Part shown: positions 1 through 64,000 of the stretch, in pieces
How positions within the stretch are numbered: the first letter of the stretch is position 1
Layout: every line of letters starts with the position of its first letter
Assembly (NCBI RefSeq): GCF_947495925.1
Contig: NZ_CANMAU010000004.1
Location: 310,001 to 374,000, forward strand
Direction of reading: 5' to 3'
Length of the DNA: 64,000 nt
DNA from: an uncultured Algibacter sp.
Lineage (GTDB): Bacteria; Bacteroidota; Bacteroidia; Flavobacteriales; Flavobacteriaceae
Translations under genes and position numbers: made by a program
The notes under the pieces: generated by a model
Seen by the model: the letters and a program-made list of their open reading frames with translations, nothing else
What the model was told of the DNA's origin: nothing
The model's database searches: none

Positions 1-145
1 TGATACTTTTAATATTATCATCATAGGTGATTTCTGATGTAGGATCTGGTTTAGGGTCAGGAATTACGTCATCAGGACTATCACTTGAACAAGTATAAAT
101 CATTAAGGGCAGACCTAAAAGGTAAATTAAATGTTTCGTTTTCAT
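1..145 (-). CDS. Lipoprotein N-terminus (partial, runs off the window)
   Basis: Only about 48 codons are present, read leftwards from an ATG at 145. The start shows a lipoprotein signal peptide with lipobox 'MIYTCSS', followed by an Asp/Pro-rich linker and 'ITYDDNIKSI'. That last motif is typical of the start of cytochrome-c-like domains in flavobacterial lipoproteins (usually followed by a CxxCH site), but the haem site would lie outside the window, so this is inference. It lies directly upstream of the DUF5777 barrel gene on the opposite side of its stop codon, and such pairs of haem lipoprotein and DUF5777 barrel recur in Flavobacteriia. Confidence 0.6.
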   Translation of the reverse strand, partial: MKTKHLIYLLGLPLMIYTCSSDSPDDVIPDPKPDPTSEITYDDNIKSI

Positions 146-171
146 ATTACTATATTTTTAGTTAACAGGGC

Positions 172-1020
172 TTAAAATCTTCTACTTAGGTTAAATCCAA
201 AATAAATATCGCCATTGCTCCAATCTCCAGAGGTTTGTCCTAAAAAGGTGTTGGTATTCATGCCCTGGGCATTGGTAAAATGCATTTGAAATACATGACC
301 TCCAGTTTCCAAATCAACACCAATAGACAATGGGTTTTTAAATGGTGAACTGCTTGCTCTATTGAGATGTAGACCGTAATCTGCGTTTAATGACCAACGT
401 TTACTTAGTTTATATCGTCCGCCAAAACCTATTGCAAATTGAGTGTTATCCTGTTCGTCAACGACTACAAAATTGTCATGAAAAATGGTAGGAGCTAATT
501 CTAAAGATAGTTTTGAATTTACTTTTCTCGAGGCTAAAACTTGAAAAGTATAACCTAGACGGTGTTTAAACTCAATTAAAGGATAACTAATTTCATCAAG
601 CCCTGTATTTACTAAAATTGAATTTATGCCTACAACAGTTAAAGGGAAATTATTATGACCTTGATTAATTAAACGGTATTTTGTGGTAGCTTCATAAATT
701 TTTTGAAACGAGCTTCTAGATATACTTATATTAAGTCCATCATTAATCCCATAAATAAAGTTTAATCGGGTTACCGCATCATCCAAACCAAAAAAGGTGT
801 CAATACCATTTTTTAAGCTACCAAATCTATGTGCAACTACAAACGTGAACTCACTTTTTGCTACAAGTTTTGTAGATTCAAAGTTAACAATTTTTAAGCC
901 TTTAAATGCTGCTGTTGCATATTGCTGTCTAGTAGAATCAGAATCTATTTCTTCTAATAAATCATCTTGTGAAAGGGCAAAAAAAGGAAAGCAAATAAAA
1001 ACTAGCAATAAATTTTTCAT
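172..1020 (-). CDS. DUF5777-family outer-membrane beta-barrel protein
   Basis: About 282 residues with a signal peptide ending near 'FFALSQ'. The segment 'FVVAHRFGSLKNGIDTFFGL' matches the conserved start of the DUF5777 family, followed by alternating hydrophobic strands and a C-terminal aromatic residue (SRRF), as in an outer-membrane barrel. I chose the ATG at 1020; the codon six bases further upstream would be TTG. The function is unknown; the family usually sits beside YceI-like and cytochrome-like lipoproteins, fitting the partial gene upstream of position 145. The neighbour at 1051 is co-oriented and 30 bp away, so co-transcription is possible. Confidence 0.8.
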   Translation of the reverse strand: MKNLLLVFICFPFFALSQDDLLEEIDSDSTRQQYATAAFKGLKIVNFESTKLVAKSEFTFVVAHRFGSLKNGIDTFFGLDDAVTRLNFIYGINDGLNISISRSSFQKIYEATTKYRLINQGHNNFPLTVVGINSILVNTGLDEISYPLIEFKHRLGYTFQVLASRKVNSKLSLELAPTIFHDNFVVVDEQDNTQFAIGFGGRYKLSKRWSLNADYGLHLNRASSSPFKNPLSIGVDLETGGHVFQMHFTNAQGMNTNTFLGQTSGDWSNGDIYFGFNLSRRF

Positions 1021-1050
1021 ATGCAAGATGTTTAAAGGGCTGAATGATTT

Positions 1051-1773
1051 TTATTGTTTTATAAAACGTTTAGTTTGATTATTTATTTTGACTAAGTATA
1101 TCCCCTGACTGAAGTTAGAAACATCAATCTGAAGGGTATTGCTAGAAGAAAATATTTTGCTTAAAATAACTTCACCTAAAGTGTTATATATATTGAGTGT
1201 TCCTTTATCGATGTTTTTTGGGAATTTTAAAGTTAATAGTGAGGAGGTAGGGTTAGGCGACATCGAAAAATTGTTTATTTTGAAGTCTTCGGAGCTTAAA
1301 AAAGTTTCCCAATTAGAAATACCATTTTCTGATCCAGTTCCAGTATACTCAAAAGGAGGATCTACAGATATAAAAGTATCCGCATTCCAGATACCTGCTG
1401 CAACTGCAACAGGTTCGCGCTGGTGTCCCGAAGAACCCCATTGTAAATAATCTACCATATCATTAATAAAATTAGAGGTGTTTGTGGTGTATAATCCAAA
1501 TTCAGCGTCTGAAGGGTCAAAATTTATGGAGCTGGTTATACTTACTTCTTCATCCGGAGCTAAGTTTGTTGACCCTGAATTAATGCTCATACCATTAATT
1601 GCAGCATAAGCGGGAAAGTTACAGAACCAATAAGTTGAGACATCTATTGTGGTTCCTCCATAATTGTGCAGTACTACAGTGTTGTCTGAAGGATCTACCA
1701 GTTTAACTCTAATTTGGGCATTTAAACTTAATATCCCTAAGAATATTAAAGTGGGTAAAATTTTTTTCATCAT
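1051..1773 (-). CDS. T9SS type A sorting-domain protein with lamin-tail-like domain
   Basis: 240 residues with a signal peptide ('LGILSLNAQ'), an N-terminal region resembling a lamin-tail/LTD fold ('VKLVDPSDNTVVLHNYGG' and 'LAPDEEVSI'), and a C-terminal type IX secretion sorting domain beginning 'FSMSPNPTSSLLTLKFP' and ending 'KRFIKQ'. Such proteins cross the inner membrane by Sec and the outer membrane by the T9SS, and are released or anchored to the surface. The catalytic role is unknown; no enzyme motif is visible. The start codon is one of two consecutive ATGs preceded directly by a run of 18-19 A residues, so the start and expression may be sensitive to slippage. Confidence 0.85.
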   Translation of the reverse strand: MMKKILPTLIFLGILSLNAQIRVKLVDPSDNTVVLHNYGGTTIDVSTYWFCNFPAYAAINGMSINSGSTNLAPDEEVSITSSINFDPSDAEFGLYTTNTSNFINDMVDYLQWGSSGHQREPVAVAAGIWNADTFISVDPPFEYTGTGSENGISNWETFLSSEDFKINNFSMSPNPTSSLLTLKFPKNIDKGTLNIYNTLGEVILSKIFSSSNTLQIDVSNFSQGIYLVKINNQTKRFIKQ

Positions 1774-1791
1774 TTTTTTTTTTTTTTTTTT
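1773..1791. repeat. 19-base homopolymer at a start codon
   Basis: The plus strand shows an uninterrupted run of 19 T (A on the coding strand). Its last base is the A of the outer ATG of the T9SS gene. It occupies exactly the ribosome-binding region. Such runs vary in length during replication and are also error-prone in sequencing. Confidence 0.9.
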
Positions 1792-1794
1792 GAA

Positions 1795-2172
1795 TTATTT
1801 AATTATACATTGGTCTAGCTTGATCTGTTCTAACAAATCATCATAGCCTATTAAGCGTCCTTTTACTTTTGTTTTTGAATTTATTCTTAAATTGTTATTA
1901 ATTGGAGCGGTAAAAACACAAAAAACATGATCATCTAAAGTCAAATTATTTTTACTTAATTCTGAAACAATTCCTGAAACTTCAATCGTTTTATTTAGGT
2001 ATTTTTTTTCTGATTTTAATGCATCCATTTTAAATTCATCTTTAATGTATTGAGAGGTGATTTTGTACTTGACTTTTTCCGTTTCAATATTTCTGTGATC
2101 TTGATATATATAATTATATGAAAAGACTAAACCTATGGTTAGTAAAAGACCCAAAAAAACTTTCTTTTTCAT
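1795..2172 (-). CDS. Membrane-anchored OB-fold (tRNA_anti-like) protein
   Basis: 125 residues. Residues 5-22 form a membrane anchor or signal; the rest looks like the small OB-fold 'tRNA_anti-like' family (PF12869): 'YLNKTIEVSGIVSEL', a central strand pair and 'SKTKVKGRLIGYDDLLEQ' followed by 'LDQCIIK'. Proteins of this family are periplasmic and of unknown function despite the family name. It follows the lipoprotein gene at 2305-3378 in the same direction, with a perfect stem-loop just ahead of its start codon. The T9SS gene lies just downstream. Confidence 0.75.
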   Translation of the reverse strand: MKKKVFLGLLLTIGLVFSYNYIYQDHRNIETEKVKYKITSQYIKDEFKMDALKSEKKYLNKTIEVSGIVSELSKNNLTLDDHVFCVFTAPINNNLRINSKTKVKGRLIGYDDLLEQIKLDQCIIK

Positions 2173-2186
2173 TTTTGTTTTTTAAT

Positions 2187-2220
2187 AATACTGTTTCAGT
2201 TAAAAAACTGAAACAGTATT
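2187..2220 (-). terminator. Perfect 15-bp stem-loop, possible terminator or leader hairpin
   Basis: Arms at 2187-2201 and 2206-2220 are exact reverse complements (AATACTGTTTCAGTT on the plus strand) with a four-base loop. It lies between the lipoprotein gene (ends 2305) and the start codon at 2172 of the next gene. No U-tract follows on either strand, so it may be a non-canonical terminator, a processing site or a leader structure. Confidence 0.5.
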
Positions 2221-2304
2221 TGCTAGCTCCAAGTATATTGTTAGAAAACTTGAAGATTGAAATTTTTCTTTTTCATAATAGAAGCATCAATCACTAGCTT
2301 ATTA

Positions 2305-3378
2305 TTAGTTGCAAACATTGTTATACCTTAACCTATCAGCGTCAGCTACACGTAAATCTAATCGCGTTTTAGTATATTCAGATATTTCATGTAAAATCCA
2401 ATCATTATTACACAACGGTAAATCAGGTATATTTATAGTTATTTTTATATTGTTTTTCGTTCCTGAGGCATCCCAACTACCGTATGCACTAAAACCAGAC
2501 CAATATGCGCCAACTCGACCATCAGCTAAAAAGTTGAATGTGTAACCTTCGTAAACATCATCGTAATTTGTGTTATTCCGGTCTAATTGATCAACAGTCC
2601 AGCCTTTACAGTTTATTAGCGTGGTGGTTAATTTTTCAATATTACAGTCGTCACAATCATCATCATTATAGTCGTAGTCATCATCTTCATCACAATCATT
2701 TTTATAGTTGTTGATGGTGTTTTCAAGTTCTGATAAATTATTTATGCTCATAATGCTGTTGTCTATAAGCATCACATTTACAGGGAAATTAATTGTAACA
2801 ATTAAGTCATCACCCAAATCTTTTAAGAAATGATTTAATTCAGCATCTGTGGTAATAGCATTGATATTTGTGATTTCAGTGCTTTTGTTAAATATTGAGG
2901 CAATGATTGGGTATTGAAAATCCAGACATTCAATATCATTATCAACTTGGTTTTCGCCTGGACAATTCGCAGAGTAGCTGTTAAATTCTATATAGTTATT
3001 TATGATTACTTCTGTGAAATCTTCTAACACAATAGTTACGGGAAATGTTATGTCTAAAACATCAACGTCATCATCGTTATCATCAAAAATATATTCAATA
3101 ACCTTATACTCATCTTCTGATTTTACATTGATTTGTTGGCCATTGACTGTGACTTTAAGTGGATATTTGATGTTAAAACAATTTGATTTATCTATAATGT
3201 TATCATTAGAACCATCATTGCTAGAAACTTGCTGCATTAAATTTACTATTAATGAATTTGCAACTAATGCTTCATCAGAAGGAGCTTCAATAAGCTCCAT
3301 TTCTTCTTTTCTACATGACGTCAATAGAACATTTAAGAGAAGAAAATATATAATAAAATTATTAGTGGATACCTTCAT
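2305..3378 (-). CDS. Acidic lipoprotein with repeated domains and lipocalin-like C-terminus
   Basis: 357 residues. The signal peptide has lipobox 'LLTSC' (Cys 22). Two related domains follow, each opening with Cys-x-x-x-Tyr-Pro ('CFNIKYP' near residue 68, 'CLDFQYP' near 150). An Asp-rich linker with paired cysteines ('DDCDDC') precedes a C-terminal domain whose pattern (W...F..DG...G.W...W.L, final Cys) resembles small lipocalin-like lipoproteins. No function is known. It is divergent from the ECF sigma operon and shares with that operon's anti-sigma gene the same 29-bp upstream sequence, so it is likely a target or accessory of that regulator. Confidence 0.7.
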   Translation of the reverse strand: MKVSTNNFIIYFLLLNVLLTSCRKEEMELIEAPSDEALVANSLIVNLMQQVSSNDGSNDNIIDKSNCFNIKYPLKVTVNGQQINVKSEDEYKVIEYIFDDNDDDVDVLDITFPVTIVLEDFTEVIINNYIEFNSYSANCPGENQVDNDIECLDFQYPIIASIFNKSTEITNINAITTDAELNHFLKDLGDDLIVTINFPVNVMLIDNSIMSINNLSELENTINNYKNDCDEDDDYDYNDDDCDDCNIEKLTTTLINCKGWTVDQLDRNNTNYDDVYEGYTFNFLADGRVGAYWSGFSAYGSWDASGTKNNIKITINIPDLPLCNNDWILHEISEYTKTRLDLRVADADRLRYNNVCN

Positions 3379-3405
3379 AATGGAATAAAATCCCTTGGTT
3401 TATTA

Positions 3406-3434
3406 TATAACAACTTAAATCTTAAAATCCCTGA
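3406..3434. repeat. Left arm of a perfect 29-bp inverted repeat around the sigma gene
   Basis: This 29-base sequence is the exact reverse complement of 4007-4035. The bases just outside and inside do not pair, so the repeat has sharp ends. It sits 28 bp upstream of the ATG of the divergent lipoprotein gene. Read towards that gene it starts TCAGGGATTTTAAG and ends TTGTTATA. Confidence 0.95.
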
Positions 3435-3481
3435 AATTTTTATAAAAAGATTTATATATCTTTCAGAAATAATTTAAAAAA

Positions 3482-4006
3482 TTGTCAAAAGACTCCAATA
3501 ATAGTATTTGTCATACTCATATCTTTGAGGGTATTTATAATAAATACTCGAAAGATTTACATGACTTTCTTTATTATAAATATGGTTCTCAAATTAATCC
3601 CGATGATAAAGCCCAGGAAGCATTTATTAAGTTATGGGACAACTGTAAAAAAGTAACTTTTGCTAAGGCTAAGGCTTTTTTGTTTACGGTTGCCAATAAT
3701 TTAGTGCTTAATGATATCAAGCATCAAAAAGTGGTTTTAGATTATCAAAAAACGCCCAGGAGACATTATACAAACGAAAATCCTCAGTTTCTTTTAGAAG
3801 AGAGTCAATTTCTTGAAAAATATAAAACAGCATTAACAAAATTAACAGAAGGTCAGCGGGTTGCTTTTTTGCTAAATAAGGTTGAGGGGAAAAAACATGC
3901 GGAAATAGCAGAACAATTAGGTGTTACCAAAAAGGTTGTGGAATATAGAATTTATTGTGCTTTTACAAGGCTTAAAGAAGAACTTGAAAACTTTAACATA
4001 AAATAA
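3482..4006 (+). CDS. ECF-type RNA polymerase sigma factor
   Basis: 174 residues. Region 2 lies at about residues 15-85 ('KDLHDFLYYKYGS', 'KAQEAFIKLWDNC', 'FTVANNLVLNDIKHQK') and region 4 at about 120-170 ('LTEGQRVAFLLNKVEGKKHA', 'IAEQLGVTKKVVEYRIYCAF'). It should direct transcription of genes controlled by the outer-membrane signal relayed through FecR. The frame has no ATG near the start; the first codon is TTG at 3482. The anti-sigma gene follows 35 bp later. The gene is bracketed by a perfect inverted repeat, which is unusual and could permit inversion of the segment. Confidence 0.9.
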   Translation: MSKDSNNSICHTHIFEGIYNKYSKDLHDFLYYKYGSQINPDDKAQEAFIKLWDNCKKVTFAKAKAFLFTVANNLVLNDIKHQKVVLDYQKTPRRHYTNENPQFLLEESQFLEKYKTALTKLTEGQRVAFLLNKVEGKKHAEIAEQLGVTKKVVEYRIYCAFTRLKEELENFNIK

Positions 4007-4035
4007 TCAGGGATTTTAAGATTTAAGTTGTTATA
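4007..4035. repeat. Right arm of the 29-bp inverted repeat
   Basis: Exact reverse complement of 3406-3434. It starts right after the sigma stop codon and ends 6 bp before the ATG of the anti-sigma gene. It is therefore in the same orientation relative to that gene as the left arm is to the lipoprotein gene, which would also fit a duplicated promoter element. Confidence 0.95.
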
Positions 4036-4041
4036 CTATTA

Positions 4042-4953
4042 ATGGACAAAGAATATTTAATAAAAAAGTGGCTGAATAATGAGTTGACAGAAGCTGAAAA
4101 AGATGTATTTAAGGAGCTTGATGATTATGAGTTAAATACTAATATTCTTGATGCTGCAAAATATTTTAAGGCGTCTAATTTTTCAATTAATAGAAATTTT
4201 GAGGCATTTAAGGAGCGGTATGAATCCAATAAAAATCCGGTCAGGAGATTAAGTTGGCTAAAGCCTGTAATTCAAATAGCTGCGGCTTTGGTAATAGGTT
4301 TTGGTATTTATTTTTATGCTTTCAAAGACACCATTACTACTTTTCAAACTTTATCACATCAGAAATCTATTATAGAGCTTCCAGATCAATCAAAAGTTAG
4401 ACTGAATGCGCTTTCTCAAATAAAGTTTAATAAAAATGATTGGCAACATGATAGACATGTTAAACTAAATGGCGAAGCTTATTTTATGGTAGAAAAGGGT
4501 AGTAAGTTTGACGTAGTTACTAGCGATGGTTTGGTCTCTGTTTTAGGAACAAAATTTAACGTAAAACAACGTCATAATTATTTTGAAGTCAAGTGCTTTG
4601 AGGGAGTGGTAAGCGTGATTTCAAATAAAATTAAACGCATTTTGTATGTAGGAGATACTTTTCGAATTTTAAACGGTAGCTTTATTGAAGATAAAACAGG
4701 ATTTGTTGAACCTCAATGGATTAATAATGTTAGTCGTTTTAATGAAGTCCCTTTTTTAGTTGTTATTGAAGAATTTGAAAGGCAGTATGATGTAAAAGTC
4801 GCACTTAAAAGTGTTAATTCGATGCGAAAGTTTACAGGAGGATTTAAACACGATAATATTAAACAAGCACTCATTTCTATCACAAAACCAATGGGTTTAA
4901 CTTATGAAGTTAGTTCATCTAATGACATTGTAATCCATGAAAATACAAATTAG
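4042..4953 (+). CDS. FecR-family anti-sigma factor
   Basis: 303 residues: a cytoplasmic N-terminal part that would hold the sigma factor, a single membrane helix at about 74-94 ('IQIAAALVIGFGIYFYAF'), a periplasmic FecR domain ('LNGEAYFMVEKGSKFDVVT', 'VLGTKFNV') and a C-terminal DUF4974-type domain ('FNEVPFLVVIEEFERQYDV'). FecR proteins pass the ligand signal from the receptor's STN domain to the ECF sigma factor. It follows the sigma gene and overlaps the receptor gene by 17 bp, so translation is probably coupled. Confidence 0.92.
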   Translation: MDKEYLIKKWLNNELTEAEKDVFKELDDYELNTNILDAAKYFKASNFSINRNFEAFKERYESNKNPVRRLSWLKPVIQIAAALVIGFGIYFYAFKDTITTFQTLSHQKSIIELPDQSKVRLNALSQIKFNKNDWQHDRHVKLNGEAYFMVEKGSKFDVVTSDGLVSVLGTKFNVKQRHNYFEVKCFEGVVSVISNKIKRILYVGDTFRILNGSFIEDKTGFVEPQWINNVSRFNEVPFLVVIEEFERQYDVKVALKSVNSMRKFTGGFKHDNIKQALISITKPMGLTYEVSSSNDIVIHENTN

Positions 4954-7228
4954 TAAGTGCGTTTTATTTGTATTGATTACTTTTGCTTTTTCCTTGGCTG
5001 TCAATACTCAAGAGAATTTAAAAAAACTTCCGCTTATCTCTGTTTTACGTGATATTCAAAGGCAATATAATTATCAATTTAACTATGCAAAAGATGTTGT
5101 TGAAGGCTATAAAATTGCTCCGCCGTCCAAAGAGATGTCATTTTCTGAAGTTTTGGATTATTTGGAGAAAACGACAAGTTTACAATACACCCTTATTAGT
5201 GATAGTTTTGTTTTAGTTAGCATACCCGAAGTTGTGGATTTAAAGCAAGATTTGCAGTTGTTACCAGAAGTTATTGTTCCTAGTTACATTATTAAAGGGA
5301 TAAGTAAGTTGGATAATGGTTCTTTTAAAATTGATTTCTCAAAATTTACTATGCTTCCGGGGTTGATTGAAACAGATGTTTTAAGATCAGTACAAGCATT
5401 TCCTGGAATACAAAGCATTAATGAAAATGTCTCTAATATTAGTATAAGGGGAGGTAGTCATGATCAAAATTTAATTTTATGGGATGGCATTAAAATGTAT
5501 CAGTCTGGGCACTTTTTTGGACTTATTTCCATGTATAATCCGCAGATTACACAGAATGTGTTTTTATTTAAAAACGGATCTGATGTAAGTTATACTGATG
5601 GTGTTTCTGGTTCTATTTCTATGCAAACTAATAACCAAGTTAATACTAATTTTAAGGGGAATATTGGTGTTAATTTTATTGATACTAATGGTTTTGCAGA
5701 TATTCCTATAGGTAGAAAATCATCAATTCAAGTGGCTCTAAGAAAATCAATTAATGATTTTGTTAAAACGCCAGCTTACAATAACTTTTTTGACAAAATT
5801 TCGGAAGATACTGAAGTTGAAAACAGTAGGAGTGCAGTAATGAATACTGGTAAAGAGTTTGATTTTTATGATGCTTCTTTTCGATGGATTTATAAAGTAA
5901 GTGATAAAGATGAATTACGAGTTAATTTTATAAATGTAGCTAATGAGTTGATATTCAATGAAAATACTTTGGAGGAGTCAAGAGAAAGTAGTGTCACGCA
6001 AAAAAGTATAGCAGGAGCAATTCACTATGATAAGGTTTGGAATGATAAATGGCAATCATCATTTGAACTTTATGAAACAGATTATAAGCTAAAGGCCATT
6101 AACGCGAATATTGTTGATTCTCAACGATTTTTACAAGAGAATATCGTGTCGGAAACAAGTTTTAAATTAAAGACCAATTATTGGCTTAGCGAAAGACTTA
6201 GCTTGTTAAGTGGATATCATTTTGTAGAAACGAAGGTGACCAATTTAGATGATGTGGACTCACCAATTTTTAGACAATTAATTTCAGAAGTACTTAGAAC
6301 ACATGGTGTTTTTTCTCAGATTAATTATAAATCCTTAAATAAAAATACAAGTTTATCAACAGGAGTTAGGTTTAATTATATAAGTAAGTTTAAAAAGCAA
6401 ATTTGGGAACCTCGTTTCATTTTTACACATAAATTGCATAAAAATTTAAGTCTAGAAGTTCTTGGAGAAATGAAACATCAAAACACTTCGCAAGTGATTA
6501 ATTTTCAGAATGATTTCTTGGGTGTTGAAAAAAGGAGATGGCAACTCTCTAACAACAGCAGCATTCCTATTATAAAAAGTAAGCAAGTGTCAGTGGGAGC
6601 AAATTATAATAAAAAAGGTTGGCAATTAAGTTTAGAAGCCTATCATAAAAAAGTAAATGACATAACCTCTCAAAGTCAAGGATTTCAAAATCAGTATGAG
6701 TTTGTTCAAGCTATAGGCGATTATAAAGCTGATGGAGTCGATTTTATTTTAAGAAAACAAATACATAGCCTTAATGTTTGGTTAAGCTATGGATATTTAA
6801 ATAGCACCTATACGTTTAAGTCATTACCTGAATACAAGTTCCCTAGTAATTATAATATTAATCATGCAATTACACTGGGAAGTACATACAAATATGGTAA
6901 CCTAAAAGTATCTGCAGGTTTAAATTGGTTTTCCGGTAATCCGACAACTCTACCAATTAAAGGAAATGAAATTGTTGGTAACGAAATTAATTTTAGTACA
7001 AGCAATAGTAATGAATTAAAAGACTATTTTAAATTAGATATTTCTGCATCATATAATTTCAAAGTTGGACGGAAAACTAGAGCTGAAATAGGAGCATCTA
7101 TTTGGAATGTTTTTAATAGAAAGAATGAAATCAATAATTTTTTTCGAGTTAATAATGGAGATGTTGATGAAACACTGCAAACGTCTTTGGGGTTTTATCC
7201 AAATATTGTAATGAGGGTTTATTTTTAA
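4937..7228 (+). CDS. TonB-dependent receptor with N-terminal STN signalling domain
   Basis: 763 residues: signal peptide, an STN domain at about 25-100 ('LISVLRDIQRQYNYQFNYA', 'SFSEVLDYLEKTTSLQYTL'), a plug domain at about 135-235 ('NVSNISIRGGSHDQNLILWD') and a 22-strand-type barrel ending in aromatic 'MRVYF'. The STN domain would contact the periplasmic FecR domain and report ligand occupancy. It lacks the carboxypeptidase-like domain commonly seen between STN and plug in this phylum, and no SusD partner gene follows. The substrate is unknown; a siderophore is usual for such three-gene loci, but the lipoprotein neighbour suggests another ligand is possible. Confidence 0.9.
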   Translation: MKIQISKCVLFVLITFAFSLAVNTQENLKKLPLISVLRDIQRQYNYQFNYAKDVVEGYKIAPPSKEMSFSEVLDYLEKTTSLQYTLISDSFVLVSIPEVVDLKQDLQLLPEVIVPSYIIKGISKLDNGSFKIDFSKFTMLPGLIETDVLRSVQAFPGIQSINENVSNISIRGGSHDQNLILWDGIKMYQSGHFFGLISMYNPQITQNVFLFKNGSDVSYTDGVSGSISMQTNNQVNTNFKGNIGVNFIDTNGFADIPIGRKSSIQVALRKSINDFVKTPAYNNFFDKISEDTEVENSRSAVMNTGKEFDFYDASFRWIYKVSDKDELRVNFINVANELIFNENTLEESRESSVTQKSIAGAIHYDKVWNDKWQSSFELYETDYKLKAINANIVDSQRFLQENIVSETSFKLKTNYWLSERLSLLSGYHFVETKVTNLDDVDSPIFRQLISEVLRTHGVFSQINYKSLNKNTSLSTGVRFNYISKFKKQIWEPRFIFTHKLHKNLSLEVLGEMKHQNTSQVINFQNDFLGVEKRRWQLSNNSSIPIIKSKQVSVGANYNKKGWQLSLEAYHKKVNDITSQSQGFQNQYEFVQAIGDYKADGVDFILRKQIHSLNVWLSYGYLNSTYTFKSLPEYKFPSNYNINHAITLGSTYKYGNLKVSAGLNWFSGNPTTLPIKGNEIVGNEINFSTSNSNELKDYFKLDISASYNFKVGRKTRAEIGASIWNVFNRKNEINNFFRVNNGDVDETLQTSLGFYPNIVMRVYF

Positions 7229-7239
7229 ACACAGTCGTT

Positions 7240-7779
7240 TTATTTCAGATCAATTTTTGCATTTTGTGTTTTTATAAGCTCCAAATGTTCCTCCATTTTA
7301 AATTCGGAAGATTTAAACTTAGTAGACCGTTTTCTAGCCTGGTCCTGTCTGGCAATACTTCTAGCAAAACGTCTAATACTCTGCTCTGTATCTAAAATTA
7401 ACCCTGGAACCGTAGCGTTTTTGCCATGCTCATTCTTTGCAACCATTGTGAAATAAGATGAGTTACAGTGTTTTACTTCTCCCGTTCGAATATTTTCTGA
7501 TTCTACTCTTAATCCTATAACCATAGAAGTTCTTCCAGTGTAATTAACCGAAGCTTTTAAAGTTACTAATTCTCCAACTTCAATTGGATTTAAAAAATCT
7601 ACTCTATTTACTGATGCAGTTACACAGTAATTGTTGGAGTGTTTTGAAGCACAAGCAAATGCAATTTGATCCATTAAATTTAAGATATGCCCACCATGAA
7701 TTTTTCCGCTAAAATTAGAGTGGGATGGAAGCATAAGTTCTGTAATTGCTACTTGTGATTCTTTTGCGTGTTTATACAT
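7240..7779 (-). CDS. Acyl-CoA thioesterase (hotdog fold)
   Basis: 179 residues with the hotdog core 'NFSGKIHGGHILNLMDQIAF', where the Gly-Gly-x-x-Leu and following Asp form the active-site helix of YciA/BACH-like thioesterases. 'VTASVNRVDFLNPIEVGE' and 'SSYFTMVA' are conserved strands. It hydrolyses acyl-CoA esters to free acid and CoA in the cytoplasm. A basic C-terminal tail (about residues 140-179) extends past the usual domain. It converges with the receptor gene upstream (12 bp gap) and is followed from the other side by the small membrane protein gene, 6 bp away, so these two are probably co-transcribed. Confidence 0.88.
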   Translation of the reverse strand: MYKHAKESQVAITELMLPSHSNFSGKIHGGHILNLMDQIAFACASKHSNNYCVTASVNRVDFLNPIEVGELVTLKASVNYTGRTSMVIGLRVESENIRTGEVKHCNSSYFTMVAKNEHGKNATVPGLILDTEQSIRRFARSIARQDQARKRSTKFKSSEFKMEEHLELIKTQNAKIDLK

Positions 7780-7785
7780 GTATTT

Positions 7786-8145
7786 TTATTTATTCATTTT
7801 TCTATCAGTCTTTTCGACTTTTGTTATAAAATATTTAGTGTCTCCTAACCAAAAAAGGTTTTTGTAGCGTTCAAAATAATGCAGCTTAACATAGTAGCCT
7901 TGCATATTGTTTAAGTCTTCTATAACTTGTTTTTCACCATCTTCAACCGAGAATTTAAAAAATTGCGAATCTGAAACACCTTGACTTATTTCACCTTCCC
8001 AAGTTTTAATAATAACGCCTTTACTACTAAATTTCACCAGTTCTCCAGCTCTAACCCCTTTGCTGTAGGTTGCAAAGTATAAAAAGCAGAAATAACCAAC
8101 GAAAATGACAATTAACCCAATAATTATTCTAATTAAAATTTTCAT
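7786..8145 (-). CDS. Small membrane-anchored protein, function unknown
   Basis: 119 residues: an N-terminal hydrophobic helix (about 3-27) followed by a soluble beta-rich domain ('FSSKGVIIKTWEGEISQG', 'YYVKLHYFERYKNLFWLGD'). Close flavobacterial relatives are often mislabelled as a 6-phosphogluconate dehydrogenase, but nothing in the sequence supports an enzyme. It is located between the thioesterase and rmuC genes on the same strand, with short gaps (6 and 21 bp), which suggests one transcript. Confidence 0.7.
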   Translation of the reverse strand: MKILIRIIIGLIVIFVGYFCFLYFATYSKGVRAGELVKFSSKGVIIKTWEGEISQGVSDSQFFKFSVEDGEKQVIEDLNNMQGYYVKLHYFERYKNLFWLGDTKYFITKVEKTDRKMNK

Positions 8146-8166
8146 AATATCGTATTTTTAGTAAAT

Positions 8167-9555
8167 TTAAATATGGTCCTCTTCAGCACGTTTTATGATA
8201 GCTTCAGGGAGTGATTTTTTAGCTTTGGCTCCCATTTTTTTAAGTTTCTCAACACTAGTTATAAGGTTGCCTCTTCCTTCAACTAGCTTGTTCATTGCTG
8301 ATGAATAATCGTTTTTTGCAGCATCAATCTTTTTGCCAACTCCTGTTAAATCTGTAACTAAACCTTCAAATTTATCATATAAAGCTCCAGCTTGTCGCGC
8401 AATTTCGACAGCATTACGTTGCTGCTTCTCGTTATTCCACATGCTGTCTATTGTACGTAAAGTAGCAAGAAGTGTTGAAGGTGTAACGATAACAATGTTT
8501 TTCTCAAAAGCTTTGTTGTAAATAGCGTTGTCTTCGTTAACAACTATGGCGAATGCTGGTTCTATGGGTATAAACATGAGTACAAAATCTGGTGATTCTA
8601 TGTCATACAGATCTTGGTAATTTTTTTCTGAAAGTTGATCGACATGCTTTTTTATAGAATTAACATGGGCTTTTAAATATTTGATTTTGTCCTCTTCATC
8701 TGCATTTACCAAGCGCTCATAATCGGTTAAGGAGACTTTACTATCAATAATCATTTTTTTACCATCAGGAAGATGTAGTACAACATCTGGTAAAACTCGT
8801 GAACCATTATCTAAAGTAAAACTTTGTTGTATAAAATACTCTCTATCTTTTTCTAAACCAGATTTTTCAAGAACACGTTCTAGCACTAATTCGCCCCAAT
8901 TCCCTTGCATTTTACTGTCGCCTTTTAGAGCTCTAGTTAGGTTTGTAGCCTCTTTAGTCATTTGTTGATTTAGGTCTTTAAGACCCAATAACTGCTCTTT
9001 TAAAGCAGAATGCATACTGATACTTTCTTTTTGAGAAGCCTCTACTTTTTTCTCAAAACCTTGTATTTTTTCTTGTAACGGACTTAATATATTTTTAATA
9101 TTTTCTTTATTCTGCTCCGTGAATTTATTTGATTTTTCGTCAAGAATTTTGTTTGCCAGATTTTCAAATTCTTTTGTGAATTTTTCCTGAAGTTTTTCAA
9201 CCTCTTCTTTTTGCTCGTTATTTTTTAAGGTCAGGTTTTCGAATTCTGTATTCCTTCTTGTTAGTTCGGCATTAAGAAACTCTTTTTCTCGTCTAATGCT
9301 TTCTCTTTCGTTTTCTAGTTTTGTAATAGTCGATTTGAGCTCTTCAACTTGGTTTTTAAAAACTTCAGTTTGTTTGTTTTTTTCTTCTTCTGCAGACCCC
9401 TTTAAATGATTTAGCTGTTCTTGTAAATTGCTATTGCGTTCTTGTAAGGTGCTTTGCTCACTTTTACTTTTAAGTTTGGTAAAAAGCATACCTAAATAGC
9501 CACCAATCGCAGCAGCAATTAAAATGGATAAGATGAGAATTATATTGTCGTTCAT
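8167..9555 (-). CDS. rmuC: DNA recombination protein RmuC
   Basis: 462 residues: an N-terminal membrane helix (about 5-25), a long coiled coil (about 30-150, many Glu/Lys/Asn heptads), and the nuclease-like RmuC domain from about 190 ('LTRALKGDSKMQGNWGELVL', 'LPDVVLHLPDGKKMIIDSKV', 'FVLMFIPIEPAFAI'). RmuC limits recombination between inverted repeats and has a PD-(D/E)xK-like core (here the D-V and IDSK residues). It is the last ordinary gene before the reverse-transcriptase island. Confidence 0.93.
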   Translation of the reverse strand: MNDNIILILSILIAAAIGGYLGMLFTKLKSKSEQSTLQERNSNLQEQLNHLKGSAEEEKNKQTEVFKNQVEELKSTITKLENERESIRREKEFLNAELTRRNTEFENLTLKNNEQKEEVEKLQEKFTKEFENLANKILDEKSNKFTEQNKENIKNILSPLQEKIQGFEKKVEASQKESISMHSALKEQLLGLKDLNQQMTKEATNLTRALKGDSKMQGNWGELVLERVLEKSGLEKDREYFIQQSFTLDNGSRVLPDVVLHLPDGKKMIIDSKVSLTDYERLVNADEEDKIKYLKAHVNSIKKHVDQLSEKNYQDLYDIESPDFVLMFIPIEPAFAIVVNEDNAIYNKAFEKNIVIVTPSTLLATLRTIDSMWNNEKQQRNAVEIARQAGALYDKFEGLVTDLTGVGKKIDAAKNDYSSAMNKLVEGRGNLITSVEKLKKMGAKAKKSLPEAIIKRAEEDHI

Positions 9556-9612
9556 AATATAAGTATCTAAGATGTAAAAGTAATAAATAAAAAGAGGTGT
9601 CTCGAGAACTCT

Positions 9613-11121
9613 TTAATCTTTCTTAACATTTGAAAAATCATATTTTTTCAAAGTCTTTTGAAGTATTTTCCAATGATTTCGTAACTGTCGTTTTATTTCC
9701 GGAGCTTCCAATTCATCAGAAGCTCTGTATGCATATCTTAAATAATTACCTCTAAATTTTCTTTCAAAATTTTTGGTTCTTGCTTTGCTATTTACAAATT
9801 CCGTTCTTTTAACTGGAAGCATTCTAGACTTCTCTCCTTTAAAACTAAAAAGCCTATATACTTTTCTTTTAAATATAGGAGCTTCATCTAAAAGGTGTTT
9901 TTCTTTAATGGTTTCAACTCTTTTATGTTTTCGTTTTATAGTTTCCTTCATTTCTCTATAAAACTTAGCCAAATTTTTAGACTTTATTAATGTTTGGTAG
10001 CCATAAAACTCAAAACCTAAGTAGTTTAATGGAACGTTTTCTTTTAAATTACCATTGTTCTCAATTTTGAAACTTTGTAAACGGCCACGGTTTATTTTGA
10101 AAAGTGTTTTCTCTGTTTTTTCTAATGAAATAGTTAATTTATTTTTTATCATTTCATTTTTGACAAACTCTTCAATTAGCTTTATTTGATTTTCTTTACT
10201 AATCACGACAATATCATCAGAATATCTTCTGTAGAATACACTGTGCTTTACTGTTAATTCATTTATTACGGATTCATCAAAATCAAGCATATAAATGTTA
10301 GCAAGTAATGCGCTAATGGGTAAACCTTGAGGTATTCCCATTAAGTTTTTATTATCATCTTTTTTTTGATTTTTATGTATGATGATATCTGAATCAATAA
10401 GGTCTTTTATACTTTCAAAAAAGGTGTGTTTACCGTTTTTTCTATGTTTCGATAATCGCTTTTCATCAAAATGGCCGTTTTTGGATTTTAGATCTTTTAG
10501 TTTTACATAAGAAAATTTAGTTGTTGCTTTAAAAATATTAAAATGATCTTTTGGTAACGTTTTGTTGCCTAATATTTTAGCCCAAGCTAATTTTAGTTTT
10601 TTATGATTTAGACTAGGAAAGAAGTTTTCTATATCTAGAACTAAAGCAACACAATTTTTTCTTCGTTTAATTTCATCAAAAACATCCTTCGCAAAATGAA
10701 CATTGTTTTTAAACTTGAGCTTATCATCTGTTTCAATTTGTCTGTATGCAGTTATCGAATTTGAAAGTAATGAGTTATTTTTTAGATAAGTCTCATATTT
10801 TGGGTTAATAATTTGTTGTGTATAATAAGAATATATGTGTGCATCAATATGGGAAGCATAAAGTATTTTTCTGATTTTTGTATTTGAAACTACTTTACCT
10901 TTTTTGACCTTCTTATGAGAATGCCTTTTTACATCATTAAATTTGGCTAATTTATAGCGACGTTGTTTAATTTCTTTAAAAATTAAAGGAGAAAAAGAGT
11001 GATGAGCTACTTTTTTGGAATTCGTAACATAGCGTTCAATATTTTTTCTAATCGACAATGGGGTCTTATTAGTAAAATGTGGATAGCCTCTATCTTTAAA
11101 CCAGTCTTTTTGTGCTTTCAT
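9613..11121 (-). CDS. Reverse transcriptase of the defence-associated (UG/DRT) type, probably DRT2-like
   Basis: 502 residues with all core RT motifs: motif A 'VLDIENFFPSLNH' (Asp 163), motif B 'GIPQGLPISALLANIYM' (PQG at 264-266), motif C 'YRRYSDDIVVIS' (catalytic Asp 302-303), then 'ISLEKTEKTLF' and 'YLGFEFYG'. The N-terminal block 'DWFKDRGYPHF', 'HSFSPLI' and 'YASHIDAHIYSYY' resembles unknown-group RTs used in phage defence. There is no maturase or endonuclease domain as in group II intron RTs, and no fused partner domain. The C-terminal 130 residues are basic and helical. Upstream is a long structured non-coding region, as expected for DRT2-type systems whose RT copies a neighbouring ncRNA. 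RT identity is near certain; the subtype is inference. Confidence 0.9.
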   Translation of the reverse strand: MKAQKDWFKDRGYPHFTNKTPLSIRKNIERYVTNSKKVAHHSFSPLIFKEIKQRRYKLAKFNDVKRHSHKKVKKGKVVSNTKIRKILYASHIDAHIYSYYTQQIINPKYETYLKNNSLLSNSITAYRQIETDDKLKFKNNVHFAKDVFDEIKRRKNCVALVLDIENFFPSLNHKKLKLAWAKILGNKTLPKDHFNIFKATTKFSYVKLKDLKSKNGHFDEKRLSKHRKNGKHTFFESIKDLIDSDIIIHKNQKKDDNKNLMGIPQGLPISALLANIYMLDFDESVINELTVKHSVFYRRYSDDIVVISKENQIKLIEEFVKNEMIKNKLTISLEKTEKTLFKINRGRLQSFKIENNGNLKENVPLNYLGFEFYGYQTLIKSKNLAKFYREMKETIKRKHKRVETIKEKHLLDEAPIFKRKVYRLFSFKGEKSRMLPVKRTEFVNSKARTKNFERKFRGNYLRYAYRASDELEAPEIKRQLRNHWKILQKTLKKYDFSNVKKD

Positions 11122-11139
11122 AATTAAATAAAAGTAAGA

Positions 11140-11555
11140 GAAGTTCTCGCACGTATTTATAACAGAATAAAACTTACACCTTTTAAAAAGGATTGAACCA
11201 TTAGCCGAGTTCTCGACTCACGTTGCATTTTTACGTCTAAATAATAAATACTTATATATGATAGAACTTACCCTAGCAATAATTAACTTAGCTTTAGAAG
11301 CCTTTAATGTATGCCATAGCTTGGTGTATATCAATGTACTAATAAGAATTATTGAGGTAGTAACGTTACTTCCGAAAATAATTTCTTATCTCGGTGTAAC
11401 AAAACTAACAGAATTACATAGTACCTAATCTCCATATTTATTAACCCCTTTTCTATTAAAAAGGTCGGATTAAGTGATTGATTAGAAATCAATACAATAG
11501 TTCAACAAATGTTTTATTCTTTTTAACTAAAGAACTTCCTTACTTTAGTTGTAAA
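11140..11555 (-). ncRNA. Candidate structured ncRNA template of the reverse transcriptase
   Basis: The 440 bp between the RT start codon and the divergent gene is too long for a simple promoter region. On the RT strand it can form several hairpins: arms 11525-11532/11543-11550 (8 bp), 11480-11485/11491-11496 around the ATTGAT/ATCAAT pair, a CCTTTT/AAAAGG stem near 11448-11463, an AAAAGG-type palindrome near 11179-11192, and GAGT/ACTC near 11207-11219. DRT2 systems carry such an ncRNA just upstream of the RT and on its strand. The exact ends cannot be read from sequence, and no covariance evidence is available here. Confidence 0.5.
11258..11428 (+). other. Stop-free frame inside the ncRNA region (Neo-like or small hydrophobic peptide)
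   Basis: An ATG at 11258 opens 56 codons ending at TAA 11426-11428. The same frame is open back to 11171, giving 85 codons without stop in AT-rich DNA. The product 'MIELTLAIINLALEAFNVCH' and onwards is hydrophobic and would form helices. It is antisense to the RT and the candidate ncRNA, hence in the sense of any cDNA copied from that RNA. It may be an ordinary small protein, a concatemer reading frame of the DRT2 kind, or chance. Confidence 0.35.
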
Positions 11556-11598
11556 TATAATATTATTGTTATTTTTATCTAAGAAAAATCAATTAAAC

Positions 11599-12255
11599 AT
11601 GAGCAATTTTATTGTTGGAGATATTGTTACAATTAAATCACATCCTTTATTTAGTAATACACATAAGAAAATAAATGCTTTAACTTCTCTTGTACCTCCT
11701 TTGATGGTTGTCAAAGAAGTTCTTTTCGATAAAGAAGAAAAAAAAATATTATATAGTAATGAAATTAAAAAGGCAAAAATTGCTGACTTGACAAAGTATG
11801 TATGTGTTTATTTTAACGCAAATAAAAGTGAGTTTGTTGAGAAAACCATTTATCATTCTTTAGTAAAAGGCTACTTAGATTTAAAATATTATAGAAAAGA
11901 AGAAAAAAGTAAGTCTTCAAATATTGATTTAGTTTTAGAAGTAGCTAAATATAAACACAATGTTGATTATGAGTTTGGTAAATGCGTTCAGTTTAAAACA
12001 AAAAAATTAGAGCATAGAAAATCTTATGATGCTAATACTGTAGAAAGAATTCCAGGAATTTCTTTTCAAACACCTGATTTTATATTGACAGGAATTAAGA
12101 ATGAAGAGCAGAAAGACTTGTTTTTTAATGATGGTACGCAAAAAAAACAAATGAGTACTCAGTTATTTAAAGTGATGTGGTTTAATCACTATCAACAAAA
12201 GTTTAGTGAAGATTATTTACCTAAAGAGTTTTTTGTTGAAGATTTAGAAATATAA
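11599..12255 (+). CDS. Uncharacterised protein divergent from the reverse transcriptase
   Basis: 218 residues from the ATG at 11599 (an earlier TTG at 11566 adds 11 residues without domain character). It begins 'MSNFIVGDIVTIKSHPLF' and continues 'LVPPLMVVKEVLF'; the 'VGDIV..KSHP' and 'PPLMVV.E' phrases look like a small beta-barrel domain, followed by a Lys-rich alpha/beta part and an acidic tail. No signal peptide, no membrane helix and no catalytic motif that I recognise. It is 3 bp short of the convergent ABC ATPase gene. Its place beside the RT and the high AT content suggest it belongs to the same accessory island, but a functional link is inference. Confidence 0.7.
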   Translation: MSNFIVGDIVTIKSHPLFSNTHKKINALTSLVPPLMVVKEVLFDKEEKKILYSNEIKKAKIADLTKYVCVYFNANKSEFVEKTIYHSLVKGYLDLKYYRKEEKSKSSNIDLVLEVAKYKHNVDYEFGKCVQFKTKKLEHRKSYDANTVERIPGISFQTPDFILTGIKNEEQKDLFFNDGTQKKQMSTQLFKVMWFNHYQQKFSEDYLPKEFFVEDLEI

Positions 12256-12258
12256 TAC

Positions 12259-13056
12259 TTATTTTTTTACCCTAAAACTTCCTGTTTTTTCGTTAAAAGC
12301 AATTAAGTCCTTTGGAAATAAATTTTCAAAAGTACCATTTAAAATGAGGTTGCAGGGTTCGTCTGAAACAACGTTATTTTTGGTCATTACAATCATTTTA
12401 TCACAAAGTTGAATGGCCAAATCTATTTCATGAGATGAAAATAAAATGGTTTTACCTGTTTCTTTTGTTAAGCGCTGAAGGAGTTTTAAAATGTACGCCT
12501 TGTGATACATGTCCAAATGAGTTGTAGGCTCATCAAGGATAATCAAATCTGTGTCTTGGGCGAGGGCTCTGGCAATCATTACTTTTTGAAGTTGCCCATC
12601 ACTAAGCTCAAAACATTTTTTATCCTTTAAGTCCTCAATATTAATTTGAATAAGAGCTTCATTCACTACATCAATATCTTTTTTTGAAAAATTTCCAATC
12701 CAATTGGTATAAGGCTGTCTTCCTAGAGCAACCAATTCTAATACCGTGAGGTTTTTTGAGGATAAAGATTCGGTAAGTACTAGGCTTAATACTTTGGCTA
12801 GTTCTAAATTGGAATATGCGTCAAGAGTTTTGTCATTTAAGAAAATATCACCACTTAACTTCGACTGAACATTTGTTAATGATCGTAATAAGGTAGATTT
12901 TCCAATACCATTGGCACCCACTAAACCAACCAATTCACCTTTATGTAATTCAATATTTATGTTAGAACCTATTGTAGTAGTTTCTTTTTTTGAAGTATAG
13001 CCAATGGAAAGCTTATTGGTTTTAAGAACGATATGTTTATTTAAAGTGCCACTCAT
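12259..13056 (-). CDS. btuD: ABC transporter ATP-binding protein, cobalamin/siderophore type (BtuD/FecE-like)
   Basis: 265 residues with Walker A 'GANGIGKST', Q-loop region, signature 'LSDGQLQKVMIARAL' (Asp where Gly is usual), Walker B 'LIILDEPTTHLD' and the H-switch 'SSHEID'. Energises import through the FecCD-type permease. The ATG overlaps the permease stop by one base, and the order lipoprotein-permease-ATPase continues into cobC, cobS, cobT and cobU, so the likely cargo is cobalamin or cobinamide. It is the last gene of this minus-strand operon. Confidence 0.9.
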   Translation of the reverse strand: MSGTLNKHIVLKTNKLSIGYTSKKETTTIGSNINIELHKGELVGLVGANGIGKSTLLRSLTNVQSKLSGDIFLNDKTLDAYSNLELAKVLSLVLTESLSSKNLTVLELVALGRQPYTNWIGNFSKKDIDVVNEALIQINIEDLKDKKCFELSDGQLQKVMIARALAQDTDLIILDEPTTHLDMYHKAYILKLLQRLTKETGKTILFSSHEIDLAIQLCDKMIVMTKNNVVSDEPCNLILNGTFENLFPKDLIAFNEKTGSFRVKK

Positions 13057-14084
13057 TAAAACATCATTTTACGTTTACGGACCAACAACCAAATAACCAC
13101 GGGAGCACCTATTAATGAGGTGATGGCATTTATTGGTAGCGTATATTCACTGGATGGTAATTGAGCAATACTATCGCAAATTAGCATGACGATAGACCCA
13201 AATAAAAATACAGCTGGTAATAATATTTTATGGTTTGAGGTATTAAATACTTGTCGAGTTATATGAGGAATGGCAAGACCAATAAATGCAATAGGGCCAG
13301 CAAAAGCCGTAATGGTTCCGGCTAGTAAGCTTGTAGATATAATAATGATTAGCCTGCTACGCTTTATATTAAGCCCTAAGCTTTTGGCATAATTTTCACC
13401 CAATAATAAAGAGTTTAACCCTTTTATTGTCCCTAAGCTTAACAGAATACCAAGTAAATAAATGACAAATAAAATAAGCAACTCATTCCAAGATAAATTA
13501 CCTAAACTGCCAAAGCCCCAAAAGAAATATTGCTGTAATTCTTCTGCTGAACTGAAATAGGACAGCACATTTACTATGGCTGCCGATACACTTCCAAACA
13601 TCAAACCAATAATTAATATAGCCATGGCATCGCGAACCTTAGAAGACACAATTAAAACAAGCAGCAGCACTAGAAAACTTCCCAGTGTAGCAGCAATTAC
13701 AATAGTCCATTTAGAAGCCAACATGCCAAGTAAAATACCACCGAAAATTGAAGAGCCCATAGTTACTATAGCTACACCCAAACTAGCGCCAGAGGTAATC
13801 CCTAGAACAAATGGGCCGGCAAGCGGGTTCCTAAACAAGGTTTGCATCATTAACCCCGAAATACCTAGACCAGAACCCACAATAATGGCAGTGAATGCTT
13901 TTGGTAACCTATAATCCATTATAATATAATGCCATGAGGGATTTTGATCTATCCCAAATAGTATATTGATGATGTCTTTATTTGGAATGGAAACTGACCC
14001 CAGACTTACATTCAAAAAAAAGACTAGAATCAATAGAAAAACTAGAGTAATAAATGAAATGGTATATCGATGAGTGTGCTGCAA
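13056..14084 (-). CDS. btuC: FecCD/BtuC-family ABC transporter permease
   Basis: 342 residues, strongly hydrophobic with about 9-10 membrane helices. Family motifs: 'YRLPKAFTAIIVGSGLGISG', 'NPLAGPFVLGITSGA' and 'AFAGPIAFIGLAIPHITR', the last contacting the ATPase. The frame starts with TTG directly after the stop of the preceding gene; the first in-frame ATG would remove the first membrane helix, so TTG is preferred. It forms the inner-membrane channel of the importer encoded by its neighbours. Confidence 0.9.
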   Translation of the reverse strand: MQHTHRYTISFITLVFLLILVFFLNVSLGSVSIPNKDIINILFGIDQNPSWHYIIMDYRLPKAFTAIIVGSGLGISGLMMQTLFRNPLAGPFVLGITSGASLGVAIVTMGSSIFGGILLGMLASKWTIVIAATLGSFLVLLLVLIVSSKVRDAMAILIIGLMFGSVSAAIVNVLSYFSSAEELQQYFFWGFGSLGNLSWNELLILFVIYLLGILLSLGTIKGLNSLLLGENYAKSLGLNIKRSRLIIIISTSLLAGTITAFAGPIAFIGLAIPHITRQVFNTSNHKILLPAVFLFGSIVMLICDSIAQLPSSEYTLPINAITSLIGAPVVIWLLVRKRKMMF

Positions 14085-15221
14085 TTAATCTAAACGTTTA
14101 AAAAAGAAATTTTCGTAATCACTTAATAGATTTGGATGAGAAATATTAATGATGTCTTTTAATATAATATCGGGCCTTAGAGGGCCTAATTCATAGTATA
14201 ACAAACCACCCTCAGGACCAATTTTATTAGTGTAAGAGTAAATGTTATTATTTTTAAAAGCGTCAAAGTAGGTGTAGCCTTTATGCTGATCTTGCATTTG
14301 TTTTTTATTTTCAAATAATCCAACACCTAGCCATAATTCTGCCTTATTAGCTTTTTCTAAAACATTCTCGAAATTCAATTGAAGACTTCCGTTAGAGTTG
14401 TTTTCTTTCCACAGATAATTTGTATTAGCATCCTCTAAAAATTTTGCTACAAAGCTTTTTCCTCCAGGAACATACCAAACATCTTTTATCATTGACCCGG
14501 AGAAAACAGTAGGTTTTTTATTAACTTTTAAAGCTATTTGTGCTGCTTTCAGGTAATTAGACTCTATATCGTTAAAAATGCGGTTAGCTTCTTCTTTTTT
14601 GTTGAAAAAAGCCCCTACGAATTTTATCCATTCGGCCCTACCAAGCGGATGTGCTTCTGTCCAGGCACCATCTAAAACTACTGGGATTCCAAACGTTTCT
14701 ATCTGATCTAGTTTTTTGTCATTTCCATTAACTGAAAACCCTATAACAAGTTCTGGTTGCAACTCAAGAAGCAATTCTATATTTATTTTTAAATCATTAT
14801 TTAAATCTTTGATTTCACCATTATCAATTCGCGCTCTTGTTTTTTCAGAAGAAATAAATCTGGTATTAGGAAAACCTACTAGTTTGTCATCAATATCTAG
14901 ATATTCCAAAGTAGGAATATTAGTTGTAGACATGACTACTATTTTATTAATTGGTAGTTGAATAATAATATCAGTTTCGTTATGTTTAGGAATGGTTTGT
15001 CCTTTTTCTACTAAAAGATAACGGTAGGTGTCTTCACTCTTGGGCCAGGGAGAGGTAACAATTATTTCTGTATGAGTTTTGTAATAGTTTATAGCAAAAC
15101 CTGTCGCATATTTTAAAACTTCTTTTTTTACATTAGCCTCTGTTTGTTTTGGTTTGCTCTTGTCCTGTTTGCAAGATGTGAGAGCTAGAAAACATATGAA
15201 AAATAGAACGGTTGAACGCAT
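14085..15221 (-). CDS. Periplasmic substrate-binding lipoprotein of the importer (BtuF-like)
   Basis: About 378 residues from the ATG at 15221, chosen because it places the lipobox 'CFLALTSC' correctly (an ATG at 15248 adds nine residues ahead of the signal peptide). Two-lobed class III binding-protein features: 'INKIVVMSTTNIPTLEYLDI', 'LLLELQPELVIGFSVNG', a long linker helix, and 'LRPDIILKDIINISHP' at the end. It captures the corrinoid (or chelate) and delivers it to the permease; the gene order and cobalamin neighbours favour a corrinoid. A second, signal-less binding protein is encoded at 18226. Confidence 0.87.
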   Translation of the reverse strand: MRSTVLFFICFLALTSCKQDKSKPKQTEANVKKEVLKYATGFAINYYKTHTEIIVTSPWPKSEDTYRYLLVEKGQTIPKHNETDIIIQLPINKIVVMSTTNIPTLEYLDIDDKLVGFPNTRFISSEKTRARIDNGEIKDLNNDLKINIELLLELQPELVIGFSVNGNDKKLDQIETFGIPVVLDGAWTEAHPLGRAEWIKFVGAFFNKKEEANRIFNDIESNYLKAAQIALKVNKKPTVFSGSMIKDVWYVPGGKSFVAKFLEDANTNYLWKENNSNGSLQLNFENVLEKANKAELWLGVGLFENKKQMQDQHKGYTYFDAFKNNNIYSYTNKIGPEGGLLYYELGPLRPDIILKDIINISHPNLLSDYENFFFKRLD

Positions 15222-15282
15222 AAGATAAAATTGTGGTCTAAAGGTCATTATTTTTTTTTAATATTTGATCTGAAACGCATTT

Positions 15283-15849
15283 TTAAATATTGATAGCCGT
15301 GATAAGATTAAAAGTGTCGACTTCTTTTTTTATATGGAAAACGTCTCCGTAATTTATTTTTATATTGAATGAATCTTTTAAATCTATTTTTAAAAGAGTG
15401 GATAAAAAAGCTCGAATAGGTCCAGCGTGCGAAATAATAATTAGATTTTCTGCAGTTTCCGAAAACAAAATTTCTTCAAATAAAGCAGTTACTCTTGATG
15501 CTAATTGGGTGTAAGACTCCCCTTTAGGGACAGATACAGTTACAAAGTCAGACATCCAAGGTGTTAGGTCTTTTTCTGGAATATCATTCCAAGGTTTCAT
15601 TTCCCAATCTCCAAAATGCAGCTCTTTTAAACGACTATCAAAAACAACATCGTTACTAAACTGTTTTGCCAATAGTGCACAACGTTTTAATGGGCTTGAA
15701 ATGATTTTGAAAGATTCTAAAGTCGGAATTTTTGATTTAACCACCTTAAATTCTTCATCATGGTTATCATCTAATTCTAAGTCACTATGGCCATAGCAAA
15801 TGCCTTTTTTAATTTTTGGAGTTGTATGTCTTACTAGATAAATTTCCAT
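15283..15849 (-). CDS. cobC: Alpha-ribazole phosphatase, histidine phosphatase family (CobC)
   Basis: 188 residues from the ATG at 15849 ('MEIYLVRHTTPKIKKG'); longer versions of the frame only add sequence antisense to nothing meaningful inside cobS. Catalytic motif 'RHTTP', second 'SSPLKRC' and 'ISHAGPIRA' with the second active-site histidine. It removes phosphate from alpha-ribazole-5'-phosphate (or adenosylcobalamin-5'-phosphate) in nucleotide-loop assembly. It overlaps the end of cobS by 16 bp, indicating one mRNA. Confidence 0.88.
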   Translation of the reverse strand: MEIYLVRHTTPKIKKGICYGHSDLELDDNHDEEFKVVKSKIPTLESFKIISSPLKRCALLAKQFSNDVVFDSRLKELHFGDWEMKPWNDIPEKDLTPWMSDFVTVSVPKGESYTQLASRVTALFEEILFSETAENLIIISHAGPIRAFLSTLLKIDLKDSFNIKINYGDVFHIKKEVDTFNLITAINI

Positions 15850-16595
15850 AATACTAGCACGCTTAAATAAAATACCACTTCGCATAGTTGTTGCACAGCA
15901 CCTGCACAGTCTCCAGTTTGACCACCTAACCATTTTTTAAATTTTCGTCCTAAGTATACCTTAGACAAGTAGGTAGGTAGTATAGTTAAGAATATTAAAG
16001 GCGTATTGAAAAAGAATAATGGCAGAAGCCCAAAAAAACCACTAAGGATTAGCATACCAAAGGAAATACTTTTGGCTGCAGGTTTTGCTTTACTATCGTC
16101 TGTATCTCTTACATATGGGTGCGTATAAATTAAAGTGGTGGCAATAAATCTGCTCAAACTATGTCCTGATACTATAACTAGAGGAATAAAATATGGGTTA
16201 ATTTCTCTTAAAGCAGAAAATTTTATAGCTAGTATTAAAACTAATCCTGCAGCTCCATAAGTTCCCAAGCGTGAGTCTTTCATAATGATGAGGATTTTTT
16301 CTTTAGTCCATCCGCCACCTAGGCCATCACAAACATCGGCAAATCCATCTTCATGGAAAGCTCCTGTAACATAAATAGTTGAAACCATACTTAAGAGAAT
16401 CGAAATTTCCGTCGAAAAAATAAATGAAGCACTGTAAAAAATAAATGCTCCAATGCCACCAACAATAATTCCCACTAAAGAAAAATATTTAGCGCTTTTC
16501 TTTAAATACTCGGGATCATGATCGACCCATTTAGGGCAGGGGATTCTCGTGAAAAACATGATAGCCATAAGAAATATTTGGACTTCTTTTTTCAT
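15834..16595 (-). CDS. cobS: Adenosylcobinamide-GDP ribazoletransferase (CobS)
   Basis: 253 residues from the ATG at 16595 ('MKKEVQIFLMAIMFFTRIPC'), the conserved family N-terminus. Family motif 'HEDGFADVCDGLGGG' binds metal and substrate; 5-6 membrane helices follow; 'GGQTGDCAGAVQQLCEV' is the conserved C-terminal motif. It joins alpha-ribazole to adenosylcobinamide-GDP, the last step of cobalamin assembly, at the inner membrane. The start lies 1 bp after the cobT stop. Confidence 0.93.
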   Translation of the reverse strand: MKKEVQIFLMAIMFFTRIPCPKWVDHDPEYLKKSAKYFSLVGIIVGGIGAFIFYSASFIFSTEISILLSMVSTIYVTGAFHEDGFADVCDGLGGGWTKEKILIIMKDSRLGTYGAAGLVLILAIKFSALREINPYFIPLVIVSGHSLSRFIATTLIYTHPYVRDTDDSKAKPAAKSISFGMLILSGFFGLLPLFFFNTPLIFLTILPTYLSKVYLGRKFKKWLGGQTGDCAGAVQQLCEVVFYLSVLVLWKFI

Positions 16596-16596
16596 T

Positions 16597-17622
16597 TTAT
16601 TTACTTTCAGATTCGTTGCTAACACCTGCACTGTCGAAGCTTGCCATGTTGTTTAAAAAATTTACTGCTGCTCTCAATAAAGGCATGGCTAAGGCAGCAC
16701 CAGTGCCTTCTCCTAACCGTAAACCTAATGATAGTAATGGTTTAGCATTTAAAAACTCCAACATATTTTGATGTCCCTGTTCGTTTGAGTTATGGGCAAA
16801 TACACAATATTCTAAAACCTTTGGGTGAATAGCATGTGCAGCTAGAAGTGCCGCTGTAACTATAAAACCATCAATTACCACAATCATTTTTAATTCGGCA
16901 GCTTTTAATATCGCACCGCAGAGCATGGCTATTTCAAAACCCCCAAAAGTGGCTAAAGCTTCATGAGCCGTTTTTGGACTGTATTTATTGTAAACATTTG
17001 ATAGTAGTTGTGTTTTTTTATTAATGCCTTCTTCTTTTAACCCAGTGCCAGCACCCACACAGTTTTCAATTGGAATAGCCGTAAAATAAGCCATTAAAAG
17101 TGCGGCCGATGAGGTATTGCTAATACCCATTTCTCCAAAACCAATAGTGTTGCATCCTTTGTCGTTAATTTTAGAAATAATATCACTCGCTTTTTGAATG
17201 GCTTCCTGATATTCTTTTGAAGACATGGCAGGCTCATCTTGATAATTATGAGTGCCAAGTGCAATTTTCGCATCAATAATGTTTAAATCATTTTTAAAAA
17301 CATGATTAACTCCTGCATCAACCACCTTTAAATCTATATCGTTTGTTTTGCTAAATATGTTAATAGCAGCGCCTTTATTTACAAAATTATATACCATTTG
17401 AGCAGTTACTTCTTGAGGAAATGGGTTAACCACGCCTTTTTTAGCAATGCCATGATCACCAGCAAAAACAATGATAGCTGGTTTGGATATTTTAGGTGTT
17501 TCAGTCTCTTGTATACACCCTATTTGCAATGCTAAACCTTCTAGCTCGCCTAACGCACCAAGAGGTTTAGTTTTTGAATCAATTTTATGTTGAAGCGCTT
17601 TTTTTAAATCGGATTTAGTCAT
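16597..17622 (-). CDS. cobT: Nicotinate-nucleotide-dimethylbenzimidazole phosphoribosyltransferase (CobT)
   Basis: 341 residues, full family length. 'KTKPLGALGELEGLALQIG' at the start, 'FAGDHGIAKKGVVNPFPQEV', 'GFGEMGISNTSSAALLMA' and 'LRLGEGTGAALAMPLLRAA' containing the catalytic Glu. It activates the lower ligand base to alpha-ribazole phosphate in the cytoplasm. It sits between cobU (4 bp gap) and cobS (1 bp gap). With CobU, CobS and CobC but no corrin-ring genes in the window, the set suits salvage of imported cobinamide. Confidence 0.95.
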   Translation of the reverse strand: MTKSDLKKALQHKIDSKTKPLGALGELEGLALQIGCIQETETPKISKPAIIVFAGDHGIAKKGVVNPFPQEVTAQMVYNFVNKGAAINIFSKTNDIDLKVVDAGVNHVFKNDLNIIDAKIALGTHNYQDEPAMSSKEYQEAIQKASDIISKINDKGCNTIGFGEMGISNTSSAALLMAYFTAIPIENCVGAGTGLKEEGINKKTQLLSNVYNKYSPKTAHEALATFGGFEIAMLCGAILKAAELKMIVVIDGFIVTAALLAAHAIHPKVLEYCVFAHNSNEQGHQNMLEFLNAKPLLSLGLRLGEGTGAALAMPLLRAAVNFLNNMASFDSAGVSNESESK

Positions 17623-17626
17623 TGAT

Positions 17627-18130
17627 TCATTTTAGAGTTAATGGAATTCCTGAAACCATCATAGTGGCTTTATCAGCATGTTTTGCGATGTGCTGGTTCA
17701 TCCAACCTTGAAGTTCTGTAAATTTTCTCCCAATTTCGGTTTGTGCATGTACACCCATGCCAATTTCATTTGAAATAATGATCATTGTGGCGTCAATATC
17801 CAATAGTTTATTGAATTCTATTTTAGCTAATTCTAAAGATTTCTCAATATCATTTTTTGTGTCTACATAAAAGTTTGTAAGCCACAAAGTCACACAATCA
17901 ATAACTATTACATCATTAGTTTTAATAACCGATGCTAGTTTTTTTTCTTCTTCTATAGAAATCCATCGGTCATTTCTATCGGCAATATGCCGGTCAATTC
18001 GGTTTCTATGGTCATCATCCCAGATACGCGAAGTTGCCAAGTATTTGGGGGTTTTAGAGAGTGATAGCGCTAAGTTTTGAGCATAACCACTTTTACCAGA
18101 TCGTTCACCTCCCGTGATGTAATAAATCAT
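17627..18130 (-). CDS. cobU: Bifunctional adenosylcobinamide kinase / guanylyltransferase (CobU)
   Basis: 167 residues from the ATG at 18130 ('MIYYITGGERSGKSGYAQ'), which puts the P-loop GERSGKS at the usual place; the frame upstream adds 11 non-conserved residues. 'WISIEEEKKLASVI', 'VIDCVTLWLTNFYVD' and 'IIISNEIGMGVHAQTEIGR' are standard CobU motifs. It phosphorylates adenosylcobinamide and transfers GMP from GTP. It is the first gene of the minus-strand cobalamin operon and is divergent from the binding protein at 18226. Confidence 0.93.
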   Translation of the reverse strand: MIYYITGGERSGKSGYAQNLALSLSKTPKYLATSRIWDDDHRNRIDRHIADRNDRWISIEEEKKLASVIKTNDVIVIDCVTLWLTNFYVDTKNDIEKSLELAKIEFNKLLDIDATMIIISNEIGMGVHAQTEIGRKFTELQGWMNQHIAKHADKATMMVSGIPLTLK

Positions 18131-18195
18131 ATTCTTTGAATAAGTGACAAAGGTTAAAAACATTTTTCGAAAAGGAAAGGTATATTTTAAAGATG

Positions 18196-18203
18196 TACTT
18201 TTG
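18196..18203 (+). promoter_or_regulatory. Possible -7 promoter element (TACTTTTG)
   Basis: TACTTTTG fits the Bacteroidota -7 consensus TAnnTTTG and ends 22 bp before the ATG of the binding protein gene. No exact TTTG is seen at the matching -33 position, so support is moderate. Confidence 0.35.
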
Positions 18204-18225
18204 TCTTAATTTAATACTTGTATTT

Positions 18226-19164
18226 ATGATTGTTTCCTCCTTTATGCCTGCTGTTACCCAAATGATTTATGATATGGGTTTACAAGACTATTTAAATGGT
18301 GTAACCTTTGAATGTCCTGCAGTTGCCTTAGCAGAAAAACAAGTTGCTGTACGTTATAAATTAGAGGGGCAGACTTTAACAAGTGAAGAAATAAATACTA
18401 TTTTTTCGAGAACAAAAGCAGAAGGAGGTACGCTATATTATGTTGATGAAACGGTTTTGGAACAAATTGCTCCTGAAATTATTTTTACGCAAGATGTCTG
18501 TGATGTATGTCAAATTGATACGGAATGTGTTGCAACCTCTGCATATAAGCTACCTCATATACCTGAACTAATATCAATAACACCTAATTCTTTAGAAGAT
18601 GTATTTGACAATGCATTGACTATAGCTAATGCATTAGGTAAAGAAGAAGTGGGAATCAACTACGTAAAAACGCTTAAAGAGCGTACATACAATATTATTG
18701 ATTTGCAAAGAGCGAAAAGAATTCAGCCTAAAAGTGTACTCCTTTTAGAATGGATAGATCCTCTGTTTAATTGTGGTCATTGGATTCCTCATCAAATCGC
18801 CTATGCCGGAGGCATAGATTTGCTATCCCACCCATCTGGAGATAGTATTGTTATTTCTTGGGATAACATTGTAAAATATGACCCTGAAGTTTTAATTATT
18901 GCACCTTGTGGCTATGACATAAAAAGAACTGTCAAGGATATGCGTTTTTTAGAAAAAAGACCAGAATGGAGTGATTTAAAAGCAGTAAAATCTAATCGGG
19001 TATTCATTTCCGATTTTGATATGTTTACCCAATCTTCTGCTGGAACCCTAGTAAATGGGATTGAATGCCTATCAGCAATGATACATCCAGAATTTTATAA
19101 AGCTCCAGAACATTTAGCTTCAAAATTTCTAAATTATAAAGATGCATTAGTGTTTGATTCATAA
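18226..19164 (+). CDS. Cobalamin-binding protein, BtuF-like, without signal peptide
   Basis: 312 residues from the ATG at 18226 ('MIVSSFMPAVTQMIYDMGL'), where the conserved domain begins; an earlier in-frame ATG at 18193 adds a short hydrophobic stretch that is not a convincing signal. 'NGVTFECPAVALAEKQ', 'EQIAPEIIFTQDVCDVC', 'LLEWIDPLFNCGHWIPHQI' and 'YDPEVLIIAPCGYD' follow the class III binding-protein plan used for corrinoids. Without export it may act in the cytoplasm as a corrinoid-handling protein. Several cysteines near residues 90-105 are notable. The downstream riboswitch begins about 20 bp after its stop. Confidence 0.8.
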   Translation: MIVSSFMPAVTQMIYDMGLQDYLNGVTFECPAVALAEKQVAVRYKLEGQTLTSEEINTIFSRTKAEGGTLYYVDETVLEQIAPEIIFTQDVCDVCQIDTECVATSAYKLPHIPELISITPNSLEDVFDNALTIANALGKEEVGINYVKTLKERTYNIIDLQRAKRIQPKSVLLLEWIDPLFNCGHWIPHQIAYAGGIDLLSHPSGDSIVISWDNIVKYDPEVLIIAPCGYDIKRTVKDMRFLEKRPEWSDLKAVKSNRVFISDFDMFTQSSAGTLVNGIECLSAMIHPEFYKAPEHLASKFLNYKDALVFDS

Positions 19165-19181
19165 AAAATACTATACATTTG
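19153..19181 (+). promoter_or_regulatory. Promoter of the riboswitch-btuB transcript
   Basis: TTTG at 19153-19156 and TACATTTG at 19174-19181 are separated by 17 bp, matching the Bacteroidota -33/-7 pattern. The -33 box overlaps the end of the preceding coding region. Transcription would start near 19187, right at the expected 5' end of the riboswitch. Confidence 0.65.
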
Positions 19182-19186
19182 CAACG

Positions 19187-19358
19187 AATTTTGGTTCCAT
19201 TCAATGTTACCTGTTTGGATTAAAAGGGAATCTGGTGAAACTCCAGAACTGTTCCCGCAACTGTAAGCTATAAAGCTTCGTGTTCAACTTCAAGTCACTG
19301 AAGACTCATCTTTGGGAAGACCAACATGAAGACGCAAGTCAGGAGACCTGCCTTATTC
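19187..19358 (+). ncRNA. Cobalamin riboswitch
   Basis: The leader carries the hallmarks of the AdoCbl/B12 class: 'GGGAATCTGGTGAAACTCC' and 'CCCGCAACTGTAAGC' in the first half, a GTCACTGAAG segment near 19294, and the B12 box 'AAGTCAGGAGACCTGCC' at 19336-19352. It ends about 45 bp before the btuB-like start. It is expected to shut off the receptor and BtuG-like genes when cobalamin is plentiful, probably by masking the ribosome-binding region, as no terminator follows. Confidence 0.95.
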
Positions 19359-19400
19359 AAAACCAAATAATAAAACTTTCGGGATAAAAGTTTAGAATTT

Positions 19401-21269
19401 ATGAAAAACACACTATTCATAATAGTATATTTTATTGGTATTTGCTGTTCTGCTCAAAATGATAGCTTGGTAAATCGTTTGGACTTGGTCGTTATTCAGG
19501 CAGATAAAAAGCTAGATAAGCATTCTTCAGGTTATAAAATTAGTAGGTTAAGTGACTCTGTAATTGTTAGAAATATGGAATCGTTTGCAAATTTACTTCG
19601 TTTTAATGCACCCATTTATTTAAGAGAATATGGTTCTGGAGGTACTAGTTCTGCCAGTTTTAGAGGTACAAGTGCATCAAACACGGCGGTAATTTGGAAT
19701 GGTATTAATATAAATTCTATTAATAATGGGCAAACGGGATTTAATGCATTAACGGTAAATTTATTTGATGCTATAGATGTAAGAAGTGGTGGTGGAAGCC
19801 TTGAATATGGTTCTGGAGCTATTGGAGGTACCATTCACTTAAATGATAATTTAGAGTTTTCGGCTAATCGTCAAATTAGAAATCAGGCTATAGTCTCTGT
19901 AGGGAGTTATGAAACTTACAGGGGGATATATAAACTTAAGATATCAAATGATAAGCTTGCCTTAAACGCAGGGGTGTCTTACAACCAATCAGCGAATGAT
20001 TATCCTTGGTTAGGAACCGATTTTAAAAATATAAATGGGGCTTACGAAAACCTAGGAATTAATATTAATGGGGCTTTTTTAATTAACGATGTATCTAAAC
20101 TAAAGTTTTATAGCACAAATTATTGGGGGGAACGTTTTTTTTCTGGAGAATTACCAAATCCAACTTCAGCGAATGATAAATATCAAGATTTTAACCATCG
20201 CAATTTATTAATTTACACGAATGATCAAAATAGATTTAATCATGAGGCTAAATTTGCTTTTTTAAGTCAGGAGTATCGATATTTCGAAGATAAATCATTG
20301 GATATATATAGCTTTGGGAGTTCTAAACGCTATCTAGTAAACTATAATGTTTCATATGTATTAACAGATTTAAATGCTAGTATAAGTTCTTACTCTGAGT
20401 ACGAATCAGCCTTTGGGAAAACTGATAGAATAGCTAAAAAGAATAGAAGACAATTTTCTCAATCATTTATTTACGATCAAAATATTAAGAATACCCTTTT
20501 CCTTGATGCTAAAGTTAGAAAAGACTTTAATTCTGACTATGAAGTGCCATTTACATACGCCTTAGGCGTAAAAGTAAAAACAACACAATATGTATTTGTA
20601 AGAGCAAATGGGTCTAAGAATTTTAGAGTACCTACTTATAATGATTTGTTCTGGCCGGGTCAAGGAAATTTAGATTTAGAACCTGAAACAGCGTTACAAG
20701 CCGAGTTTGGATTTGGCTATAAGAACAATAAATTTTTAATAGATATTGGGACGTTTTATATTAATGCAAAGGATAAAATAGTTTGGACGCCCAATGGGGA
20801 TCCTGCTAGACCTGGGATATGGGTGCCAATAAATATATCAGAAGTTAATAATAAGGGTGTAGAGCTTGTATTAAATTATAAAGAAAACTTCAATAAGCAC
20901 GTTTTACAATTTGATTTAAACTATAGCTATACTGAAGCTATTGATGCGGCCACAAATAAACAGGTGATTTTTGTGCCAAAGCATTTAGCCAATTTGAATA
21001 TAGGATACAATTATAAACGTTTTAGCGTCTTTTATCAGCAATTATTTAATGGAGAAGTTTACACCACGGAAAGTAATTCAAATGACTTTGTTGTACCTCA
21101 CTATTTTGTATCTAATATAGGTGGGGATTATACGCTATTAAATTCAACAAAACAACTATTGAAAATTGGGATTAAGGTTAATAATTTATTTAATGAGAAT
21201 TATGTTGTACAACCAAGACGCCCTATGCCAAATAGAAACTTTAATTTAAATATAAACTATAAATTTTAA
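19401..21269 (+). CDS. btuB: TonB-dependent cobalamin receptor, BtuB-like
   Basis: 622 residues: signal peptide 'IIVYFIGICCSAQ', a plug domain with 'SASFRGTSASNTAVIWNGI' and 'GGGSLEYGSGAIGGTI', and a barrel with 'FRVPTYNDLFWPGQGNLDLE' and a C-terminal 'NRNFNLNINYKF'. It transports corrinoids over the outer membrane. Control by the cobalamin riboswitch directly upstream and the BtuG-like gene 3 bp downstream make this assignment firm. There is no STN domain, unlike the receptor at 4937. Confidence 0.93.
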   Translation: MKNTLFIIVYFIGICCSAQNDSLVNRLDLVVIQADKKLDKHSSGYKISRLSDSVIVRNMESFANLLRFNAPIYLREYGSGGTSSASFRGTSASNTAVIWNGININSINNGQTGFNALTVNLFDAIDVRSGGGSLEYGSGAIGGTIHLNDNLEFSANRQIRNQAIVSVGSYETYRGIYKLKISNDKLALNAGVSYNQSANDYPWLGTDFKNINGAYENLGININGAFLINDVSKLKFYSTNYWGERFFSGELPNPTSANDKYQDFNHRNLLIYTNDQNRFNHEAKFAFLSQEYRYFEDKSLDIYSFGSSKRYLVNYNVSYVLTDLNASISSYSEYESAFGKTDRIAKKNRRQFSQSFIYDQNIKNTLFLDAKVRKDFNSDYEVPFTYALGVKVKTTQYVFVRANGSKNFRVPTYNDLFWPGQGNLDLEPETALQAEFGFGYKNNKFLIDIGTFYINAKDKIVWTPNGDPARPGIWVPINISEVNNKGVELVLNYKENFNKHVLQFDLNYSYTEAIDAATNKQVIFVPKHLANLNIGYNYKRFSVFYQQLFNGEVYTTESNSNDFVVPHYFVSNIGGDYTLLNSTKQLLKIGIKVNNLFNENYVVQPRRPMPNRNFNLNINYKF

Positions 21270-21272
21270 ACA

Positions 21273-22340
21273 ATGAAAATTAATAAATTAATTTCGAAAG
21301 CCTTTATTTTAAGTGTCTTATTTTTAGCGTCATGTAGTGATGATGATTCACCTCAATTACCAAAAGGAGCTTATGAAAACGGTATTTTAGTAAGTGGTGA
21401 AGGATCAGGAGCAGGAACAGGATCGATTTCTTTTATCTCTAATGATTTAACAGAATCAGAAAATCTTATTTACAAAAAGGTTAATAGTGTGGAATTAGGT
21501 ATTTATCTGCAATCTATAGCTTTTGATAATGATAACGCATATATTATTGTTGATAATGCAAATACTATTGCGGTTGTTGATAGATATACATTTGAATATA
21601 AAAATGAAGTTGTAACAGATTTATCCACCCCAAGGTTTATGACCATAGTCGGTGATAAAGGTTATGTTACAAACTGGGGGTCTACTTCTGATGAAACAGA
21701 TGATTTTGTTGCTGTAGTTGATTTACTTACGTTTTCTGTAGAGAAAACTATAAGTGTAGGAAATGGTCCTGAACGTATTATTTCAAGAGATGGTAAGTTG
21801 TATGTATCTCACAAAGGAGCTTTTACAAATAATGATATTATTTCGGTAATAACTCTTTCTAATGATAATGTGGAAGAGGTTACCGTTAAAGATAGACCAG
21901 ATGAATTGTTCTTTAATAATTCTGGAGATTTGGTGGTTTTGTCTGAAGGAAGAACACTATATGATACTGATTGGAACGTAACGGGGAATACTTTAGGTAG
22001 TATTTCTACAATAGATGTTACTTCCTTAAATGTTGATACAGAATTAAATTTTGCAGATGGAGAGCATCCATCATTAATGGTAATTGATGGTAGTACTATT
22101 TATTATGCGCTAGGGAATGATATTTTTGCTATGGATGCGAACGCAACGACATTACCAGCATCATCTGTGTTGACTGCAGAAGGTTATTTATATGGGATGG
22201 AAGTTAATAATAATAGAATATATGCTACTAATGCATCATTCACCGATGTTAGTACATTAAATATATACGATTTAGAAACGGGGTCAAAACTTGATAGTAA
22301 AAGTGTAGCCTTAGGAGCAGCTAAAATATATTTTAACTAA
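21273..22340 (+). CDS. Surface beta-propeller lipoprotein, BtuG-like (DUF5074)
   Basis: 355 residues with lipobox 'VLFLASCSDDD'; the acidic residues after the Cys resemble the surface-export signal of Bacteroidota lipoproteins. Repeated blade motifs of a seven-bladed propeller: 'LQSIAFDNDNAYIIVDNANT', 'IVGDKGYVTNWGS', 'ISRDGKLYVSHKG', 'DGSTIYYALGND'. In Bacteroides, BtuG propellers bind cobalamin with very high affinity and cap BtuB. Position directly after the riboswitch-controlled receptor supports the same role here; identity to BtuG is inferred from fold and context. Confidence 0.82.
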   Translation: MKINKLISKAFILSVLFLASCSDDDSPQLPKGAYENGILVSGEGSGAGTGSISFISNDLTESENLIYKKVNSVELGIYLQSIAFDNDNAYIIVDNANTIAVVDRYTFEYKNEVVTDLSTPRFMTIVGDKGYVTNWGSTSDETDDFVAVVDLLTFSVEKTISVGNGPERIISRDGKLYVSHKGAFTNNDIISVITLSNDNVEEVTVKDRPDELFFNNSGDLVVLSEGRTLYDTDWNVTGNTLGSISTIDVTSLNVDTELNFADGEHPSLMVIDGSTIYYALGNDIFAMDANATTLPASSVLTAEGYLYGMEVNNNRIYATNASFTDVSTLNIYDLETGSKLDSKSVALGAAKIYFN

Positions 22341-22371
22341 TTTATTTATCTACCCAACTTACTGCTTAATT

Positions 22372-22400
22372 AAAATGCCACTTTTTTAGTGGCATTTTTT
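22372..22400. terminator. Rho-independent terminator, probably bidirectional
   Basis: Arms 22372-22382 (AAAATGCCACT) and 22388-22398 (AGTGGCATTTT) pair perfectly around a five-base T loop, and the plus strand ends in a T run. It lies between two converging genes and overlaps the last codon of the minus-strand gene. Confidence 0.85.
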
Positions 22401-23112
22401 ATGGAATTAAATCACAGTACCAAACCCCGTATTTATCACTAGAACAAATTGAATCGTCTGTGTTTGGATGGTCGTATTCTCTATATACTTTTTCTCCAAT
22501 GGTGAATTTTACAGGTTCTTTAAATATGGGGCCATCAAAACAAAAAGTGTGAAATTCACCATTTTCACCACAAGGGTCAACCCCATTGGGTAAATTATTT
22601 ATAAAATTTTTATCAATAACAGTACCTACAAAATCTTCGCCAAAATATTTTGAGTTAGCACAAACAATAATGGTTTTAAACCCGAGGTCTAGAAATTCAT
22701 GAAGCAGTGTTTTGGTATCTCTTTTCCAGATAGGGAACACAGCTTTAAGGTTCTGTTTCGCTAGTTGGTTTTCTCTATAAACTCTTAAGTCTTCAAGAAA
22801 AATATCACCAAAAGCAGTATGCGTAAAACCATTGTTTTTTAATCTAGAAACGGTTTCTAACATTTTTTGCTCATAAATAGCCATACTTGGCATTTCAGGA
22901 AGTTCTATTAAACTTGCTTTTATTCCTAACGCCTTAGTTTGAGCGGTAAGAAGTTCTTTTCTAAGGCCGTGCATAGATACCCTATTAAAATGACTATTAA
23001 CCGTAGTAATCAATTCATCAACTTGATAATTTTTATCCTGTAATAAATGGTATAGCGCTAAAGCAGAGTCCTTGCCAGAACTCCAGTTAAAGTAGGTTTT
23101 GTTTTTTTTCAA
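22399..23112 (-). CDS. Dph6-related ATP pyrophosphatase (adenine nucleotide alpha hydrolase)
   Basis: 237 residues starting with TTG at 23112; an in-frame stop lies two codons upstream, so no ATG start is available. The PP-loop motif is 'FNWSSGKDSALAL' and further family motifs are 'FGDIFLEDLRVYRE', 'FPIWKRDTKTLLHEF' and 'GVDPCGENGEFHTFCFDGP'. The family uses ATP to activate a carboxylate for amidation, as in diphthamide synthesis, but bacterial members have no known diphthamide substrate. It neighbours the cobalamin locus, from which it is separated by a terminator. Confidence 0.85.
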   Translation of the reverse strand: MKKNKTYFNWSSGKDSALALYHLLQDKNYQVDELITTVNSHFNRVSMHGLRKELLTAQTKALGIKASLIELPEMPSMAIYEQKMLETVSRLKNNGFTHTAFGDIFLEDLRVYRENQLAKQNLKAVFPIWKRDTKTLLHEFLDLGFKTIIVCANSKYFGEDFVGTVIDKNFINNLPNGVDPCGENGEFHTFCFDGPIFKEPVKFTIGEKVYREYDHPNTDDSICSSDKYGVWYCDLIP

Positions 23113-23122
23113 TAGTTAATAT

Positions 23123-24553
23123 TTAGTCAATATGCATGCCGCCTTCTCTTGGGTTAAATTCATTACTATCCGTAATAAGTTCAATGTTTTTGGCTTTAGA
23201 TTTTATTTTGTTCGTCTTGGCTGTAGCATTTTCTATATCTGCCAGAGCCAGGGCGAGCATAGGTTCCTCTTTATCTCCTAAAACCCCAAAATTCTGGGGA
23301 TCTTCTTTGTATTCGTAACCCAAAGTAGGAACTAAACCAGTACCCGGTACCTGTTCATTATTTTTATTAAGCCCATCTGCTATTAATGGTTGCATGGCAT
23401 AAGTATGAGCTGGGTTAACACCATCTCTGGTGAAATCAGGAGAGTCGTATAGCGTGCGAGAAGCTTGTGTTTTTCCAACGGTATTCGTGCCAATATGAAC
23501 AACTTCAATGTATGGTTTTAATCCATTTATTAAACCTTCGCTGGCCGATGCCGAACTTCCTGTTGCTAGTATGTATACTTTATTTAACCCTACAGAATTT
23601 ACAGAGGCTTCATTTGGCAAAGTATTGTAGAATAAGAAATCGAAATTATTATCAGCCTGATTATCATTATATATTAATTTCTCAAAAGTCTGGCCTGCAA
23701 ATTGCCCAGTAATCATACTTGCTAAATAAGCGGTTGTTAGTACAGACCCTCCAGGGTTATACCTTAAATCTAGAACGAGTTCAGTTATATTGCTGCCTTT
23801 AAAATTTTCGAATACCGAATTTAATTGATTTTCAGAATCTCTAATAAATCCATTGTACATTAAATAGCCAACACTTTGTCCTCCTACGTTTAAAATTTTA
23901 GTTCTAAAAATGGGATCTTCCGTGTAAGTAACTTTGGTTAAAGTAATATCTTTACCCAAAGGATCAATAGAATCATCAGATTCCTCTGGAGTGCCGTTAT
24001 CATTATAAAAACCTAAATTTAAAGTATAAGTATCTTTATTTCTTAAAGATCCTATATTTTCACGAGTAAATCTAGTACCATCAATGCCATAAATAATATC
24101 TCCTCGTTTAAGTTCTGTGCCACCAGCAGGACTTTCTGGTAAAACTAGCCGTATTACGCCATAAGCATTAGTATCATTATTGGGAGTGCCATAAAAATTA
24201 AATTCTAATCCATTAGTTCCTCTAGTGCCTTGAAACTGACGTTCCAATTCAAAGTAATCGTCTACAATCCAACTAAATCGATCAATAGTTTCGGGCTCGT
24301 ATATCAAACTTTCAAATAAGTCTTCAGGACGGGAAAAGCCATTTAAATAACTAGCATATTCTCCATTGTTCGCGAATCGGTCGTTTGCAAGGTCTGGGCT
24401 ATTTTCTAAATATAAGTAATAGGAATTCATACCTTTCCAAACAAAATCATTGATTTGGCTTGCAGAAACAGTATTGTCATCATTATCATCGAAACAACTA
24501 AAACAGGAAAAAGATACTGTTAGTAGAAGAAGTGGGGCTATTAATCTTTTCAT
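23123..24553 (-). CDS. S41-family (C-terminal processing) peptidase lipoprotein
   Basis: 476 residues: signal with lipobox 'FSCFSC' and an acidic tail, an N-terminal helical cap, a PDZ domain near 150-210 ('VIRLVLPESPAGGTELKRGD'), and the S41 core with 'LVLDLRYNPGGS', catalytic Ser in 'ATGSSASASEGLI' and Lys in 'TVGKTQAS'. It cleaves C-terminal tails of envelope proteins, and its anchor suggests an outer-membrane or surface place. It is 10 bp upstream of the Dph6-like gene on the same strand. Confidence 0.9.
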   Translation of the reverse strand: MKRLIAPLLLLTVSFSCFSCFDDNDDNTVSASQINDFVWKGMNSYYLYLENSPDLANDRFANNGEYASYLNGFSRPEDLFESLIYEPETIDRFSWIVDDYFELERQFQGTRGTNGLEFNFYGTPNNDTNAYGVIRLVLPESPAGGTELKRGDIIYGIDGTRFTRENIGSLRNKDTYTLNLGFYNDNGTPEESDDSIDPLGKDITLTKVTYTEDPIFRTKILNVGGQSVGYLMYNGFIRDSENQLNSVFENFKGSNITELVLDLRYNPGGSVLTTAYLASMITGQFAGQTFEKLIYNDNQADNNFDFLFYNTLPNEASVNSVGLNKVYILATGSSASASEGLINGLKPYIEVVHIGTNTVGKTQASRTLYDSPDFTRDGVNPAHTYAMQPLIADGLNKNNEQVPGTGLVPTLGYEYKEDPQNFGVLGDKEEPMLALALADIENATAKTNKIKSKAKNIELITDSNEFNPREGGMHID

Positions 24554-24734
24554 CTTTAATTCTTTTAAATAGTTTTTTAATTCTTTATAATCTAAGAGAT
24601 TAAGTAGTCTATTAAACCTTAAAAATACTTACATTATTGTATAATAAAAAATTTGTTGTAACAAAACAGATTAACGGTCGTCGTAATATCAAATAGCGAT
24701 AACTAAGCTGTTTTTTTAACTAACCAAACTAAAA

Positions 24735-25244
24735 ATGACTCAGATAGAGTTTTTAAATATTGTAACACCGTTTAAAGATAAAGTTTTTCGTTTAGCAAAG
24801 CGATTACTTGTATCAACTGAGGAAGCGGAAGATGCAACACAAGAAGTATTGATTAAGCTCTGGAAAAATAAAGAAAAGATTCAGGAGTATAAGAATGTAG
24901 AAGCGTTTTCAATGACGATGACGAAAAACTATTGTTTTGATAAATTAAAATCTAAACAAGCACAAAATTTAAAAATTGTGCATAGTAATTATGAAGATAA
25001 GCAGACGCCTTTGCAAAAGCAAGTTGAATTAAATGATAGTGTAAATTGGGTGGAGCGAATTATTGAAGATTTACCCGAACAGCAACGCATGATTATTCAG
25101 CTTAGAGATATAGAAGAATATGATTTTGATGAGATTGCTAAAATGTTAGATATGAATAACACGGCAGTTAGAGTAGCCTTGTCAAGAGCAAGAAAAACGA
25201 TAAGAGAAAAATTAACTAATACACATGATTATGGTATTAAATAA
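24735..25244 (+). CDS. ECF-type RNA polymerase sigma factor (second locus)
   Basis: 169 residues: region 2 at about 8-75 ('KDKVFRLAKRLLVSTEEAED', 'TQEVLIKLWKN') and region 4 at about 108-162 ('LPEQQRMIIQLRDIEEYDFD', 'NTAVRVALSRARKTIREKL'). It overlaps the next gene by 20 bp. Together with that gene and two DUF4252 genes it forms a compact stress-type operon found in Flavobacteriia. Unlike the locus at 3482, there is no FecR or receptor gene. Confidence 0.93.
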   Translation: MTQIEFLNIVTPFKDKVFRLAKRLLVSTEEAEDATQEVLIKLWKNKEKIQEYKNVEAFSMTMTKNYCFDKLKSKQAQNLKIVHSNYEDKQTPLQKQVELNDSVNWVERIIEDLPEQQRMIIQLRDIEEYDFDEIAKMLDMNNTAVRVALSRARKTIREKLTNTHDYGIK

Positions 25245-25701
25245 TATAGAAAAATTACTAGAAAAGTACGATAACGGTGAAACGACTCTTGAAGAAGAGC
25301 ACGTATTGAAAAACTATTTTACTAGCGATAACGTGGCACCTCATTTAGAAATGTATAAACCCATGTTTACGTATTTTTTGGCAAACCAACAGGAGAAATT
25401 TACTAAAGACGTTCCATTAAAAACTAAACGAAAAATTGATTACAAATGGATTTCTGTCGCAGCAGTAGTACTTCTAATGTTAGGTTTTTATTTTGGTAGC
25501 TCATTCAACAATGAATTAGGTACTTATGATGACCCGGAGTTAGCTTTTAATGATTTTAGTAAATCAATGGAAATGATTTCTCAAAAATTAAATAAAGGTA
25601 CAGCAACAGTTGGATATCTAAATGAAGTAAATAAAGGGACTTCATCACTTGGGTATCTTAACGAAATAGAAAATACAACAAACATAATTTTTAAAAAATA
25701 G
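25225..25701 (+). CDS. Putative anti-sigma factor, single membrane helix
   Basis: 158 residues. The N-terminal 70 residues are acidic and helical ('IEKLLEKYDNGETTLEEEHV'), fitting a sigma-binding domain; one membrane helix lies at about 73-90 ('WISVAAVVLLMLGFYFGSSF'); the periplasmic tail holds two near-identical short stretches ('ATVGYLNEVNKG', 'SSLGYLNEIEN'). Overlap with the sigma gene suggests coupled translation and an anti-sigma role, which is inference from topology and position. Confidence 0.75.
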   Translation: MIMVLNNIEKLLEKYDNGETTLEEEHVLKNYFTSDNVAPHLEMYKPMFTYFLANQQEKFTKDVPLKTKRKIDYKWISVAAVVLLMLGFYFGSSFNNELGTYDDPELAFNDFSKSMEMISQKLNKGTATVGYLNEVNKGTSSLGYLNEIENTTNIIFKK

Positions 25702-25748
25702 TATAAATTAGAATAATGAATATGTCAAATAAATTAAAAACAAGAACA

Positions 25749-26312
25749 ATGAAAAATAGATTAATAGTGTTGGTAATGGCTGTTATGCTTATGCCAATAA
25801 TTGGAATGGCTCAACAAGATATTTTTGAAAAGTATAATGATAATAATGATGTTACTTATGTTTCGATAAAGCCGAAAATGTTTCAAATGATAGCCAAAAT
25901 GGGTATTAATGTGGAAGACGAAGAAGCTCAAGCATATATGGATATGGTAAAAAGTATAACAAGTTTTAAAACCATTGTAACAGATAACAAAGCTATTTCG
26001 GCCGATATATCTAAGTGGGTATCTTCACGTTCAAGCTCTCTAGAAGAACTTATGGAGGTTAAAGATGATGGTACCGATGTAAAGTTTTATGTAAAGGAAG
26101 GTAAAGACGCAGATCATGTAAAAGAGCTCTTAATTTATGTAAATGGAGTGGATAAGGCTATGAAAGGTCAAGGTGTTGAAATTAATGGCGAAACTAGAAA
26201 AATTGAAACAGTAGTCGTTTCTCTTACTGGAGATATTAATTTAAATGAGATTTCAAAACTAACAGACAAAATGAATATTCCAGGTGGTAGTCACCTTGAT
26301 AAAAAGAAATAA
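25749..26312 (+). CDS. DUF4252-family secreted protein
   Basis: 187 residues from the ATG at 25749 ('MKNRLIVLVMAVMLMPIIG'), which begins a clear signal peptide; the frame upstream to 25716 adds 11 polar residues. The body is the DUF4252 domain: 'VTYVSIKPKMFQMIAKMG', 'VKDDGTDVKFYVKEGKDADH', 'VVSLTGDINLNEISKLTDKM'. The function of the family is unknown; it is nearly always tied to ECF sigma operons in this phylum, pointing to an envelope stress output or sensor. Confidence 0.87.
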   Translation: MKNRLIVLVMAVMLMPIIGMAQQDIFEKYNDNNDVTYVSIKPKMFQMIAKMGINVEDEEAQAYMDMVKSITSFKTIVTDNKAISADISKWVSSRSSSLEELMEVKDDGTDVKFYVKEGKDADHVKELLIYVNGVDKAMKGQGVEINGETRKIETVVVSLTGDINLNEISKLTDKMNIPGGSHLDKKK

Positions 26313-26325
26313 ATAACAATCAATC

Positions 26326-26868
26326 ATGCAACGAACTATCAAATATTTAATGTACTCTTTACTTACTGCATTTATATTAACGAGCTGTGGGAAAGGAGAG
26401 AGCCTGCAAAGTTATTATGTAGATAATCAGGAAACTAAAAACTTTATTTCTCAAGATTTTCCTTTGTCGATGGTAGACATTGATAAGTCGGGTTTTACCG
26501 AAGAACAAAAAGAAGCGTATAACTCAGTAAGCAAACTTAATTTTTTAGGATATAAATCTAGTGATGATAATCTGGAAACTTTTAAAACTGAAATAACCAA
26601 GGTTAAAACTATTTTGAGTGATGAAAAATATAATGACCTTATGGAGTTTAGTGATAAAGGCAATAAGGTCTCTGTAAAGTATATTGGCAATGATGATGAA
26701 GCAGAAGAAGTTATACTTTTTGGTAGTTCGCCAGATATGGGCTTTGGTATAGTTAGAATTTTAGGAGATGATATGAGCCCAGATAAAATGGTAACTTTAA
26801 TAGAGGCTTTGAAAAAAGCAGATATTGATAAATCTCAATTAGATAATATTATGAATTTCTTTAAGTAA
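26326..26868 (+). CDS. DUF4252-family lipoprotein
   Basis: 180 residues with lipobox 'AFILTSCGKG'. A second, diverged copy of the DUF4252 fold: 'LSMVDIDKSGFTEEQKEAYN', 'KVSVKYIGNDDEAEEVILFG', 'FGIVRILGDDMSPDKMVTLI'. It follows the secreted paralogue by 13 bp and ends the operon before a strong hairpin. The pair of one free and one lipid-anchored protein suggests they act together in the envelope. Confidence 0.85.
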   Translation: MQRTIKYLMYSLLTAFILTSCGKGESLQSYYVDNQETKNFISQDFPLSMVDIDKSGFTEEQKEAYNSVSKLNFLGYKSSDDNLETFKTEITKVKTILSDEKYNDLMEFSDKGNKVSVKYIGNDDEAEEVILFGSSPDMGFGIVRILGDDMSPDKMVTLIEALKKADIDKSQLDNIMNFFK

Positions 26869-26885
26869 TTTATAGTACTGATGTT

Positions 26886-26923
26886 AATAGTAAAAGCTTC
26901 CAAATTTGAAAGCTTTTACTATT
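26886..26923. terminator. Stem-loop between convergent genes, probable bidirectional terminator
   Basis: Arms 26886-26899 (AATAGTAAAAGCTT) and 26910-26923 pair perfectly over 14 bp around a ten-base loop that is itself partly palindromic. It sits between the DUF4252 lipoprotein and the convergent small membrane protein gene. There is no long U-tract. Confidence 0.65.
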
Positions 26924-26925
26924 TA

Positions 26926-27114
26926 TCATTCTTGTTCTTGAAATTCTTGTTTTTCTTTAGACTTAAGATAGAACATGTTGAGTATAATGGTAAAAAATAT
27001 TATGGTAAGCACCGTAAGTACTATAAAGTTTTGCAAGAGTTCAAGTATTCCAAATATGAAAATACCTCCAACCATAAAACCAGTAAGTATTAAAGACTGC
27101 TTATCACTCAACAT
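26926..27114 (-). CDS. Small two-helix membrane protein
   Basis: 62 residues. Two hydrophobic helices at about 8-27 and 29-50 and a charged, Glu/Gln-rich tail ('KSKEKQEFQEQE'). It starts 10 bp after the purB stop codon on the same strand, so it can be read from the purB transcript. A plus-strand frame over the same bases gives an aromatic, unlikely product. The role is unknown; short unmatched membrane proteins of this kind are hard to verify by sequence alone. Confidence 0.55.
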   Translation of the reverse strand: MLSDKQSLILTGFMVGGIFIFGILELLQNFIVLTVLTIIFFTIILNMFYLKSKEKQEFQEQE

Positions 27115-27124
27115 AAATTAAAGT

Positions 27125-28468
27125 TTAAATTCCTGTATAATTACTAGGAGTAATACGTTTTAATTCTTCTTTTATTGTGTTAGACACCTCTAAAGTATCA
27201 ATAAAATCTGAAATAGAGTTCTGGTTTATTTTGGCATTGGTTCTCGTTAAGCCTTTTAGTGCTTCGTATGGGTTAGGATAGCCTTCACGACGTAAAATAG
27301 TTTGGATAGCCTCAGCTACCACTGCCCAGTTATTTTCTAGGTCTTCAGCGAACTTACTTTCATTTAAAAGTAGTTTGTTTAAACCCTTAAGTGTAGATTT
27401 AAATCCAATTATAGTATGTCCAAAAGGCACACCTACATTACGCAAAACAGTACTATCGGTTAAATCGCGTTGTAATCTTGAAAGCGGTAATTTAGCAGCA
27501 AGGTGCTCAAAAACGGCATTCGCGATGCCTAAGTTTCCTTCAGAATTTTCAAAATCTATAGGATTCACCTTATGTGGCATTGCAGAACTCCCTACTTCAC
27601 CTGCTTTTATTTTTTGTTTGAAATAGTCCATGGACACATAGGTCCACACATCTCGGTCTAGATCTATAATAATGGTATTAATACGTTTTAAAGTATCAAA
27701 TAAAGCAGCCATATGATCGTAATGTTCAATCTGTGTGGTTGGAAAAGAATGGTATAAGCCTAACTTTTCTTGAACAAATTGACCTCCAAAAACTTTCCAG
27801 TCAATACCAGGGTAAGCCACATGGTGCGCATTAAAATTACCTGTAGCTCCACCAAATTTTGCAGCACTTGGTATATCGTTCAATAAATTAAATTGTTCTT
27901 CTAAACGTATTACAAAAACTTCAATTTCTTTTCCTAATCGAGTAGGAGAAGCAGGTTGCCCATGTGTTCTTGCTAGCATTGAAATAGCAGCCCAATCTTT
28001 AGAAAGGTCTTTTAATTTATTAAGAAGTATCCTGTATTCGGGAACATAAACGTCGTTAATCGCTTCCTTAATACTTAAAGGAATAGCCGTGTTGTTTATG
28101 TCTTGAGAGGTTAATCCAAAATGTATAAACTCTTTGAATTCAGACAATCCTAAAGCATCAAATTTTTCTTTTATAAAATACTCAACGGCTTTAACATCAT
28201 GATTTGTAACACCCTCTATTTTTTTAATCGCCAGTGCATCATCAGATGAAAAATCTTTATAAATAGCTCTTAAGCTATCAAATATAGAAACGTCTACAGA
28301 TTCAAGTTGAGGTAACGGAATTTCACAAAGCGCAATAAAGTATTCTATTTCAACTAAAACACGATATTTAATTAGAGCTTCTTCTGAAAAAAAAGGTGCT
28401 AACTCTTGAGCTTTACTTCTATAACGACCATCAATTGGAGAGATGGCATTTAATGCTGATAATGACAT
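27125..28468 (-). CDS. purB: Adenylosuccinate lyase
   Basis: 447 residues from the ATG at 28468 ('MSLSALNAISPIDGRYRSKA'), the conserved start of the family; the frame runs 20 codons further upstream without homology. Catalytic signature 'GSSAMPHKVNPIDFENSEGN', general acid/base region 'THGQPASPTRLGKE' and 'QDINNTAIPL'. It cleaves SAICAR and adenylosuccinate, two steps of purine synthesis. Cytoplasmic homotetramer. Confidence 0.96.
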   Translation of the reverse strand: MSLSALNAISPIDGRYRSKAQELAPFFSEEALIKYRVLVEIEYFIALCEIPLPQLESVDVSIFDSLRAIYKDFSSDDALAIKKIEGVTNHDVKAVEYFIKEKFDALGLSEFKEFIHFGLTSQDINNTAIPLSIKEAINDVYVPEYRILLNKLKDLSKDWAAISMLARTHGQPASPTRLGKEIEVFVIRLEEQFNLLNDIPSAAKFGGATGNFNAHHVAYPGIDWKVFGGQFVQEKLGLYHSFPTTQIEHYDHMAALFDTLKRINTIIIDLDRDVWTYVSMDYFKQKIKAGEVGSSAMPHKVNPIDFENSEGNLGIANAVFEHLAAKLPLSRLQRDLTDSTVLRNVGVPFGHTIIGFKSTLKGLNKLLLNESKFAEDLENNWAVVAEAIQTILRREGYPNPYEALKGLTRTNAKINQNSISDFIDTLEVSNTIKEELKRITPSNYTGI

Positions 28469-28540
28469 AATCTGTGGGATTTTTTGAAGTTGCAAAGATA
28501 GTTTTTTAGACCGAAGAAAGACAACCAAAGCTACATGATT

Positions 28541-29119
28541 TTAGCTTCTGGATTTTATTTTTTTTAACTTTTTTAAAATTTGACGAGCCCGAGCTTTGTA
28601 TGCTGCACTTTGGCTCTGAAAATCGCGTTTTAATATAAGTTCTAACTCTGGATATACCCAATCATAATCTCTTCCTAGCATAAAAATCGTGGTCATGCCA
28701 TAAGCCTTAGCGGCTACTTTTTCGTCATTAATCATATAATCAAAACAGGTTTCAATAATACGTTCCTTGTGTACCTCATGCAGTTCTTGTTGTACGATAT
28801 TATCTGTTTTACTAGTATACGATTTGGCAAGCAATTCACATATTTTGGCAACAGGTCTTACTGCAGAGTCTAGATGAACTTTATGAATATGTTCTGTGAA
28901 TACATCTAAATAGGGAATGATGGTTTCTATTTTGGCGCTACACATAAATTCTAAAACCCATGCTGCTCGTGGTGAAATTTTGTCATCAACCTGAAATAGT
29001 ATGTCCAAAAGTTTTGGAATTAAATCGGGATTTCTCAGAACTAAATTAGCGTAATGTAAGCGCTTTTCTCTTGAATGGTTTACATAATTTAATTCGGAAT
29101 ATAGTTGCTCTGTAGTCAA
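28541..29119 (-). CDS. HEAT-like helical protein, function unknown
   Basis: 192 residues, all helical, with repeated Arg/Ala-rich turns ('PKLLDILFQVDDKISPRAAW', 'HIHKVHLDSAVRPVAKICEL', 'DEKVAAKAYGMTTIFML') like HEAT repeats. The C-terminus is strongly basic ('YKARARQILKKLKKIKS'). In flavobacteria a similar gene sits directly upstream of purB and is often named after it, but it has no lyase motifs. It may be a scaffold or nucleic-acid binding protein; this is a guess from charge and fold. Confidence 0.7.
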   Translation of the reverse strand: MTTEQLYSELNYVNHSREKRLHYANLVLRNPDLIPKLLDILFQVDDKISPRAAWVLEFMCSAKIETIIPYLDVFTEHIHKVHLDSAVRPVAKICELLAKSYTSKTDNIVQQELHEVHKERIIETCFDYMINDEKVAAKAYGMTTIFMLGRDYDWVYPELELILKRDFQSQSAAYKARARQILKKLKKIKSRS

Positions 29120-29156
29120 AAGCTTTTCTTATTTTTAGGGTTTAAAATTAATTAAA

Positions 29157-29630
29157 ATGACGTTAGCAAAAAAGATATTGTTAGGAGTGTTAGTCCTTTT
29201 TATAGTAGCACAGTTTTTTGGTCCTGAAAAGAATGAAGGCCAGTTGGAATCGATCAATGCTTTTTTAAAAGAAACAAACCCTCCCGAGGATGTGAAACTC
29301 ATTTTAAAGGAAGCTTGTAATGACTGTCATAGCGATGTTACCCGTTACCCTTGGTATAATAATATTACACCGGTAAATTATTGGTTGGCAGGTCATGTTA
29401 AAGATGGGAAAAAGCATTTTAATGTGTCTAATTGGGAAGGTAACTCTGTTAAACGAAAAGATCATAAGTTTGAGGAGCTTATTGAAATGGTTGAAGATAA
29501 AAGTATGCCGCTAAAGTCGTATACCATAACACATTCTGAAGCTAAATTATCCGATAAGCAGATTAAGTCTGTTATTGATTGGGCTAAATTGGTTCGATTA
29601 AAATATAGCCTAGCGCCTAAACCTGAATAG
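29157..29630 (+). CDS. Haem-binding domain protein
   Basis: 157 residues: an N-terminal membrane helix or uncleaved signal (about 5-22), then the flavobacterial haem-binding domain with the single c-type site 'CNDCHSDVTRYPWYNNITPV' and the conserved 'DKSMPLKSYTITHSEAKLSD' and 'VIDWAK' segments. It is likely a periplasmic, membrane-anchored monohaem protein in electron transfer. Divergent from the HEAT-like gene; followed 20 bp later by the glycosyltransferase gene. Confidence 0.88.
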   Translation: MTLAKKILLGVLVLFIVAQFFGPEKNEGQLESINAFLKETNPPEDVKLILKEACNDCHSDVTRYPWYNNITPVNYWLAGHVKDGKKHFNVSNWEGNSVKRKDHKFEELIEMVEDKSMPLKSYTITHSEAKLSDKQIKSVIDWAKLVRLKYSLAPKPE

Positions 29631-29650
29631 TTTTACACGTTGTAGATTTC

Positions 29651-30886
29651 ATGCGAAAAGATCTTCTAATTATTGGTTTTGTATGGCCAGAGCCTAAAAG
29701 TTCTGCTGCAGGACTCAGAATGATGCAACTCATTGAAACTTTCCAAAAAGATAATTTTCAGGTTACCTTTGCGAGTCCATGTGCTAAAAGTGATAATGCT
29801 TTTAATTTGGAGGATATTGGAGTTCATCAAGTTACTATAGCACTAAACAACTCCAGTTTTGATGCTTTTATTGAAAAACTAAATCCAAAAGTGGTTTTGT
29901 TCGATCGTTTTATGATGGAAGAACAGTTTGGATGGCGTGTTATAGAGCATTGCCCTAACGCCTTAAGGGTTTTAGATACAGAAGATTTACATTGTCTGAG
30001 AAAAGGGAGGCAACAAGCCTTTAAAAAAGGTGATGTATTCGATAATGCCTATTTGTTTAATGATATTGCTAAACGTGAAATAGCCACTATATATCGATGC
30101 GATTTAAGTTTAATGATTTCTGAGGTCGAAATCGAAATTTTAATAAATCAATTTAAGGTTGATAAAGAGCTGTTGCTATATGTGCCTTTTATGCTAAATT
30201 CTATTTTAGAAGAAGACATAAAATTGCTTCCAGATTTTGATGACCGACAACATTTTGTAACTATTGGGAACTTTCTACACGAACCCAATTATAATGCCGT
30301 ATTATATTTAAAGAATGTTATTTGGCCATTAATAAGTAAGCAGTTACCTAAAGCCGAATTACATGTTTATGGTGCGTATGCTTCCCAAAAAGTAACACAA
30401 CTAAATAATAAAAAAGACCGTTTTTTTATTAAAGGGTTTGCTGAAAGTGCTCATAGTGTTATGCAACAGGCTAAAGTATGTTTAGCTGCAATTAGATTTG
30501 GTGCTGGTTTAAAGGGGAAGTTGGTAGATGCTATGCAAAACGGAACACCTATGGTCACTACATCAATAGGAGCAGAGGGTATGTTTGGCGATTTTGAGGC
30601 CAATGGTTTTATCGAAAATGATCCTCAAGAGTTTGCTCATAAAGCAGTACAATTATATCAAAAGGAATCCCTTTGGAAGTCGAAACGAAAAAACGGATTT
30701 TTAATTATTAATAAACGATTTAGTAAGCTTTATTATCAGCAAATACTTTTAAATGCTATTGAGAAAACAACTAGTCATTTAAATGAAAAACGCCTTAATA
30801 ACTTCATGGGACAAATGCTCCAACATCATACGATGCAGAGTACGAAGTTTATGAGTAAATGGATTGAAGAGAAGAATAAAAATTAG
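29651..30886 (+). CDS. Glycosyltransferase, GT4-like
   Basis: 411 residues in two Rossmann-like halves. The N-terminal half opens 'LIIGFVWPEPKSSAAGLRMM' and carries 'VVLFDRFMMEEQFGWRV'; the C-terminal half has 'FVTIGNFLHEPNYNAVLYLK', 'LHVYGAYASQKV', 'FIKGFAES' and the nucleotide-sugar site region 'RFGAGLKGKLVDAMQNGTPM'. It is predicted to move a sugar from a nucleotide donor, probably in envelope glycan synthesis. Cytoplasmic with no membrane helix. No other glycan genes are nearby. Confidence 0.85.
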   Translation: MRKDLLIIGFVWPEPKSSAAGLRMMQLIETFQKDNFQVTFASPCAKSDNAFNLEDIGVHQVTIALNNSSFDAFIEKLNPKVVLFDRFMMEEQFGWRVIEHCPNALRVLDTEDLHCLRKGRQQAFKKGDVFDNAYLFNDIAKREIATIYRCDLSLMISEVEIEILINQFKVDKELLLYVPFMLNSILEEDIKLLPDFDDRQHFVTIGNFLHEPNYNAVLYLKNVIWPLISKQLPKAELHVYGAYASQKVTQLNNKKDRFFIKGFAESAHSVMQQAKVCLAAIRFGAGLKGKLVDAMQNGTPMVTTSIGAEGMFGDFEANGFIENDPQEFAHKAVQLYQKESLWKSKRKNGFLIINKRFSKLYYQQILLNAIEKTTSHLNEKRLNNFMGQMLQHHTMQSTKFMSKWIEEKNKN

Positions 30887-30907
30887 ATATAAATAATGAT
30901 AATGAAA

Positions 30908-32254
30908 TTATTCGTTATTACGGAAAAAGACACTTTCACTTTCGAATTCTACTCTTCGTTCATTTGTAACAAAGGAACGATTAATAAAATCGGCCTGTGA
31001 TTCATTTTTTAAATATAGCCAAGTCCCATAATACTTGGTAGAGTTTAAATCCAAATTTGGATGTGCGTTTTTTATTTCTTCTGGGATATCGTAAAAGTTT
31101 AATTCAGATTTGGAATCTGAAGATATAGTCCAAGATGTTTCGAAACCAGTATTGTTGAATATCTCAGATGGAGTTTTCCAACGACTAACTTGTCTCATAT
31201 AGCTTAAAGAAGTAGTGAAACTAAAATTTTCTATTGATGTATCTTGAATAGTCAATTCGGGTTTTGAAGGAATAATTAAGTTTTCTGGCTTATTACCATT
31301 TTTTCCATAGTTGTAAGTACAATTGCCTAAATCTACTGTAAAACTTAGCTTGTATTTTTTAAATATATCTAAAAAACCAATTTTCACAAAGTCCTGTCTT
31401 AAACCCCAATAGGCACTATTGAAATTATGATCTAAAGTATAGACACCGGAAGTAGCATTTACATCTTTTTCCATAGTATAGACACGAATACCAATTCTTT
31501 GAGTAGATGGTAAGCCAATATTTAAATAACTATCAAATTGATTAAAGTCAGAATAATCTAAATTTAAGTCATCTCCATCTTGTACATTGTTAAGCCATAT
31601 GTATTTTAGATTATTGTCATTGTCTAAAATTGTCAATATATAATTATTTCTTTCAAATAAATTAACTTCATTAATATTAAGCATGTAGAGTTTAGGGTTC
31701 GATCCTATGGTTATATTTCCATTAGAGCCTCCTATTCTATTATCGCAAGATAAAGTATGTTTTTGGACCCCAGGGATATTATCAACTTTTACACTAAACT
31801 TTCCAATAACTTTGTTCTCTGTTAAAGAATTTGGAGCTGGAGGTTTCTTAAAATTCCAAATTGACTTTTGAGGGATGTCAGGATATGTATCTATGGTATA
31901 GATTTCTTGATTACTTTCAGTCTTTTTAATGTTTAAAGTTGAAATGGTTAAGTTCTTTGTGATTTCGTTTGCCAGAGCATCAAAGGTTAAGTTAGCCCCA
32001 TTTTTATACTTTGAGTAATTTAATAAATTTCCATTTTCGTCATGAATAATTATCCAACTATCAATTGTTGATTCATTTAACCACTCATTATCTACATTAA
32101 GACTAAAATAAACTTCTGGTATAGGTGTTTTTTCTTCCTCTGGGATTTCAGTTTCACCTTTAATCTCTGGATTTTGAGTGTTATCATCATTACTTGAACA
32201 ACTATAAAATAAAAGAGTTAGTAGGCTTAAAAAAACAAATTTGGTAGTGGTCAT
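30908..32254 (-). CDS. Large lipoprotein, function unknown
   Basis: 448 residues: lipobox 'LLFYSCSSNDDN' and a long Glu/Pro linker, then a beta-rich body with a carboxypeptidase- or Ig-like strand pattern and three scattered cysteines. No catalytic motif is recognised. The acidic stretch after the Cys predicts surface exposure. It marks the last chromosomal gene left of the proposed insertion, whose left repeat starts about 220 bp upstream of its start codon. Confidence 0.7.
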   Translation of the reverse strand: MTTTKFVFLSLLTLLFYSCSSNDDNTQNPEIKGETEIPEEEKTPIPEVYFSLNVDNEWLNESTIDSWIIIHDENGNLLNYSKYKNGANLTFDALANEITKNLTISTLNIKKTESNQEIYTIDTYPDIPQKSIWNFKKPPAPNSLTENKVIGKFSVKVDNIPGVQKHTLSCDNRIGGSNGNITIGSNPKLYMLNINEVNLFERNNYILTILDNDNNLKYIWLNNVQDGDDLNLDYSDFNQFDSYLNIGLPSTQRIGIRVYTMEKDVNATSGVYTLDHNFNSAYWGLRQDFVKIGFLDIFKKYKLSFTVDLGNCTYNYGKNGNKPENLIIPSKPELTIQDTSIENFSFTTSLSYMRQVSRWKTPSEIFNNTGFETSWTISSDSKSELNFYDIPEEIKNAHPNLDLNSTKYYGTWLYLKNESQADFINRSFVTNERRVEFESESVFFRNNE

Positions 32255-32429
32255 AATTTAGGGCATTGAGTAAAATAATAGTAAATGTAAGAATTTATAT
32301 AGCGTTAAGACGGATTTTATTGATTTATTGTAGTTTTTATTAGACTTAATAAAAATCTTAATCCCTTATGTCGAGTATGTTTTGTCGTATTAGTTTTATT
32401 GAAAAAAAAATAATTGTCGGATATTTAAT

Positions 32430-32498
32430 TTAGGTTTTATTATAGACAGGTCTTTCGGTAGCACATTTCGTAATAACCGTTAGGTTTGCTTTGATTCT
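32430..32498 (-). pseudogene. Displaced copy of the cobB 3' end (sirtuin C-terminal remnant)
   Basis: Read on the minus strand it encodes 'IKANLTVITKCATERPVYNK' and then stops. The intact CobB at 41363-42037 ends 'SKANLTVIAERATEGVKKVI'. The DNA matches exactly for 20 bp (32473-32492 against 41415-41434) and at 9 of the next 15 positions. It has the same strand as cobB. It is too short to be a gene and is best read as the old or exchanged 3' end left by an insertion. Confidence 0.65.
32473..32492. repeat. Left copy of a 20-bp direct repeat (possible att site)
   Basis: ATAACCGTTAGGTTTGCTTT, identical to 41415-41434 in the same orientation. Bases on both sides differ at once, which gives a sharply bounded core as seen for tyrosine-recombinase att sites. 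The two copies enclose about 8.9 kb. Confidence 0.75.
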
Positions 32499-32783
32499 AA
32501 TTATTTAGTTTTTGTACTTTACATTTTTATTTAACAGCTTGATCTTTAGTTTAATAGGAAATTACATATGTTAGCCAATGCTAAAATTGTATAGATATTC
32601 TTATATTGAAAAGCCTTAGAATTTTTAGTGTAGGTATGTAAACATTTTACGTAAGGCATTATTATAGCTTTTATTATAAATCTGGGTTCACTTTAAAAAC
32701 ATGGAGACTTTAGTCTTATAGAATTCAAACAGTAATACAAGGTTTATAATCATTTGAAAAGCCTTTTTTTTATTAAGGATAAA

Positions 32784-32933
32784 ATGCTTTTGCCCTCTGT
32801 ATATTATGCTATTGAATGTGGTAAGATGGATTTTAAACGAATGACACATCTAGATGTAAGGTATAATGAAGATGTGTTTATGGGTTTGCAAGAACGAGCC
32901 TGATCTAGTCTAATTTGGTATAGCTCAAAATAA
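32784..32933 (+). pseudogene. C-terminal remnant of a fourth DUF3604 gene
   Basis: One frame runs from an ATG at 32784 through 'RYNEDVFMGLQERA', a TGA at 32901-32903, and then 'SSLIWYSSK' to a TAA. The intact paralogues downstream end 'GEEVPMTIQQRAYTSPIWYN' and 'QERAWSSPIWYS', so the TGA replaces a conserved Trp/Tyr codon. The spacer after the stop also resembles the spacer after the first intact copy. The bulk of this gene has been lost. Confidence 0.75.
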
Positions 32934-32957
32934 TTATAGAAAATAAATTATAACATT

Positions 32958-34892
32958 ATGAATAAATTTCTGCTTCTTTTTAGTTTGTTCTGTTTAGGCT
33001 TTATAGCCTGTAAACAAAACGTTAAAACAGAAACTTCAGGAAACAGTGAACAAAATGAGGTTGTTCAAAAAGACTATTCACCCTATGTGAATAACTACAA
33101 TCCCAAACCGCTTCCCAAAAATGAAGATCGCCCTCTATTTGGAGATACCCATTTACATACCTCTTATTCTGTAGATGCTGGTATGATGGGTAATACCTTA
33201 GGTCCAGAGGCTGCTTTTAGACTTGCTAAGGGAGAAATTGTAACAGCAAGTGCAGGCAGGAGGGTTCGTTTAAAAAGGCCTTTAGACTGGTTGGTTATAG
33301 CCGATCATGCAGAAGCATTGGGTTTTACGCCAATGTCTCGAAAAAGTGACCCCTCAGTAGTCGAGGACGAATTTGGAAAGCAAATTTACGATCTAATACA
33401 AAAGGGTACACCAGAAGCTCTTGTAGAAGCTTACGACTTATGGTATAGTGCTAGTTATGCTGGTACCAATCCTTATGATACCAATGTGGAGTTTCCAATT
33501 AAGCCATGGGAAGAAATCCTAGATGCCTGTGAAGCGGCCAATGACCCCGGAAAATTCACCGCTTTGATTGGTTATGAATGGTCTTCAGCCCCAGAAGGAA
33601 ATAATTTACACCGTGTGGTGGTTTATAGAGACGATAAAACTGTAGCAAATACCAGAATCCCATTGTCATCATATTTTGATTCAAATCCTGAGGCCCTTTG
33701 GGATTGGATGGAAGCGCTAGAAGCAGAGACAGGAGGGCGAGTCTTGGCCATACCGCATAATGGTAATTTATCTAATGGTCTAATGTTTTCAGGAAAGCTT
33801 TACAATTCAGAAGAACCTATCAGCCCAGAATACGCAAAGCGAAGACAACGTTTTGAACCGCTATACGAGGTTACACAAATGAAGGGTACTTCTGAGGCAC
33901 ACCCTTCAATATCGCCAGAGGATGAATTCTCTAATTTTGAGATTTGGGACAAAGCAAGTTTTGGTTCAGAAGCAAAAACCAAGGAGATGTTACCAAATGA
34001 ATATGCCAGAGAAGCCTTTAAGCGTGGTCTTGTTTATGAGCAGGATTTAAAGGTTAATCCCTTTAAGTTTGGATTAATTGGCTCAACCGACTCCCATACC
34101 AGTTTAGCCACAACTGAAGAGAATAATTATTTCGGTAAAATTTCGCCATTGGAACCCTCTACCGATCCTTTACGCTTCGAAGAAGTCGTCGCTGGCCGAC
34201 CAGGCGACCCCTCGATTCATATTTTTGCTTGGGAAATGGCTGCGTCAGGTTTGGCCGCAGTTTGGGCTAAGGAAAATACGAGGGAAGCTATTTTTGACGC
34301 CATGGAGCGCAAAGAAGTATATGCTACTACTGGCTCACGCATGCGGGTGCGCGTCTTTGCTAGCTATGATTTTAAGCCTGAAGACCTAAAACGAGACGAC
34401 TTTATTGATTATGCCTATACAAACGGGATTCCCATGGGGGGAGATATAAGTAAAACCAATAACAAGACCCCTAAATTTTTGATAAAAACCCGAAAAGATC
34501 CTGATGGTGCCAATTTAGATCGTGTGCAAATTATAAAAGGCTGGGTAGATAAAACTGGTAAAACCTACGAACGCATTTACGATGTGGCTGTATCTGATGA
34601 CAGAAGCATCAATGCAGACGGACGCTGCACTACTTCTGTAGGTAATACAGTGGATGTAGCTAATGCCAGTTATACAAACACCATTGGTGATATTGTATTG
34701 GAATCCTATTGGGAAGATCCAGAATTTGATGCCTCACAAAATGCGTTTTACTATGTTCGTGTATTAGAAATCCCTACACCAAGATGGACCACATACGATG
34801 CTAAAGTATTTGGTGTAGACATTCCTGAAGATGCTGAAACAAGCATACAAGACCGTGCCTATACCTCACCAATTTGGTATAACTCGAAATAA
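32958..34892 (+). CDS. DUF3604 (PHP-like) lipoprotein, copy 1
   Basis: 644 residues with lipobox 'LGFIACKQN'. A PHP-like metal site is suggested by 'FGDTHLHTSYSVDAG' (residues 61-75), 'IADHAEALGF' (114-123) and 'IPHNGNLSNG', plus 'STDSHTSL'. DUF3604 proteins are predicted metal-dependent phosphoesterases or hydrolases of unknown substrate and often lie beside sulfatase genes. Base use differs from the neighbourhood: two 60-base lines I counted (33241 and 34261) are 43-45% G+C, against 35% in a line of copy 3. That suggests a more recent arrival of this copy. Confidence 0.88.
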   Translation: MNKFLLLFSLFCLGFIACKQNVKTETSGNSEQNEVVQKDYSPYVNNYNPKPLPKNEDRPLFGDTHLHTSYSVDAGMMGNTLGPEAAFRLAKGEIVTASAGRRVRLKRPLDWLVIADHAEALGFTPMSRKSDPSVVEDEFGKQIYDLIQKGTPEALVEAYDLWYSASYAGTNPYDTNVEFPIKPWEEILDACEAANDPGKFTALIGYEWSSAPEGNNLHRVVVYRDDKTVANTRIPLSSYFDSNPEALWDWMEALEAETGGRVLAIPHNGNLSNGLMFSGKLYNSEEPISPEYAKRRQRFEPLYEVTQMKGTSEAHPSISPEDEFSNFEIWDKASFGSEAKTKEMLPNEYAREAFKRGLVYEQDLKVNPFKFGLIGSTDSHTSLATTEENNYFGKISPLEPSTDPLRFEEVVAGRPGDPSIHIFAWEMAASGLAAVWAKENTREAIFDAMERKEVYATTGSRMRVRVFASYDFKPEDLKRDDFIDYAYTNGIPMGGDISKTNNKTPKFLIKTRKDPDGANLDRVQIIKGWVDKTGKTYERIYDVAVSDDRSINADGRCTTSVGNTVDVANASYTNTIGDIVLESYWEDPEFDASQNAFYYVRVLEIPTPRWTTYDAKVFGVDIPEDAETSIQDRAYTSPIWYNSK

Positions 34893-34914
34893 TAAGGAAA
34901 TTAATTACGTTATA

Positions 34915-35422
34915 ATTAAAAAACTAGTTGTTCTATTAACTGTAATTCTATTCTTTAACTGTAAAACTGATAAATAAAATGCAGGTTATATTGAAAGGAA
35001 AGACCTTTGGTAATAAGAATTTTAAAGCTCACCTTGATGGTTATGACCAAAGTGATTTAGTTCTTAATAGTGGGAAAAGTAATAGTATAGACTACTATTA
35101 CTTTACTGAAACAACATTCCAAGACATACGATATGGCGATTGGAAATTATTGTTAAGAGGGCAGGAAAAATGGTTTAGAGCAGACCAAACCCAACTATCA
35201 TCACCTTTTATTATTAATTTAAAAGTAGATTCTTTTGAACGATTTACAAAGGCCAGAGGTTATGATGAGTGGGCGGAAAACAGAAGCTGGTTATTTGGAC
35301 CTGCTGGTAGAATGGTCGGCAAATTTTTAGCTACATTTCAAGAGTTTCCTCCTAGCCAAAAAAGTATGTCGTTAGATATATCTGCAGTTACAAAATACTT
35401 AAATTCACGTGCATTAGATTAA
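34915..35422 (+). pseudogene. Decayed arylsulfatase: orphan signal peptide plus C-terminal domain
   Basis: From 34915 a lipoprotein signal peptide without ATG ('IKKLVVLLTVILFFNCKTDK') ends in a stop at 34975-34977. In another frame an ATG at 34979 opens 147 residues that match the C-terminal domain of arylsulfatases: 'HLDGYDQSDLVLNSGKS', 'DIRYGDWKLLLRGQEKW', 'FIINLKVDSFERF' and 'VGKFLATFQEFPPSQKS'. The catalytic part with the formylglycine motif CxPxR is absent. The simplest reading is an internal deletion plus frameshift in a former sulfatase gene; the 147-residue frame could still be translated. Confidence 0.75.
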
Positions 35423-35434
35423 ATATAAACCATA

Positions 35435-37312
35435 ATGAAAAACATCATTCTTTTTATTGCTGTACTCTTACTATTTGGTTGTAAAACCGATAATAAAAAT
35501 CAAGAAAATATAACTTCAGATATAACGAAATCTAATCCAATGAGTTCAAAAAGGACAGCTAATTATAATCCCCTCAAAAATCCGTATTTCGGTCAAACCC
35601 ATCAGCACACCTCATGGTCTTTTGATGCAGCCATTTTAGATGTAAAAACAGGTCCAGAAGTAGCGTATAGACACGCCAGAGGAGAAAGAGTAAAGCATCC
35701 TTCTGGACAAGACGTTCAGTTAAAAATTCCATTAGACTTTTTATCGGTAACAGATCACTCTGAATATTTAGGGGTTTTGGTACAAATGTACGACCCAGAC
35801 AATCCGTTATCCAAGCATCCAATGGCTAAAGATATTGTAGCCTCGGGAACAGATGTGACTAAATCTATGAAAGCATTTTACGGGTTAGTATCACAGACTA
35901 TTCAGCCAGATGGCACCACAGAGGCAGACCCTGAATTAAGCTCACCCGAACTTAAACGATCTGCATGGCAAGAAATGAAACGCATTACAGATTTGTATTA
36001 CGAGCCAGGGAAATTCACGACCATTATGGGGTATGAATGGTCATCGCAACCCAACATGGGAAATCTGCACCGAAATGTATTGTTTAGGGATACAGATCAT
36101 TTACCCGACTTTCCGTTTTCATATTTCGACTCAGAAAAACCAGAAGATTTATGGGATTGGATGGACTTACAGCGTAAAAATGGTTCAAAACTGTTAGCTA
36201 TTTCTCATAATGGAAATTTAAGTAATGGAACGATGTTTTCTAAAAACACCTCTGAAGGTTCTCCAATTGATAAGGCTTATGCCGAAAGTAGAATGCGCAA
36301 TGAACCCTTAACCGAAATCGTGCAGACAAAAGGACAGTCTGAAACGCACCCATTAATGGCACCAAATGATGAGTTTGCTGGTTTCGAAATTTGGACTAAA
36401 CCTGTTGCTGGTCCTGGAACTGTAAAGGTATTAGAAACCAATTATGTGCGAAATGCGTTTAGAAATGGTTTGGCGATAGGTGAAGGTATTGGCGTAAACC
36501 CTTTTAAGTTTGGCGTTGTTGGTGGTGGTGATATTCACACCGCTATTGTATCTCATGAGGAATATGCATTCACTGGCGAACATAATTTAAAGTCAAGTTC
36601 TCCAAAAGAAAGATTGATAGATATTCGTAAAGGCGAACCTTCTAAAATTGAACAAGGAACAGCTGGTTTATCGTGCGTCTGGGCTGAAGAAAATACGCGA
36701 GAAGCTATCTTTGATGCTATGGCGCGTAAGGAGACTTGGGCAACAAGCGGCTCTCGAATAACGGTACGTGTTTTTGGTGGTTACGACTTTGGAACTGCAC
36801 AACCTGGAGATGATAATTGGGTTGAACTCGGTTATAAAAATGGTGTTCCTATGGGAGGAGACTTAAAACCAAATTCTGGTAACAACTCACCACAGTTTAT
36901 GATTTGGGCGCTTAAAGGACCAAATAGTGGTAATCTTGATCGCATACAAGTGATTAAGGGTTGGGTTGATACTAAGGGTAATAATTATGACAAAATTTAC
37001 AATGTGGCTTGGTCTGGGGAGAGAGAAATCGATGCCAACGGGAAATTACCTGCGGTTGGAAATACAGTTAATATTCCTGACGCTAGTTACACCAATACCA
37101 TTGGTAGTACTAAACTTAAAACGGTTTGGACAGATCCCGATTTCGATCCTGATGTATCTGCTTTTTATTATTTACGTGTTTTAGAAATACCTACACCAAG
37201 ATGGTCTACTTATGATGCTAAAGCCTTAGGAATTGAACCTCCTAAAGACTTTCCAGCGACTATTCAAGAACGCGCTTGGTCTAGCCCCATTTGGTATAGT
37301 CCAAGAAACTAA
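35435..37312 (+). CDS. DUF3604 (PHP-like) lipoprotein, copy 2
   Basis: 625 residues with lipobox 'LLLFGCKTDN'. Same plan as copy 1, but the first metal motif reads 'FGQTHQHTSWSFDA' instead of GDTHLHT, so an Asp next to the HxH pair is Gln. Other sites are kept: 'VTDHSEYLGV', 'ISHNGNLSNG', 'GGDIHTAI' and the C-terminal 'RVLEIPTPRWSTYDAKALG'. It starts 12 bp after the sulfatase fragment. The substitution may alter metal binding or specificity and suggests the copies have separate substrates. Confidence 0.87.
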   Translation: MKNIILFIAVLLLFGCKTDNKNQENITSDITKSNPMSSKRTANYNPLKNPYFGQTHQHTSWSFDAAILDVKTGPEVAYRHARGERVKHPSGQDVQLKIPLDFLSVTDHSEYLGVLVQMYDPDNPLSKHPMAKDIVASGTDVTKSMKAFYGLVSQTIQPDGTTEADPELSSPELKRSAWQEMKRITDLYYEPGKFTTIMGYEWSSQPNMGNLHRNVLFRDTDHLPDFPFSYFDSEKPEDLWDWMDLQRKNGSKLLAISHNGNLSNGTMFSKNTSEGSPIDKAYAESRMRNEPLTEIVQTKGQSETHPLMAPNDEFAGFEIWTKPVAGPGTVKVLETNYVRNAFRNGLAIGEGIGVNPFKFGVVGGGDIHTAIVSHEEYAFTGEHNLKSSSPKERLIDIRKGEPSKIEQGTAGLSCVWAEENTREAIFDAMARKETWATSGSRITVRVFGGYDFGTAQPGDDNWVELGYKNGVPMGGDLKPNSGNNSPQFMIWALKGPNSGNLDRIQVIKGWVDTKGNNYDKIYNVAWSGEREIDANGKLPAVGNTVNIPDASYTNTIGSTKLKTVWTDPDFDPDVSAFYYLRVLEIPTPRWSTYDAKALGIEPPKDFPATIQERAWSSPIWYSPRN

Positions 37313-37408
37313 ATATCATTAAGTCTTAATAGCATTTTGATTGCTTATTTGTATCTTAGAACATTCAATCTAATACTTTTATTGTCATTAGTCATTAATT
37401 CGATTATT

Positions 37409-39301
37409 ATGAAAACATTATTTACACTACTGTGCACGTTGGTGCTTTTTAACTGTGCTAAAAACAAAAAATCTGATGATAACTCAAGCAAGTCATCATT
37501 GTCAACAACTGAAGCTAATTCAGAAAGTTCAGCCGTTGCAGCTGGCAATGCCACTAATGTCTATTGGGGAGATACACATTTGCATACTGGTCTTTCTATG
37601 GATGCTGGTCTTTTTGGAAACACACTTGGTCTAGATGAAGCTTATAGGTTTGCTAAAGGTGAAGCGGTTACTTCTTCTACGGGCCTTAATGCTCAGTTAT
37701 CAAGACCTTTAGATTTTCTTGTGGTAGCAGATCATTCTGATGGTATGGGTTTATTTCAAGCTATAGATGCAGGTGAAGATTGGGTTATGGAAACAGATCA
37801 AGGTAAACGTTGGAATCAAATGCTAAAAGAAGGTAAGGGTGCAGATGCGGCTTTAGAACTCATAAAAGCGTTTTCGCAGAAAGAAATGGATATGGATCCA
37901 AATGCTCCAGAACTTCAAAAATCTGTTTGGTCTATGACTGTGGAAGCTGCAGAAAAATATAATGATCCCGGCAATTTTACCGCTTTTATTGGTTATGAGT
38001 GGACTTCCCTCATTGCAGGAAATAATTTGCATCGTGTTGTGATTTATCGTGATGACAAGGATAAAACTATAGACTATATTCCTTATACAAACTATGCGTC
38101 ATCAGACCCTGAAGATCTTTGGGAAAACTTAACCGCTTATGAAGAAACCACAGGTGGAAAAGTTTTAGCAATACCACATAATGGTAATTTAAGTAATGGA
38201 ATCATGTTTGCTGAAACACGAGTTAATGGCGAACCGTTTGATAGTAGTTATTTTAAAGAACGAATTAAATGGGAGCCTCTATATGAAATCACACAAATTA
38301 AAGGTGATGGAGAAACACATCCATTTTTATCACCAAACGATGAATTTGCCGATTTTGAAAACTGGGATAAAGGGAATCTAGATTTAAGTGCTGCTAAAAC
38401 TAATGAGATGCTTAAAGGTGAATATGCAAGAGAAGCTTTAAAGCAAGGTTTGAGTTATAAGAATGAGTTTGGTACAAATCCTTACAAATTTGGATTTATA
38501 GGAAGTACGGATTCGCATACAGCGCTTGCCACATCAGATGATAATAACTTTTTTGGTAAGGCGGTAAATGTTGAAGGTGGTGCGAAACGTTGGGAACACC
38601 CTTTTGTTGTTTCAGAGGTTGATACTATTATGACTTGGGAAACTATAGCTGCTGGTTATGCAGCTGTTTGGGCAACAGAAAACACGCGAACAGCACTTTG
38701 GGACGCTATGAAGCGAAAAGAAACTTATGCTACTACTGGACCAAGAATGACCGTGCGGTTTTTTGGTGGTTTTGATTATTCAGAAGGAGATTTAGAAAAC
38801 CTTGTTGATAGTGGTTACAGTAAAGGGGTGCCTATGGGAGGTAATATTAATAGTTCAAATGGGAAAGCGCCAACCTTTATGGCTCATGCAACCATGGATC
38901 CTGAAAGTGGTAGTCTTGACCGTATTCAAATAGTTAAAGGCTGGGCTAATGCAGATGGATCTCTAGGAGAACAAGTATATGATGTAAAATGGAGTGGAGA
39001 CCGTGCTATTGGTGAAAACGGAAAAGTTCCAGCAATTGAGAATACAGTGAATATTAATGATGGTAGTTGGGATAATACATCAGGTTCTGTTGAACTTAAA
39101 GCTCTCTGGGTAGATCCAGATTTTGACCCTAATTTAGAAGCTTTTTATTACGTGCGTATTCTTGAAATTCCAACACCACGTTGGACTCTCTATGATAAAT
39201 TAAAATATAATATTGAAATGGGCGAAGAGGTACCAATGACTATTCAACAGAGGGCTTATACCTCACCAATTTGGTATAACACTGAAAGGATAAAAAAATA
39301 A
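37409..39301 (+). CDS. DUF3604 (PHP-like) lipoprotein, copy 3
   Basis: 630 residues from the ATG at 37409, which starts a proper lipoprotein signal ('LLCTLVLFNCAKN'); the frame is open 24 codons further up without sense. Motifs 'WGDTHLHTGLSMDAG', 'VADHSDGMGL', 'IPHNGNLSNG' and 'STDSHTAL' are all kept. A Ser/Glu-rich linker of about 30 residues follows the lipid anchor. It is the last of the array and is followed 90 bp later by the PPIase gene. Confidence 0.88.
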   Translation: MKTLFTLLCTLVLFNCAKNKKSDDNSSKSSLSTTEANSESSAVAAGNATNVYWGDTHLHTGLSMDAGLFGNTLGLDEAYRFAKGEAVTSSTGLNAQLSRPLDFLVVADHSDGMGLFQAIDAGEDWVMETDQGKRWNQMLKEGKGADAALELIKAFSQKEMDMDPNAPELQKSVWSMTVEAAEKYNDPGNFTAFIGYEWTSLIAGNNLHRVVIYRDDKDKTIDYIPYTNYASSDPEDLWENLTAYEETTGGKVLAIPHNGNLSNGIMFAETRVNGEPFDSSYFKERIKWEPLYEITQIKGDGETHPFLSPNDEFADFENWDKGNLDLSAAKTNEMLKGEYAREALKQGLSYKNEFGTNPYKFGFIGSTDSHTALATSDDNNFFGKAVNVEGGAKRWEHPFVVSEVDTIMTWETIAAGYAAVWATENTRTALWDAMKRKETYATTGPRMTVRFFGGFDYSEGDLENLVDSGYSKGVPMGGNINSSNGKAPTFMAHATMDPESGSLDRIQIVKGWANADGSLGEQVYDVKWSGDRAIGENGKVPAIENTVNINDGSWDNTSGSVELKALWVDPDFDPNLEAFYYVRILEIPTPRWTLYDKLKYNIEMGEEVPMTIQQRAYTSPIWYNTERIKK

Positions 39302-39391
39302 TAAGTTATAAATAAGTTCTTGTTTTTATCTTACCTGCCTAAATTTAAAAGCAGATAAATACATTATAATATTATTAATGTTTAATGCCCT

Positions 39392-40270
39392 ATGAATAAA
39401 ATTATAAAAGATCCTTTGGTTCACTTCTTACTTCTAGGATTGGTGTTGTTTCTCATTTACAACAAAGTGAATGATCAAAATTTTGAGCAAGATAAAATTA
39501 TCATTGACTCAAATGAGGTTAAACAATTGGTTGCTAAATGGGATATGCAGTGGAAAAGGCCTCCAACAGAAGAAGAATTAACAAATATTATTATACAAGA
39601 TTTACGTCAAGAAGTTTTCTACAAGGAAGCTCTTAAAATGAATTTAGATCATAACGATGAGATTATTAAGCGGCGGTTATCTCAAAAAATGCAATTTTTA
39701 TCTAATGATTTGGCAACTCTGTCTCAGCCTAGTGAGGAAGATTTAGATAAATATTATAAAGAGCATTCTCCAAAATATAGGTCACCATATATTTATACTT
39801 TATATCAAATAGTTTTTACTAATGATAATCATAAAAACCCAGTTGAAAAGGCAAATACTATTTTTAAAAATGAAAGGAACTTATCTTTTGAACAAATGAG
39901 ATCAAAAGGTGATAACCTGCCTATTCCTTATTATTTTGAAAATGTTACTAGTCATGAGTTAGCTGGTCAAATAGGTGTCAAGTTTTCAGAAAACCTAACT
40001 ACTGTTAAAGAGAATAGTTGGTATGGTCCAGTAAACTCCGGCTTTGGAGAGCATCTGGTCTATGTTATTGAACGTAAAGAACCAACATTACCACGTTTAC
40101 AAGATGTTAAAAGTGAGGTGCTTCGAGATTTTCAATATGATAAGCAAATTGAGCTTAAAGAAGCTATTTTTCAATCACTTAAGAAGAATTATGACATTGT
40201 TATCGATGTTTCAGACAGTGATTACAGTGAGAATTTTAAGAGGCAGTTAGAAGATCAAATAAATAACTAG
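39392..40270 (+). CDS. Parvulin-type peptidylprolyl isomerase, membrane-anchored
   Basis: 292 residues: one N-terminal membrane helix (about 8-24, 'VHFLLLGLVLFLIY'), a SurA/PrsA-like chaperone region ('TEEELTNIIIQDLRQEVFYK') and a diverged PpiC core ('IYTLYQIVF', 'SWYGPVNSGFGEHLVYVIER'). It would help fold exported proteins in the periplasm. The HupE/UreJ gene follows after 3 bp. In marine bacteria such PPIase-HupE pairs recur beside DUF3604 and sulfatase genes. Confidence 0.82.
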   Translation: MNKIIKDPLVHFLLLGLVLFLIYNKVNDQNFEQDKIIIDSNEVKQLVAKWDMQWKRPPTEEELTNIIIQDLRQEVFYKEALKMNLDHNDEIIKRRLSQKMQFLSNDLATLSQPSEEDLDKYYKEHSPKYRSPYIYTLYQIVFTNDNHKNPVEKANTIFKNERNLSFEQMRSKGDNLPIPYYFENVTSHELAGQIGVKFSENLTTVKENSWYGPVNSGFGEHLVYVIERKEPTLPRLQDVKSEVLRDFQYDKQIELKEAIFQSLKKNYDIVIDVSDSDYSENFKRQLEDQINN

Positions 40271-40273
40271 TAG

Positions 40274-41272
40274 ATGGAGGGTAGTCGTTTATTTAAGAGT
40301 ATTGTATTTTGTTTAATGCTATTTTCATCAGTAAGTCATGCCCATGAAATAAGACCTGGTTTTCTTCAATTGGAACAGGTAGATGATACAAATTTTAAAG
40401 TATTTTGGAAAATTCCAAGATTGGGAGATGCCGTTCCTAAAATTTATGTTGATTTTCCAAAGACATTTAAGGTTTCCGAGTTATCAAAGCCGAATCCCAT
40501 TCCAGGCTTTTTAGTTTATACTTATAAGATGCATTCTGAAAAACCGCTTAATGGGCAGGTTATAGGTGTTTTAGGGTTGGATAAAACACTAATAGATGTT
40601 TTGGTAAACATTAATTTTTTAAATGGCGAAAAGTTAACATTTATGCTTCAGCCTGATGCACCTTCAAAAGTAATTCCTGAGAAGGAATCGCTTGGTCAAA
40701 CTATTAAAACGTATTTGATTTTAGGGGTTGAACATATTTTGCTCGGCATAGACCATTTACTTTTTGTTTTGGCTTTATTGCTCATAACACCAGGATTTAA
40801 AAAGCTTTTAAAAACTATTACAGCGTTTACTTTAGCTCATAGTATAACCTTGTCTTTATCTGCTCTTGGATTTGTGGGATTACCCGGGCCACCGGTTGAA
40901 GCCGTCATAGCTTTAAGCATCATATTTTTAGCGATAGAGGTTATGAAGTTTTACAAGGGTGAAACATCATTGACTATTAAATACCCATGGATAGTAGCCT
41001 TTAGTTTTGGTTTGTTACATGGTTTTGGTTTTGCAGGAGCATTAACTAACATAGGCTTGCCACAAACAACTATCCCTGCTGCGCTTTTGTTTTTCAATAT
41101 AGGGGTAGAATTAGGGCAAATATTATTTATTTTAGCTGTTTTAGGCTTTATTGGATTGATGAAAAAAACGAAAATCAATTTCCCGAAATGGGTAAAATTA
41201 TTACCTGTTTATGCCATTGGGTCTTTAGCTACGTTTTGGTTTATTGAGCGCGTAGTTAGCTTTTGGGTTTAA
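40274..41272 (+). CDS. HupE/UreJ-family membrane protein with extracytoplasmic N-domain
   Basis: 332 residues: signal peptide ('MLFSSVSHAHEIRPGFLQL'), a periplasmic beta-domain to about 140, and a C-terminal HupE/UreJ module of about six membrane helices with 'LGVEHILLGIDHLLFVLALL', 'AFTLAHSITLSLSALG' and 'SFGLLHGFGFAGAL'. The conserved histidines fit metal (nickel or cobalt) transport in relatives; here the cargo is unknown and may be the metal of the DUF3604 enzymes, which is inference from gene order. It is the last gene before the right-hand repeat in cobB. Confidence 0.85.
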   Translation: MEGSRLFKSIVFCLMLFSSVSHAHEIRPGFLQLEQVDDTNFKVFWKIPRLGDAVPKIYVDFPKTFKVSELSKPNPIPGFLVYTYKMHSEKPLNGQVIGVLGLDKTLIDVLVNINFLNGEKLTFMLQPDAPSKVIPEKESLGQTIKTYLILGVEHILLGIDHLLFVLALLLITPGFKKLLKTITAFTLAHSITLSLSALGFVGLPGPPVEAVIALSIIFLAIEVMKFYKGETSLTIKYPWIVAFSFGLLHGFGFAGALTNIGLPQTTIPAALLFFNIGVELGQILFILAVLGFIGLMKKTKINFPKWVKLLPVYAIGSLATFWFIERVVSFWV

Positions 41273-41362
41273 TTATTTAAAACAACTGCGTGGAACTTCT
41301 TTTTTGAACTGAAGTATATGTAAATTATACAAAGGCGTTTAACGAACTCAAAATTTTACAGT

Positions 41363-42037
41363 TTAACTAATTAAGTCTATAACCTTTTTAACACCCTCAG
41401 TAGCGCGTTCGGCTATAACCGTTAGGTTTGCTTTACTTGTCATGTTTGGTTTTGGGTCGATAAAATAAGTAGGTGTGTTTTTTGGCGCATAATGCATTAA
41501 ACTTGCCGCAGGATATACTTGCATAGAAGTGCCAATAATAACTAAGATATCGGCGGTTTCGCAAATTGTGGTTGCCTTTTCAATAAGAGGTACATCTTCA
41601 CCAAACCAAACAATATGAGGCCGGAGTTGGTGTCCATTTTCACAAGTATCACCTAATACTAAATCAGATTTCCAAATTTTGATGTCGTTTGGATTTTTAG
41701 TGCTTCGTACTTTTAATAATTCGCCATGTAAATGTATTACGTTTGTACTTCCTGCACGTTCATGTAAATCATCAACATTTTGGGTTATAATACTAACCTT
41801 ATAATGTTCTTCTAGAGCGGCCAAGTCAAAATGTGCTTGATTAGGTTTTACCTCAAAGAGTTGTCTTCTACGTTGGTTATAAAAGTCTAAAACCAATTCG
41901 GAGTTCGCTGTAAAACCTTCAGGAGTAGCCACTTCCATAACGTCGTGTCCTTCCCACAAACCATCGGCATCTCTAAAGGTTTTTATACCACTTTCAGCAC
42001 TCATGCCGGCACCAGTTAATACTACAATATGTTTCAT
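41363..42037 (-). CDS. cobB: NAD-dependent protein deacylase, sirtuin (CobB)
   Basis: 224 residues, complete: 'VVLTGAGMSAESGIKTFRD' (NAD site), 'ITQNVDDLHERAGSTNVIHL' with the catalytic His, 'PHIVWFGEDVP' and 'VIIGTSMQVYPAASLMHYA'. The zinc cysteines usual between the His and PHIV are reduced, as in class III (SIRT5-like) enzymes. It removes acyl groups from lysines. Its 3' end points to the DUF3604 island and contains the right copy of the 20-bp repeat, the arrangement expected when an element inserts at a gene's 3' end and restores it. Confidence 0.94.
   Translation of the reverse strand: MKHIVVLTGAGMSAESGIKTFRDADGLWEGHDVMEVATPEGFTANSELVLDFYNQRRRQLFEVKPNQAHFDLAALEEHYKVSIITQNVDDLHERAGSTNVIHLHGELLKVRSTKNPNDIKIWKSDLVLGDTCENGHQLRPHIVWFGEDVPLIEKATTICETADILVIIGTSMQVYPAASLMHYAPKNTPTYFIDPKPNMTSKANLTVIAERATEGVKKVIDLIS
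41415..41434. repeat. Right copy of the 20-bp direct repeat (within cobB)
   Basis: Identical to 32473-32492 and in the same orientation. It encodes the 'KANLTVI' part of the CobB C-terminus, 72-52 bp from the end of the gene. Confidence 0.75.
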
Positions 42038-42105
42038 GAATTAAAGATAACTTTTAAAGCTACAGGTAATCATTTTTAATCAATAAACTTTCTTAATTTT
42101 GAATC

Positions 42106-42768
42106 ATGACGGATTTAAAATTACTAGAGCATTTAGAATCTTACTTGACCGAATCTAGAAAAAATCGTTTTGATTATGTTTTATCGGAACGTACCAAGCA
42201 TTTTACAGTTGCCACCGAAGATGTTTATCAATTGCATAACACCAGTGCCGTGATACGCAGTTGTGATGTGTTTGGTATTCAAGAAGTGAATATTGTGGAA
42301 GAGAAAAACTCTAAACGTATTGATCGAGAAATAGCTATGGGTGCTCAAAAATGGGTAGACCTAAACAGGTATCAATCAGTAAAAGAATGTATAGTAGACT
42401 TAAAGCAAAATGGGTATCAAATTGTGGCCACCACACCGCATACTAATGATTGTGAGTTACACGAGTTTGATGTTACTAAGAAGTCTTGTTTTTTCTTTGG
42501 AAGAGAAACGGAAGGTCTATCAGAAGATGTTATACAAGCTGCTGATAGTTTTTTAAAAATCCCTATGTACGGCTTTACAGAAAGTTTGAACATCTCTGTT
42601 TCGGCTGCTATTATTCTTCAGCATGCAACAACTAAACTCCGGCAGTCTGATGTGAACTGGCAACTATCACAAGATGAGATAAACGAAAAACGTTTAGACT
42701 GGTGTAAAAAAACCATTAAAAGTTATGATGAAATTATAGAACGGTTTTATCAGACAAATAACGGTTAA
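42106..42768 (+). CDS. trmH: tRNA (guanosine-2'-O-)-methyltransferase, SpoU/TrmH family
   Basis: 220 residues with the three SPOUT motifs: 'LHNTSAVIRSCDVFGIQEV', 'FFFGRETEGLSEDVI' and 'MYGFTESLNISVSAAIIL'. The N- and C-terminal extensions ('ESYLTESRKNRFDYVLSERT') match TrmH, which methylates G18 in the D-loop. Cytoplasmic dimer with a trefoil knot. Divergent from cobB by 68 bp. Confidence 0.93.
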   Translation: MTDLKLLEHLESYLTESRKNRFDYVLSERTKHFTVATEDVYQLHNTSAVIRSCDVFGIQEVNIVEEKNSKRIDREIAMGAQKWVDLNRYQSVKECIVDLKQNGYQIVATTPHTNDCELHEFDVTKKSCFFFGRETEGLSEDVIQAADSFLKIPMYGFTESLNISVSAAIILQHATTKLRQSDVNWQLSQDEINEKRLDWCKKTIKSYDEIIERFYQTNNG

Positions 42769-42774
42769 GTTCTA

Positions 42775-43551
42775 CTAAATCTTTCTGCTTCGACCTCTGC
42801 TTAAAAGCTTATATTCCTCATAGCATTCGCTAATCGCGTCAAGAATTTGTAAGTCGTTTGCAGTTTGTATAAATCCTTTAGAGTAGTCACATTGGTTTAC
42901 CATTTCATCTAAATCAATGCGGTCTACCTGTAGCAAAACCATAAGCATTTCTCTATCAAATCTTGAGGCTAATAAGTTTCTAATCTCATCATCCTCCTTC
43001 ATTTTTTTGAGCTTTTTCATTTCATTTGGTTTTTTACCAAACATGCGATGCAGAAAATCGGCAGGGTTAAAAATAGATCCTATAACGTTAGTTAAACCAG
43101 ATTTTTTACTGGCTTCATAACCCGTGCCTTCTAAACCAGAAATACTGTAACGGTAATTGTCATTTATAATTGGCACCTGTTTGATATCTACTTCTAAATA
43201 TCCAGTAAGTCTAAGCTGATTAACAACAACTTCTTCTAGAGCTAATGCTAATTCTGTTAATTCAATTTCGGCACTTCCAAATTTTAACCAATCGTTAGTG
43301 ACTCTTACTTTAATCGATTTAAAGCCTAGATAAGATAAATGAAGTGTATCGTTAACTTTTGCCGCAATAGAGAACTCTCCTTTATCATTAGTGGTTGTTC
43401 CTATTACCTGATTTAAGTTAACAATATTTACACTTTCAAGAGGTGTATCATCAGAAGAATCAATAATAACTCCAAAAACTCTATCTGTTTCTTGAGTTAA
43501 GCCAATAGCCGAAACAAAAAGCAAAGTAATAATGAGTAGATTCTTCTTCAT
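42775..43551 (-). CDS. Exported protein with carboxypeptidase-like regulatory domain
   Basis: 258 residues from the ATG at 43551 (signal 'LLIITLLFVSAIGLTQ'). Residues about 25-105 are the CarboxypepD_reg-like beta-domain common in this phylum ('DTPLESVNIVNLNQVIGTTT', 'GEFSIAAKVNDTLHLSYLG'). The remainder is helical and basic ('DFLHRMFGKKPNEMKKLKKM'), without recognised motifs. It is a periplasmic or surface protein of unknown role. Convergent with trmH. Confidence 0.8.
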   Translation of the reverse strand: MKKNLLIITLLFVSAIGLTQETDRVFGVIIDSSDDTPLESVNIVNLNQVIGTTTNDKGEFSIAAKVNDTLHLSYLGFKSIKVRVTNDWLKFGSAEIELTELALALEEVVVNQLRLTGYLEVDIKQVPIINDNYRYSISGLEGTGYEASKKSGLTNVIGSIFNPADFLHRMFGKKPNEMKKLKKMKEDDEIRNLLASRFDREMLMVLLQVDRIDLDEMVNQCDYSKGFIQTANDLQILDAISECYEEYKLLSRGRSRKI

Positions 43552-43653
43552 AGAATTATTCAACGTCAATTTTTAGATAAAAGTACTAAAGAAAACCTTA
43601 TTATCAGTTTCACTAGTTTTAATTTTGTCTAAAAATTAACAAATACGGCAATT

Positions 43654-45444
43654 TTATCGTCTAGAACGTCTAGGTCTTGAACTACCAAAGTCGCTAGAGT
43701 TTGAACGTCTTGGTTTAGAATTTCCTTCAGAGCGTCTTCTTTCACCTCGGTTTCCAGACGCACCTTTTTTGTCGTTACGTTTTCTGCCGTCACGTTTTCC
43801 TCCACCGCGTCTGTCGTTGCGTCTTCCTCCGCCACCACGGTTTTCAGAAACTTCTACATTTACAAAACGACCTTCATGCTTAAAGTCGGTAAAATGAGCA
43901 AGCACTTTTTCTTTTAACTCATTTTCAGTATTAAAAAATGAGAAGCTATCTTTAGTTTCCACTTTAAATACATCATCTCTTCCTATGTTTAATTGTTCTT
44001 TTAAGAAATCTTTCAACTTCATCCAATCAAAACCATCTTTTCCGCCAACGTTTATAAAGTATCTCGTAGAGTTTTTACTGCCCCTAAAATCACGTCCGCC
44101 TTCTCTATCACTGGAGCTTTCAGAAACATTTAAGTTTTTAGATTTCTTATAGTAGTTGTAGAAACGTGTAAACTCAACCGAGAAGAATTTTTTAATCAAT
44201 TCTTCTTTAGTTGTGTCTTCAAACATGCTATTAATACTAGTTAGGTATTTATCAATTTCGTGATTAATTTCAGTATTATGAATTTTATTGGCAAGAGACA
44301 TGAGTTGTACTTCACAGATTTCCATACCGTCTGGAATGTCTTTCTTCTCAAACTGTTTCTTTATAATGCGCTCAATACTTTTTATTTTACGAACTTCACT
44401 TTTAGAAACAATTACCATTGAAACTCCAGTTTTTCCCGCACGACCAGTTCTACCAGAACGGTGCGTATAGGTTTCAATTTCGTCTGGTAATTGGTAATTT
44501 ATTACGTGAGTTACATCGTCAACATCAATACCACGTGCAGCAACATCGGTGGCTACTAACATTTGTATTTGGTTTTTTCTAAAGGCGTTCATTACTAAAT
44601 CACGCTGATTCTGACTTAAATCACCATGTAAAGCACCGGCATTATAACCATCTTCAATTAAGTTTTCGGCAACCTTTTGGGTATCACGTTTTGTTCTACA
44701 AAATACCACAGAGAAAATATCTGGATTTGCATCCGCCAAACGTTTTAAAGCTTGGTATCTATCTCTAGCATTTACCAAATAGTATTCGTGCGATACATTG
44801 CTTGTACTTTCGTTTTTATTCCCAACTGTAATTTCTTGGGGAGCGTGCATAAAGTTTTTGGCTATAGCTGCAACTTCGCGAGGCATGGTTGCAGAAAATA
44901 ACCAAGTACTTTTATCTGTAGGGGTGTGCGAGAGGATATCGGTAATATCTTCTTTAAAGCCCATGTTCAGCATCTCATCAGCTTCATCTAAAACAGAATA
45001 CTGAATTTTAGAAATATCAACCAAACGTCTGTTAATCATATCTTTCATACGTCCAGGAGTAGCTACAATAATTTGGGCTCCACGTTTAATTTCACGTGCT
45101 TGATCTGTTATACTCGATCCACCATAAACGGCCACTACATTAAGCCCTTTACAATACTTACCATACAATTTCATTTCGTTCGTAATTTGTAAACAGAGTT
45201 CTCTGGTAGGTGATAAAATTAATCCTTGAGTAGTTCTACTATCTACATCAATTTTTGCTAGCATAGGAAAACCAAAAGCAGCGGTTTTACCGGTACCTGT
45301 TTGGGCTAATGCCACTAAATCGGTTTCAGAATCTAGTAAAATAGGGATGGCTTTTTCTTGTACTTCACTTGGTTTTGTAAACCCTAAATCTGTAATTGCT
45401 TGTAATAGATCGTCATTAAGACCCAAATCTTGAAATGTGCTCAT
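43654..45444 (-). CDS. DEAD-box RNA helicase with DbpA-type RNA-binding domain (CsdA/DeaD-like)
   Basis: 596 residues: Q motif 'GFTKPSEVQEKAIP', Walker A '[13 protein letters not shown]', 'DEAD' within 'YSVLDEADEMLNMGF', 'SATMP', and 'HRSGRTGRAGKTG'. A DbpA RNA-binding domain lies at about 455-530 ('YFINVGGKDGFDWMKL', 'FVNVEVSE'), and the tail is Arg/Gly/Asn-rich. It unwinds structured RNA in ribosome assembly and cold adaptation. The transcript has a leader of about 125 nt with two hairpins, as in cold-shock helicases. Confidence 0.93.
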   Translation of the reverse strand: MSTFQDLGLNDDLLQAITDLGFTKPSEVQEKAIPILLDSETDLVALAQTGTGKTAAFGFPMLAKIDVDSRTTQGLILSPTRELCLQITNEMKLYGKYCKGLNVVAVYGGSSITDQAREIKRGAQIIVATPGRMKDMINRRLVDISKIQYSVLDEADEMLNMGFKEDITDILSHTPTDKSTWLFSATMPREVAAIAKNFMHAPQEITVGNKNESTSNVSHEYYLVNARDRYQALKRLADANPDIFSVVFCRTKRDTQKVAENLIEDGYNAGALHGDLSQNQRDLVMNAFRKNQIQMLVATDVAARGIDVDDVTHVINYQLPDEIETYTHRSGRTGRAGKTGVSMVIVSKSEVRKIKSIERIIKKQFEKKDIPDGMEICEVQLMSLANKIHNTEINHEIDKYLTSINSMFEDTTKEELIKKFFSVEFTRFYNYYKKSKNLNVSESSSDREGGRDFRGSKNSTRYFINVGGKDGFDWMKLKDFLKEQLNIGRDDVFKVETKDSFSFFNTENELKEKVLAHFTDFKHEGRFVNVEVSENRGGGGRRNDRRGGGKRDGRKRNDKKGASGNRGERRRSEGNSKPRRSNSSDFGSSRPRRSRR

Positions 45445-45582
45445 TTTTGTTTAATGTATGCGATTTGTTATGTGGTGTTACATAAAGAAGTGCATCGACA
45501 TACTTAACCTTAAACTTCTAGTAACACATCCTCACCCTGAGGAATTCAAACTCATCTTATTGAGTTTCAAGCGGCAAAGATA
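45445..45582 (-). promoter_or_regulatory. Promoter and structured leader of the DEAD-box helicase gene
   Basis: A minus-strand TATCTTTG (45582-45575) fits the -7 box; TTG lies about 17 bp ahead. The resulting leader of about 125 nt holds two hairpins: AAACTCA/TGAGTTT (45548-45554 and 45561-45567) and CCTCA-CCC-TGAGG (45530-45542). Long leaders of this kind allow temperature-dependent control or autoregulation by the helicase. Confidence 0.55.
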
Positions 45583-45637
45583 CACTATTTTTTGTCATGC
45601 AATAAGAATTAATGAATCTCTAAATGTTTTGATAATT

Positions 45638-45723
45638 TGGGCGTTACCACAAGGGTCGAGCTTTCCGTTGCAAGTCCACGCTCGTACCTCACTGTAGGTT
45701 TTTCACTTCAAGCCCTAACGCAG
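45638..45723. repeat. Flavobacterial REP-like palindromic repeat, copy 1
   Basis: Begins TTGGGCGTTACC and ends CCCTAACGC, with terminal inverted GCGTTA/TAACGC and a variable middle containing AAGGGTCGAGCTTTCCG. A second copy with the same ends is at 61128-61207. Such dispersed hairpin repeats are common in Flavobacteriaceae intergenic DNA. This one lies between the helicase leader and the ArsR promoter. Confidence 0.8.
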
Positions 45724-45793
45724 GCATACTTTTACATTAGAGTTACTTTTTAAAGATCTAAGATGTAATTTTTTTAAATATTATTAGATTTTA

Positions 45794-45840
45794 TTTGCGT
45801 AACCGAATAGTTACATTTATATTTGTAACCAATTGGTTAC
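45794..45840 (+). promoter_or_regulatory. Promoter and palindromic operators of the ArsR-type gene
   Basis: TTTG at 45794-45797 and TATATTTG at 45818-45825 (20 bp apart) form the promoter. A perfect 16-bp palindrome GTAACCAATTGGTTAC (45825-45840) overlaps its end, and a related imperfect site GTAACCGAATAGTTAC (45799-45814) lies in the spacer. They are placed ideally for autorepression. Confidence 0.75.
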
Positions 45841-45848
45841 TTAAAATT

Positions 45849-46178
45849 ATGAGAAGAGATGTTTTTCAAGCTATTGCAGATCCAATACGACGAGATATTA
45901 TTGAACTACTATCAAAAGAATCGTTAAGCGTAAACGATGTGGCGAATAAGTTTGAAATAAGCAGACCTGCTATTTCAAAACATTTAAAAATACTAAATGA
46001 GTGTGGAATAATAAGTTTTAATCAAGTAGGGAGAGAGCGTTTATGCTTAATACAGCCGGAAGAATTAATCCCTGCGTTTTTATGGATAAAACAATATAAC
46101 CAATTGTGGGAGGATAGAATTGATAATTTCGAAAATTATATAAACATAATACAATCAAAAAACAATAGAGATGAGTGA
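45849..46178 (+). CDS. ArsR-family winged-helix repressor
   Basis: 109 residues from the ATG at 45849 ('MRRDVFQAIADPIRRDIIEL'), the conserved start of the family; the frame upstream covers the promoter. The helix-turn-helix is at about 30-60 ('LSVNDVANKFEISRPAISKH'), followed by the wing 'GIISFNQVGRERLCLIQPEE'. No metal-binding cysteine pair, so it belongs to the branch that pairs with SRPBCC proteins. It probably binds the palindromes just upstream. Confidence 0.9.
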   Translation: MRRDVFQAIADPIRRDIIELLSKESLSVNDVANKFEISRPAISKHLKILNECGIISFNQVGRERLCLIQPEELIPAFLWIKQYNQLWEDRIDNFENYINIIQSKNNRDE

Positions 46179-46620
46179 TTTAAACAGTAGAACATTAACC
46201 ATTGAAAAAACTTTTAATGCTCCTTTAAAAGTAGTCTGGGATACCTGGATTCAAGCAGAACACATCGTGAAATGGTGGGCACCAAAAGGAATGAATGTAG
46301 AAGTTCTAGAGCACGATTTTAATGTTGGTGGTACATGGAAATATAATATGCCTATGCCGGATGGTAGTGCGTTTATTTCTGAAGGTACTTATAAACAAAT
46401 TATTGAGTTTGAGAAAATAGTAACCTCTGCAGATTTTAAGCCTATGACCGAAAAAGTTGAGCTAATAGTCTTGTTTGAAGCAGATGGAAACCAAACAAAA
46501 TTTAAGTTTAGTGTTGTTCATGCCACACCCGAATATTGCAGGCAACAAGAAGAAATGGGCTTTTATAATGGTTGGGGGTCTGCTTTTGAGCGCTTAAAAG
46601 ATATAGTAGAGGCGTTATAG
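46171..46620 (+). CDS. SRPBCC (AHSA1-type) domain protein
   Basis: 149 residues: 'TLTIEKTFNAPLKVVWDTWI', 'HIVKWWAPKGMNVEVLEHDF' and 'GTWKYNMPMPDG' are typical of the START-like AHSA1 fold, which has a deep ligand pocket. It overlaps the repressor gene by 8 bp, so the pair is translated together. Ligand and role unknown; partners of this kind are thought to bind small hydrophobic molecules. Confidence 0.9.
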   Translation: MSDLNSRTLTIEKTFNAPLKVVWDTWIQAEHIVKWWAPKGMNVEVLEHDFNVGGTWKYNMPMPDGSAFISEGTYKQIIEFEKIVTSADFKPMTEKVELIVLFEADGNQTKFKFSVVHATPEYCRQQEEMGFYNGWGSAFERLKDIVEAL

Positions 46621-46721
46621 TTTTTTATCACGTTTTCAATAGTTGAAAGTATTTCTTGATGTTTAAATCATTATTTTTATAACATTTAAAATCTTTTTTT
46701 AGTCTTAAAAGACCAATAAAT

Positions 46722-47402
46722 TTGTTTAAACATAAACATCCTTATAAACCATTTATTAAACCGGACACTACAAAACTCATTGTCGGGACTTTGCCACCGC
46801 CACGATTTTCAACAGGTGAACTGTTAGAAAAAGATGTTGATTTTTGTTATGGTAGTTATTACAATTCGCTTTGGTTATTTATAGATAAAATTCACAATCT
46901 GAATTTGCGATATGATAATTCTTTTGCAGCCGTTGAGGAGCGTAAACAATTTTTAATAAAGCATAAAATTGGGGTTTGCGATATAGTTGATAGCGCCGAA
47001 CGCGATAAAATAGATGCCTCGGATTTAGGTATGAAAAATATTAAATTAAGAGATGTGATTGGTTATATAAAACAACACTCTAAGATTGATACCATTTTAT
47101 TTACGGGAGGGAATAGTAAAAACGGACCTGAATATTTTTTTAGAAAACATTTGAAAGATTATAACTTAAAACTAGAGTTGGTAAATAATGAAGTCCCTAG
47201 AATACATAAATTCGTTATACCTAAAGATGTGCAGGAGCCAGTTGAATTTAAACGAATTATAAAAACAGTATCTCTTACATCGGGTTCTGGTGCTGCTAAT
47301 ATATCTATAAGTCGACTATCACTCTATAAACAATTAAAAGCTAAAGACCCAAAATTCAATACATTTGACTTTAGAGTGATGCAGTATCGGGAGTTTTTTT
47401 AA
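46722..47402 (+). CDS. Uracil-DNA-glycosylase-like protein
   Basis: 226 residues starting with TTG at 46722; no ATG is available near the conserved N-terminus 'FKHKHPYKPFI'. 'KLIVGTLPPPRFSTGELLE' and 'CYGSYYNSLWLFIDKIHNLN' resemble the active-site region of the UDG-like superfamily, with 'LFTGGNSKNGPEYFFRK' in the second half. It may act in base-excision repair, but the substrate is not known for this branch. Stands alone between the SRPBCC gene and a hairpin. Confidence 0.7.
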   Translation: MFKHKHPYKPFIKPDTTKLIVGTLPPPRFSTGELLEKDVDFCYGSYYNSLWLFIDKIHNLNLRYDNSFAAVEERKQFLIKHKIGVCDIVDSAERDKIDASDLGMKNIKLRDVIGYIKQHSKIDTILFTGGNSKNGPEYFFRKHLKDYNLKLELVNNEVPRIHKFVIPKDVQEPVEFKRIIKTVSLTSGSGAANISISRLSLYKQLKAKDPKFNTFDFRVMQYREFF

Positions 47403-47435
47403 AGAGTTTGTTAACGATTTTTTCCAGGGCTTTTT

Positions 47436-47461
47436 GCTGAAAATGAGTAGTCATTTTCAGC
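47436..47461. terminator. Perfect stem-loop between convergent genes
   Basis: GCTGAAAATGA (47436-47446) pairs with TCATTTTCAGC (47451-47461) around GTAG: an 11-bp stem with a 4-base loop. No U-tract follows on the plus strand, so termination is inferred from position only. Confidence 0.5.
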
Positions 47462-47504
47462 AGTACCCCAAAGATATAGACTAAGCGTTGTTGTCAATAA
47501 TTAT

Positions 47505-47942
47505 TTACTTTTCCATCTGCTCATAAAGTTTTCGCCATTTAGAAGTATCATAAATCATATTAGATTCTTTTATAAGCCCATCTTCAATTTTAAACCATTC
47601 GGTTGCTGTGTTCGATTCCAGACCTTCAATAGATGATTTGAACTCATAGAAAACAGCTACCCAATTTCCATTTTCGGCAATATTGATAATCTCTACACCT
47701 GTTATTACTGCTCCAATTTCTTGAGCTAATGCAAGAAATTCTGCTTTAGAGTTTAATGCTACCATTGGGTTTTTAAATTTATAGTCATCGGCTAATAAAG
47801 CTAAGGATGTTTGAATCTGTTCAGGGTTGTTAAATCCATTTAAAAACGTGGTTACAATGTTTTGGTTTGTCTTGGTTTCATTTTTTTGAGCAAAAACATT
47901 TAATGTAAATGTTAAAAGTCCAATTACTAATAGTTGTTTCAT
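47505..47942 (-). CDS. Exported NTF2-like (SnoaL-like) protein
   Basis: 145 residues with signal 'LLVIGLLTFTLNVFAQ'. The rest has the NTF2/SnoaL plan: a long first helix ('IVTTFLNGFNNPEQIQTSLA'), 'LLADDYKFKNPMVALNSKAE' and strands 'GNWVAVFYEF' and 'ATEWFKIEDGLIKESNMIYD'. These folds bind or convert small molecules; no specific activity can be named. It lies downstream of the broken Crp/Fnr gene. Confidence 0.78.
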   Translation of the reverse strand: MKQLLVIGLLTFTLNVFAQKNETKTNQNIVTTFLNGFNNPEQIQTSLALLADDYKFKNPMVALNSKAEFLALAQEIGAVITGVEIINIAENGNWVAVFYEFKSSIEGLESNTATEWFKIEDGLIKESNMIYDTSKWRKLYEQMEK

Positions 47943-48012
47943 CGATTTTATTATTTATTTCTAACAAAATTCTTAAAAACAGAGCATCTAAATCTTGGTA
48001 TAGACCAAGATT

Positions 48013-48573
48013 TTAAATGGTAATGGAGTTAATTAACTTGCTAAAGTTTGTAGGATCAATACGCAAATAGGATGAAAGATCTTTTTGAGGAATCATATTA
48101 AACAAATGAGGGCTTCTTTGGGCAAACGTTTTGAAACGCGTTTCCATATTATAGGCCATTAATTCATGGTGCCTTTCAATGATACCCAGTAAAAAAGATT
48201 CTGTAATTTTTCTAAAAAGGCATTCAAGTTCTCTATGCATTTTTATGAGTTTAGCATGTTCTGTATATGATATGCGTAAAAAACTACTATCGGTAATTGT
48301 TTCTAAATAGTATTTAGAAGGTGTTTGTGTAAGAAACGATTCTACAATGCCACTAAATGATGGTGAATAGGCAAAAAACATAACATGCTGCTTTCCTTCA
48401 TTTAAATAGTATGACTTTTGAATGCCATCGTTTACAAAATATAAGTAGCGCTCTACATGGCCACATTCCATTATTATTGATTTTTAGGGAACTGAAAATT
48501 CTGACCAATGAGAGATATATTCTTCTAGAATTGATTCATTTACTTTATAAAATTTGGATAGGTATTCTTTCAA
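48013..48573 (-). pseudogene. Crp/Fnr-family regulator with an in-frame stop codon
   Basis: Read from a TTG at 48573 the frame encodes 29 residues ending 'SHWSEFSVP', then TAA at 48484-48486, then 'KSIIMECGHVERYLYFVNDG' and the rest of a cyclic-nucleotide-binding-type domain and a C-terminal helix-turn-helix ('LSSYLRIDPTNFSKL'). Without the stop the protein would be about 186 residues, the usual length for this family. The open part from the ATG at 48471 (152 residues) lacks the first strands of the domain. One nonsense change therefore explains the gene's state; a sequencing error is also possible. Confidence 0.7.
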
Positions 48574-48640
48574 GATATAATAAAATTATTATTAATAAGT
48601 TGTTTACACAAATAAGCTATTTACAAATTACAGTATAATC

Positions 48641-48688
48641 AAAAAAAAACTTAAAAAGTGATTTGAATTCACTTTCAAACCACTTTTT
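48641..48688 (-). terminator. Rho-independent terminator of the SDR gene
   Basis: On the minus strand, AAAAAGTG (48688-48681) pairs with CACTTTTT (48660-48653) around a partly palindromic loop; a run of nine T (48649-48641) follows. It is 18 bp past the SDR stop codon. Confidence 0.65.
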
Positions 48689-48706
48689 CTATTTGGATTC
48701 GTTTTT

Positions 48707-49315
48707 TTAAGCATCCACAAAAATGACTTGACCTGTTATAAACCCATCAACAGAGCGTTCAAATGCTTTTCCTACTAAGGCACCAGAAACGGGTTGAAAT
48801 CCTGGCATCATTTCTCCATATAATCCCCAAGCTTCCTCTATTACCGTTGGGTTTATAGCATTTATTCTAATACCTCTTGGCATTTCAAAAGCAACACATT
48901 TTACAAACGTATCAATGGCACCACTTGTTGTGGCATCTGCGATTGCCGTTGGAAGTGGTTTGATGTTTAAAATTCCCGAAATTAATGAGAAAGAACCATG
49001 GTCTGAGATGTATTCTTGGCCTATACGCACAATATTGATCTGCCCCATCATTTTACTCAAAATAGTATTCATCCATTGTGCTTCTGTCATTTCAGTAAAA
49101 TTAGCGTATTCACAAGTACCAACAGCGTTTACAACAGCATCAAAATGACCTACGTCTTGGTATAATTTTCGTAAAGAGGCTTCACATGTAATGTCAACTT
49201 TATAATCATAGTTATCTGTTGAGTGACCAGCGGTTATAACCTTGTGATTTCTTAAGCCTGTTCTTGCTGCTTGACCAATTTTTCCATTTGCCCCAATTAA
49301 AATTATAGTTTTCAT
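48707..49315 (-). CDS. Short-chain dehydrogenase/reductase (SDR) without the YxxxK pair
   Basis: 202 residues. The nucleotide-binding motif is 'IILIGANGKIGQAARTGL' and 'NAVGTCEYANF' stands for the NNAG strand. Where the catalytic Tyr-x-x-x-Lys is normally found, the sequence reads 'IADATTSGAIDTFVKCVAFE', so both residues are absent, as in a known atypical branch of SDR proteins. It may be a non-catalytic or differently catalytic NAD(P)-binding protein. The Crp/Fnr regulator gene upstream is co-oriented and 66 bp away and may control it. Confidence 0.83.
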   Translation of the reverse strand: MKTIILIGANGKIGQAARTGLRNHKVITAGHSTDNYDYKVDITCEASLRKLYQDVGHFDAVVNAVGTCEYANFTEMTEAQWMNTILSKMMGQINIVRIGQEYISDHGSFSLISGILNIKPLPTAIADATTSGAIDTFVKCVAFEMPRGIRINAINPTVIEEAWGLYGEMMPGFQPVSGALVGKAFERSVDGFITGQVIFVDA

Positions 49316-49381
49316 ATAGTATTTGTTTTTTAATTATACACAAACGTATTGTGTAAATAGGGGGTACTATAGGACATTTGT

Positions 49382-49945
49382 CTAAAAGGAGATATTTGCT
49401 CGTATTCTGCTTAGATGCCGCTGTGTAATTCCCAAATATGAAGCTAGATAATTAAGAGGTATTAACTGTAAATATTCAGGATTATTAATCATTAAATCGT
49501 TGTATCGCTTTTCTGCATTTTCTTTTTGAAGGATAAAAATTCTTTGTTCCATTTTAATATATTCTTGCTCTGCAATGCATTTGAAAAACTTTAACCAATT
49601 AATATTTGAGCGCTCTAATTTTAAAATCTCTTCTTTAGGTATGATTAACAATTCAGCATCTGTTAAAGCTTGAATATTCTCGGCTGTTTTGGTTTGAGAC
49701 AAAAATGAAGAATAAGCACTAATAAAGGAATTGGAAAAAGTAAAACAGTAAGTTACTTCTTCTTCTAATGAAGAATAATAAAAAGATCTAAATATCCCAG
49801 AAATTACAAACCCTATTTCTTTACACGTATAACCTTCTTTAATGAAAAAATCTCCTTTCTTTATTCTCTTATAAGTTGTTTTACTTTCAAATAAATTGAT
49901 ATCATCATTTGAGAGTATATTAAATGATTTTAAATAATCCTTCAT
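49382..49945 (-). CDS. Crp/Fnr-family transcriptional regulator
   Basis: 187 residues, intact: cyclic-nucleotide-binding-type domain at about 10-120 ('KTTYKRIKKGDFFIKEGYTC', 'GIFRSFYYSSLEEEVTYCF') and a C-terminal helix-turn-helix ('LNYLASYLGITQRHLSRIRA'). The broken relative at 48013 is similar in plan, so the two may be paralogues. It lacks the cAMP-contact Arg-Ser motif, as do most family members in this phylum. Confidence 0.88.
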   Translation of the reverse strand: MKDYLKSFNILSNDDINLFESKTTYKRIKKGDFFIKEGYTCKEIGFVISGIFRSFYYSSLEEEVTYCFTFSNSFISAYSSFLSQTKTAENIQALTDAELLIIPKEEILKLERSNINWLKFFKCIAEQEYIKMEQRIFILQKENAEKRYNDLMINNPEYLQLIPLNYLASYLGITQRHLSRIRANISF

Positions 49946-50011
49946 TTATAATTTGTACAATGGTCTATATTTACTTTAAAAAGAAAATTTGTTAGAGTAG
50001 TGATATGAAAT

Positions 50012-50026
50012 TGTTGTAATACAACA
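50012..50026. promoter_or_regulatory. MarR-operator-like palindrome, third site
   Basis: TGTTGTAATACAACA: the same TGTTGT/ACAACA arms as the sites at 50369 and 50842, with a centre one base shorter. It lies between the DUF1905 gene end and the Crp/Fnr gene start. Confidence 0.45.
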
Positions 50027-50038
50027 CCCCGTTTTTCT

Positions 50039-50338
50039 TCATATCAGAACGTTTACATGAATTATGTCGTCTAATTGCAAATATGCTTTTTTTCTAATTT
50101 CGGCCTTTACGGGGAGCAAATAAGTATTCGATTTAGTATCAAACCATATGGCGGTATTCCATTCTAAATTATTAATAATGGCAACTGCTTTCATGCGGCC
50201 CCAACCTTCTTCTTGCCATTTAAGGTGTTCTCTAATTTCCTTTGAGATGTCTTTAGGTAACGATACAAAAAACCATCCTCCAGATGAGGCGTCTTTCCAT
50301 AATTTAGCTGAAAACTTATAATTAATTTTAGCTTGCAT
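50039..50338 (-). CDS. DUF1905-family protein
   Basis: 99 residues from the ATG at 50338 ('MQAKINYKFSAKLWKDASSG'). Conserved 'GGWFFVSLPKDISKEIREHL', 'GWGRMKAVAIINNLEWNTAI' and 'YLLPVKAEIRKKAYLQLDD' define DUF1905, a small barrel of unknown function. It is divergent from marR and the first operator lies in the shared upstream region, so it may belong to the regulon. Confidence 0.87.
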   Translation of the reverse strand: MQAKINYKFSAKLWKDASSGGWFFVSLPKDISKEIREHLKWQEEGWGRMKAVAIINNLEWNTAIWFDTKSNTYLLPVKAEIRKKAYLQLDDIIHVNVLI

Positions 50339-50368
50339 TCTAATAATTTTTATCAAAAGTAATAATTT

Positions 50369-50400
50369 ATGTTGTATCTACAACATTTTTTATATATTTG
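50369..50400. promoter_or_regulatory. MarR operator and promoter upstream of marR
   Basis: ATGTTGTA-TC-TACAACAT (50369-50386) is a palindrome with 8-bp arms. A plus-strand TATATTTG -7 box lies at 50393-50400, 24 bp before the marR start. The palindrome covers the -33 region, suited to repression of both divergent genes. Confidence 0.75.
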
Positions 50401-50423
50401 CATTGATTTTAGTATGTAAAAGA

Positions 50424-50825
50424 ATGAAATACGACGTAGAACAATGTATTGGAAATAGACTAAGATGTTTGTCTCGTATCCTAGATAACAAATTTAGAAT
50501 AATGCTTAAAGACTTTAATATTACAGAAAGTCAATTAAGCATTTTATTTGCATTGTCTAAGTTAGGTAAAACAGAACAAGGTAAAATAGGAGAGGCGCTA
50601 TTTTTAGAACGATCTACTGTGAGTAGAAACGTAAAATTGTTAGAAAGTAGAGGGATTTTATCGCGTACGGATGCTTACCGGCCAGAAATTGAAATAACAA
50701 AACAGGGTGATGTATTGTTACAACAAATTTTACCTATTTGGGAGTCACTAATGGATGGTATATGTAATACACTGGGAGAAGAGGGCTTATATGGCTTAAA
50801 AACTTTAGAGCAAAAATTGAATTAA
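50424..50825 (+). CDS. MarR-family transcriptional regulator
   Basis: 133 residues from the ATG at 50424 ('MKYDVEQCIGNRLRCLSRIL'). The winged helix is at about 40-95: 'ITESQLSILFALSKLGKTEQ', 'GEALFLERSTVSRNVKLLES' and the wing 'RTDAYRPEIEITKQG'. MarR dimers usually repress and release on binding of phenolic or lipophilic ligands. Matching palindromes lie before its own promoter and before the downstream SDR gene, so it likely controls the export operon. Confidence 0.92.
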   Translation: MKYDVEQCIGNRLRCLSRILDNKFRIMLKDFNITESQLSILFALSKLGKTEQGKIGEALFLERSTVSRNVKLLESRGILSRTDAYRPEIEITKQGDVLLQQILPIWESLMDGICNTLGEEGLYGLKTLEQKLN

Positions 50826-50841
50826 AAAAATTTTAACCATA

Positions 50842-50859
50842 ATGTTGTATATACAACAT
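50842..50859. promoter_or_regulatory. MarR operator before the SDR-exporter operon
   Basis: ATGTTGTATATACAACAT is a perfect 18-bp palindrome with the same arms as the site at 50369. It is 12 bp upstream of the SDR start codon and 16 bp after the marR stop. Confidence 0.8.
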
Positions 50860-50871
50860 AAAGCAATTTAA

Positions 50872-51663
50872 ATGAACAAAAATAAATATGGCCCTTGGGT
50901 TATTGTAACAGGGGCGTCGTCCGGAATAGGTAAAGCATTTGTAGAGAAAATAGCAGCAATGGGTTTTAACCTCATAATTGTAGCAAGAAATGAGGATAAG
51001 TTACACCAACTAAAAAATAGCTTGATAAAGCATTTTCAAATTGGCATTAAGGTATTGATTGCTGATTTAACAACAGAAGAAGGTATTCATCATGTTATAA
51101 AGCAAACTGAAGCTCTTGAAGTAGGTTTACTTATTAATAACGCAGGTCGAGAAGACTCGAATCACTTTCTTGAAATTAATAAAAAAGATCATACTCAAAC
51201 TATTGATTTGAATATTAAAGCCCCTTTGTTATTAGCGCATCATTTTGGTACTAAAATGGCAAATAGAAAGCGAGGAGGCATTATAAACATGTCCTCAATT
51301 GTAGCTTTTCAAGGTGTGCCTTATATCTCAAATTATGCCGCTACAAAGTCGTATAACTTGATTTTTTCAGAAGGGCTTTCAGCAGAATTTAGCAAACATA
51401 ATATTGATGTTTTAGCGGTAACACCAGGTTTTACAGCAACAAATCTCGCAAGTGTTTACGATTTTAAAGGAACGCCATTTAAGCCTTTAGAACCTTCGTT
51501 TGTTGTAACGGAAGCACTAAATGCTTTAGGGAAAAAGCGTGTAGTTATACCTGGAGGGATTAATAAGTTTCTCTTTTTAAGTGGAAAATTTCTCTTCTCA
51601 CGTAAACTCAACACAACATCTTTTGGAATGGTATTTAAAAAAGTACTCAGAAAAATATTATAA
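50872..51663 (+). CDS. Short-chain dehydrogenase/reductase
   Basis: 263 residues, classical SDR: 'WVIVTGASSGIGKAFVEKIA', 'LLINNAGREDSNHF', 'INMSSIVAFQGVPYISNYAA' and the catalytic pair in 'YAATK'. The C-terminal part ('FKKVLRKIL') may bind the membrane. Likely an NADP-dependent oxidoreductase acting on a lipid or ketone. It opens the operon after the MarR operator and is followed 9 bp later by the RND exporter gene. Confidence 0.9.
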   Translation: MNKNKYGPWVIVTGASSGIGKAFVEKIAAMGFNLIIVARNEDKLHQLKNSLIKHFQIGIKVLIADLTTEEGIHHVIKQTEALEVGLLINNAGREDSNHFLEINKKDHTQTIDLNIKAPLLLAHHFGTKMANRKRGGIINMSSIVAFQGVPYISNYAATKSYNLIFSEGLSAEFSKHNIDVLAVTPGFTATNLASVYDFKGTPFKPLEPSFVVTEALNALGKKRVVIPGGINKFLFLSGKFLFSRKLNTTSFGMVFKKVLRKIL

Positions 51664-51672
51664 AATTCAATT

Positions 51673-54003
51673 ATGACAACTAAAAACAACAAAGCAGTTT
51701 CATTTTTCAACTATGTAACTTCCAACCATAGAATTATACTTTTTTTTAGTGTTCTACTTATTATTGGAAGCGCCATATTTATTCCTAAAATGACCAAGGA
51801 TACAAGTTATGATGCGTTTTTGCCAAAAGATGATCCCATTCTAAGATTTAGAAATAAGACTAAGGACGTTTTTGGATTAAAAGATCCTATGGTTATAGCC
51901 ATCGTTAATGAAGATGGCGTGTTTAATGTAGAGACGCTAAAACTAGTTCAAGAATTAAGTGATGCGCTTCAGACTGTGAAGGGGATTGATCCAGATCAAA
52001 TAACTAGCCTTTATACCGAAAATAATATTGTTGGTACCAAAGATGGGTTGGATGTAAACCCCTTTTATGAGATTGATAACTTGTCTATTGATACAGCTAA
52101 AGACGTAAAAGAAGCAATTGATGATTTTGAATTGTATCAAGGGAGTTTAGTTTCAAAAGATCATACCACAACACTTATCCTTGCAGAAATGCTAGATAGT
52201 TATGATAAAAAGCAGCATGAAGTTTATAAGAGTCTTATTAAGTTGTTGGATGGCCATACATCTCATAATTCAAAATTGTATTTGGCCGGCGAAGGAGCCG
52301 TAAGTGGTTACTTAATTAAGTATATCGATGAAGATGCCATGAAGACCAATCCATTTGCAGCCTTAGTTATATCTATCATTTTAATTATTGCGTATAGAAG
52401 ATTAAGAGGCGTTATTATACCCAATATTATGGTGTTAGCTTCAGTAGGAATTGCTTTAGGTACTATGGCTGCTTTTGGCGTAGATTTTTACGTTATTACC
52501 AATGGCTTACCCGTAGTATTAATAGCCATTGCTGTAGCAGATGGTATTCATATTTTGGGTGAATATTATGAGGCTGCCTCGTTACATCCAGATTATTCTC
52601 AAAAGGAATTAGTTATACACACCATGGTAAATATGTGGAGACCCATTGTAATAACTTCCGTAACTACAATAGCCGGATTTTTGGCAGTTTCTGTATCGTC
52701 TTATATGCCACCAATGACTTATTTTGGTTTATTTGGAGCTTTAGGTGTTTTCGTAGCTTTAGTATATGCGATTTTCTTTATTCCTTCTGCACTAATGCTC
52801 GTAAAACCTCAAACAAGTCGCGCTTACAGTGCAAGTAAAAGTGTAGATGGGTTCGGTAAAATAATGGAATTTGTAGGAGTTTGGGTTACACGATATCCTA
52901 AGTTAATATTAGGGATTGCTTTTCTAGTGATTTTATTCGGAATTAATGGTGCTTTTAAACTGGAAATAAATGAAGATAGAATTACCAACTTCCAGTCTGA
53001 AGAACCAATAGTAAAAGCTGATGCTATAATTAATTCAAAAACAGATGGCACGTCTTATCTAGATATTTATATTGAAACGCCAGAAAATGAAGATATTTTC
53101 AATCCTGATAATCTTTTAAAAATACAGGCTTTACAAAATTATGCAGAAACGTTTCCCCATGTAAAAGGAAGCATTTCGATTGTAGATTTTCTAAAAAAAA
53201 TGAATCAATCGTTGCATGAAAATAATCCAGAATATTATAAGATTCCTAAAAATAAAGATCTAATAGCTCAATACTTTTTACTGTATTCAGCAAGTGGAGA
53301 TCCTACAGATTTTGATAATTATGTAGATTACGATTACCGTCTTGCAAATATCAGATTACGTATGGATACGGGTAAGTACGAATTTGAAAAGCCCGTAGTC
53401 GATGCCATAAATTCATATTTGGAGCGTGATTTTAATAGCGATGCTATAAAGGCAACTACCACAGGAAAAGTTACTGTAGACGCATATTGGATAAATCGAT
53501 TAGGGTTCAATCATTTTTTAGGAGCTGGATTAGCATTATTAGTTGTTTTGTTGGTTAGCGCTCTTAGCTTTAGATCTTTTACTGCGGGTTTATTAACTAT
53601 AATTCCCGTGTCAATTTCTGTACTGTTTATTTATACCGTCATGGGATTACTAAATATTTGGTTAGCGGTTGGAACTTCGATGTTTGCGGCAATTGCCATA
53701 GGGATTGGGGTCGATTTCGCAGTACATACAGTTGATAGGTTAAAATTTCTTTTAAATGACCAAGGCTTACCTGTTAAAAAGGCTTATTCTGAATTTTATA
53801 AATCTGCAGGACGTGCTTTATTATTTAATTTTTTAGCCTTAGCTCTCGGATTCAGTGTTTTAATGACAAGTTCAGTCCCACCACTAAGTAAGTTTGGATT
53901 TCTAGTTGCTGTAGCTGTTTCTGTTAGCTTCATTGGTAGTATGACTCTATTGCCAGCTATTGTATTAGTAACTAAACCCAAATTTTTCAAAATTCAGAAT
54001 TAG
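51673..54003 (+). CDS. RND-superfamily (MMPL-type) exporter
   Basis: 776 residues in two repeats: each has one membrane helix, a periplasmic domain ('FLPKDDPILRFRNKTKDVFG' in the first) and five more helices. Sterol-sensing-type motifs 'VLIAIAVADGIHILGEYYEA' and 'AIAIGIGVDFAVHTVDRLKF' hold the proton-relay Asp residues. Proteins of this branch export lipids or hydrophobic molecules (hopanoid- or MMPL-like). With the LolA-like and barrel genes it forms a complete path across the envelope. Confidence 0.9.
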   Translation: MTTKNNKAVSFFNYVTSNHRIILFFSVLLIIGSAIFIPKMTKDTSYDAFLPKDDPILRFRNKTKDVFGLKDPMVIAIVNEDGVFNVETLKLVQELSDALQTVKGIDPDQITSLYTENNIVGTKDGLDVNPFYEIDNLSIDTAKDVKEAIDDFELYQGSLVSKDHTTTLILAEMLDSYDKKQHEVYKSLIKLLDGHTSHNSKLYLAGEGAVSGYLIKYIDEDAMKTNPFAALVISIILIIAYRRLRGVIIPNIMVLASVGIALGTMAAFGVDFYVITNGLPVVLIAIAVADGIHILGEYYEAASLHPDYSQKELVIHTMVNMWRPIVITSVTTIAGFLAVSVSSYMPPMTYFGLFGALGVFVALVYAIFFIPSALMLVKPQTSRAYSASKSVDGFGKIMEFVGVWVTRYPKLILGIAFLVILFGINGAFKLEINEDRITNFQSEEPIVKADAIINSKTDGTSYLDIYIETPENEDIFNPDNLLKIQALQNYAETFPHVKGSISIVDFLKKMNQSLHENNPEYYKIPKNKDLIAQYFLLYSASGDPTDFDNYVDYDYRLANIRLRMDTGKYEFEKPVVDAINSYLERDFNSDAIKATTTGKVTVDAYWINRLGFNHFLGAGLALLVVLLVSALSFRSFTAGLLTIIPVSISVLFIYTVMGLLNIWLAVGTSMFAAIAIGIGVDFAVHTVDRLKFLLNDQGLPVKKAYSEFYKSAGRALLFNFLALALGFSVLMTSSVPPLSKFGFLVAVAVSVSFIGSMTLLPAIVLVTKPKFFKIQN

Positions 54004-54032
54004 TAAAAAATAATAGTAAAACAATTTAAATT

Positions 54033-54836
54033 ATGAAGACATATAAAATTATTTCATTAGCGGTATTAACGATAATGGTAACGATAGGAACTAATGCCCA
54101 AAATTTACCATCAGGACAAAGTATTGCAAAAAAAACACATGAAAGGAATGAAGGGATTTCAATGAAAAGAAAGCTAACTATGGAGCTTAAAGATAAGCGT
54201 GGGAAAATTAGAATTAGAGAGACAATTTCTTTAAGGAAGTATTATGGTAAAGAAAAACGTCTAGCCATATTTTACGAAACACCAAGAAGCGTTCAAGGGA
54301 CAGCATTTTTAACTTTTGATTATCCAGAACCTTCGGTAGATGATGACCAATGGTTGTATATGCCTGCATTACGGAAAACACGTCGAATTTCTGCTGCAAA
54401 TCGCGGGGATTATTTTCTGGGAACGGACCTTACATATGAAGATATAAAATTAGAAACACGAATTAGTTTAGACGATTATAACTACAAAACTTTAGGCAAA
54501 GAAACTATTGAAGGTCAGGCATGTTTTATTGTTGAAGGCACCCCTGTTTCAGAAGAAATAGCCAAAGAATTAGGCTATGGAAAAGTGAAGTTTTGGGTGG
54601 ATGCTAAGATTTGGATGTTGAGAAAAGCTGAAAGTTGGGATGTTGCCAAAAATCACTTAAAAACCATACAGATAAAAGATGTCAAAGAAGTTCAGGGTAT
54701 TTGGACCTATCATAAAATAGTAGTCAAAAATCATAAAACGGGTCATGAAACCATATTTCTAAACAGTGATATTGATTATAAAACAAATATCAGTGATGAT
54801 ACTTTTACCAAAGAATCTTTAATCAACGGTTTATAA
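54033..54836 (+). CDS. LolA-like periplasmic lipid-carrier protein
   Basis: 267 residues with signal 'LTIMVTIGTNAQ'. Resembles the outer-membrane lipoprotein-sorting family: 'YYGKEKRLAIFYETPRSVQG', 'TAFLTFDYPEPSVDDDQWLY', 'RRISAANRGDYFLGTDLTYE' and 'KVKFWVDAKIWMLRKAESWD'. The half-barrel fold carries lipid from an inner-membrane RND exporter towards the outer membrane, in analogy to DUF1329 partners in other phyla. Placement between exporter and barrel genes supports this. Confidence 0.87.
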   Translation: MKTYKIISLAVLTIMVTIGTNAQNLPSGQSIAKKTHERNEGISMKRKLTMELKDKRGKIRIRETISLRKYYGKEKRLAIFYETPRSVQGTAFLTFDYPEPSVDDDQWLYMPALRKTRRISAANRGDYFLGTDLTYEDIKLETRISLDDYNYKTLGKETIEGQACFIVEGTPVSEEIAKELGYGKVKFWVDAKIWMLRKAESWDVAKNHLKTIQIKDVKEVQGIWTYHKIVVKNHKTGHETIFLNSDIDYKTNISDDTFTKESLINGL

Positions 54837-54879
54837 GACTACAACTTCTAAAATTAGAGTAATAATTAAAATATAAATT

Positions 54880-56217
54880 GTGTTCAAGACATATCCCCTA
54901 GTTATTATTTTCCTATTCCTATGTTTAAAGAGTATCTCGCAAGAAGACAAACAAAAATTTAAAGATGCTTTTAAGGCTAGTTTAGTTACTGTAACAGATT
55001 TTTCATATGAATTTAAAGGCGATAAGATGCAAAAATCAGAAATCATCTTAAAACCAAAATTTACATATCGTATTAATAATATATCGAAGTTAGTTTTTAT
55101 AGGTCAAGTATATTCGGAGTTGAATGATAATTTAGAACCAGGAAAGTCGAAAGATCATACTGTTTCTAAATGGAGTAGACGTTTGTTTATTGGAGACCGA
55201 ACGAATCTTGAATTAAGAGAATTATATTATCAGACTAAAATAGGTGGAAACTTTAGAATTATGTTAGGGAAACAACAAATTGTTTGGGGTGAAACAGATG
55301 GACTAAAGCTTTTAGATGTTGTCAACCCGCAAAATTTTAGAGAATTTATTTTGGATGGTTTTGAAGATAGTAGAATCCCTTTATGGTCATTAAAAAGTGA
55401 ATTTGATTTAGATGATATTGCTGTACAATTGGTTTGGATTCCCGATAACACATATCACATTATTCCAAATTTTGATGCACCTTATTTTACATCAAGTTTA
55501 TTTCCCAAACCACCTGAAGGTGTATCAACCATTTTCGGACAAGTAGATAGACCCACCCGCTTTCTAAAAGATTCTGATGCAGGTATTAAACTAAGTACCT
55601 TTAGGAGTGGGTGGGATATTTCTATAAACTATTTTTATTATTATGAAGATTTACCGGCGTTTTATAACAGATTGGATTTAGGTAGTCCAAGTGGTCCCAG
55701 TTTAATCATTGAACCGGAATATGAAAGACAACATTTAATAGGAGGAACCTTTAATAAGGTTCTAGGCTCTTCTACGTTAAGAGGTGAAATTGCCTATGTT
55801 TTTGATCAAAATTTTATCACTACAGACCCGAATATTTATAATGGTATTGTAACATCTCATGTTTATAAATCGGCATTTGGTATAGATTATATAAAAGGCG
55901 AACATATAATTAGTGCTCAGTTGTTTAGTAATATTATTTCTGATAGGATCTCAGTATATAATAGAGATCGATTTGAAACAAATACCTCCTTAAAATTATC
56001 GCGAGATATGATGAATGATAATTTAACTGCCGATATTTTATGGATTCAAAATTACAATCATGGAGATGGATATGTTAGACCGCAATTAAGCTATTGGATA
56101 AACTCCTCAGTGCAATTACTATTGGAAAGCACTATTTTCTATGGGAATACGAATCAACTTTTTGGGCAGTTTCAGGATCGAAATAGGGTGTCTATTGGTA
56201 TGAAGTGGGGAATCTAA
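54880..56217 (+). CDS. Outer-membrane beta-barrel protein, DUF1302-like role
   Basis: 445 residues beginning with GTG at 54880, which opens a signal peptide ('YPLVIIFLFLCLKSISQ'). Long alternating strands follow with 'LELRELYYQTKIGGNFRIML', 'GKQQIVWGETDGLKLLDVVN' and 'ILDGFEDSRIPLWSLKSEFD', a pattern shared with DUF1302 barrels that work beside RND exporters and LolA-like proteins. It ends 'VSIGMKWGI'. It is predicted to place or release the exported lipid at the outer membrane; substrate unknown. Confidence 0.82.
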   Translation: MFKTYPLVIIFLFLCLKSISQEDKQKFKDAFKASLVTVTDFSYEFKGDKMQKSEIILKPKFTYRINNISKLVFIGQVYSELNDNLEPGKSKDHTVSKWSRRLFIGDRTNLELRELYYQTKIGGNFRIMLGKQQIVWGETDGLKLLDVVNPQNFREFILDGFEDSRIPLWSLKSEFDLDDIAVQLVWIPDNTYHIIPNFDAPYFTSSLFPKPPEGVSTIFGQVDRPTRFLKDSDAGIKLSTFRSGWDISINYFYYYEDLPAFYNRLDLGSPSGPSLIIEPEYERQHLIGGTFNKVLGSSTLRGEIAYVFDQNFITTDPNIYNGIVTSHVYKSAFGIDYIKGEHIISAQLFSNIISDRISVYNRDRFETNTSLKLSRDMMNDNLTADILWIQNYNHGDGYVRPQLSYWINSSVQLLLESTIFYGNTNQLFGQFQDRNRVSIGMKWGI

Positions 56218-56537
56218 ATTTTTTAAGTAATGAGATTTTACATAAAACTAATATATTAATGAGAGATAAAGATGTTTTTTGAGAATTAATTCTCTGATCT
56301 AATAAAAGGATGATAGTTTTTTTCAAGCGTATAATTAATTGTTAATAACAATCGATAATGAATCGTTTTACTATTGAAACAGGCTTAATAGAGGTGCTTT
56401 ATACCCAGCGGTAAATTAAGTTTGCAATTTTACGATGACTTAATGGCGTAAAACCTGATATTTCTATTCCTTTTAGAATAAAATTCATTCTTAAAAAAGA
56501 CAGAAGGCACTCTGGAAATCTATTAATTTAATATGGA
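56218..56537. other. Intergenic region between convergent genes
   Basis: 320 bp without a coding frame of note. The 14-bp perfect palindrome GAGAATTAATTCTC (56281-56294) follows a T run and may aid termination of the export operon. I see nothing else. Confidence 0.5.
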
Positions 56538-57437
56538 TTAAAGACTATTAGCACTGAACGTATCTCCTTGAGAAATATCGCCAGTATCAAAACCTTTTTT
56601 AAACCATCGCATGCGTTGCTCAGAAGTACCATGTGTAAAAGAATCAGGAACCACCCTACCTGAGGAATTTTTCTGTAATCGATCATCACCAATAGCATTG
56701 GCAGCATTTAAGGCTTCTTCTAAATCTCCTGCTTCCATCATTTGTGTCATACGCTGAGAGTGATGTGCCCAAACCCCAGCAAGAAAATCGGCCTGAAGTT
56801 CTAGTTTTACCGAGTATTTGTTGTATTCGGTTTTGCTAACCTGACCACGCAATTTATTCATCTCATCCGTAATACCCATAATTTTTTGAATATGGTGTCC
56901 AACTTCATGAGCAATCACATATGCTTGAGCAAAATCGCCAGGTGCATTTAATTGACGTTCCATATCATTAAAAAAACTCAAATCTATATAGAGTTTTTCG
57001 TCACCAGGACAGTAAAATGGACCCGTAGCACTTGAAGCATTTCCGCAGGCCGAAGACACAGAACCTGAAAATAAAACTAATGTTGGGTTACGGTAATTAC
57101 TTAAAAGGCTATTCCAAACATCTTCGGTATTGGCCAAAATAGTTGAGCTAAATGCAGCCAATTTATTCTCTTTTTCCGATCCTTGATAGGGCACTGAACT
57201 TTCGGTTTGAGGACTACCACCGGTAAAAAACTGACCTAGAATACTTAAGGGATTATTGCCTGTTGCAAAGGAGATCACTAAAAAAACACCAACGATTACT
57301 AAGCCTGTTTTTGAAAAAAGAAGCTTAATTAAAGGCCCTAATAGCATAGGATTAAAACCACCTAAACCAGTTCGAGGACTGCGCTGTCCTCTTCGGTCAT
57401 CAACATTTGAACTTCTTCGCTTTCCTTGCCATTTCAT
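56538..57437 (-). CDS. Neutral zinc metallopeptidase, YpfJ family
   Basis: 299 residues: a basic N-terminus, one membrane helix at about 44-60 ('TGLVIVGVFLVISF'), and the family domain with zinc motif 'HEVGHH' (177-182), 'VLFSGSVSSACGNASSATGP', 'FYCPGDEKLYIDLSFFND' and 'KLELQADFLAGVWAH'. A membrane-tethered metalloprotease with its active domain outside the cytoplasm. The physiological substrate is unknown. Confidence 0.92.
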   Translation of the reverse strand: MKWQGKRRSSNVDDRRGQRSPRTGLGGFNPMLLGPLIKLLFSKTGLVIVGVFLVISFATGNNPLSILGQFFTGGSPQTESSVPYQGSEKENKLAAFSSTILANTEDVWNSLLSNYRNPTLVLFSGSVSSACGNASSATGPFYCPGDEKLYIDLSFFNDMERQLNAPGDFAQAYVIAHEVGHHIQKIMGITDEMNKLRGQVSKTEYNKYSVKLELQADFLAGVWAHHSQRMTQMMEAGDLEEALNAANAIGDDRLQKNSSGRVVPDSFTHGTSEQRMRWFKKGFDTGDISQGDTFSANSL

Positions 57438-57741
57438 AATTACTTTGTTTTTATTGAAAAAATTTCCCCTCCAATTTACTTATAATTTAAAAGCGAGTGA
57501 AATTTATTGCGCAGAAATTCTTTTTGATGATAATTATAAAATTATGTGCATGCTGCAATATGTTATAATAATATTATGAAATAATATTATGAAGATAAAA
57601 TCTACTTTAACTTAATATAATGATATAAACAAATGGGCATCGTGTAAAATTGCTGTACATTCGCAGCTTAATTTAAAGAGGTGGTATTATTTATAGATTG
57701 TCATCTCAAATACCCGATGAAGGGTTTTATAAACAATTTAT
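57438..57741. other. Divergent intergenic region
   Basis: 304 bp between the peptidase and helicase genes. It holds a short tandem of AATAATATTATGA (about 57564-57591) and, near 57656-57663, TACATTCG, a near match to the -7 box, which would give the helicase transcript a leader of about 75 nt. Nothing else stands out. Confidence 0.5.
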
Positions 57742-59031
57742 ATGTCATTCGAATCTCTAGGCTTATCTAAAGCCTTGCTAAAAGCTATTAGCAAAAAAGG
57801 ATATACTACTCCAAGTCCGATCCAACAAAAAGCAATTCCTCCTGTTTTAGAGGGGCATGATGTTTTGGCATCAGCACAAACGGGAACAGGAAAAACAGCA
57901 GGTTTTACATTACCTCTTTTACATACACTTTCTGAAAACCCAAAGCAAAAGTTCAGACCAATTAGGGCTTTGATACTAACACCAACTCGCGAGTTAGCAG
58001 CACAAGTTTATGCCAATGTACGCGAGTATAGTGAGTTTTTAAATTTGAGAAGTGCAGTTATTTTTGGAGGCGTTAATCAAAAACCTCAGACAGCTACAAT
58101 TCGCCAAGGTGTAGATGTTCTAGTAGCAACCCCAGGGCGCTTATTAGATTTACAAAGTCAAGGATTATTATCGTTAAAGCGCATAGAGATTTTTGTTTTA
58201 GATGAAGCAGATAGAATGCTTGATATGGGGTTTTTAAGAGATATCCAGAAAGTGATTGATTCGATGCCGGAAAAGCGTCAGAATTTGATGTTTTCTGCCA
58301 CTTTTTCAAAAGATATCAAGAAGTTAGCTCATGGTATTTTAAATCATCCTGTTCAGGTTGAAGCGACTCCAGAGAATACAACGGTTGAAGCTATAAGTCA
58401 AAAAGTTTATAGAGTTGCAAAAGGTTTAAAAACAGGATTGATTATTAAACTGATTTCAGAAGGGAACTGGCATCAAGTATTGGTGTTTACTAGAACCAAG
58501 CATGGAGCAAATAGGCTTTCCGAAAAAATGGTAAAATCGGGTATTACTGCTGCCGCTATTCATGGAAATAAAAGTCAAGGGGCGAGAACGAAAGCTTTAG
58601 CAGGTTTTAAAAGTGGAAAAGTTAGGGTTCTAGTGGCTACAGATATAGCAGCTAGAGGATTGGATATTCCATTATTACCTCATGTTATTAATTTTGAATT
58701 GCCAAATGTGTCAGAAGATTATGTGCATAGAATTGGTAGAACCGGTAGAGCAGGAGCAAAGGGTGAAGCATTATCTTTAGTGAGTGCCGATGAAACTTCT
58801 TTTTTAAGAGGTATTGAAAAGCTGATTGATATGAAATTGCCTATTGAAATTATAGAAGGTTTTGAGCCTGATCCTAATGCTTCTACAGCACCTATAAAGC
58901 AAGGTCAAGGACGTCAAAGACGCAATTCTAGCCAAGGAGGTCATTCACATTCTAAGAATAATTCAAATAGAAACAATAATAGAGGAAATAAGTCTCGAAG
59001 ACCTAGACGTGGTAATGATCATCGTAATTAA
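57742..59031 (+). CDS. DEAD-box RNA helicase, RhlE-like
   Basis: 429 residues: '[20 protein letters not shown]' (Q motif), '[18 protein letters not shown]' (Walker A), 'DEAD' in '[15 protein letters not shown]', 'SATFS' and '[14 protein letters not shown]'. The tail of about 50 residues is Ser/Asn/Arg-rich, with no separate RNA-binding domain, which fits RhlE rather than CsdA. It acts in ribosome assembly or RNA turnover. Two small genes follow in the same direction. Confidence 0.93.
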
Positions 59032-59037
59032 TATTTT

Positions 59038-59253
59038 ATGAATCAAATTCTTAAAGACAAAATTATAGAGGTTTGCGATAAGAAAATAGCTGACAAAGGT
59101 GAAGGTGTGGGAGTTTCTTTTTATGCTTTTTTTAAAAATAAAAATGATAATCCAGACCTCTTAATGGAGGCTGCTGCTTGGTGGATTAAAACACATAAGT
59201 TAGATCATTTTGAAAAAGCTGTAAAAATTAAAAGTTTAGTTGAAAAGTTATAA
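59038..59253 (+). CDS. DUF6500-family small protein
   Basis: 71 residues: '[20 protein letters not shown]', '[20 protein letters not shown]' and '[11 protein letters not shown]' match this short conserved family of unknown function. It begins 6 bp after the helicase stop and its own stop overlaps the next start, so the three genes form one unit. Confidence 0.82.
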
Positions 59254-59477
59254 TGGAATCTCAGCCAAATAACCCATTACATGGTGTAAAACTTGAACAG
59301 ATTATAAACGATTTAGTGGCCTATTATGGTTGGGAGTATATGGGCTATACTATTAAAGTTAGATGTTTTACGGATAACCCATCAGTAAAATCGAGTTTAA
59401 AGTTTTTACGACGAACGCCTTGGGCTAGGACTAAAGTTGAAAATATGTATTTAAACTACTTAAAACACAAAAATTAA
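59253..59477 (+). CDS. VF530-type (DUF2132) DNA-binding protein
   Basis: 74 residues: '[20 protein letters not shown]', '[20 protein letters not shown]' and '[20 protein letters not shown]' define the family, named from a Vibrio structure with a DNA-binding-like fold. Its precise role is unknown. It starts on the last base of the preceding stop codon (TAATG). Confidence 0.92.
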
Positions 59478-59926
59478 CGTAATTGTTTCAGCCCTTCATA
59501 AACTACAATGCTTACTGCGTTAGCTAAATTCAAACTTCTAGTATGTTCGCTATATAAAGGAATTTTGAAAAGTTGATTTTCATGTTCTTTGATTAAAGGC
59601 TTAGGTAATCCAACAGATTCTTTACCAAATATTAGGAATATATCATCTTTAAAAGGGATGTCCCAGTGGTTCTTATTGCCATGGCTGGAAAGGAAAGCCA
59701 TAGTTTTATCGCCGTTTATTTTGAAAAATTCAGCGGTATTTTTATAATAGGTAACATTCAGGTGTTGCCAATAATCTAAACCTGCGCGTTTTAATCTTGA
59801 GTCGTTAATTTCGAAACCAAATGGTTTTACTAAATGTAAATGGGAGCCAGAGCCCAAAGCTAAACGTCCAATATTCCCTGTATTATTAGGGATTTCAGGT
59901 TCAATTAAAACAATGTTTAACGGCAT
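59474..59926 (-). CDS. trmL: tRNA (cytidine/uridine-34-2'-O)-methyltransferase
   Basis: 150 residues, short SPOUT enzyme: '[20 protein letters not shown]' (motif 1), '[20 protein letters not shown]' (motif 2) and '[20 protein letters not shown]' (motif 3). It methylates the wobble base of leucine tRNAs. It converges with the VF530 gene, overlapping by 4 bp, and its ATG is 1 bp from the DUF805 stop. Confidence 0.93.
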
Positions 59927-59927
59927 T

Positions 59928-60347
59928 CTAATTTTCTATTTGAGGTTTACCTATTTCGTCGATTTCATCAAGAATTGGGCCTTTTGGATCTGGTCCATAT
60001 TTGTTAGGTCCTTTATCGCCATTTGAAACTAATAAAACGAAAAGCCATATTCCTCCAATAAAGGGTATAAAGTATACCAGAAAGTAAGTTCCACTTTTTC
60101 CAATATCATGTAACCTTCTGGATATGGCTGCTAAAGTTGGGATTAATAATCCGATAAAAAAGATAAAAGGCATGATGCTTACGTAATCTTGTAACTTAAT
60201 TAAGTTATTTGAAATAAAACTAATTATAAACACCACAACTAGTGTGATTGTAATATTAAATAAAAGAAACAACCAAAAATCTTTACGACGTGTTCTTCCT
60301 TTAAATGAAGCATACTTTTTAGTAAACATGTCCAGATACCAATTCAT
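59928..60347 (-). CDS. DUF805 membrane protein
   Basis: 139 residues with four membrane helices: 'FKGRTRRKDFWLFLLFNITI', 'PFIFFIGLLIPTLAAISRRL' and 'HDIGKSGTYFLVYFIPFIGG' are the DUF805 hallmarks, with the soluble tail 'DKGPNKYGPDPKGPILDEID'. No function is known. It lies 4 bp after the trpA gene on the same strand, so it is read through from the tryptophan operon. Confidence 0.92.
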   Translation of the reverse strand: MNWYLDMFTKKYASFKGRTRRKDFWLFLLFNITITLVVVFIISFISNNLIKLQDYVSIMPFIFFIGLLIPTLAAISRRLHDIGKSGTYFLVYFIPFIGGIWLFVLLVSNGDKGPNKYGPDPKGPILDEIDEIGKPQIEN

Positions 60348-60351
60348 AACT

Positions 60352-61116
60352 TTAACCTAAAATAGTATCAACAAATTTATTAATACTACCAGTACCATTT
60401 TTAGTGACATACTTCACGAAAGCACTACCAATAATAGCGCCTTTAGCATATTGTGTGGCTTGCGTAAAGGTTTCATTGTTACTAATACCAAAACCAATTA
60501 CCTGTTGGTTTTTTAAATTCATTTGAGCAATACGCTCAAAATACTGGGTTTGCTCACTGCCAAAACCAGATTGCGCTCCAGTTGTACTGGCACTACTTAC
60601 CATATAAATAAATCCGTTTGAGATAGAATCGATATATCTAATACGTTCATCACTGGTTTGTGGGGTAATTAAGAACACATTTATTAATCCGTATTTTTCA
60701 AAAATAGCTTGATATTCGTTATGATACACATCAACAGGTAAATCAGGAATAATTAGTCCGTCAATTCCTAATTCTTGACACTTTTTGCAAAATGCTTCTA
60801 CACCATATTGAAACATCGGGTTGAAATACCCCATAATAATTAGTGGAATACTTACTGTTTTTCTAATATCTTTTAATTGTTTAAAAAGAACTTCGGTTGT
60901 CATGCCGTTTTTTAATGCTGAGGTAGAACTGTCTTGAATAGTTGGTCCATCTGCTAAAGGATCACTAAAAGGTAGTCCAATTTCAATCATGTCCACACCA
61001 TTTTTCTCTAAACTTTGAATAATGGTAACGGTATCATCAATATTTGGATATCCTGCTGTGAGGTATATAGACAGTAGCTTTTTATTCTCTTTTAACTTAC
61101 TTTGAATACGATTCAT
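60352..61116 (-). CDS. trpA: Tryptophan synthase alpha subunit
   Basis: 254 residues, TIM barrel: 'LLSIYLTAGYPNIDDTVTII', 'VDMIEIGLPFSDPLADGPTI' (catalytic Glu) and 'GLIIPDLPVDVYHNEYQAIF' (catalytic Asp), then 'VIGFGISNNETFTQATQYAK'. It cleaves indole-3-glycerol phosphate and channels indole to TrpB. A REP-like repeat separates it from trpB. Confidence 0.96.
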   Translation of the reverse strand: MNRIQSKLKENKKLLSIYLTAGYPNIDDTVTIIQSLEKNGVDMIEIGLPFSDPLADGPTIQDSSTSALKNGMTTEVLFKQLKDIRKTVSIPLIIMGYFNPMFQYGVEAFCKKCQELGIDGLIIPDLPVDVYHNEYQAIFEKYGLINVFLITPQTSDERIRYIDSISNGFIYMVSSASTTGAQSGFGSEQTQYFERIAQMNLKNQQVIGFGISNNETFTQATQYAKGAIIGSAFVKYVTKNGTGSINKFVDTILG

Positions 61117-61127
61117 CTTAATTTTAT

Positions 61128-61207
61128 TTGGGCGTTACCCACAAGGGGGCGGGCTTTCACGAGTCGCTCTCTTTGAGGAGCTTCAACAATCGCTCAATCC
61201 CTAACGC
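61128..61207. repeat. Flavobacterial REP-like palindromic repeat, copy 2
   Basis: Starts TTGGGCGTTACCC, continues ACAAGGGGGCGGGCTTTC, and ends TCCCTAACGC, sharing both ends with copy 1 at 45638-45723. It sits inside the trp operon between trpB and trpA, where a hairpin could alter relative expression of the two subunits. Confidence 0.85.
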
Positions 61208-61221
61208 ATAAGTCTTTAAAT

Positions 61222-63051
61222 TTAAATTTTAAAATAATCTATATAGTTCTCTAAATCTTTATCACCACGACCAGATAAACTAACAACCACAACATCATCA
61301 GGTTTAAAGGTTTTTTGTTCGAAAATGGCTAAAGCATGAGAGCTTTCAATTGCTGGAATAATACCCTCTAATTTACAAAGTTCTAAACCAGCGTTCATAG
61401 CTTCACTATCTGTAATAGACATGAATTCTGCACGACCTGTTTTGCATAAATGTGCATGCATTGGGCCAACTCCGGGGTAATCTAAACCTGCCGAAATAGA
61501 ATATGGCTCAGTGATTTGACCATCTTTAGTTTGCATCAATAGTGTTTTACAACCGTGAATGATGCCTTCCTTTCCTAAAACGGAAGTTGCCGCACTTTCA
61601 CCAGAATCTACGCCTAAACCTGCAGCTTCAACAGCTATAATGCCAACGTCTGGTTCATGTAAATAATGATAATAAGTTCCTGCAGCATTACTACCTCCAC
61701 CAATACAGGCGACAACATAATCTGGATTTTCTCGTCCTTCTTGTTCTTTTAACTGCCATTTAATTTCTTCTGAAACTACAGATTGAAATTTTGTTACCAT
61801 ATCTGGATAGGGATGAGGACCAATAGCAGATCCAATAATATAGTGTGTATTTACAGGGTTGTTAATCCAGTCGCGAATAGCCTCGTTTGTAGCATCTTTT
61901 AGCGTCCGACTTCCTGATAGTGCAGGAATCACTTTAGCACCCAGCATTTTCATTCTAGCTACGTTTGGTGCTTGACGAGCAATATCAATTTCGCCCATAT
62001 AAACAATACACTCCAGACCCATTAAGGCACAAACTGTAGCCGTTGCTACACCATGTTGTCCAGCTCCAGTTTCAGCAATAATTCGTTTTTTTCCTAAACG
62101 TTTTGCCATTAAAATCTGTCCAATAGTGTTGTTGATTTTATGGGCACCAGTGTGATTTAAATCTTCGCGCTTCAGGTAAATTTTTGCATTATATTTTTCC
62201 GAAAGGCGTTTGGCAAAATAGAGTGGAGAAGGGCGACCAACGTAATCTTTTAAAAGCTGATTGAATTCTTTTTGAAAATCAGGTTCAGCCATTACTTTTA
62301 AGTAGTTCTGGCGTAACTCTTCTACATTAGGATATAACATTTCTGGAATAAATGCGCCACCAAATTCGCCATAATATCCTTTTTCATCTACATTATAATT
62401 CATAGTTTTTTTATCATTAAGTTTATTAATGAATTCTCTTAAAATTGAAATATTTTTAAGTCCAGGCTCTTTTTCAAACTTGCTATTTACATCTAAGGCA
62501 TAGCAATATTTATAAGCTTCACTTTCTTTAAATTTTTTGATATCGTCTACTTGGTCTAACCCAATGCCACCACTTAAAAAGAAAGGTTTTGTTGATGGGT
62601 AGTTGTTTAAAAGACTCCAATCAAACCTATAACCATTTCCTCCAGGTAATTTTCCTTTGGTATCAAATAAGTAGTAATCGCATGTATTTTCATAAGGGTC
62701 TAGAGCAGCGAAATTGAATTCATCCTTAATAGAGAACACTTTAATTATTTCAATGGGTTCTGGATCAGAAAATAATTCGGTTGAACGTAATATACTGCAG
62801 TAATAAGGCGATTCTTCACCATGTAATTGAATAGCTTGTAAATTGAATTCATTTACTTTTTCAATTACAGTACTTATTTCTTCATTTACAAAAACACCTA
62901 CTTTTTTAATGGTATTTGAAATTTCAGGAATTTTGGTGTCAAAATGTCTTGGTGTGTCTTCATAGAATATAAACCCAAGATAATCTGGCTGCAGTGAAGC
63001 AACATGCTCTATATTATCTTGGTATTTCATACCACAAATTTTCAGTTTCAT
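61222..63051 (-). CDS. trpF/trpB: TrpF-TrpB in one frame (phosphoribosylanthranilate isomerase / tryptophan synthase beta)
   Basis: 609 residues. Residues 1-216 are TrpF ('[20 protein letters not shown]', '[13 protein letters not shown]', '[12 protein letters not shown]'). From the Met at about 217 (ATG at 62403) it is TrpB, with the PLP lysine in '[15 protein letters not shown]' and '[15 protein letters not shown]'. The two are normally separate genes. The join lies at a run of seven A (62412-62406); with six A, TrpF would end at a TGA overlapping the trpB ATG. A one-base slip, real or from sequencing, therefore explains the fusion, and trpB can still start on its own ATG. Confidence 0.85.
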
Positions 63052-63833
63052 AGTTCTAAATTTTTGATAAACTGAGTTGCACTTTCTCCGGGATTATCTG
63101 TTTTCATAAAATTTTCTCCAATTAAAAAACCTTGATAACCATATGGTTGTAATTCTTTAATAGCTTCAATATGACTAATACCGCTTTCTGATACTTTTAC
63201 AAAGTCATCAGGAATTAGCTTACTTAAACTTTTACTGGTGTCTAAACTAACATCAAAAGTTTTTAAGTTTCTGTTATTAACACCAAGCATATCTAGACTT
63301 GGCATGACAGATTTGTGTAGTTCTTTTTCGTTATGTACTTCTAATAAAACATCTAATTTCAAGCTTTTTGCAAATTCTGAGAATTGTTTTATTTCATCCC
63401 TCGAAAGAATTGCTGCAATTAATAGAATAACATCTGCACCGTAGGCTTTAGCTTCTAATAATTGGTATTCATCAATTATAAACTCTTTTCTCAATAGCGG
63501 TAAATTAAAACTTGCTCTAGCAGTTAATAAATCGTCTAAAGAACCACCAAAGTATTTGCCATCCGTTAAAACAGACATACCGCAAACACCTGCATTTTCA
63601 TATCCACTCGCCACATCTTGAACGTTTAATCCATTATTTATTACAGGTTTTGAAGGAGACCTTCGTTTGTGTTCAGCTATAATTCCAGATTTACTATTGC
63701 TTAATTTATTAGCTAGTGAAATGGTTTCTCGTTCAAACAAAACAGATTGCTCTAATTGAGAAACAGGTATTAAATCTTTTCTTAGCGCAACTTCTTTACG
63801 CTTATCTAGTGTTATTTTATCTAAAATGTTCAT
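63048..63833 (-). CDS. trpC: Indole-3-glycerol-phosphate synthase
   Basis: 261 residues: '[16 protein letters not shown]' (catalytic Lys region), '[20 protein letters not shown]', '[20 protein letters not shown]' and '[17 protein letters not shown]'. It closes the indole ring of the pathway. The stop overlaps the trpF start by 4 bp (ATGA), and its ATG shares one base with the trpD stop, so translation of the operon is tightly coupled. Confidence 0.96.
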
Positions 63834-64000
63834 TACTTACTTAGCTCAATCAATTTATCTAAACTTGTTTTTGCTTTTCCAGAAAACAAAGATTCCTTTG
63901 CTATTTCAAAGCCTTCATGGTGTGAAATTTGTTTTGAAGTGGCTATTGCTAATCCAGCATTTGCACAAACGACATTGTTTTGTGCTTCGGTTCCTTTTCC
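63833..64000 (-). CDS. trpD: Anthranilate phosphoribosyltransferase, C-terminal end (partial)
   Basis: The last 55 residues run to a TAA at 63833-63835. 'GKGTEAQNNVVCANAGLAI' is the conserved C-terminal motif of TrpD; the rest continues past the window edge. It fits the gene order trpD-trpC-trpF-trpB-trpA seen here, on the minus strand. Confidence 0.9.
   Translation of the reverse strand, partial: GKGTEAQNNVVCANAGLAIATSKQISHHEGFEIAKESLFSGKAKTSLDKLIELSK

Follow-up and report, generated by a model that had tools for sequence, protein, structure and literature searches.

The perfect 29-bp inverted repeat around an ECF sigma factor gene of an uncultured Algibacter sp. very probably represents the two target promoters of this sigma factor, matched to each other by selection together with short-tract recombination. 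The repeat is most likely an outward-facing promoter pair used by the sigma factor and not a genetic switch, as judged from the sequence of the locus and of its relatives. The locus lies in a window of 64,000 nucleotides, the whole stretch of DNA that was analysed.

Inverted repeat and genes of the locus

The segments 3406-3434 (TATAACAACTTAAATCTTAAAATCCCTGA) and 4007-4035 are exact reverse complements of each other, with 29/29 positions identical in inverse orientation. The repeat described in the original prediction was confirmed, and it is unique in the genome: with up to three mismatches, the two arms were the only sites both in the window (0 expected from 100 dinucleotide shuffles) and in the 3.84 Mb genome. 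They are part of a longer imperfect pair of 45 nt (3399-3443 and 3998-4042, 87% complementary). No other exact inverted pair of 16-mers at most 1.5 kb apart was detected in the whole window, except a tiny palindrome near 50842. The arms were also considered as ends of a mobile element; this was ruled out by their uniqueness in the genome and by the conservation of their position as predicted promoters. A chance origin of the repeat was ruled out by the shuffles and by the expected spacer identity.

The repeat had been described as exactly enclosing the sigma gene. This holds for the right arm, which adjoins the stop codon TAA (4004-4006), but not for the left arm, which is separated from the start codon by a gap of 47 nt (3435-3481) in which a candidate housekeeping promoter lies. 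The end of the arm recurs as a direct repeat of 10 nt at 3386-3395, probably by chance. The following features were assigned:

1795-2172, minus strand: small tRNA_anti-like (OB-fold) protein (PF12869), downstream of the lipoprotein gene
2305-3378, minus strand: divergent lipoprotein with the motif CDEDDD..DDDC..C, predicted second target of the sigma factor
3406-3434, minus strand: left arm, predicted ECF promoter of the lipoprotein gene, reading TCAGGGATTTTAAGATTTAAGTTGTTATA on the minus strand
3457-3464, plus strand: candidate housekeeping (sigma-A) -7 box TATCTTTC, a near-match to TAnnTTTG upstream of the sigma gene
3482-4006, plus strand: ECF sigma factor, TTG start, sigma-70 regions 2 and 4 (PF04542, PF08281)
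4007-4035, plus strand: right arm, predicted ECF promoter of fecR and the receptor gene, between sigma stop and fecR start
4042-4953, plus strand: FecR-type anti-sigma factor (PF04773, 63.1 bits, and PF16344)
4937-7228, plus strand: TonB-dependent receptor (PF07715 plug), overlapping fecR by 17 nt

The gene order is lipoprotein (-), sigma (+), fecR (+) and TonB-dependent receptor (+). As in a FecI/FecR/FecA-type module, sigma-70 regions 2 and 4 are present and fecR stands beside the sigma gene, an order of these two genes kept in 150 loci. The sigma factor is TIGR02985-like, scoring 98 bits and thus below the cutoff of 126 of this model; in 71 of 132 aligned loci, the TTG lines up with the first codon. 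Residues 29-90 of the receptor gave an N-terminal match of FecR_C type, a putative signalling-type domain; the STN model itself gave no call.

For the lipoprotein no Pfam family was matched. Its acidic motif CDEDDD..DDDC..C is invariant in the alignment of relatives and suggests metal binding. In the predicted structure (pLDDT 81.7) the C-terminus weakly resembles lipocalin/DUF4847 folds, with a best Foldseek E value of 0.011. The gene at 1795-2172 is possibly co-transcribed with the lipoprotein gene, and a gene of this type was also found close to the lipoprotein gene in several close relatives. A long T run (1774-1791) directly upstream of a minus-strand gene for a T9SS-sorted protein, forming a poly-A leader, is a possible slippage site.

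The same arrangement of four genes is found repeatedly in Flavobacteriaceae. Of 397 genomes sampled from this family, 224 contain relatives of the lipoprotein gene, and nearly all loci examined have the order lipoprotein-sigma-fecR. A second copy of the module is present in the same genome (G000:C4, at ~64-69 kb). In the literature searched, neither a description of this surface-signalling module nor a promoter consensus for this ECF group was found.

Paired motif of the predicted promoters

Read towards its downstream gene, either arm is TCAGGGATTTTAAGATTTAAGTTGTTATA. The equivalent positions in related loci carry AGG-N16-YTGTY, with the -35 variants TCAGGA, GGTAGGA and GGTAGGGT. The strict motif stands before the lipoprotein gene as well as before fecR in 117 of the 146 loci having both neighbours, and a relaxed motif does so in 134 of 146; shuffled sequence gave about 5/121 per side. 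The -35 class is the same at both sites in 113 of the 117 loci, but since motif classes also follow descent, this agreement alone is no proof of recognition. Where the pattern is absent, the two sites may nevertheless have one variant class in common (GGGTAAA in L059, CTGGGA in L187). Three loci in which no lipoprotein gene was found (L050, L062 and L070) kept the motif at fecR and lack the divergent one. A fourth, L038, ends near the sigma start and is therefore uninformative on the divergent side. In the aligned loci the motif is thus paired, and its divergent copy is tied to the lipoprotein gene.

A -35 and a -10 block at fixed spacing stand before the putative target genes, as in two-block ECF promoters, and the spacing of AGG-N16-YTGTY resembles that of ECF promoters. 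An ECF-like -10 CGT box was reported in flavobacteria (PMC9723704). Conservation in over 100 loci hence gives strong support to the alternative offered in the original prediction, one promoter element placed before two target genes. The ATG of fecR follows the TTGTT of the right arm after only 9 nt (4031-4042), compared with 19-23 nt in most relatives; the fecR mRNA may therefore be nearly leaderless here.

The two arms are the only motif-perfect sites in the genome, so the regulon of this sigma factor probably comprises two promoters. A search for a wider regulon with up to two mismatches gave 21 matches in the genome and 21 in the reversed control, without any excess.

For the sigma gene itself, transcription would start at a separate promoter of housekeeping type that lies within the segment. 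For flavobacteria the housekeeping consensus TAnnTTTG is known (PMC9723704), and the copy in the window has C at the last position. TAnnTTTR occurs within 70 nt upstream of the sigma gene in 106 of 149 loci (27.6 in shuffles); its commonest position is 25-28 nt ahead of the start codon. A signal passed by the TonB receptor and FecR would free the sigma factor, which would then fire both arms outwards, the left one towards the lipoprotein gene and the right one towards fecR and the receptor gene. Surface machinery and anti-sigma brake would rise together. Recognition of the arms by this sigma factor and the feedback logic are what we infer from the conserved arrangement. On this basis, an apparent DNA switch becomes a readable promoter map of a widespread surface-signalling module.

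An arrangement of paired sites beside two divergent target genes is typical of operators as well, and the arms might bind a dimeric repressor or another regulator instead of the ECF holoenzyme. We regard this as very improbable. The sites consist of two asymmetric blocks at fixed spacing around a free spacer, are always aimed at the target gene and are conserved together with the sigma/anti-sigma pair, and the immediate cluster contains no other apparent regulator gene.

Orientation of the enclosed segment

Invertible promoters of Bacteroidota lie on segments flanked by inverted repeats of 20-30 bp. An invertible segment carrying the sigma gene was originally predicted, together with a comparison of orientation among strains as a check. 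Such DNA would be a phase switch, in which a recombinase or RecA flips 3435-4006 and turns the sigma gene away from its anti-sigma gene. The perfection of the arms over 29 bp fits this, as do the 11 tyrosine recombinase matches in the genome and the inversion with arm conversion mediated by 23-bp terminal repeats in Wolbachia insertion sequences (PMC3004938).

The check was run on related loci, and a single orientation was found: the sigma gene points towards fecR in all 150 loci in which fecR was within range, among them all loci whose arms are identical (3 further related loci have no fecR in range and were not counted). The lipoprotein gene, wherever found, is divergent (149/149 loci). Under frequent, neutral flipping, agreement of the ten identical-arm loci would have a probability of about 0.001; inversion would, with both promoters working, remove basal read-through from sigma to fecR, and flipped forms might hence be counter-selected. 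No strains of the same species were found for comparison, and the one congener compared lacks the sigma gene. No recombinase gene is apparent within the window and no serine recombinase was detected in the genome; the nearest tyrosine recombinase match on the same contig is ~109 kb away. Furthermore, the arms of most relatives are too diverged for a switch, and the paired motif is still kept. Inversion as explanation of the repeat thus has very little probability left, and phase inversion was dropped because the orientation is fixed and no recombinase was found nearby. That a gene is flanked by a perfect inverted repeat is not in itself evidence of phase variation.

Identity of the spacers

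Spacers of ECF promoters are usually free. The spacer that separates -35 from -10 also agrees fully between the two arms; hence, promoter function alone is insufficient as explanation and homogenisation between the arms is needed. Two layers are proposed. Selection would preserve the likeness of the -35 block (TCAGG..TTT) and of the -10 block (TTGTT.TA). The free spacer would have been homogenised by short-tract recombination of the inverted copies, through gene conversion or polymerase template switching.

Identity of 11/11 spacer positions within a locus was found in 10 of 62 TCAGG-class loci, although the spacers differ between species; between loci it was found in 2 of 3782 pairs, and column frequencies predict 0.004 such loci. 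Mean identity was 5.84 compared with 4.75 after permutation (reached in 0 of 10000 permutations), for an 11-nt stretch of the spacer picked after the alignments had been viewed. The 47 loci below 9/11 agree with the null (4.36 compared with 4.32), which makes the distribution nearly two-state. On the sigma tree, whose inner branches are weak, the identical state requires at least 8 changes, 6 of them forced by well supported branches. The arms are identical within the window, within L074 and within L163, but differ from one another among these three.

The direction is visible in Flavivirga. Two different spacers are kept in L172 and L079, while both arms carry the left-arm spacer in L174 and the right-arm spacer in L166. 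Homogenisation in both directions is therefore seen in this genus. The left arm of L074 carries AAAATAATCAGG, which corresponds to the last codons and the stop of the sigma gene at the right arm; this identity of 38 nt suggests that conversion ran from the right arm to the left one. In the GGTAGG classes (55 loci) no homogenisation was seen, so it is not a general property.

Copies more alike within than between loci occurred repeatedly, in 10-15 of the 62 TCAGG-class loci. By these comparisons this is concerted evolution of two inverted, putative promoter copies, and short-tract gene conversion or template switching is the pathway that we infer. It gives a natural and repeated bacterial case of such evolution between regulatory copies that are short and lie apart.

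Selection on the spacer sequence itself, with the arms as promoters and without recombination, is improbable as the source of the identity. Different spacers are indeed conserved at each site across species in the GGTAGG classes. However, the identical spacers of the TCAGG class vary by species, e.g. AAGATTTAA, AAAGTTTCA, AAAGATGAA and TAAACCAAA, and the remaining loci of this class are without excess identity.

A further idea is tentative, and we consider it possible but rather doubtful: recombination between the outward promoters may actively keep the two targets of an ECF regulon matched. The sigma gene would then sit in a conversion cassette, with the arms co-evolving as a unit and inversion as a rare or counter-selected by-product. 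If so, a promoter change would spread to both targets at once.

Other features of the window

A reverse transcriptase matching the defence type DRT2 (458.7 bits) was found at 9613-11121 on the minus strand, and beside it, at 11566-12255 on the plus strand, a match to the RT-associated YodC model (249.8 bits). A cobalamin riboswitch (19175-19369, plus strand, 107.4 bits) lies upstream of a TonB receptor-like ORF (19401-21269), and both adjoin genes of cobalamin-type transport and synthesis. Three tandem related genes of ~625-654 aa at 32958-39301 indicate an apparent local amplification.

Comparison with known systems

A segment flanked by inverted repeats 20-30 bp long is common to the locus and the invertible promoters of Bacteroidota. 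In contrast to these, the arms themselves are the predicted promoters and face outwards, no recombinase is adjacent, and the orientation is fixed in 150/150 loci.

Template switching homogenises short inverted arms in yeast (PMC8604942), and in IS elements of Wolbachia recombination between 23-bp inverted ends gave arm conversion with inversion (PMC3004938). As in both cases, short inverted arms turn identical here, multi-base changes included. The spacers of the yeast set are at most 70 bp (PMC8604942), whereas the arms described here are ~570 bp apart. Unlike in yeast and Wolbachia, they are predicted promoters and no inversion was seen.

The order of ECF sigma factor, FecR anti-sigma factor and TonB receptor is shared with FecI-FecR-FecA of E. 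coli (PMC9249621), where fecIR has a sigma-70 promoter and lacks autoregulation. Transcription of the sigma gene from a housekeeping promoter and a small number of target promoters, both predicted here, are like those of E. coli Fec (PMC9249621). In contrast to Fec, an ECF-type promoter is predicted between the sigma gene and fecR, so the anti-sigma gene is itself a predicted target, and a second, inverted and identical copy of this promoter stands before the divergent lipoprotein gene.

What the first reader, a model, noticed from the sequence alone, without database searches (positions are those of the whole stretch)
9613..11565. Reverse transcriptase with a structured 440-bp upstream region: probable DRT2-like defence system
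Seen: a 502-residue RT with intact catalytic Asp residues (YSDD), no maturase or intron parts, and N-terminal motifs of the unknown-group RTs, preceded on its own strand by a hairpin-rich non-coding region. Established: DRT2 systems need only an RT and a neighbouring pseudoknotted ncRNA, which is copied into tandem repeats during phage infection. Inference: this is a Bacteroidota DRT2-like or neighbouring class whose ncRNA has not been described.
Basis: partly seen in the sequence, partly recalled or inferred. Interest (0 to 1): 0.8.

Follow-up and report, generated by a model that had tools for sequence, protein, structure and literature searches.

The report
DRT2 immune RT with hidden gene
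A Bacteroidota genome carries an anti-phage reverse transcriptase whose neighbouring RNA appears to hide a toxin-like gene: copying the RNA head-to-tail into DNA would create both a promoter and an endless reading frame at each joint, here with a stress-sigma-like promoter and a conserved partner protein not present in the studied DRT2 systems.

Summary
9613-11121 (-) encodes an intact 502-aa RT. PADLOC's Drt2 profile wins by far and the nearest solved structures are DRT2 RTs; it is not a retron or maturase. Across 44 homologues the upstream region (about 11136-11546) is a covarying, pseudoknotted ncRNA around a variable template.

It is bracketed by GTA/GTA (not ACA/ACA). The unit is 183 nt here; in 40 of 46 homologues it is a multiple of 3 with one frame open around the junction on the cDNA strand, with 0 stops in 512 codons even 5' of the start codon. 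So a hydrophobic, helical Neo repeat (61 aa here) is conserved in Bacteroidota.

Many homologues form a Bacteroidota sigma-A promoter across the junction. The window type forms TGTAACA-N15-CGTCTAA, an ECF-like motif found 112 times in 100 Flavobacteriaceae genomes against 8 for a control, 18 nt before the Neo ATG. A YodC-like gene sits beside the ncRNA in 48 of 49 near homologues. A same-genus genome shows the empty site.

Nothing was shown by experiment. New variant of a known kind.

The parts
9613..11121 (-). DRT2 (UG2) reverse transcriptase, 502 aa, YSDD
11136..11546 (-). ncRNA, ends approximate (5' end from a promoter-like TATATTTA box, 3' end from the terminal helix)
   Evidence: conservation and covariation; no transcript data
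11552..11559 (-). TATATTTA, sigma-A -7-like box of the ncRNA promoter, present at the same place in most homologues
   Evidence: sequence
11531..11538 (-). terminal helix 5' strand GAAGTTCT
11140..11147 (-). terminal helix 3' strand AGAACTTC
11498..11505 (-). pseudoknot 5' strand TTGAACTA
11193..11200 (-). pseudoknot 3' strand TGGTTCAA
11477..11493 (-). hairpin H2 (ATTGA/TCAAT), strongest covariation
11424..11474 (-). hairpin H3 (CTTAATC/GATTAGG) just 5' of the template
11204..11217 (-). hairpin H6 (GTCGA/TCGGC)
11151..11223 (-). 3' domain closed by helix H5 (ACGT/ACGT)
11235..11417 (-). predicted template unit, 183 nt, from GTA-1 (11417-11415) to just before GTA-2 (11234-11232)
11235..11417 (+). 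Neo repeat on the cDNA strand, 61 codons, endless when concatenated; conserved ATG at 11258-11260
11395..11401 (+). -35 half TGTAACA of the junction promoter
11235..11240 (+). -10 half GTCTAA, completed to CGTCTAA by base 11417 of the preceding repeat
11599..12255 (+). YodC-like partner gene (ATG 11599), 218 aa, tandem beta-barrel model
9556..12258 (.). inserted cassette between rmuC and an ABC ATPase gene
   Evidence: the two genes are adjacent in same-genus genome G017

Best explanation
This is a Bacteroidota DRT2 (UG2) anti-phage system. The RT binds the ncRNA encoded just upstream of it. After a phage trigger it copies the 183-nt template between two GTA motifs; the cDNA ends in TAC, re-anneals at the second GTA and is copied again, giving tandem repeats. 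Once double-stranded, each repeat junction joins TGTAACA to CGTCTAA at exactly N15, an ECF-sigma-like promoter 18 nt upstream of a conserved ATG. The transcript encodes an endless chain of a hydrophobic, helical 61-aa Neo repeat that stops growth. The YodC-like protein is a dedicated partner, most likely a nucleic-acid-binding regulator or sensor. Shown here by sequence: RT family, conserved ncRNA structure, template periodicity and open frame, promoter halves at fixed spacing, partner linkage, discrete insertion. Inferred by analogy with Klebsiella DRT2: transcription, template jumping, phage trigger, second strand, Neo toxicity, abortive infection. Inferred without precedent: ECF dependence and the YodC role.
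For: RT. ncRNA covariation. Template: 40 of 46 homologues have a unit divisible by 3 with an open frame on the cDNA strand; out-of-phase offsets leave only 4 or 6 units in phase; RNA strand open in 3 of 36. 0 stops in 512 codons between junction and first ATG against 93/480 and 36/493 in other frames. Neo hydrophobic (GRAVY 0.74 against 0.12 shuffled, 40 of 40), two-helix model pLDDT 71. Junction promoters: sigma-A type with -7 box 1-2 nt after the junction in many loci; TGTAAC-N16-CGTCTA across the junction in window and 7 homologues at one fixed position, 0 in 9200 shuffled units, 112 against 8 in 100 genomes. YodC next to ncRNA in 48/49 and 24/31 loci. Empty site.
Against: No transcript, cDNA, phage or toxicity data. 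NCBIfam Drt2 score 363.9 is under its cut-off of 390. Template ends were chosen by inspection; a few donors are GAA, GTT, GTG, GTC or GCA, and donor-acceptor co-variation at the junction is weak. Four close relatives have units of 181-185 nt whose frame stops just after the junction. Neo dN/dS is only weakly below 1. The ECF assignment rests on a motif; the sigma factor is not identified.
Confidence: 0.82

Rival explanations
1. Type I toxin-antitoxin reading: the plus strand carries an ordinary small hydrophobic ORF (ATG 11258, 56 aa in the chromosome) and the ncRNA is its antisense antitoxin; the RT acts otherwise.
For: A 56-codon hydrophobic ORF does exist in the chromosome from the same ATG. 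In some homologues the promoter motif lies inside the template on that strand.
Against: The frame is open upstream of the ATG back through the junction (0 stops in 512 codons against 93 and 36 in the other frames); unit length is held to multiples of 3; in the window and 7 homologues the promoter halves are in the wrong order in the chromosome and meet only at a junction.
Confidence: 0.06
2. DRT9- or DRT10-like system: the RT makes repetitive cDNA from the ncRNA, but the product acts as DNA and the open frame is not translated.
For: Other class 2 UG RTs make non-coding repeats or homopolymers (PMC12483538, PMC12632851). Neo residue conservation is low.
Against: Open circular frame, multiple-of-3 units, hydrophobic bias in one frame (T at codon position 2 46% against 26 and 30%) and junction promoters followed by an ATG are unexplained by this.
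Confidence: 0.07
3. DRT2 mechanism as proposed, but the window's neo is transcribed from an unnoticed sigma-A promoter and the ECF-like motif is incidental.
For: Many homologues use a sigma-A promoter at the junction; the sigma factor for TGTAAC-N16-CGTCTA was not found.
Against: No sigma-A match at the window's junction better than shuffles. The motif keeps exact spacing and position in 8 homologues of differing unit length, 15-23 nt before the Neo ATG, and is enriched 112 to 8 genome-wide.
Confidence: 0.2

Closest known systems
Klebsiella pneumoniae DRT2 (UG2; Wilkinson et al. 2024, PMC12039810; Tang et al. 2024, PMC11100668)
   Same: RT family and overall fold by profile; ncRNA directly upstream of the RT; pseudoknotted scaffold around a variable template; template bracketed by a repeated trinucleotide; unit divisible by 3; endless hydrophobic, helical frame on the cDNA strand; promoter created across the junction.
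   Different: RT 502 against 425 aa with insertions; ncRNA about 410 against 280 nt; unit 183 against 120 nt; GTA instead of ACA; sigma-A Bacteroidota or ECF-like promoter instead of sigma-70; no Shine-Dalgarno expected; conserved YodC-like gene; the terminal 5'-3' helix and 5'-to-3' pseudoknot were not compared with the Klebsiella structure.
PADLOC RT-associated YodC and WYL-YodC (PDLC03806, PDLC03787)
   Same: The partner gene matches these models (249 and 97 bits), so the neighbourhood had been catalogued.
   Different: Those models record an association only; here it is near universal, on either orientation, and lies inside a discrete inserted cassette.
DRT9 (UG28) and DRT10 (UG17)
   Same: Class 2 UG RTs with ncRNA-templated repetitive cDNA.
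   Different: Their products are homopolymer or short tandem-repeat DNA; here the repeat is long and looks coding. RT_UG17 scores 81 bits against 459 for Drt2.

Membership tests
DRT2 (UG2) | RT falls in the DRT2/UG2 family | tested here: met
   PADLOC Drt2 E 7e-138 against 2e-23 for the next family; PDB best hits are DRT2. NCBIfam Drt2 ranks first but is below its cut-off, 363.9 against 390.
DRT2 (UG2) | adjacent structured ncRNA upstream of the RT | tested here: met
   (covariation on 44 rows)
DRT2 (UG2) | template bracketed by a short repeated motif (ACA in Klebsiella) | tested here: met
   GTA instead of ACA: donor 34/43, acceptor 40/43, exact identity 34/43
DRT2 (UG2) | unit divisible by 3 with an endless frame on the cDNA strand | tested here: met
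   window and 39 further homologues of 46
DRT2 (UG2) | promoter reconstituted across the repeat junction | tested here: met
   by sequence only: ECF-like in the window type, sigma-A type in many others
DRT2 (UG2) | phage-triggered concatemeric cDNA, Neo expression, toxicity, abortive infection | not testable with these tools
   needs experiments
retron / group II intron RT | RT matches a retron or maturase model above its cut-off, intron or msr-msd parts present | tested here: not met
   retron_St85 51.8 against 235, group_II_RT_mat 55.4 against 300; no intron RNA in Rfam scan
ECF-sigma-dependent promoter | conserved -35 and CGT -10 boxes at fixed spacing, found upstream of other genes | tested here: met
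   112 against 8 control in 100 genomes, many sites 16-60 nt before ORFs; CGT box as in F. psychrophilum SM6
ECF-sigma-dependent promoter | recognised by a named ECF factor | not testable with these tools
   no sigma gene was found behind the exact motif in this genome

The most novel reading that the evidence does not exclude
In this Bacteroidota branch the RT-made neo gene is under an ECF (stress) sigma promoter that exists only at repeat junctions, so toxin output needs two keys, cDNA synthesis and an active ECF factor. A YodC-like protein, fused to WYL sensors in distant relatives, is an obligatory third component. Some relatives have turned Neo into a finite protein.
Probability: 0.45. 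Interest if true: 0.85.

Novelty: new variant of a known kind. Interest (0 to 1): 0.72.

Why it matters
It extends RNA-templated gene synthesis from the studied branch to Bacteroidota and gives a rule (GTA to GTA, multiple of 3, junction promoter) that reads hidden genes where Neo annotation was reported as challenging for divergent DRT2 clades (PMC11100668). It supplies a candidate for the prediction of Wilkinson et al. (PMC12039810) that some DRT2 rebuild promoters other than the housekeeping one. It also names a partner protein whose removal is a simple test of how the system is controlled.

Tried and rejected
Rfam at permissive thresholds upstream of the RT gave only chance hits. Two viral-contig scans gave no near relatives. 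Regex anchors for the template ends failed and were replaced by glocal alignment and listed boundaries. Helices H4 and H7 were out of register in the alignment and are not claimed. The genomic motif with 1 mismatch is background (18 against 18), so only exact matches are used. The distant clade L086-L116 has a similar ncRNA layout but its template ends could not be fixed: best column pair 9 of 25 open, anchored test inconclusive. Codon-position substitution counts give only weak selection. Fold searches of the YodC model gave no significant match, only SH3/Tudor-like and ribosomal barrels. The sigma factor for the motif was not identified; the literature gave only the CGT-box ECF motif SM6 of F. 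psychrophilum. RmuC was considered as a component and rejected: it flanks the empty site.

Full report
Observation. The ORF 9613-11121 (-) is a 502-aa RT with YSDD. It hits PADLOC Drt2 at 459 bits with the next family at 81. Pfam sees only RVT_1; NCBIfam ranks Drt2 first but below its cut-off (363.9 against 390). By sequence the closest solved structures are DRT2 chains (9c0i and others), aligned over residues 6-430 plus a C-terminal piece. Retron and maturase models are far below cut-off.

Homologues. The genome search and one genome-contig scan gave 49 near homologues (L037-L085, about 45-87% identity; Winogradskyella, Algibacter, Mariniflexile, Formosa, Flavobacterium, Tenacibaculum, Aquimarina, Maribacter and others) and 31 more distant Bacteroidota ones (L086-L116).

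ncRNA. Upstream of the RT in the near set lies a constant 5' part (GGAAGTTCTTTAGTTA...ACATTTGTTGAACTA...), a middle part that differs between types, and a constant 3' part (GCAACGTGAGTCGAGAACTCGGCTAATGGTTCAATC...GAGAACTTC). On 44 distinct rows the terminal helix, a 5'-to-3' pseudoknot, hairpins H2, H3, H6 and the 3' domain helix H5 are paired in 92-99% of cells. Compensatory changes occur in most pairs, and sliding the 3' strand destroys pairing. H2 and H5 exceed shuffles by far (94 against 53%, 92 against 67%); the others are more conserved and exceed by less.

Template and Neo. The DRT2 model predicts two short identical motifs around the template, a unit length divisible by 3 and an endless frame on the cDNA strand (PMC12039810, PMC11100668). 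Here the motif is GTA (donor 34/43, acceptor 40/43). The window unit is 183 nt (11235-11417) with one open frame: LNNKYLYMIELTLAIINLALEAFNVCHSLVYINVLIRIIEVVTLLPKIISYLGVTKLTELR. Of 46 sequences, window included, 36 were in phase with an open frame at once; four more were so after moving the donor by 1 nt, where GTA had become GAA. Unit lengths are 105, 171, 174, 183, 186, 189, 192 and 207. On the RNA strand 3 of 36 have an open frame, and mononucleotide shuffles of single units succeed in 1-5%. The rows are related, so these counts are not independent, but the templates fall into many dissimilar types.

The sharpest test is against an ordinary antisense ORF. Between the junction and the first in-frame ATG, a region that would be untranslated in such an ORF, the neo frame has 0 stops in 512 codons; the other frames have 93 in 480 and 36 in 493. 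Neo is hydrophobic, AlphaFold2 on an alignment of units gives two helices at pLDDT 71, and Pfam has no family above its cut-off. This resembles the helical Klebsiella Neo.

Exceptions. L038, L040, L042 and L056, of the same template type as the window, have units of 182, 181, 181 and 185 nt. In all four the frame opens at the conserved ATG, crosses the junction and, by hand reading, ends TAA a few codons later (..N-T-SN(N)K). This looks like a finite Neo rather than decay, but it could also mean that the junction differs there. L061 and L081 are unresolved.

Promoter. In L044, L050, L054, L064, L065 and others a Bacteroidota sigma-A promoter (TTTG-N19..22-TAnnTTTG; -7 consensus in PMC9723704) spans the junction with its -7 box beginning 1-2 nt after it. 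The window has none. Instead the window, L037, L038, L040, L042, L048, L056 and L080 have TGTAAC-N16-CGTCTA at one fixed position across the junction, and seven other units have it inside. It was never found in about 9200 shuffled units. In 100 Flavobacteriaceae genomes the form TGTAACA-N15-CGTCTA occurs 112 times in 68 genomes against 8 for the reversed control (one of the 112 is itself a DRT2 template). Many sites lie 16-60 nt before ORFs for secreted proteins, a rhodanese-like protein and others. A CGT -10 box marks ECF promoters in F. psychrophilum. In the window the distance from motif to Neo ATG is 18 nt. I therefore infer an ECF-type promoter that exists only after concatenation. The sigma factor is unknown.

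Partner. A YodC-like gene lies next to the ncRNA in 48 of 49 near loci, divergent or co-directional, and in 24 of 31 distant ones, where several carry a WYL domain. AlphaFold2 gives a confident model, pLDDT 89, which I read as two beta-barrel repeats; there is no significant fold match. PADLOC already lists it as RT-associated. In G017, of the same genus, the ABC ATPase and rmuC are adjacent with about 100 nt between them, so RT, ncRNA and YodC form one inserted cassette.

Control. The same reasoning on a Psychrobacter plasmid drt2 (L168) returns a 138-nt endless unit with TTGACA-N17-TATGCT across the junction; its bracketing motif was chosen from a list, so this is a weak control.

Verdict. 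A DRT2 system, by inference working like the Klebsiella one, with a different jump motif, a different type of junction promoter and a conserved extra gene. All functional steps remain untested.

Noticed in passing
L038, L040, L042, L056 (template regions upstream of the RT): Units of 181-185 nt, not divisible by 3; the Neo frame opens at the conserved ATG, crosses the junction and stops a few codons later in all four, suggesting a finite Neo.
   Followed up: partly
L037, L039, L041 and other near loci: RTs 84-87% identical to the window's carry templates of quite different sequence, so template (and Neo) types are exchanged or diverge fast while scaffold and RT stay constant.
   Followed up: partly
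L086-L116: More distant Bacteroidota DRT2-like loci have a similar ncRNA layout and a larger YodC gene, in several cases with a WYL domain; their template boundaries were not resolved.
   Followed up: partly
L122:1501-1960 (G000:C5:125922 onward): In the own genome the ECF-like motif precedes three tandem near-identical 28-codon ORFs (MRTLNNNQLSNTLKGTKTNQWNTKRRYR).
   Followed up: no
L121:1794-2135 and L123:1560-1910: The other two exact motif sites in the own genome precede two similar small secreted proteins, probably paralogues.
   Followed up: no
L045 template region, L167: Here the ECF-like motif is contiguous on the antisense strand of the ncRNA gene, 269 nt upstream of the YodC start, so it could drive YodC from the chromosome.
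   Followed up: no
window 8167-9555 (-) and 26 related loci: The cassette sits directly before rmuC in many genera, suggesting an old insertion or a preferred site.
   Followed up: partly
window 19175-19369 (+): Cobalamin riboswitch (RF00174, 107 bits); genes between about 12259 and 16631 look like cobalamin uptake and synthesis.
   Followed up: no
L017: A related RT gene carries one in-frame TAG stop.
   Followed up: no

What the first reader, a model, noticed from the sequence alone, without database searches (positions are those of the whole stretch)
11171..11428. 85-codon stop-free frame inside the RT's non-coding region, encoding a hydrophobic helical peptide
Seen: on the plus strand the frame is open from 11171 to 11425 with an ATG at 11258, in DNA rich in stop codons elsewhere. 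Any template unit lying within this stretch with a length divisible by three would yield an endless reading frame if copied in tandem. Established: in DRT2, concatemeric cDNA creates such a frame (neo), and the product is helical. Caveat: this frame is in the cDNA sense relative to an ncRNA on the RT strand, and I am not certain that is the sense used in known systems. On the RT strand another frame is open for 50 codons (11501-11352).
Basis: partly seen in the sequence, partly recalled or inferred. Interest (0 to 1): 0.7.

Follow-up and report, generated by a model that had tools for sequence, protein, structure and literature searches.

The report
Hidden repeat gene made by DRT2
Next to an antiviral reverse transcriptase in a flavobacterium lies a stretch of apparently non-coding DNA that, once copied end to end by that enzyme, should turn into an endless gene for a greasy helical protein, and the same hidden gene can be read in dozens of relatives where published annotation had difficulty finding it.

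Summary
Confirmed. The reverse transcriptase (RT, 9613-11121, minus) is a DRT2 enzyme. Upstream lies a structured RNA (about 11132-11546, minus) with covarying flanks and a hypervariable template. A GTA triplet brackets the template at a fixed place. That strand, antisense to the ncRNA, is the one used by neo in the published DRT2 system.

At fixed alignment columns all 43 clade-A units of length 0 mod 3 (105 to 207 nt) are cyclically open, against about 2% each by chance, although the peptides are often only 10-25% identical. A second clade with a different jump triplet (ATT) gives 18 of 18. So this is very probably a neo gene, in a Bacteroidota branch with its own jump triplets, a YodC-like partner gene and, in some relatives, a host-type promoter rebuilt across the junction. 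The window's own junction promoter was not found.

Unexpected: five relatives have unit lengths that are not multiples of three. There the ORF crosses the junction and then stops, giving tandem finished ORFs. Nothing was tested at the bench.

The parts
9613..11121 (-). DRT2-family reverse transcriptase, 502 aa, active site YSDD
   Evidence: PADLOC Drt2 E 7e-138; PDB DRT2 9c0i E 2.5e-52
11132..11546 (-). predicted DRT2 ncRNA (5' end near 11546, 3' end just before the RT start)
   Evidence: conserved, covarying 5' and 3' parts in 39 homologues; the ends pair: 11532-11546 with 11132-11150
11551..11559 (-). -7-like box TATATTTAC, possible promoter of the ncRNA
   Evidence: sequence and conservation; not tested
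11476..11495 (-). 5' handle-like hairpin GTATTGATTTCTAATCAATC
   Evidence: covarying pairs, e.g. G-C 14, U-A 11, A-U 6, C-G 6 at one pair
11424..11474 (-). stem formed by CTTAATCCGACC (11463-11474) and GGAGATTAGG (11424-11433), next to the template's 5' jump site
   Evidence: nine pairs, most of them with changes on both sides
11415..11417 (-). 5' jump triplet GTA (last bases copied in each round, part of the unit)
   Evidence: same triplet at both boundaries at fixed alignment columns
11235..11417 (-). template region, 183 nt, least conserved part of the ncRNA
11232..11234 (-). 3' jump triplet GTA (re-annealing site), 19 nt before the CGAGAA hairpin
11204..11221 (-). scaffold hairpin GTGAGTCGAGAACTCGGC
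   Evidence: covarying pairs, e.g. G-C 28 / A-U 11
11234..11416 (+). one Neo repeat, 61 codons: RLNNKYLYMIELTLAIINLALEAFNVCHSLVYINVLIRIIEVVTLLPKIISYLGVTKLTEL
   Evidence: cyclically stop-free; two helices predicted
11258..11260 (+). only in-frame ATG of the unit, likely Neo start
   Evidence: in-frame ATG in 43 of 43 endless clade-A units
11599..12255 (+). YodC-like partner gene (PADLOC RTasYodC)
   Evidence: E 6.8e-75; beside the RT in nearly all clade A and B loci

Best explanation
The stretch is the template of a DRT2 anti-phage system. The RT binds the flanking ncRNA and copies the template (from 11235 up to 11417 in plus coordinates). At the GTA at the template's 5' end it jumps back to the GTA at 11232-11234, making tandem 183-nt repeats in the plus sense. 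Once these are double-stranded and transcribed, each repeat adds 61 codons without a stop, giving a long hydrophobic, helical Neo protein that arrests the infected cell. Shown here: family, ncRNA architecture, matching jump triplets, unit length, openness and their conservation. Inferred from the published Klebsiella system: jumping, second strand, transcription, translation and toxicity.
For: RT family. Covarying ncRNA. Template least conserved, flanks most conserved. Matching triplets at a fixed place. 43 of 43 endless clade-A units with length 0 mod 3 are open and carry an in-frame ATG. 18 of 18 clade-B units, sites chosen by a rule that does not look at frames and with another triplet, are 0 mod 3 and open. 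About 1.5-3.7 stops expected per diverged pair, none seen, while differences spread over all codon positions. GRAVY 0.77 against 0.14 in shuffles. Perfect Bacteroidota promoter (TTG, 18-22 nt, TAnnTTTG) across the junction in 6 of 45 clade-A units and 9 of 9 nowhere else in clade A. Sense and logic as published.
Against: No convincing junction promoter in the window (best 7 of 9, no better than elsewhere). The linear open run alone is only p about 0.017. Six of 45 clade-A units are not 0 mod 3. No cDNA, RNA or phage data. Some jump triplets are imperfect (L049, L052, L058, L123).
Confidence: 0.92

Rival explanations
1. A plain small gene: the linear ORF 11258-11428 (56 aa) is transcribed and translated from the chromosome.
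For: It has an ATG and a stop; no hit in Pfam or PADLOC, as for many small ORFs.
Against: It does not explain why unit length is a multiple of three between jump triplets, why the frame stays open upstream of the ATG up to the junction, or why this holds in two clades with unrelated peptides. The linear stop lies outside the template.
Confidence: 0.03
2. Chance open frame in a structured non-coding RNA; another product of the RT is the effector.
For: Linear run p about 0.017 in the window.
Against: 61 of 61 units of length 0 mod 3 in two clades, many of them strongly diverged, are open.
Confidence: 0.01
3. Finished-ORF mode: the effector is a single-unit ORF that crosses the junction and ends just after it, so the concatemer is a string of identical small genes.
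For: Seen in L024, L026, L028, L042 and L067: units of 182, 181, 181, 185 and 170 nt with ORFs of 56-58 aa. In L024, L042 and L067 in-frame stops before the ATG exclude an endless frame whatever the jump register.
Against: The window itself is 0 mod 3 and open through the ATG, so this applies to relatives, not to the window.
Confidence: 0.03

Closest known systems
Klebsiella pneumoniae DRT2 / Neo (PMC12039810; PMC11100668; PDB 9c0i)
   Same: Homologous RT; ncRNA upstream of the RT with a conserved scaffold and variable template; repeated triplet at the template ends; unit divisible by three; neo antisense to the ncRNA; hydrophobic helical product.
   Different: Jump triplet GTA (clade A) or ATT (clade B) instead of ACA; template 183 nt against 120; ncRNA about 415 nt against 280; a YodC-like gene next to it; Bacteroidota -33/-7 boxes instead of TTGACA/TATAAT in relatives; some relatives with a finished instead of an endless ORF.
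DRT9 and DRT10 (PMC12483538; PMC12632851)
   Same: Class 2 UG reverse transcriptases with ncRNA-templated repetitive DNA.
   Different: DRT9 makes dA homopolymer and DRT10 short tandem repeats; neither is described as encoding a protein.
Telomerase
   Same: Repeated template-end sequence used for realignment (analogy drawn by the DRT2 authors).
   Different: 4-8 nt repeats, no coding function.

Membership tests
DRT2 (UG2) defence system | DRT2-family RT with YxDD active site | tested here: met
   PADLOC Drt2 E 7e-138, PDB 9c0i E 2.5e-52, YSDD in the translation
DRT2 (UG2) defence system | structured ncRNA upstream on the RT strand with a variable internal template | tested here: met
   no Rfam model matches
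DRT2 (UG2) defence system | same short motif at both template ends (jump sites) | tested here: met
   GTA/GTA at fixed columns
DRT2 (UG2) defence system | unit a multiple of three with an endless frame antisense to the ncRNA | tested here: met
   183 nt, open
DRT2 (UG2) defence system | promoter rebuilt across the repeat junction | tested here: inconclusive
   window best 7 of 9, same as background; 9 of 9 at the junction in 6 relatives
DRT2 (UG2) defence system | phage-triggered concatemeric cDNA, toxic Neo, abortive infection | not testable with these tools
   needs the bench
Klebsiella-type DRT2 subgroup | ACA-1/ACA-2 as jump triplets | tested here: not met
   GTA in the window and clade A, ATT in clade B; so not filed in this subgroup
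Klebsiella-type DRT2 subgroup | no further protein gene in the system | tested here: not met
   YodC-like gene beside nearly all Bacteroidota loci; whether it is needed is untested

The most novel reading that the evidence does not exclude
In part of this Bacteroidota branch the RT-made gene is not endless: the concatemer is a string of identical, properly terminated small ORFs, each existing only across the repeat junction. Unit length is then freed from the multiple-of-three rule. Endless translation and ribosome trapping would therefore not be essential to DRT2 immunity, and a single Neo unit would suffice as effector.
Probability: 0.55. Interest if true: 0.75.

Novelty: new variant of a known kind. 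Interest (0 to 1): 0.68.

Why it matters
The published survey found ncRNAs in divergent DRT2 clades but reported that Neo was harder to annotate there and left open other mechanisms (PMC11100668). Here Neo becomes readable across Bacteroidota once the jump triplet is allowed to change (GTA, ATT). That gives over 60 Neo repeats for structure and toxicity work, a simple rule for finding hidden genes, and a natural test (endless versus finished ORFs) of whether endlessness matters.

Tried and rejected
IMG/VR scans: the single protein gave no relative; the alignment gave only weak, distant RTs. Rfam: no match. The first alignment mixed strands because genome-search loci are not reoriented; redone. 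An alignment-column rule for clade B placed the 3' site wrongly and was replaced by a rule anchored on GACTCA that does not look at the frame. The window's junction promoter: no good sigma-A match. Proteobacterial control: one ACA unit of 105 nt, open, in Psychrobacter L121; none found in Photobacterium L120, so that control is partial. Foldseek on the single Neo repeat: no match. YodC-like model: only weak matches to SH3/Tudor/KOW-type barrels, Z 4.2 or less, no family assigned. Exploratory search in clade C2 gave a consistent pair (132, 129, 132 and 123 nt, open) but with search freedom, so it is not counted. Literature searches for YodC with RT found nothing relevant.

Full report
WHAT WAS CLAIMED AND WHETHER IT IS THERE. 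The plus frame 11171-11425 is open, with ATG 11258 and stop 11426-11428. Alone it is only mildly unusual: a run of 85 codons turns up in 50 of 3000 dinucleotide shuffles of this 27% GC region.

SURROUNDINGS. The RT at 9613-11121 (minus) is DRT2 by PADLOC (E 7e-138) and matches the solved DRT2 structure 9c0i (E 2.5e-52). A YodC-like gene (11599-12255, plus; PADLOC RTasYodC) lies divergently. Between them is a 477-nt region.

THE SENSE QUESTION. In the characterised Klebsiella system the neo gene is antisense to the ncRNA, the theoretical unit is the reverse complement of the stretch between two ACA motifs including the first, and all 42 close homologues had units divisible by three (PMC12039810).

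THE ncRNA. Homologues came from whole genomes of the family and from genome contigs. Upstream regions share conserved 5' and 3' parts with a hypervariable middle. Folding the two conserved parts of 39 homologues gives a closed structure: the 5' end pairs with the 3' end, plus a 5' handle-like hairpin, a stem next to the template and a scaffold hairpin, with changes on both sides at many pairs, e.g. U-A 23 / A-U 13 / C-G 2, C-G 29 / A-U 8 and G-C 28 / A-U 11. The structure was derived from the same alignment, so the counts lean towards it; the two-sided changes are the part that matters.

THE UNIT. A GTA lies 25 nt after the start of a conserved AATAAATA motif at the 5' side of the template and another 19 nt before the CGAGAA hairpin at its 3' side. 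Counting as in the published system, the unit is + 11235-11417, 183 nt. The chance of any open frame in shuffles of this unit is 0.004.

HOMOLOGUE TEST. With sites taken from alignment columns, not from frames, 39 of 45 clade-A units are 0 mod 3, and all 39 are cyclically open (null mean 0.02 per unit; the sense strand is open in only 3). Four further loci (L123, L129, L149, L150) bring this to 43 of 43, each with an in-frame ATG. Lengths are 105, 171, 174, 183, 186, 189, 192, 204 and 207. The junction phase is not the same in all (frames 0, 1 and 2), and peptides are often only 10-25% identical to the window's, so this is not one inherited frame. In diverged pairs the differences fall on all three codon positions with only modest amino-acid constraint, while 1.5-3.7 stops would be expected and none occur. 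Hydrophobicity is above shuffles (0.77 against 0.14). Related sequences are not independent, so the counts are not turned into one probability.

SECOND CLADE. RTs at 37-42% identity (clade B) have a related scaffold with GACTCA. Taking the ATT 14-20 nt before it and the ATT after the GG motif at the 5' side, without looking at frames, gives 18 units of 102-201 nt, 18 of 18 divisible by three and open. The triplet itself was noticed by eye and scan in the same loci, so the rule is blind to frame but not to the data set; five of 23 loci gave no site.

PROMOTER. With the Bacteroidota consensus TTTG / TAnnTTTG (PMC2483708, PMC7366714), 9 of 9 informative bases match at 18-22 nt spacing across the junction in L030, L035, L036, L040, L050 and L051, and no clade-A unit reaches 9 of 9 elsewhere; a -7 box at unit position +1 occurs in 12 units against a background of 1.3% per position. 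The window, its near relative L023 and several others lack this. They share an A+T leader AATAAATAC..TATA..ATG after the junction, which may be a leader or an unrecognised promoter; this is an open point. The publication itself foresaw phage-specific promoters in diverse DRT2 systems.

THE EXCEPTIONS. Six clade-A units are not 0 mod 3. L024, L026, L028, L042 and L067 (182, 181, 181, 185, 170 nt) carry an ATG ORF of 56-58 codons that runs through the template, crosses the junction and then stops 4-11 nt before the next ATG, or overlaps it as ATGA in L067. As long an ORF is rare in shuffles (5 to 79 of 1500). In L024, L042 and L067 stops lie in frame before the ATG, so no jump register could make them endless; in L026 and L028 a jump adding two bases could. 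They are scattered over the RT tree: L024's nearest RT, L027, has an unrelated endless template, so templates seem to be exchanged between RTs. The reading is that unit length is free where the ORF ends. L047 (172 nt) looks decayed; L046 has lost the ncRNA at this place.

PARTNER GENE. The YodC-like gene is next to practically all clade A and B loci, mostly divergent. It is modelled with confidence as a beta-rich fold (pLDDT 86.7) with only weak matches to SH3/Tudor/KOW-type barrels. Its distances track those of Neo slightly after allowing for the RT (partial r 0.17, 1 of 2000 permutations), which linkage alone may explain.

NEO PRODUCT. One window repeat is predicted as two helices (pLDDT 72.8, pTM 0.42), in line with the published helical Neo. 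No function follows from it.

VERDICT. The window holds a DRT2 neo template of 183 nt. It agrees with the Klebsiella system in every feature that sequence can test except the junction promoter and the identity of the jump triplet, and belongs to DRT2 but not to the ACA subgroup. What is new is the reach (Bacteroidota, new jump triplets, over 60 units), the partner gene as a constant companion, and the finished-ORF variants. The literature check covers only the open-access library used here.

Noticed in passing
window 11599-12255; L023-L102: A YodC-like protein gene is a near-constant neighbour of Bacteroidota DRT2 RTs, mostly divergent from the ncRNA, sometimes codirectional (L050, L054, L057-L063, L065); the sequence suggests two similar barrel halves.
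   Followed up: partly
window 11360-11369 and the same place in relatives: Many clade-A templates hold a short palindrome with a CG core whose letters change (GTAACGTTAC, TATCGATA, CTTTCGAAAG, ATAACGTTAT, GTGACGTCAC); in RNA a hairpin with a self-complementary loop, perhaps for dimerisation. Not tested.
   Followed up: no
window 11237-11260 and L025, L029, L032, L033, L039, L024, L026, L042: An A+T leader AATAAATA..TATA..ATG is kept as DNA although it is read in different frames; its ATAAATAC core recalls phage T4-type late promoters (from memory, untested).
   Followed up: no
L046 (Tenacibaculum dicentrarchi): RT present, but ncRNA and template are missing at the usual place; YodC-like coding sequence lies there instead.
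   Followed up: partly
L129: RT broken by many stops while the template unit (186 nt) is still open.
   Followed up: no
L097, L098, L099 (Flavobacterium, Chryseobacterium), unit positions 53-55: A perfect TTG/TAnnTTTG promoter lies inside the template unit, not at the junction, so some clade-B units may be transcribed without a rebuilt promoter.
   Followed up: no
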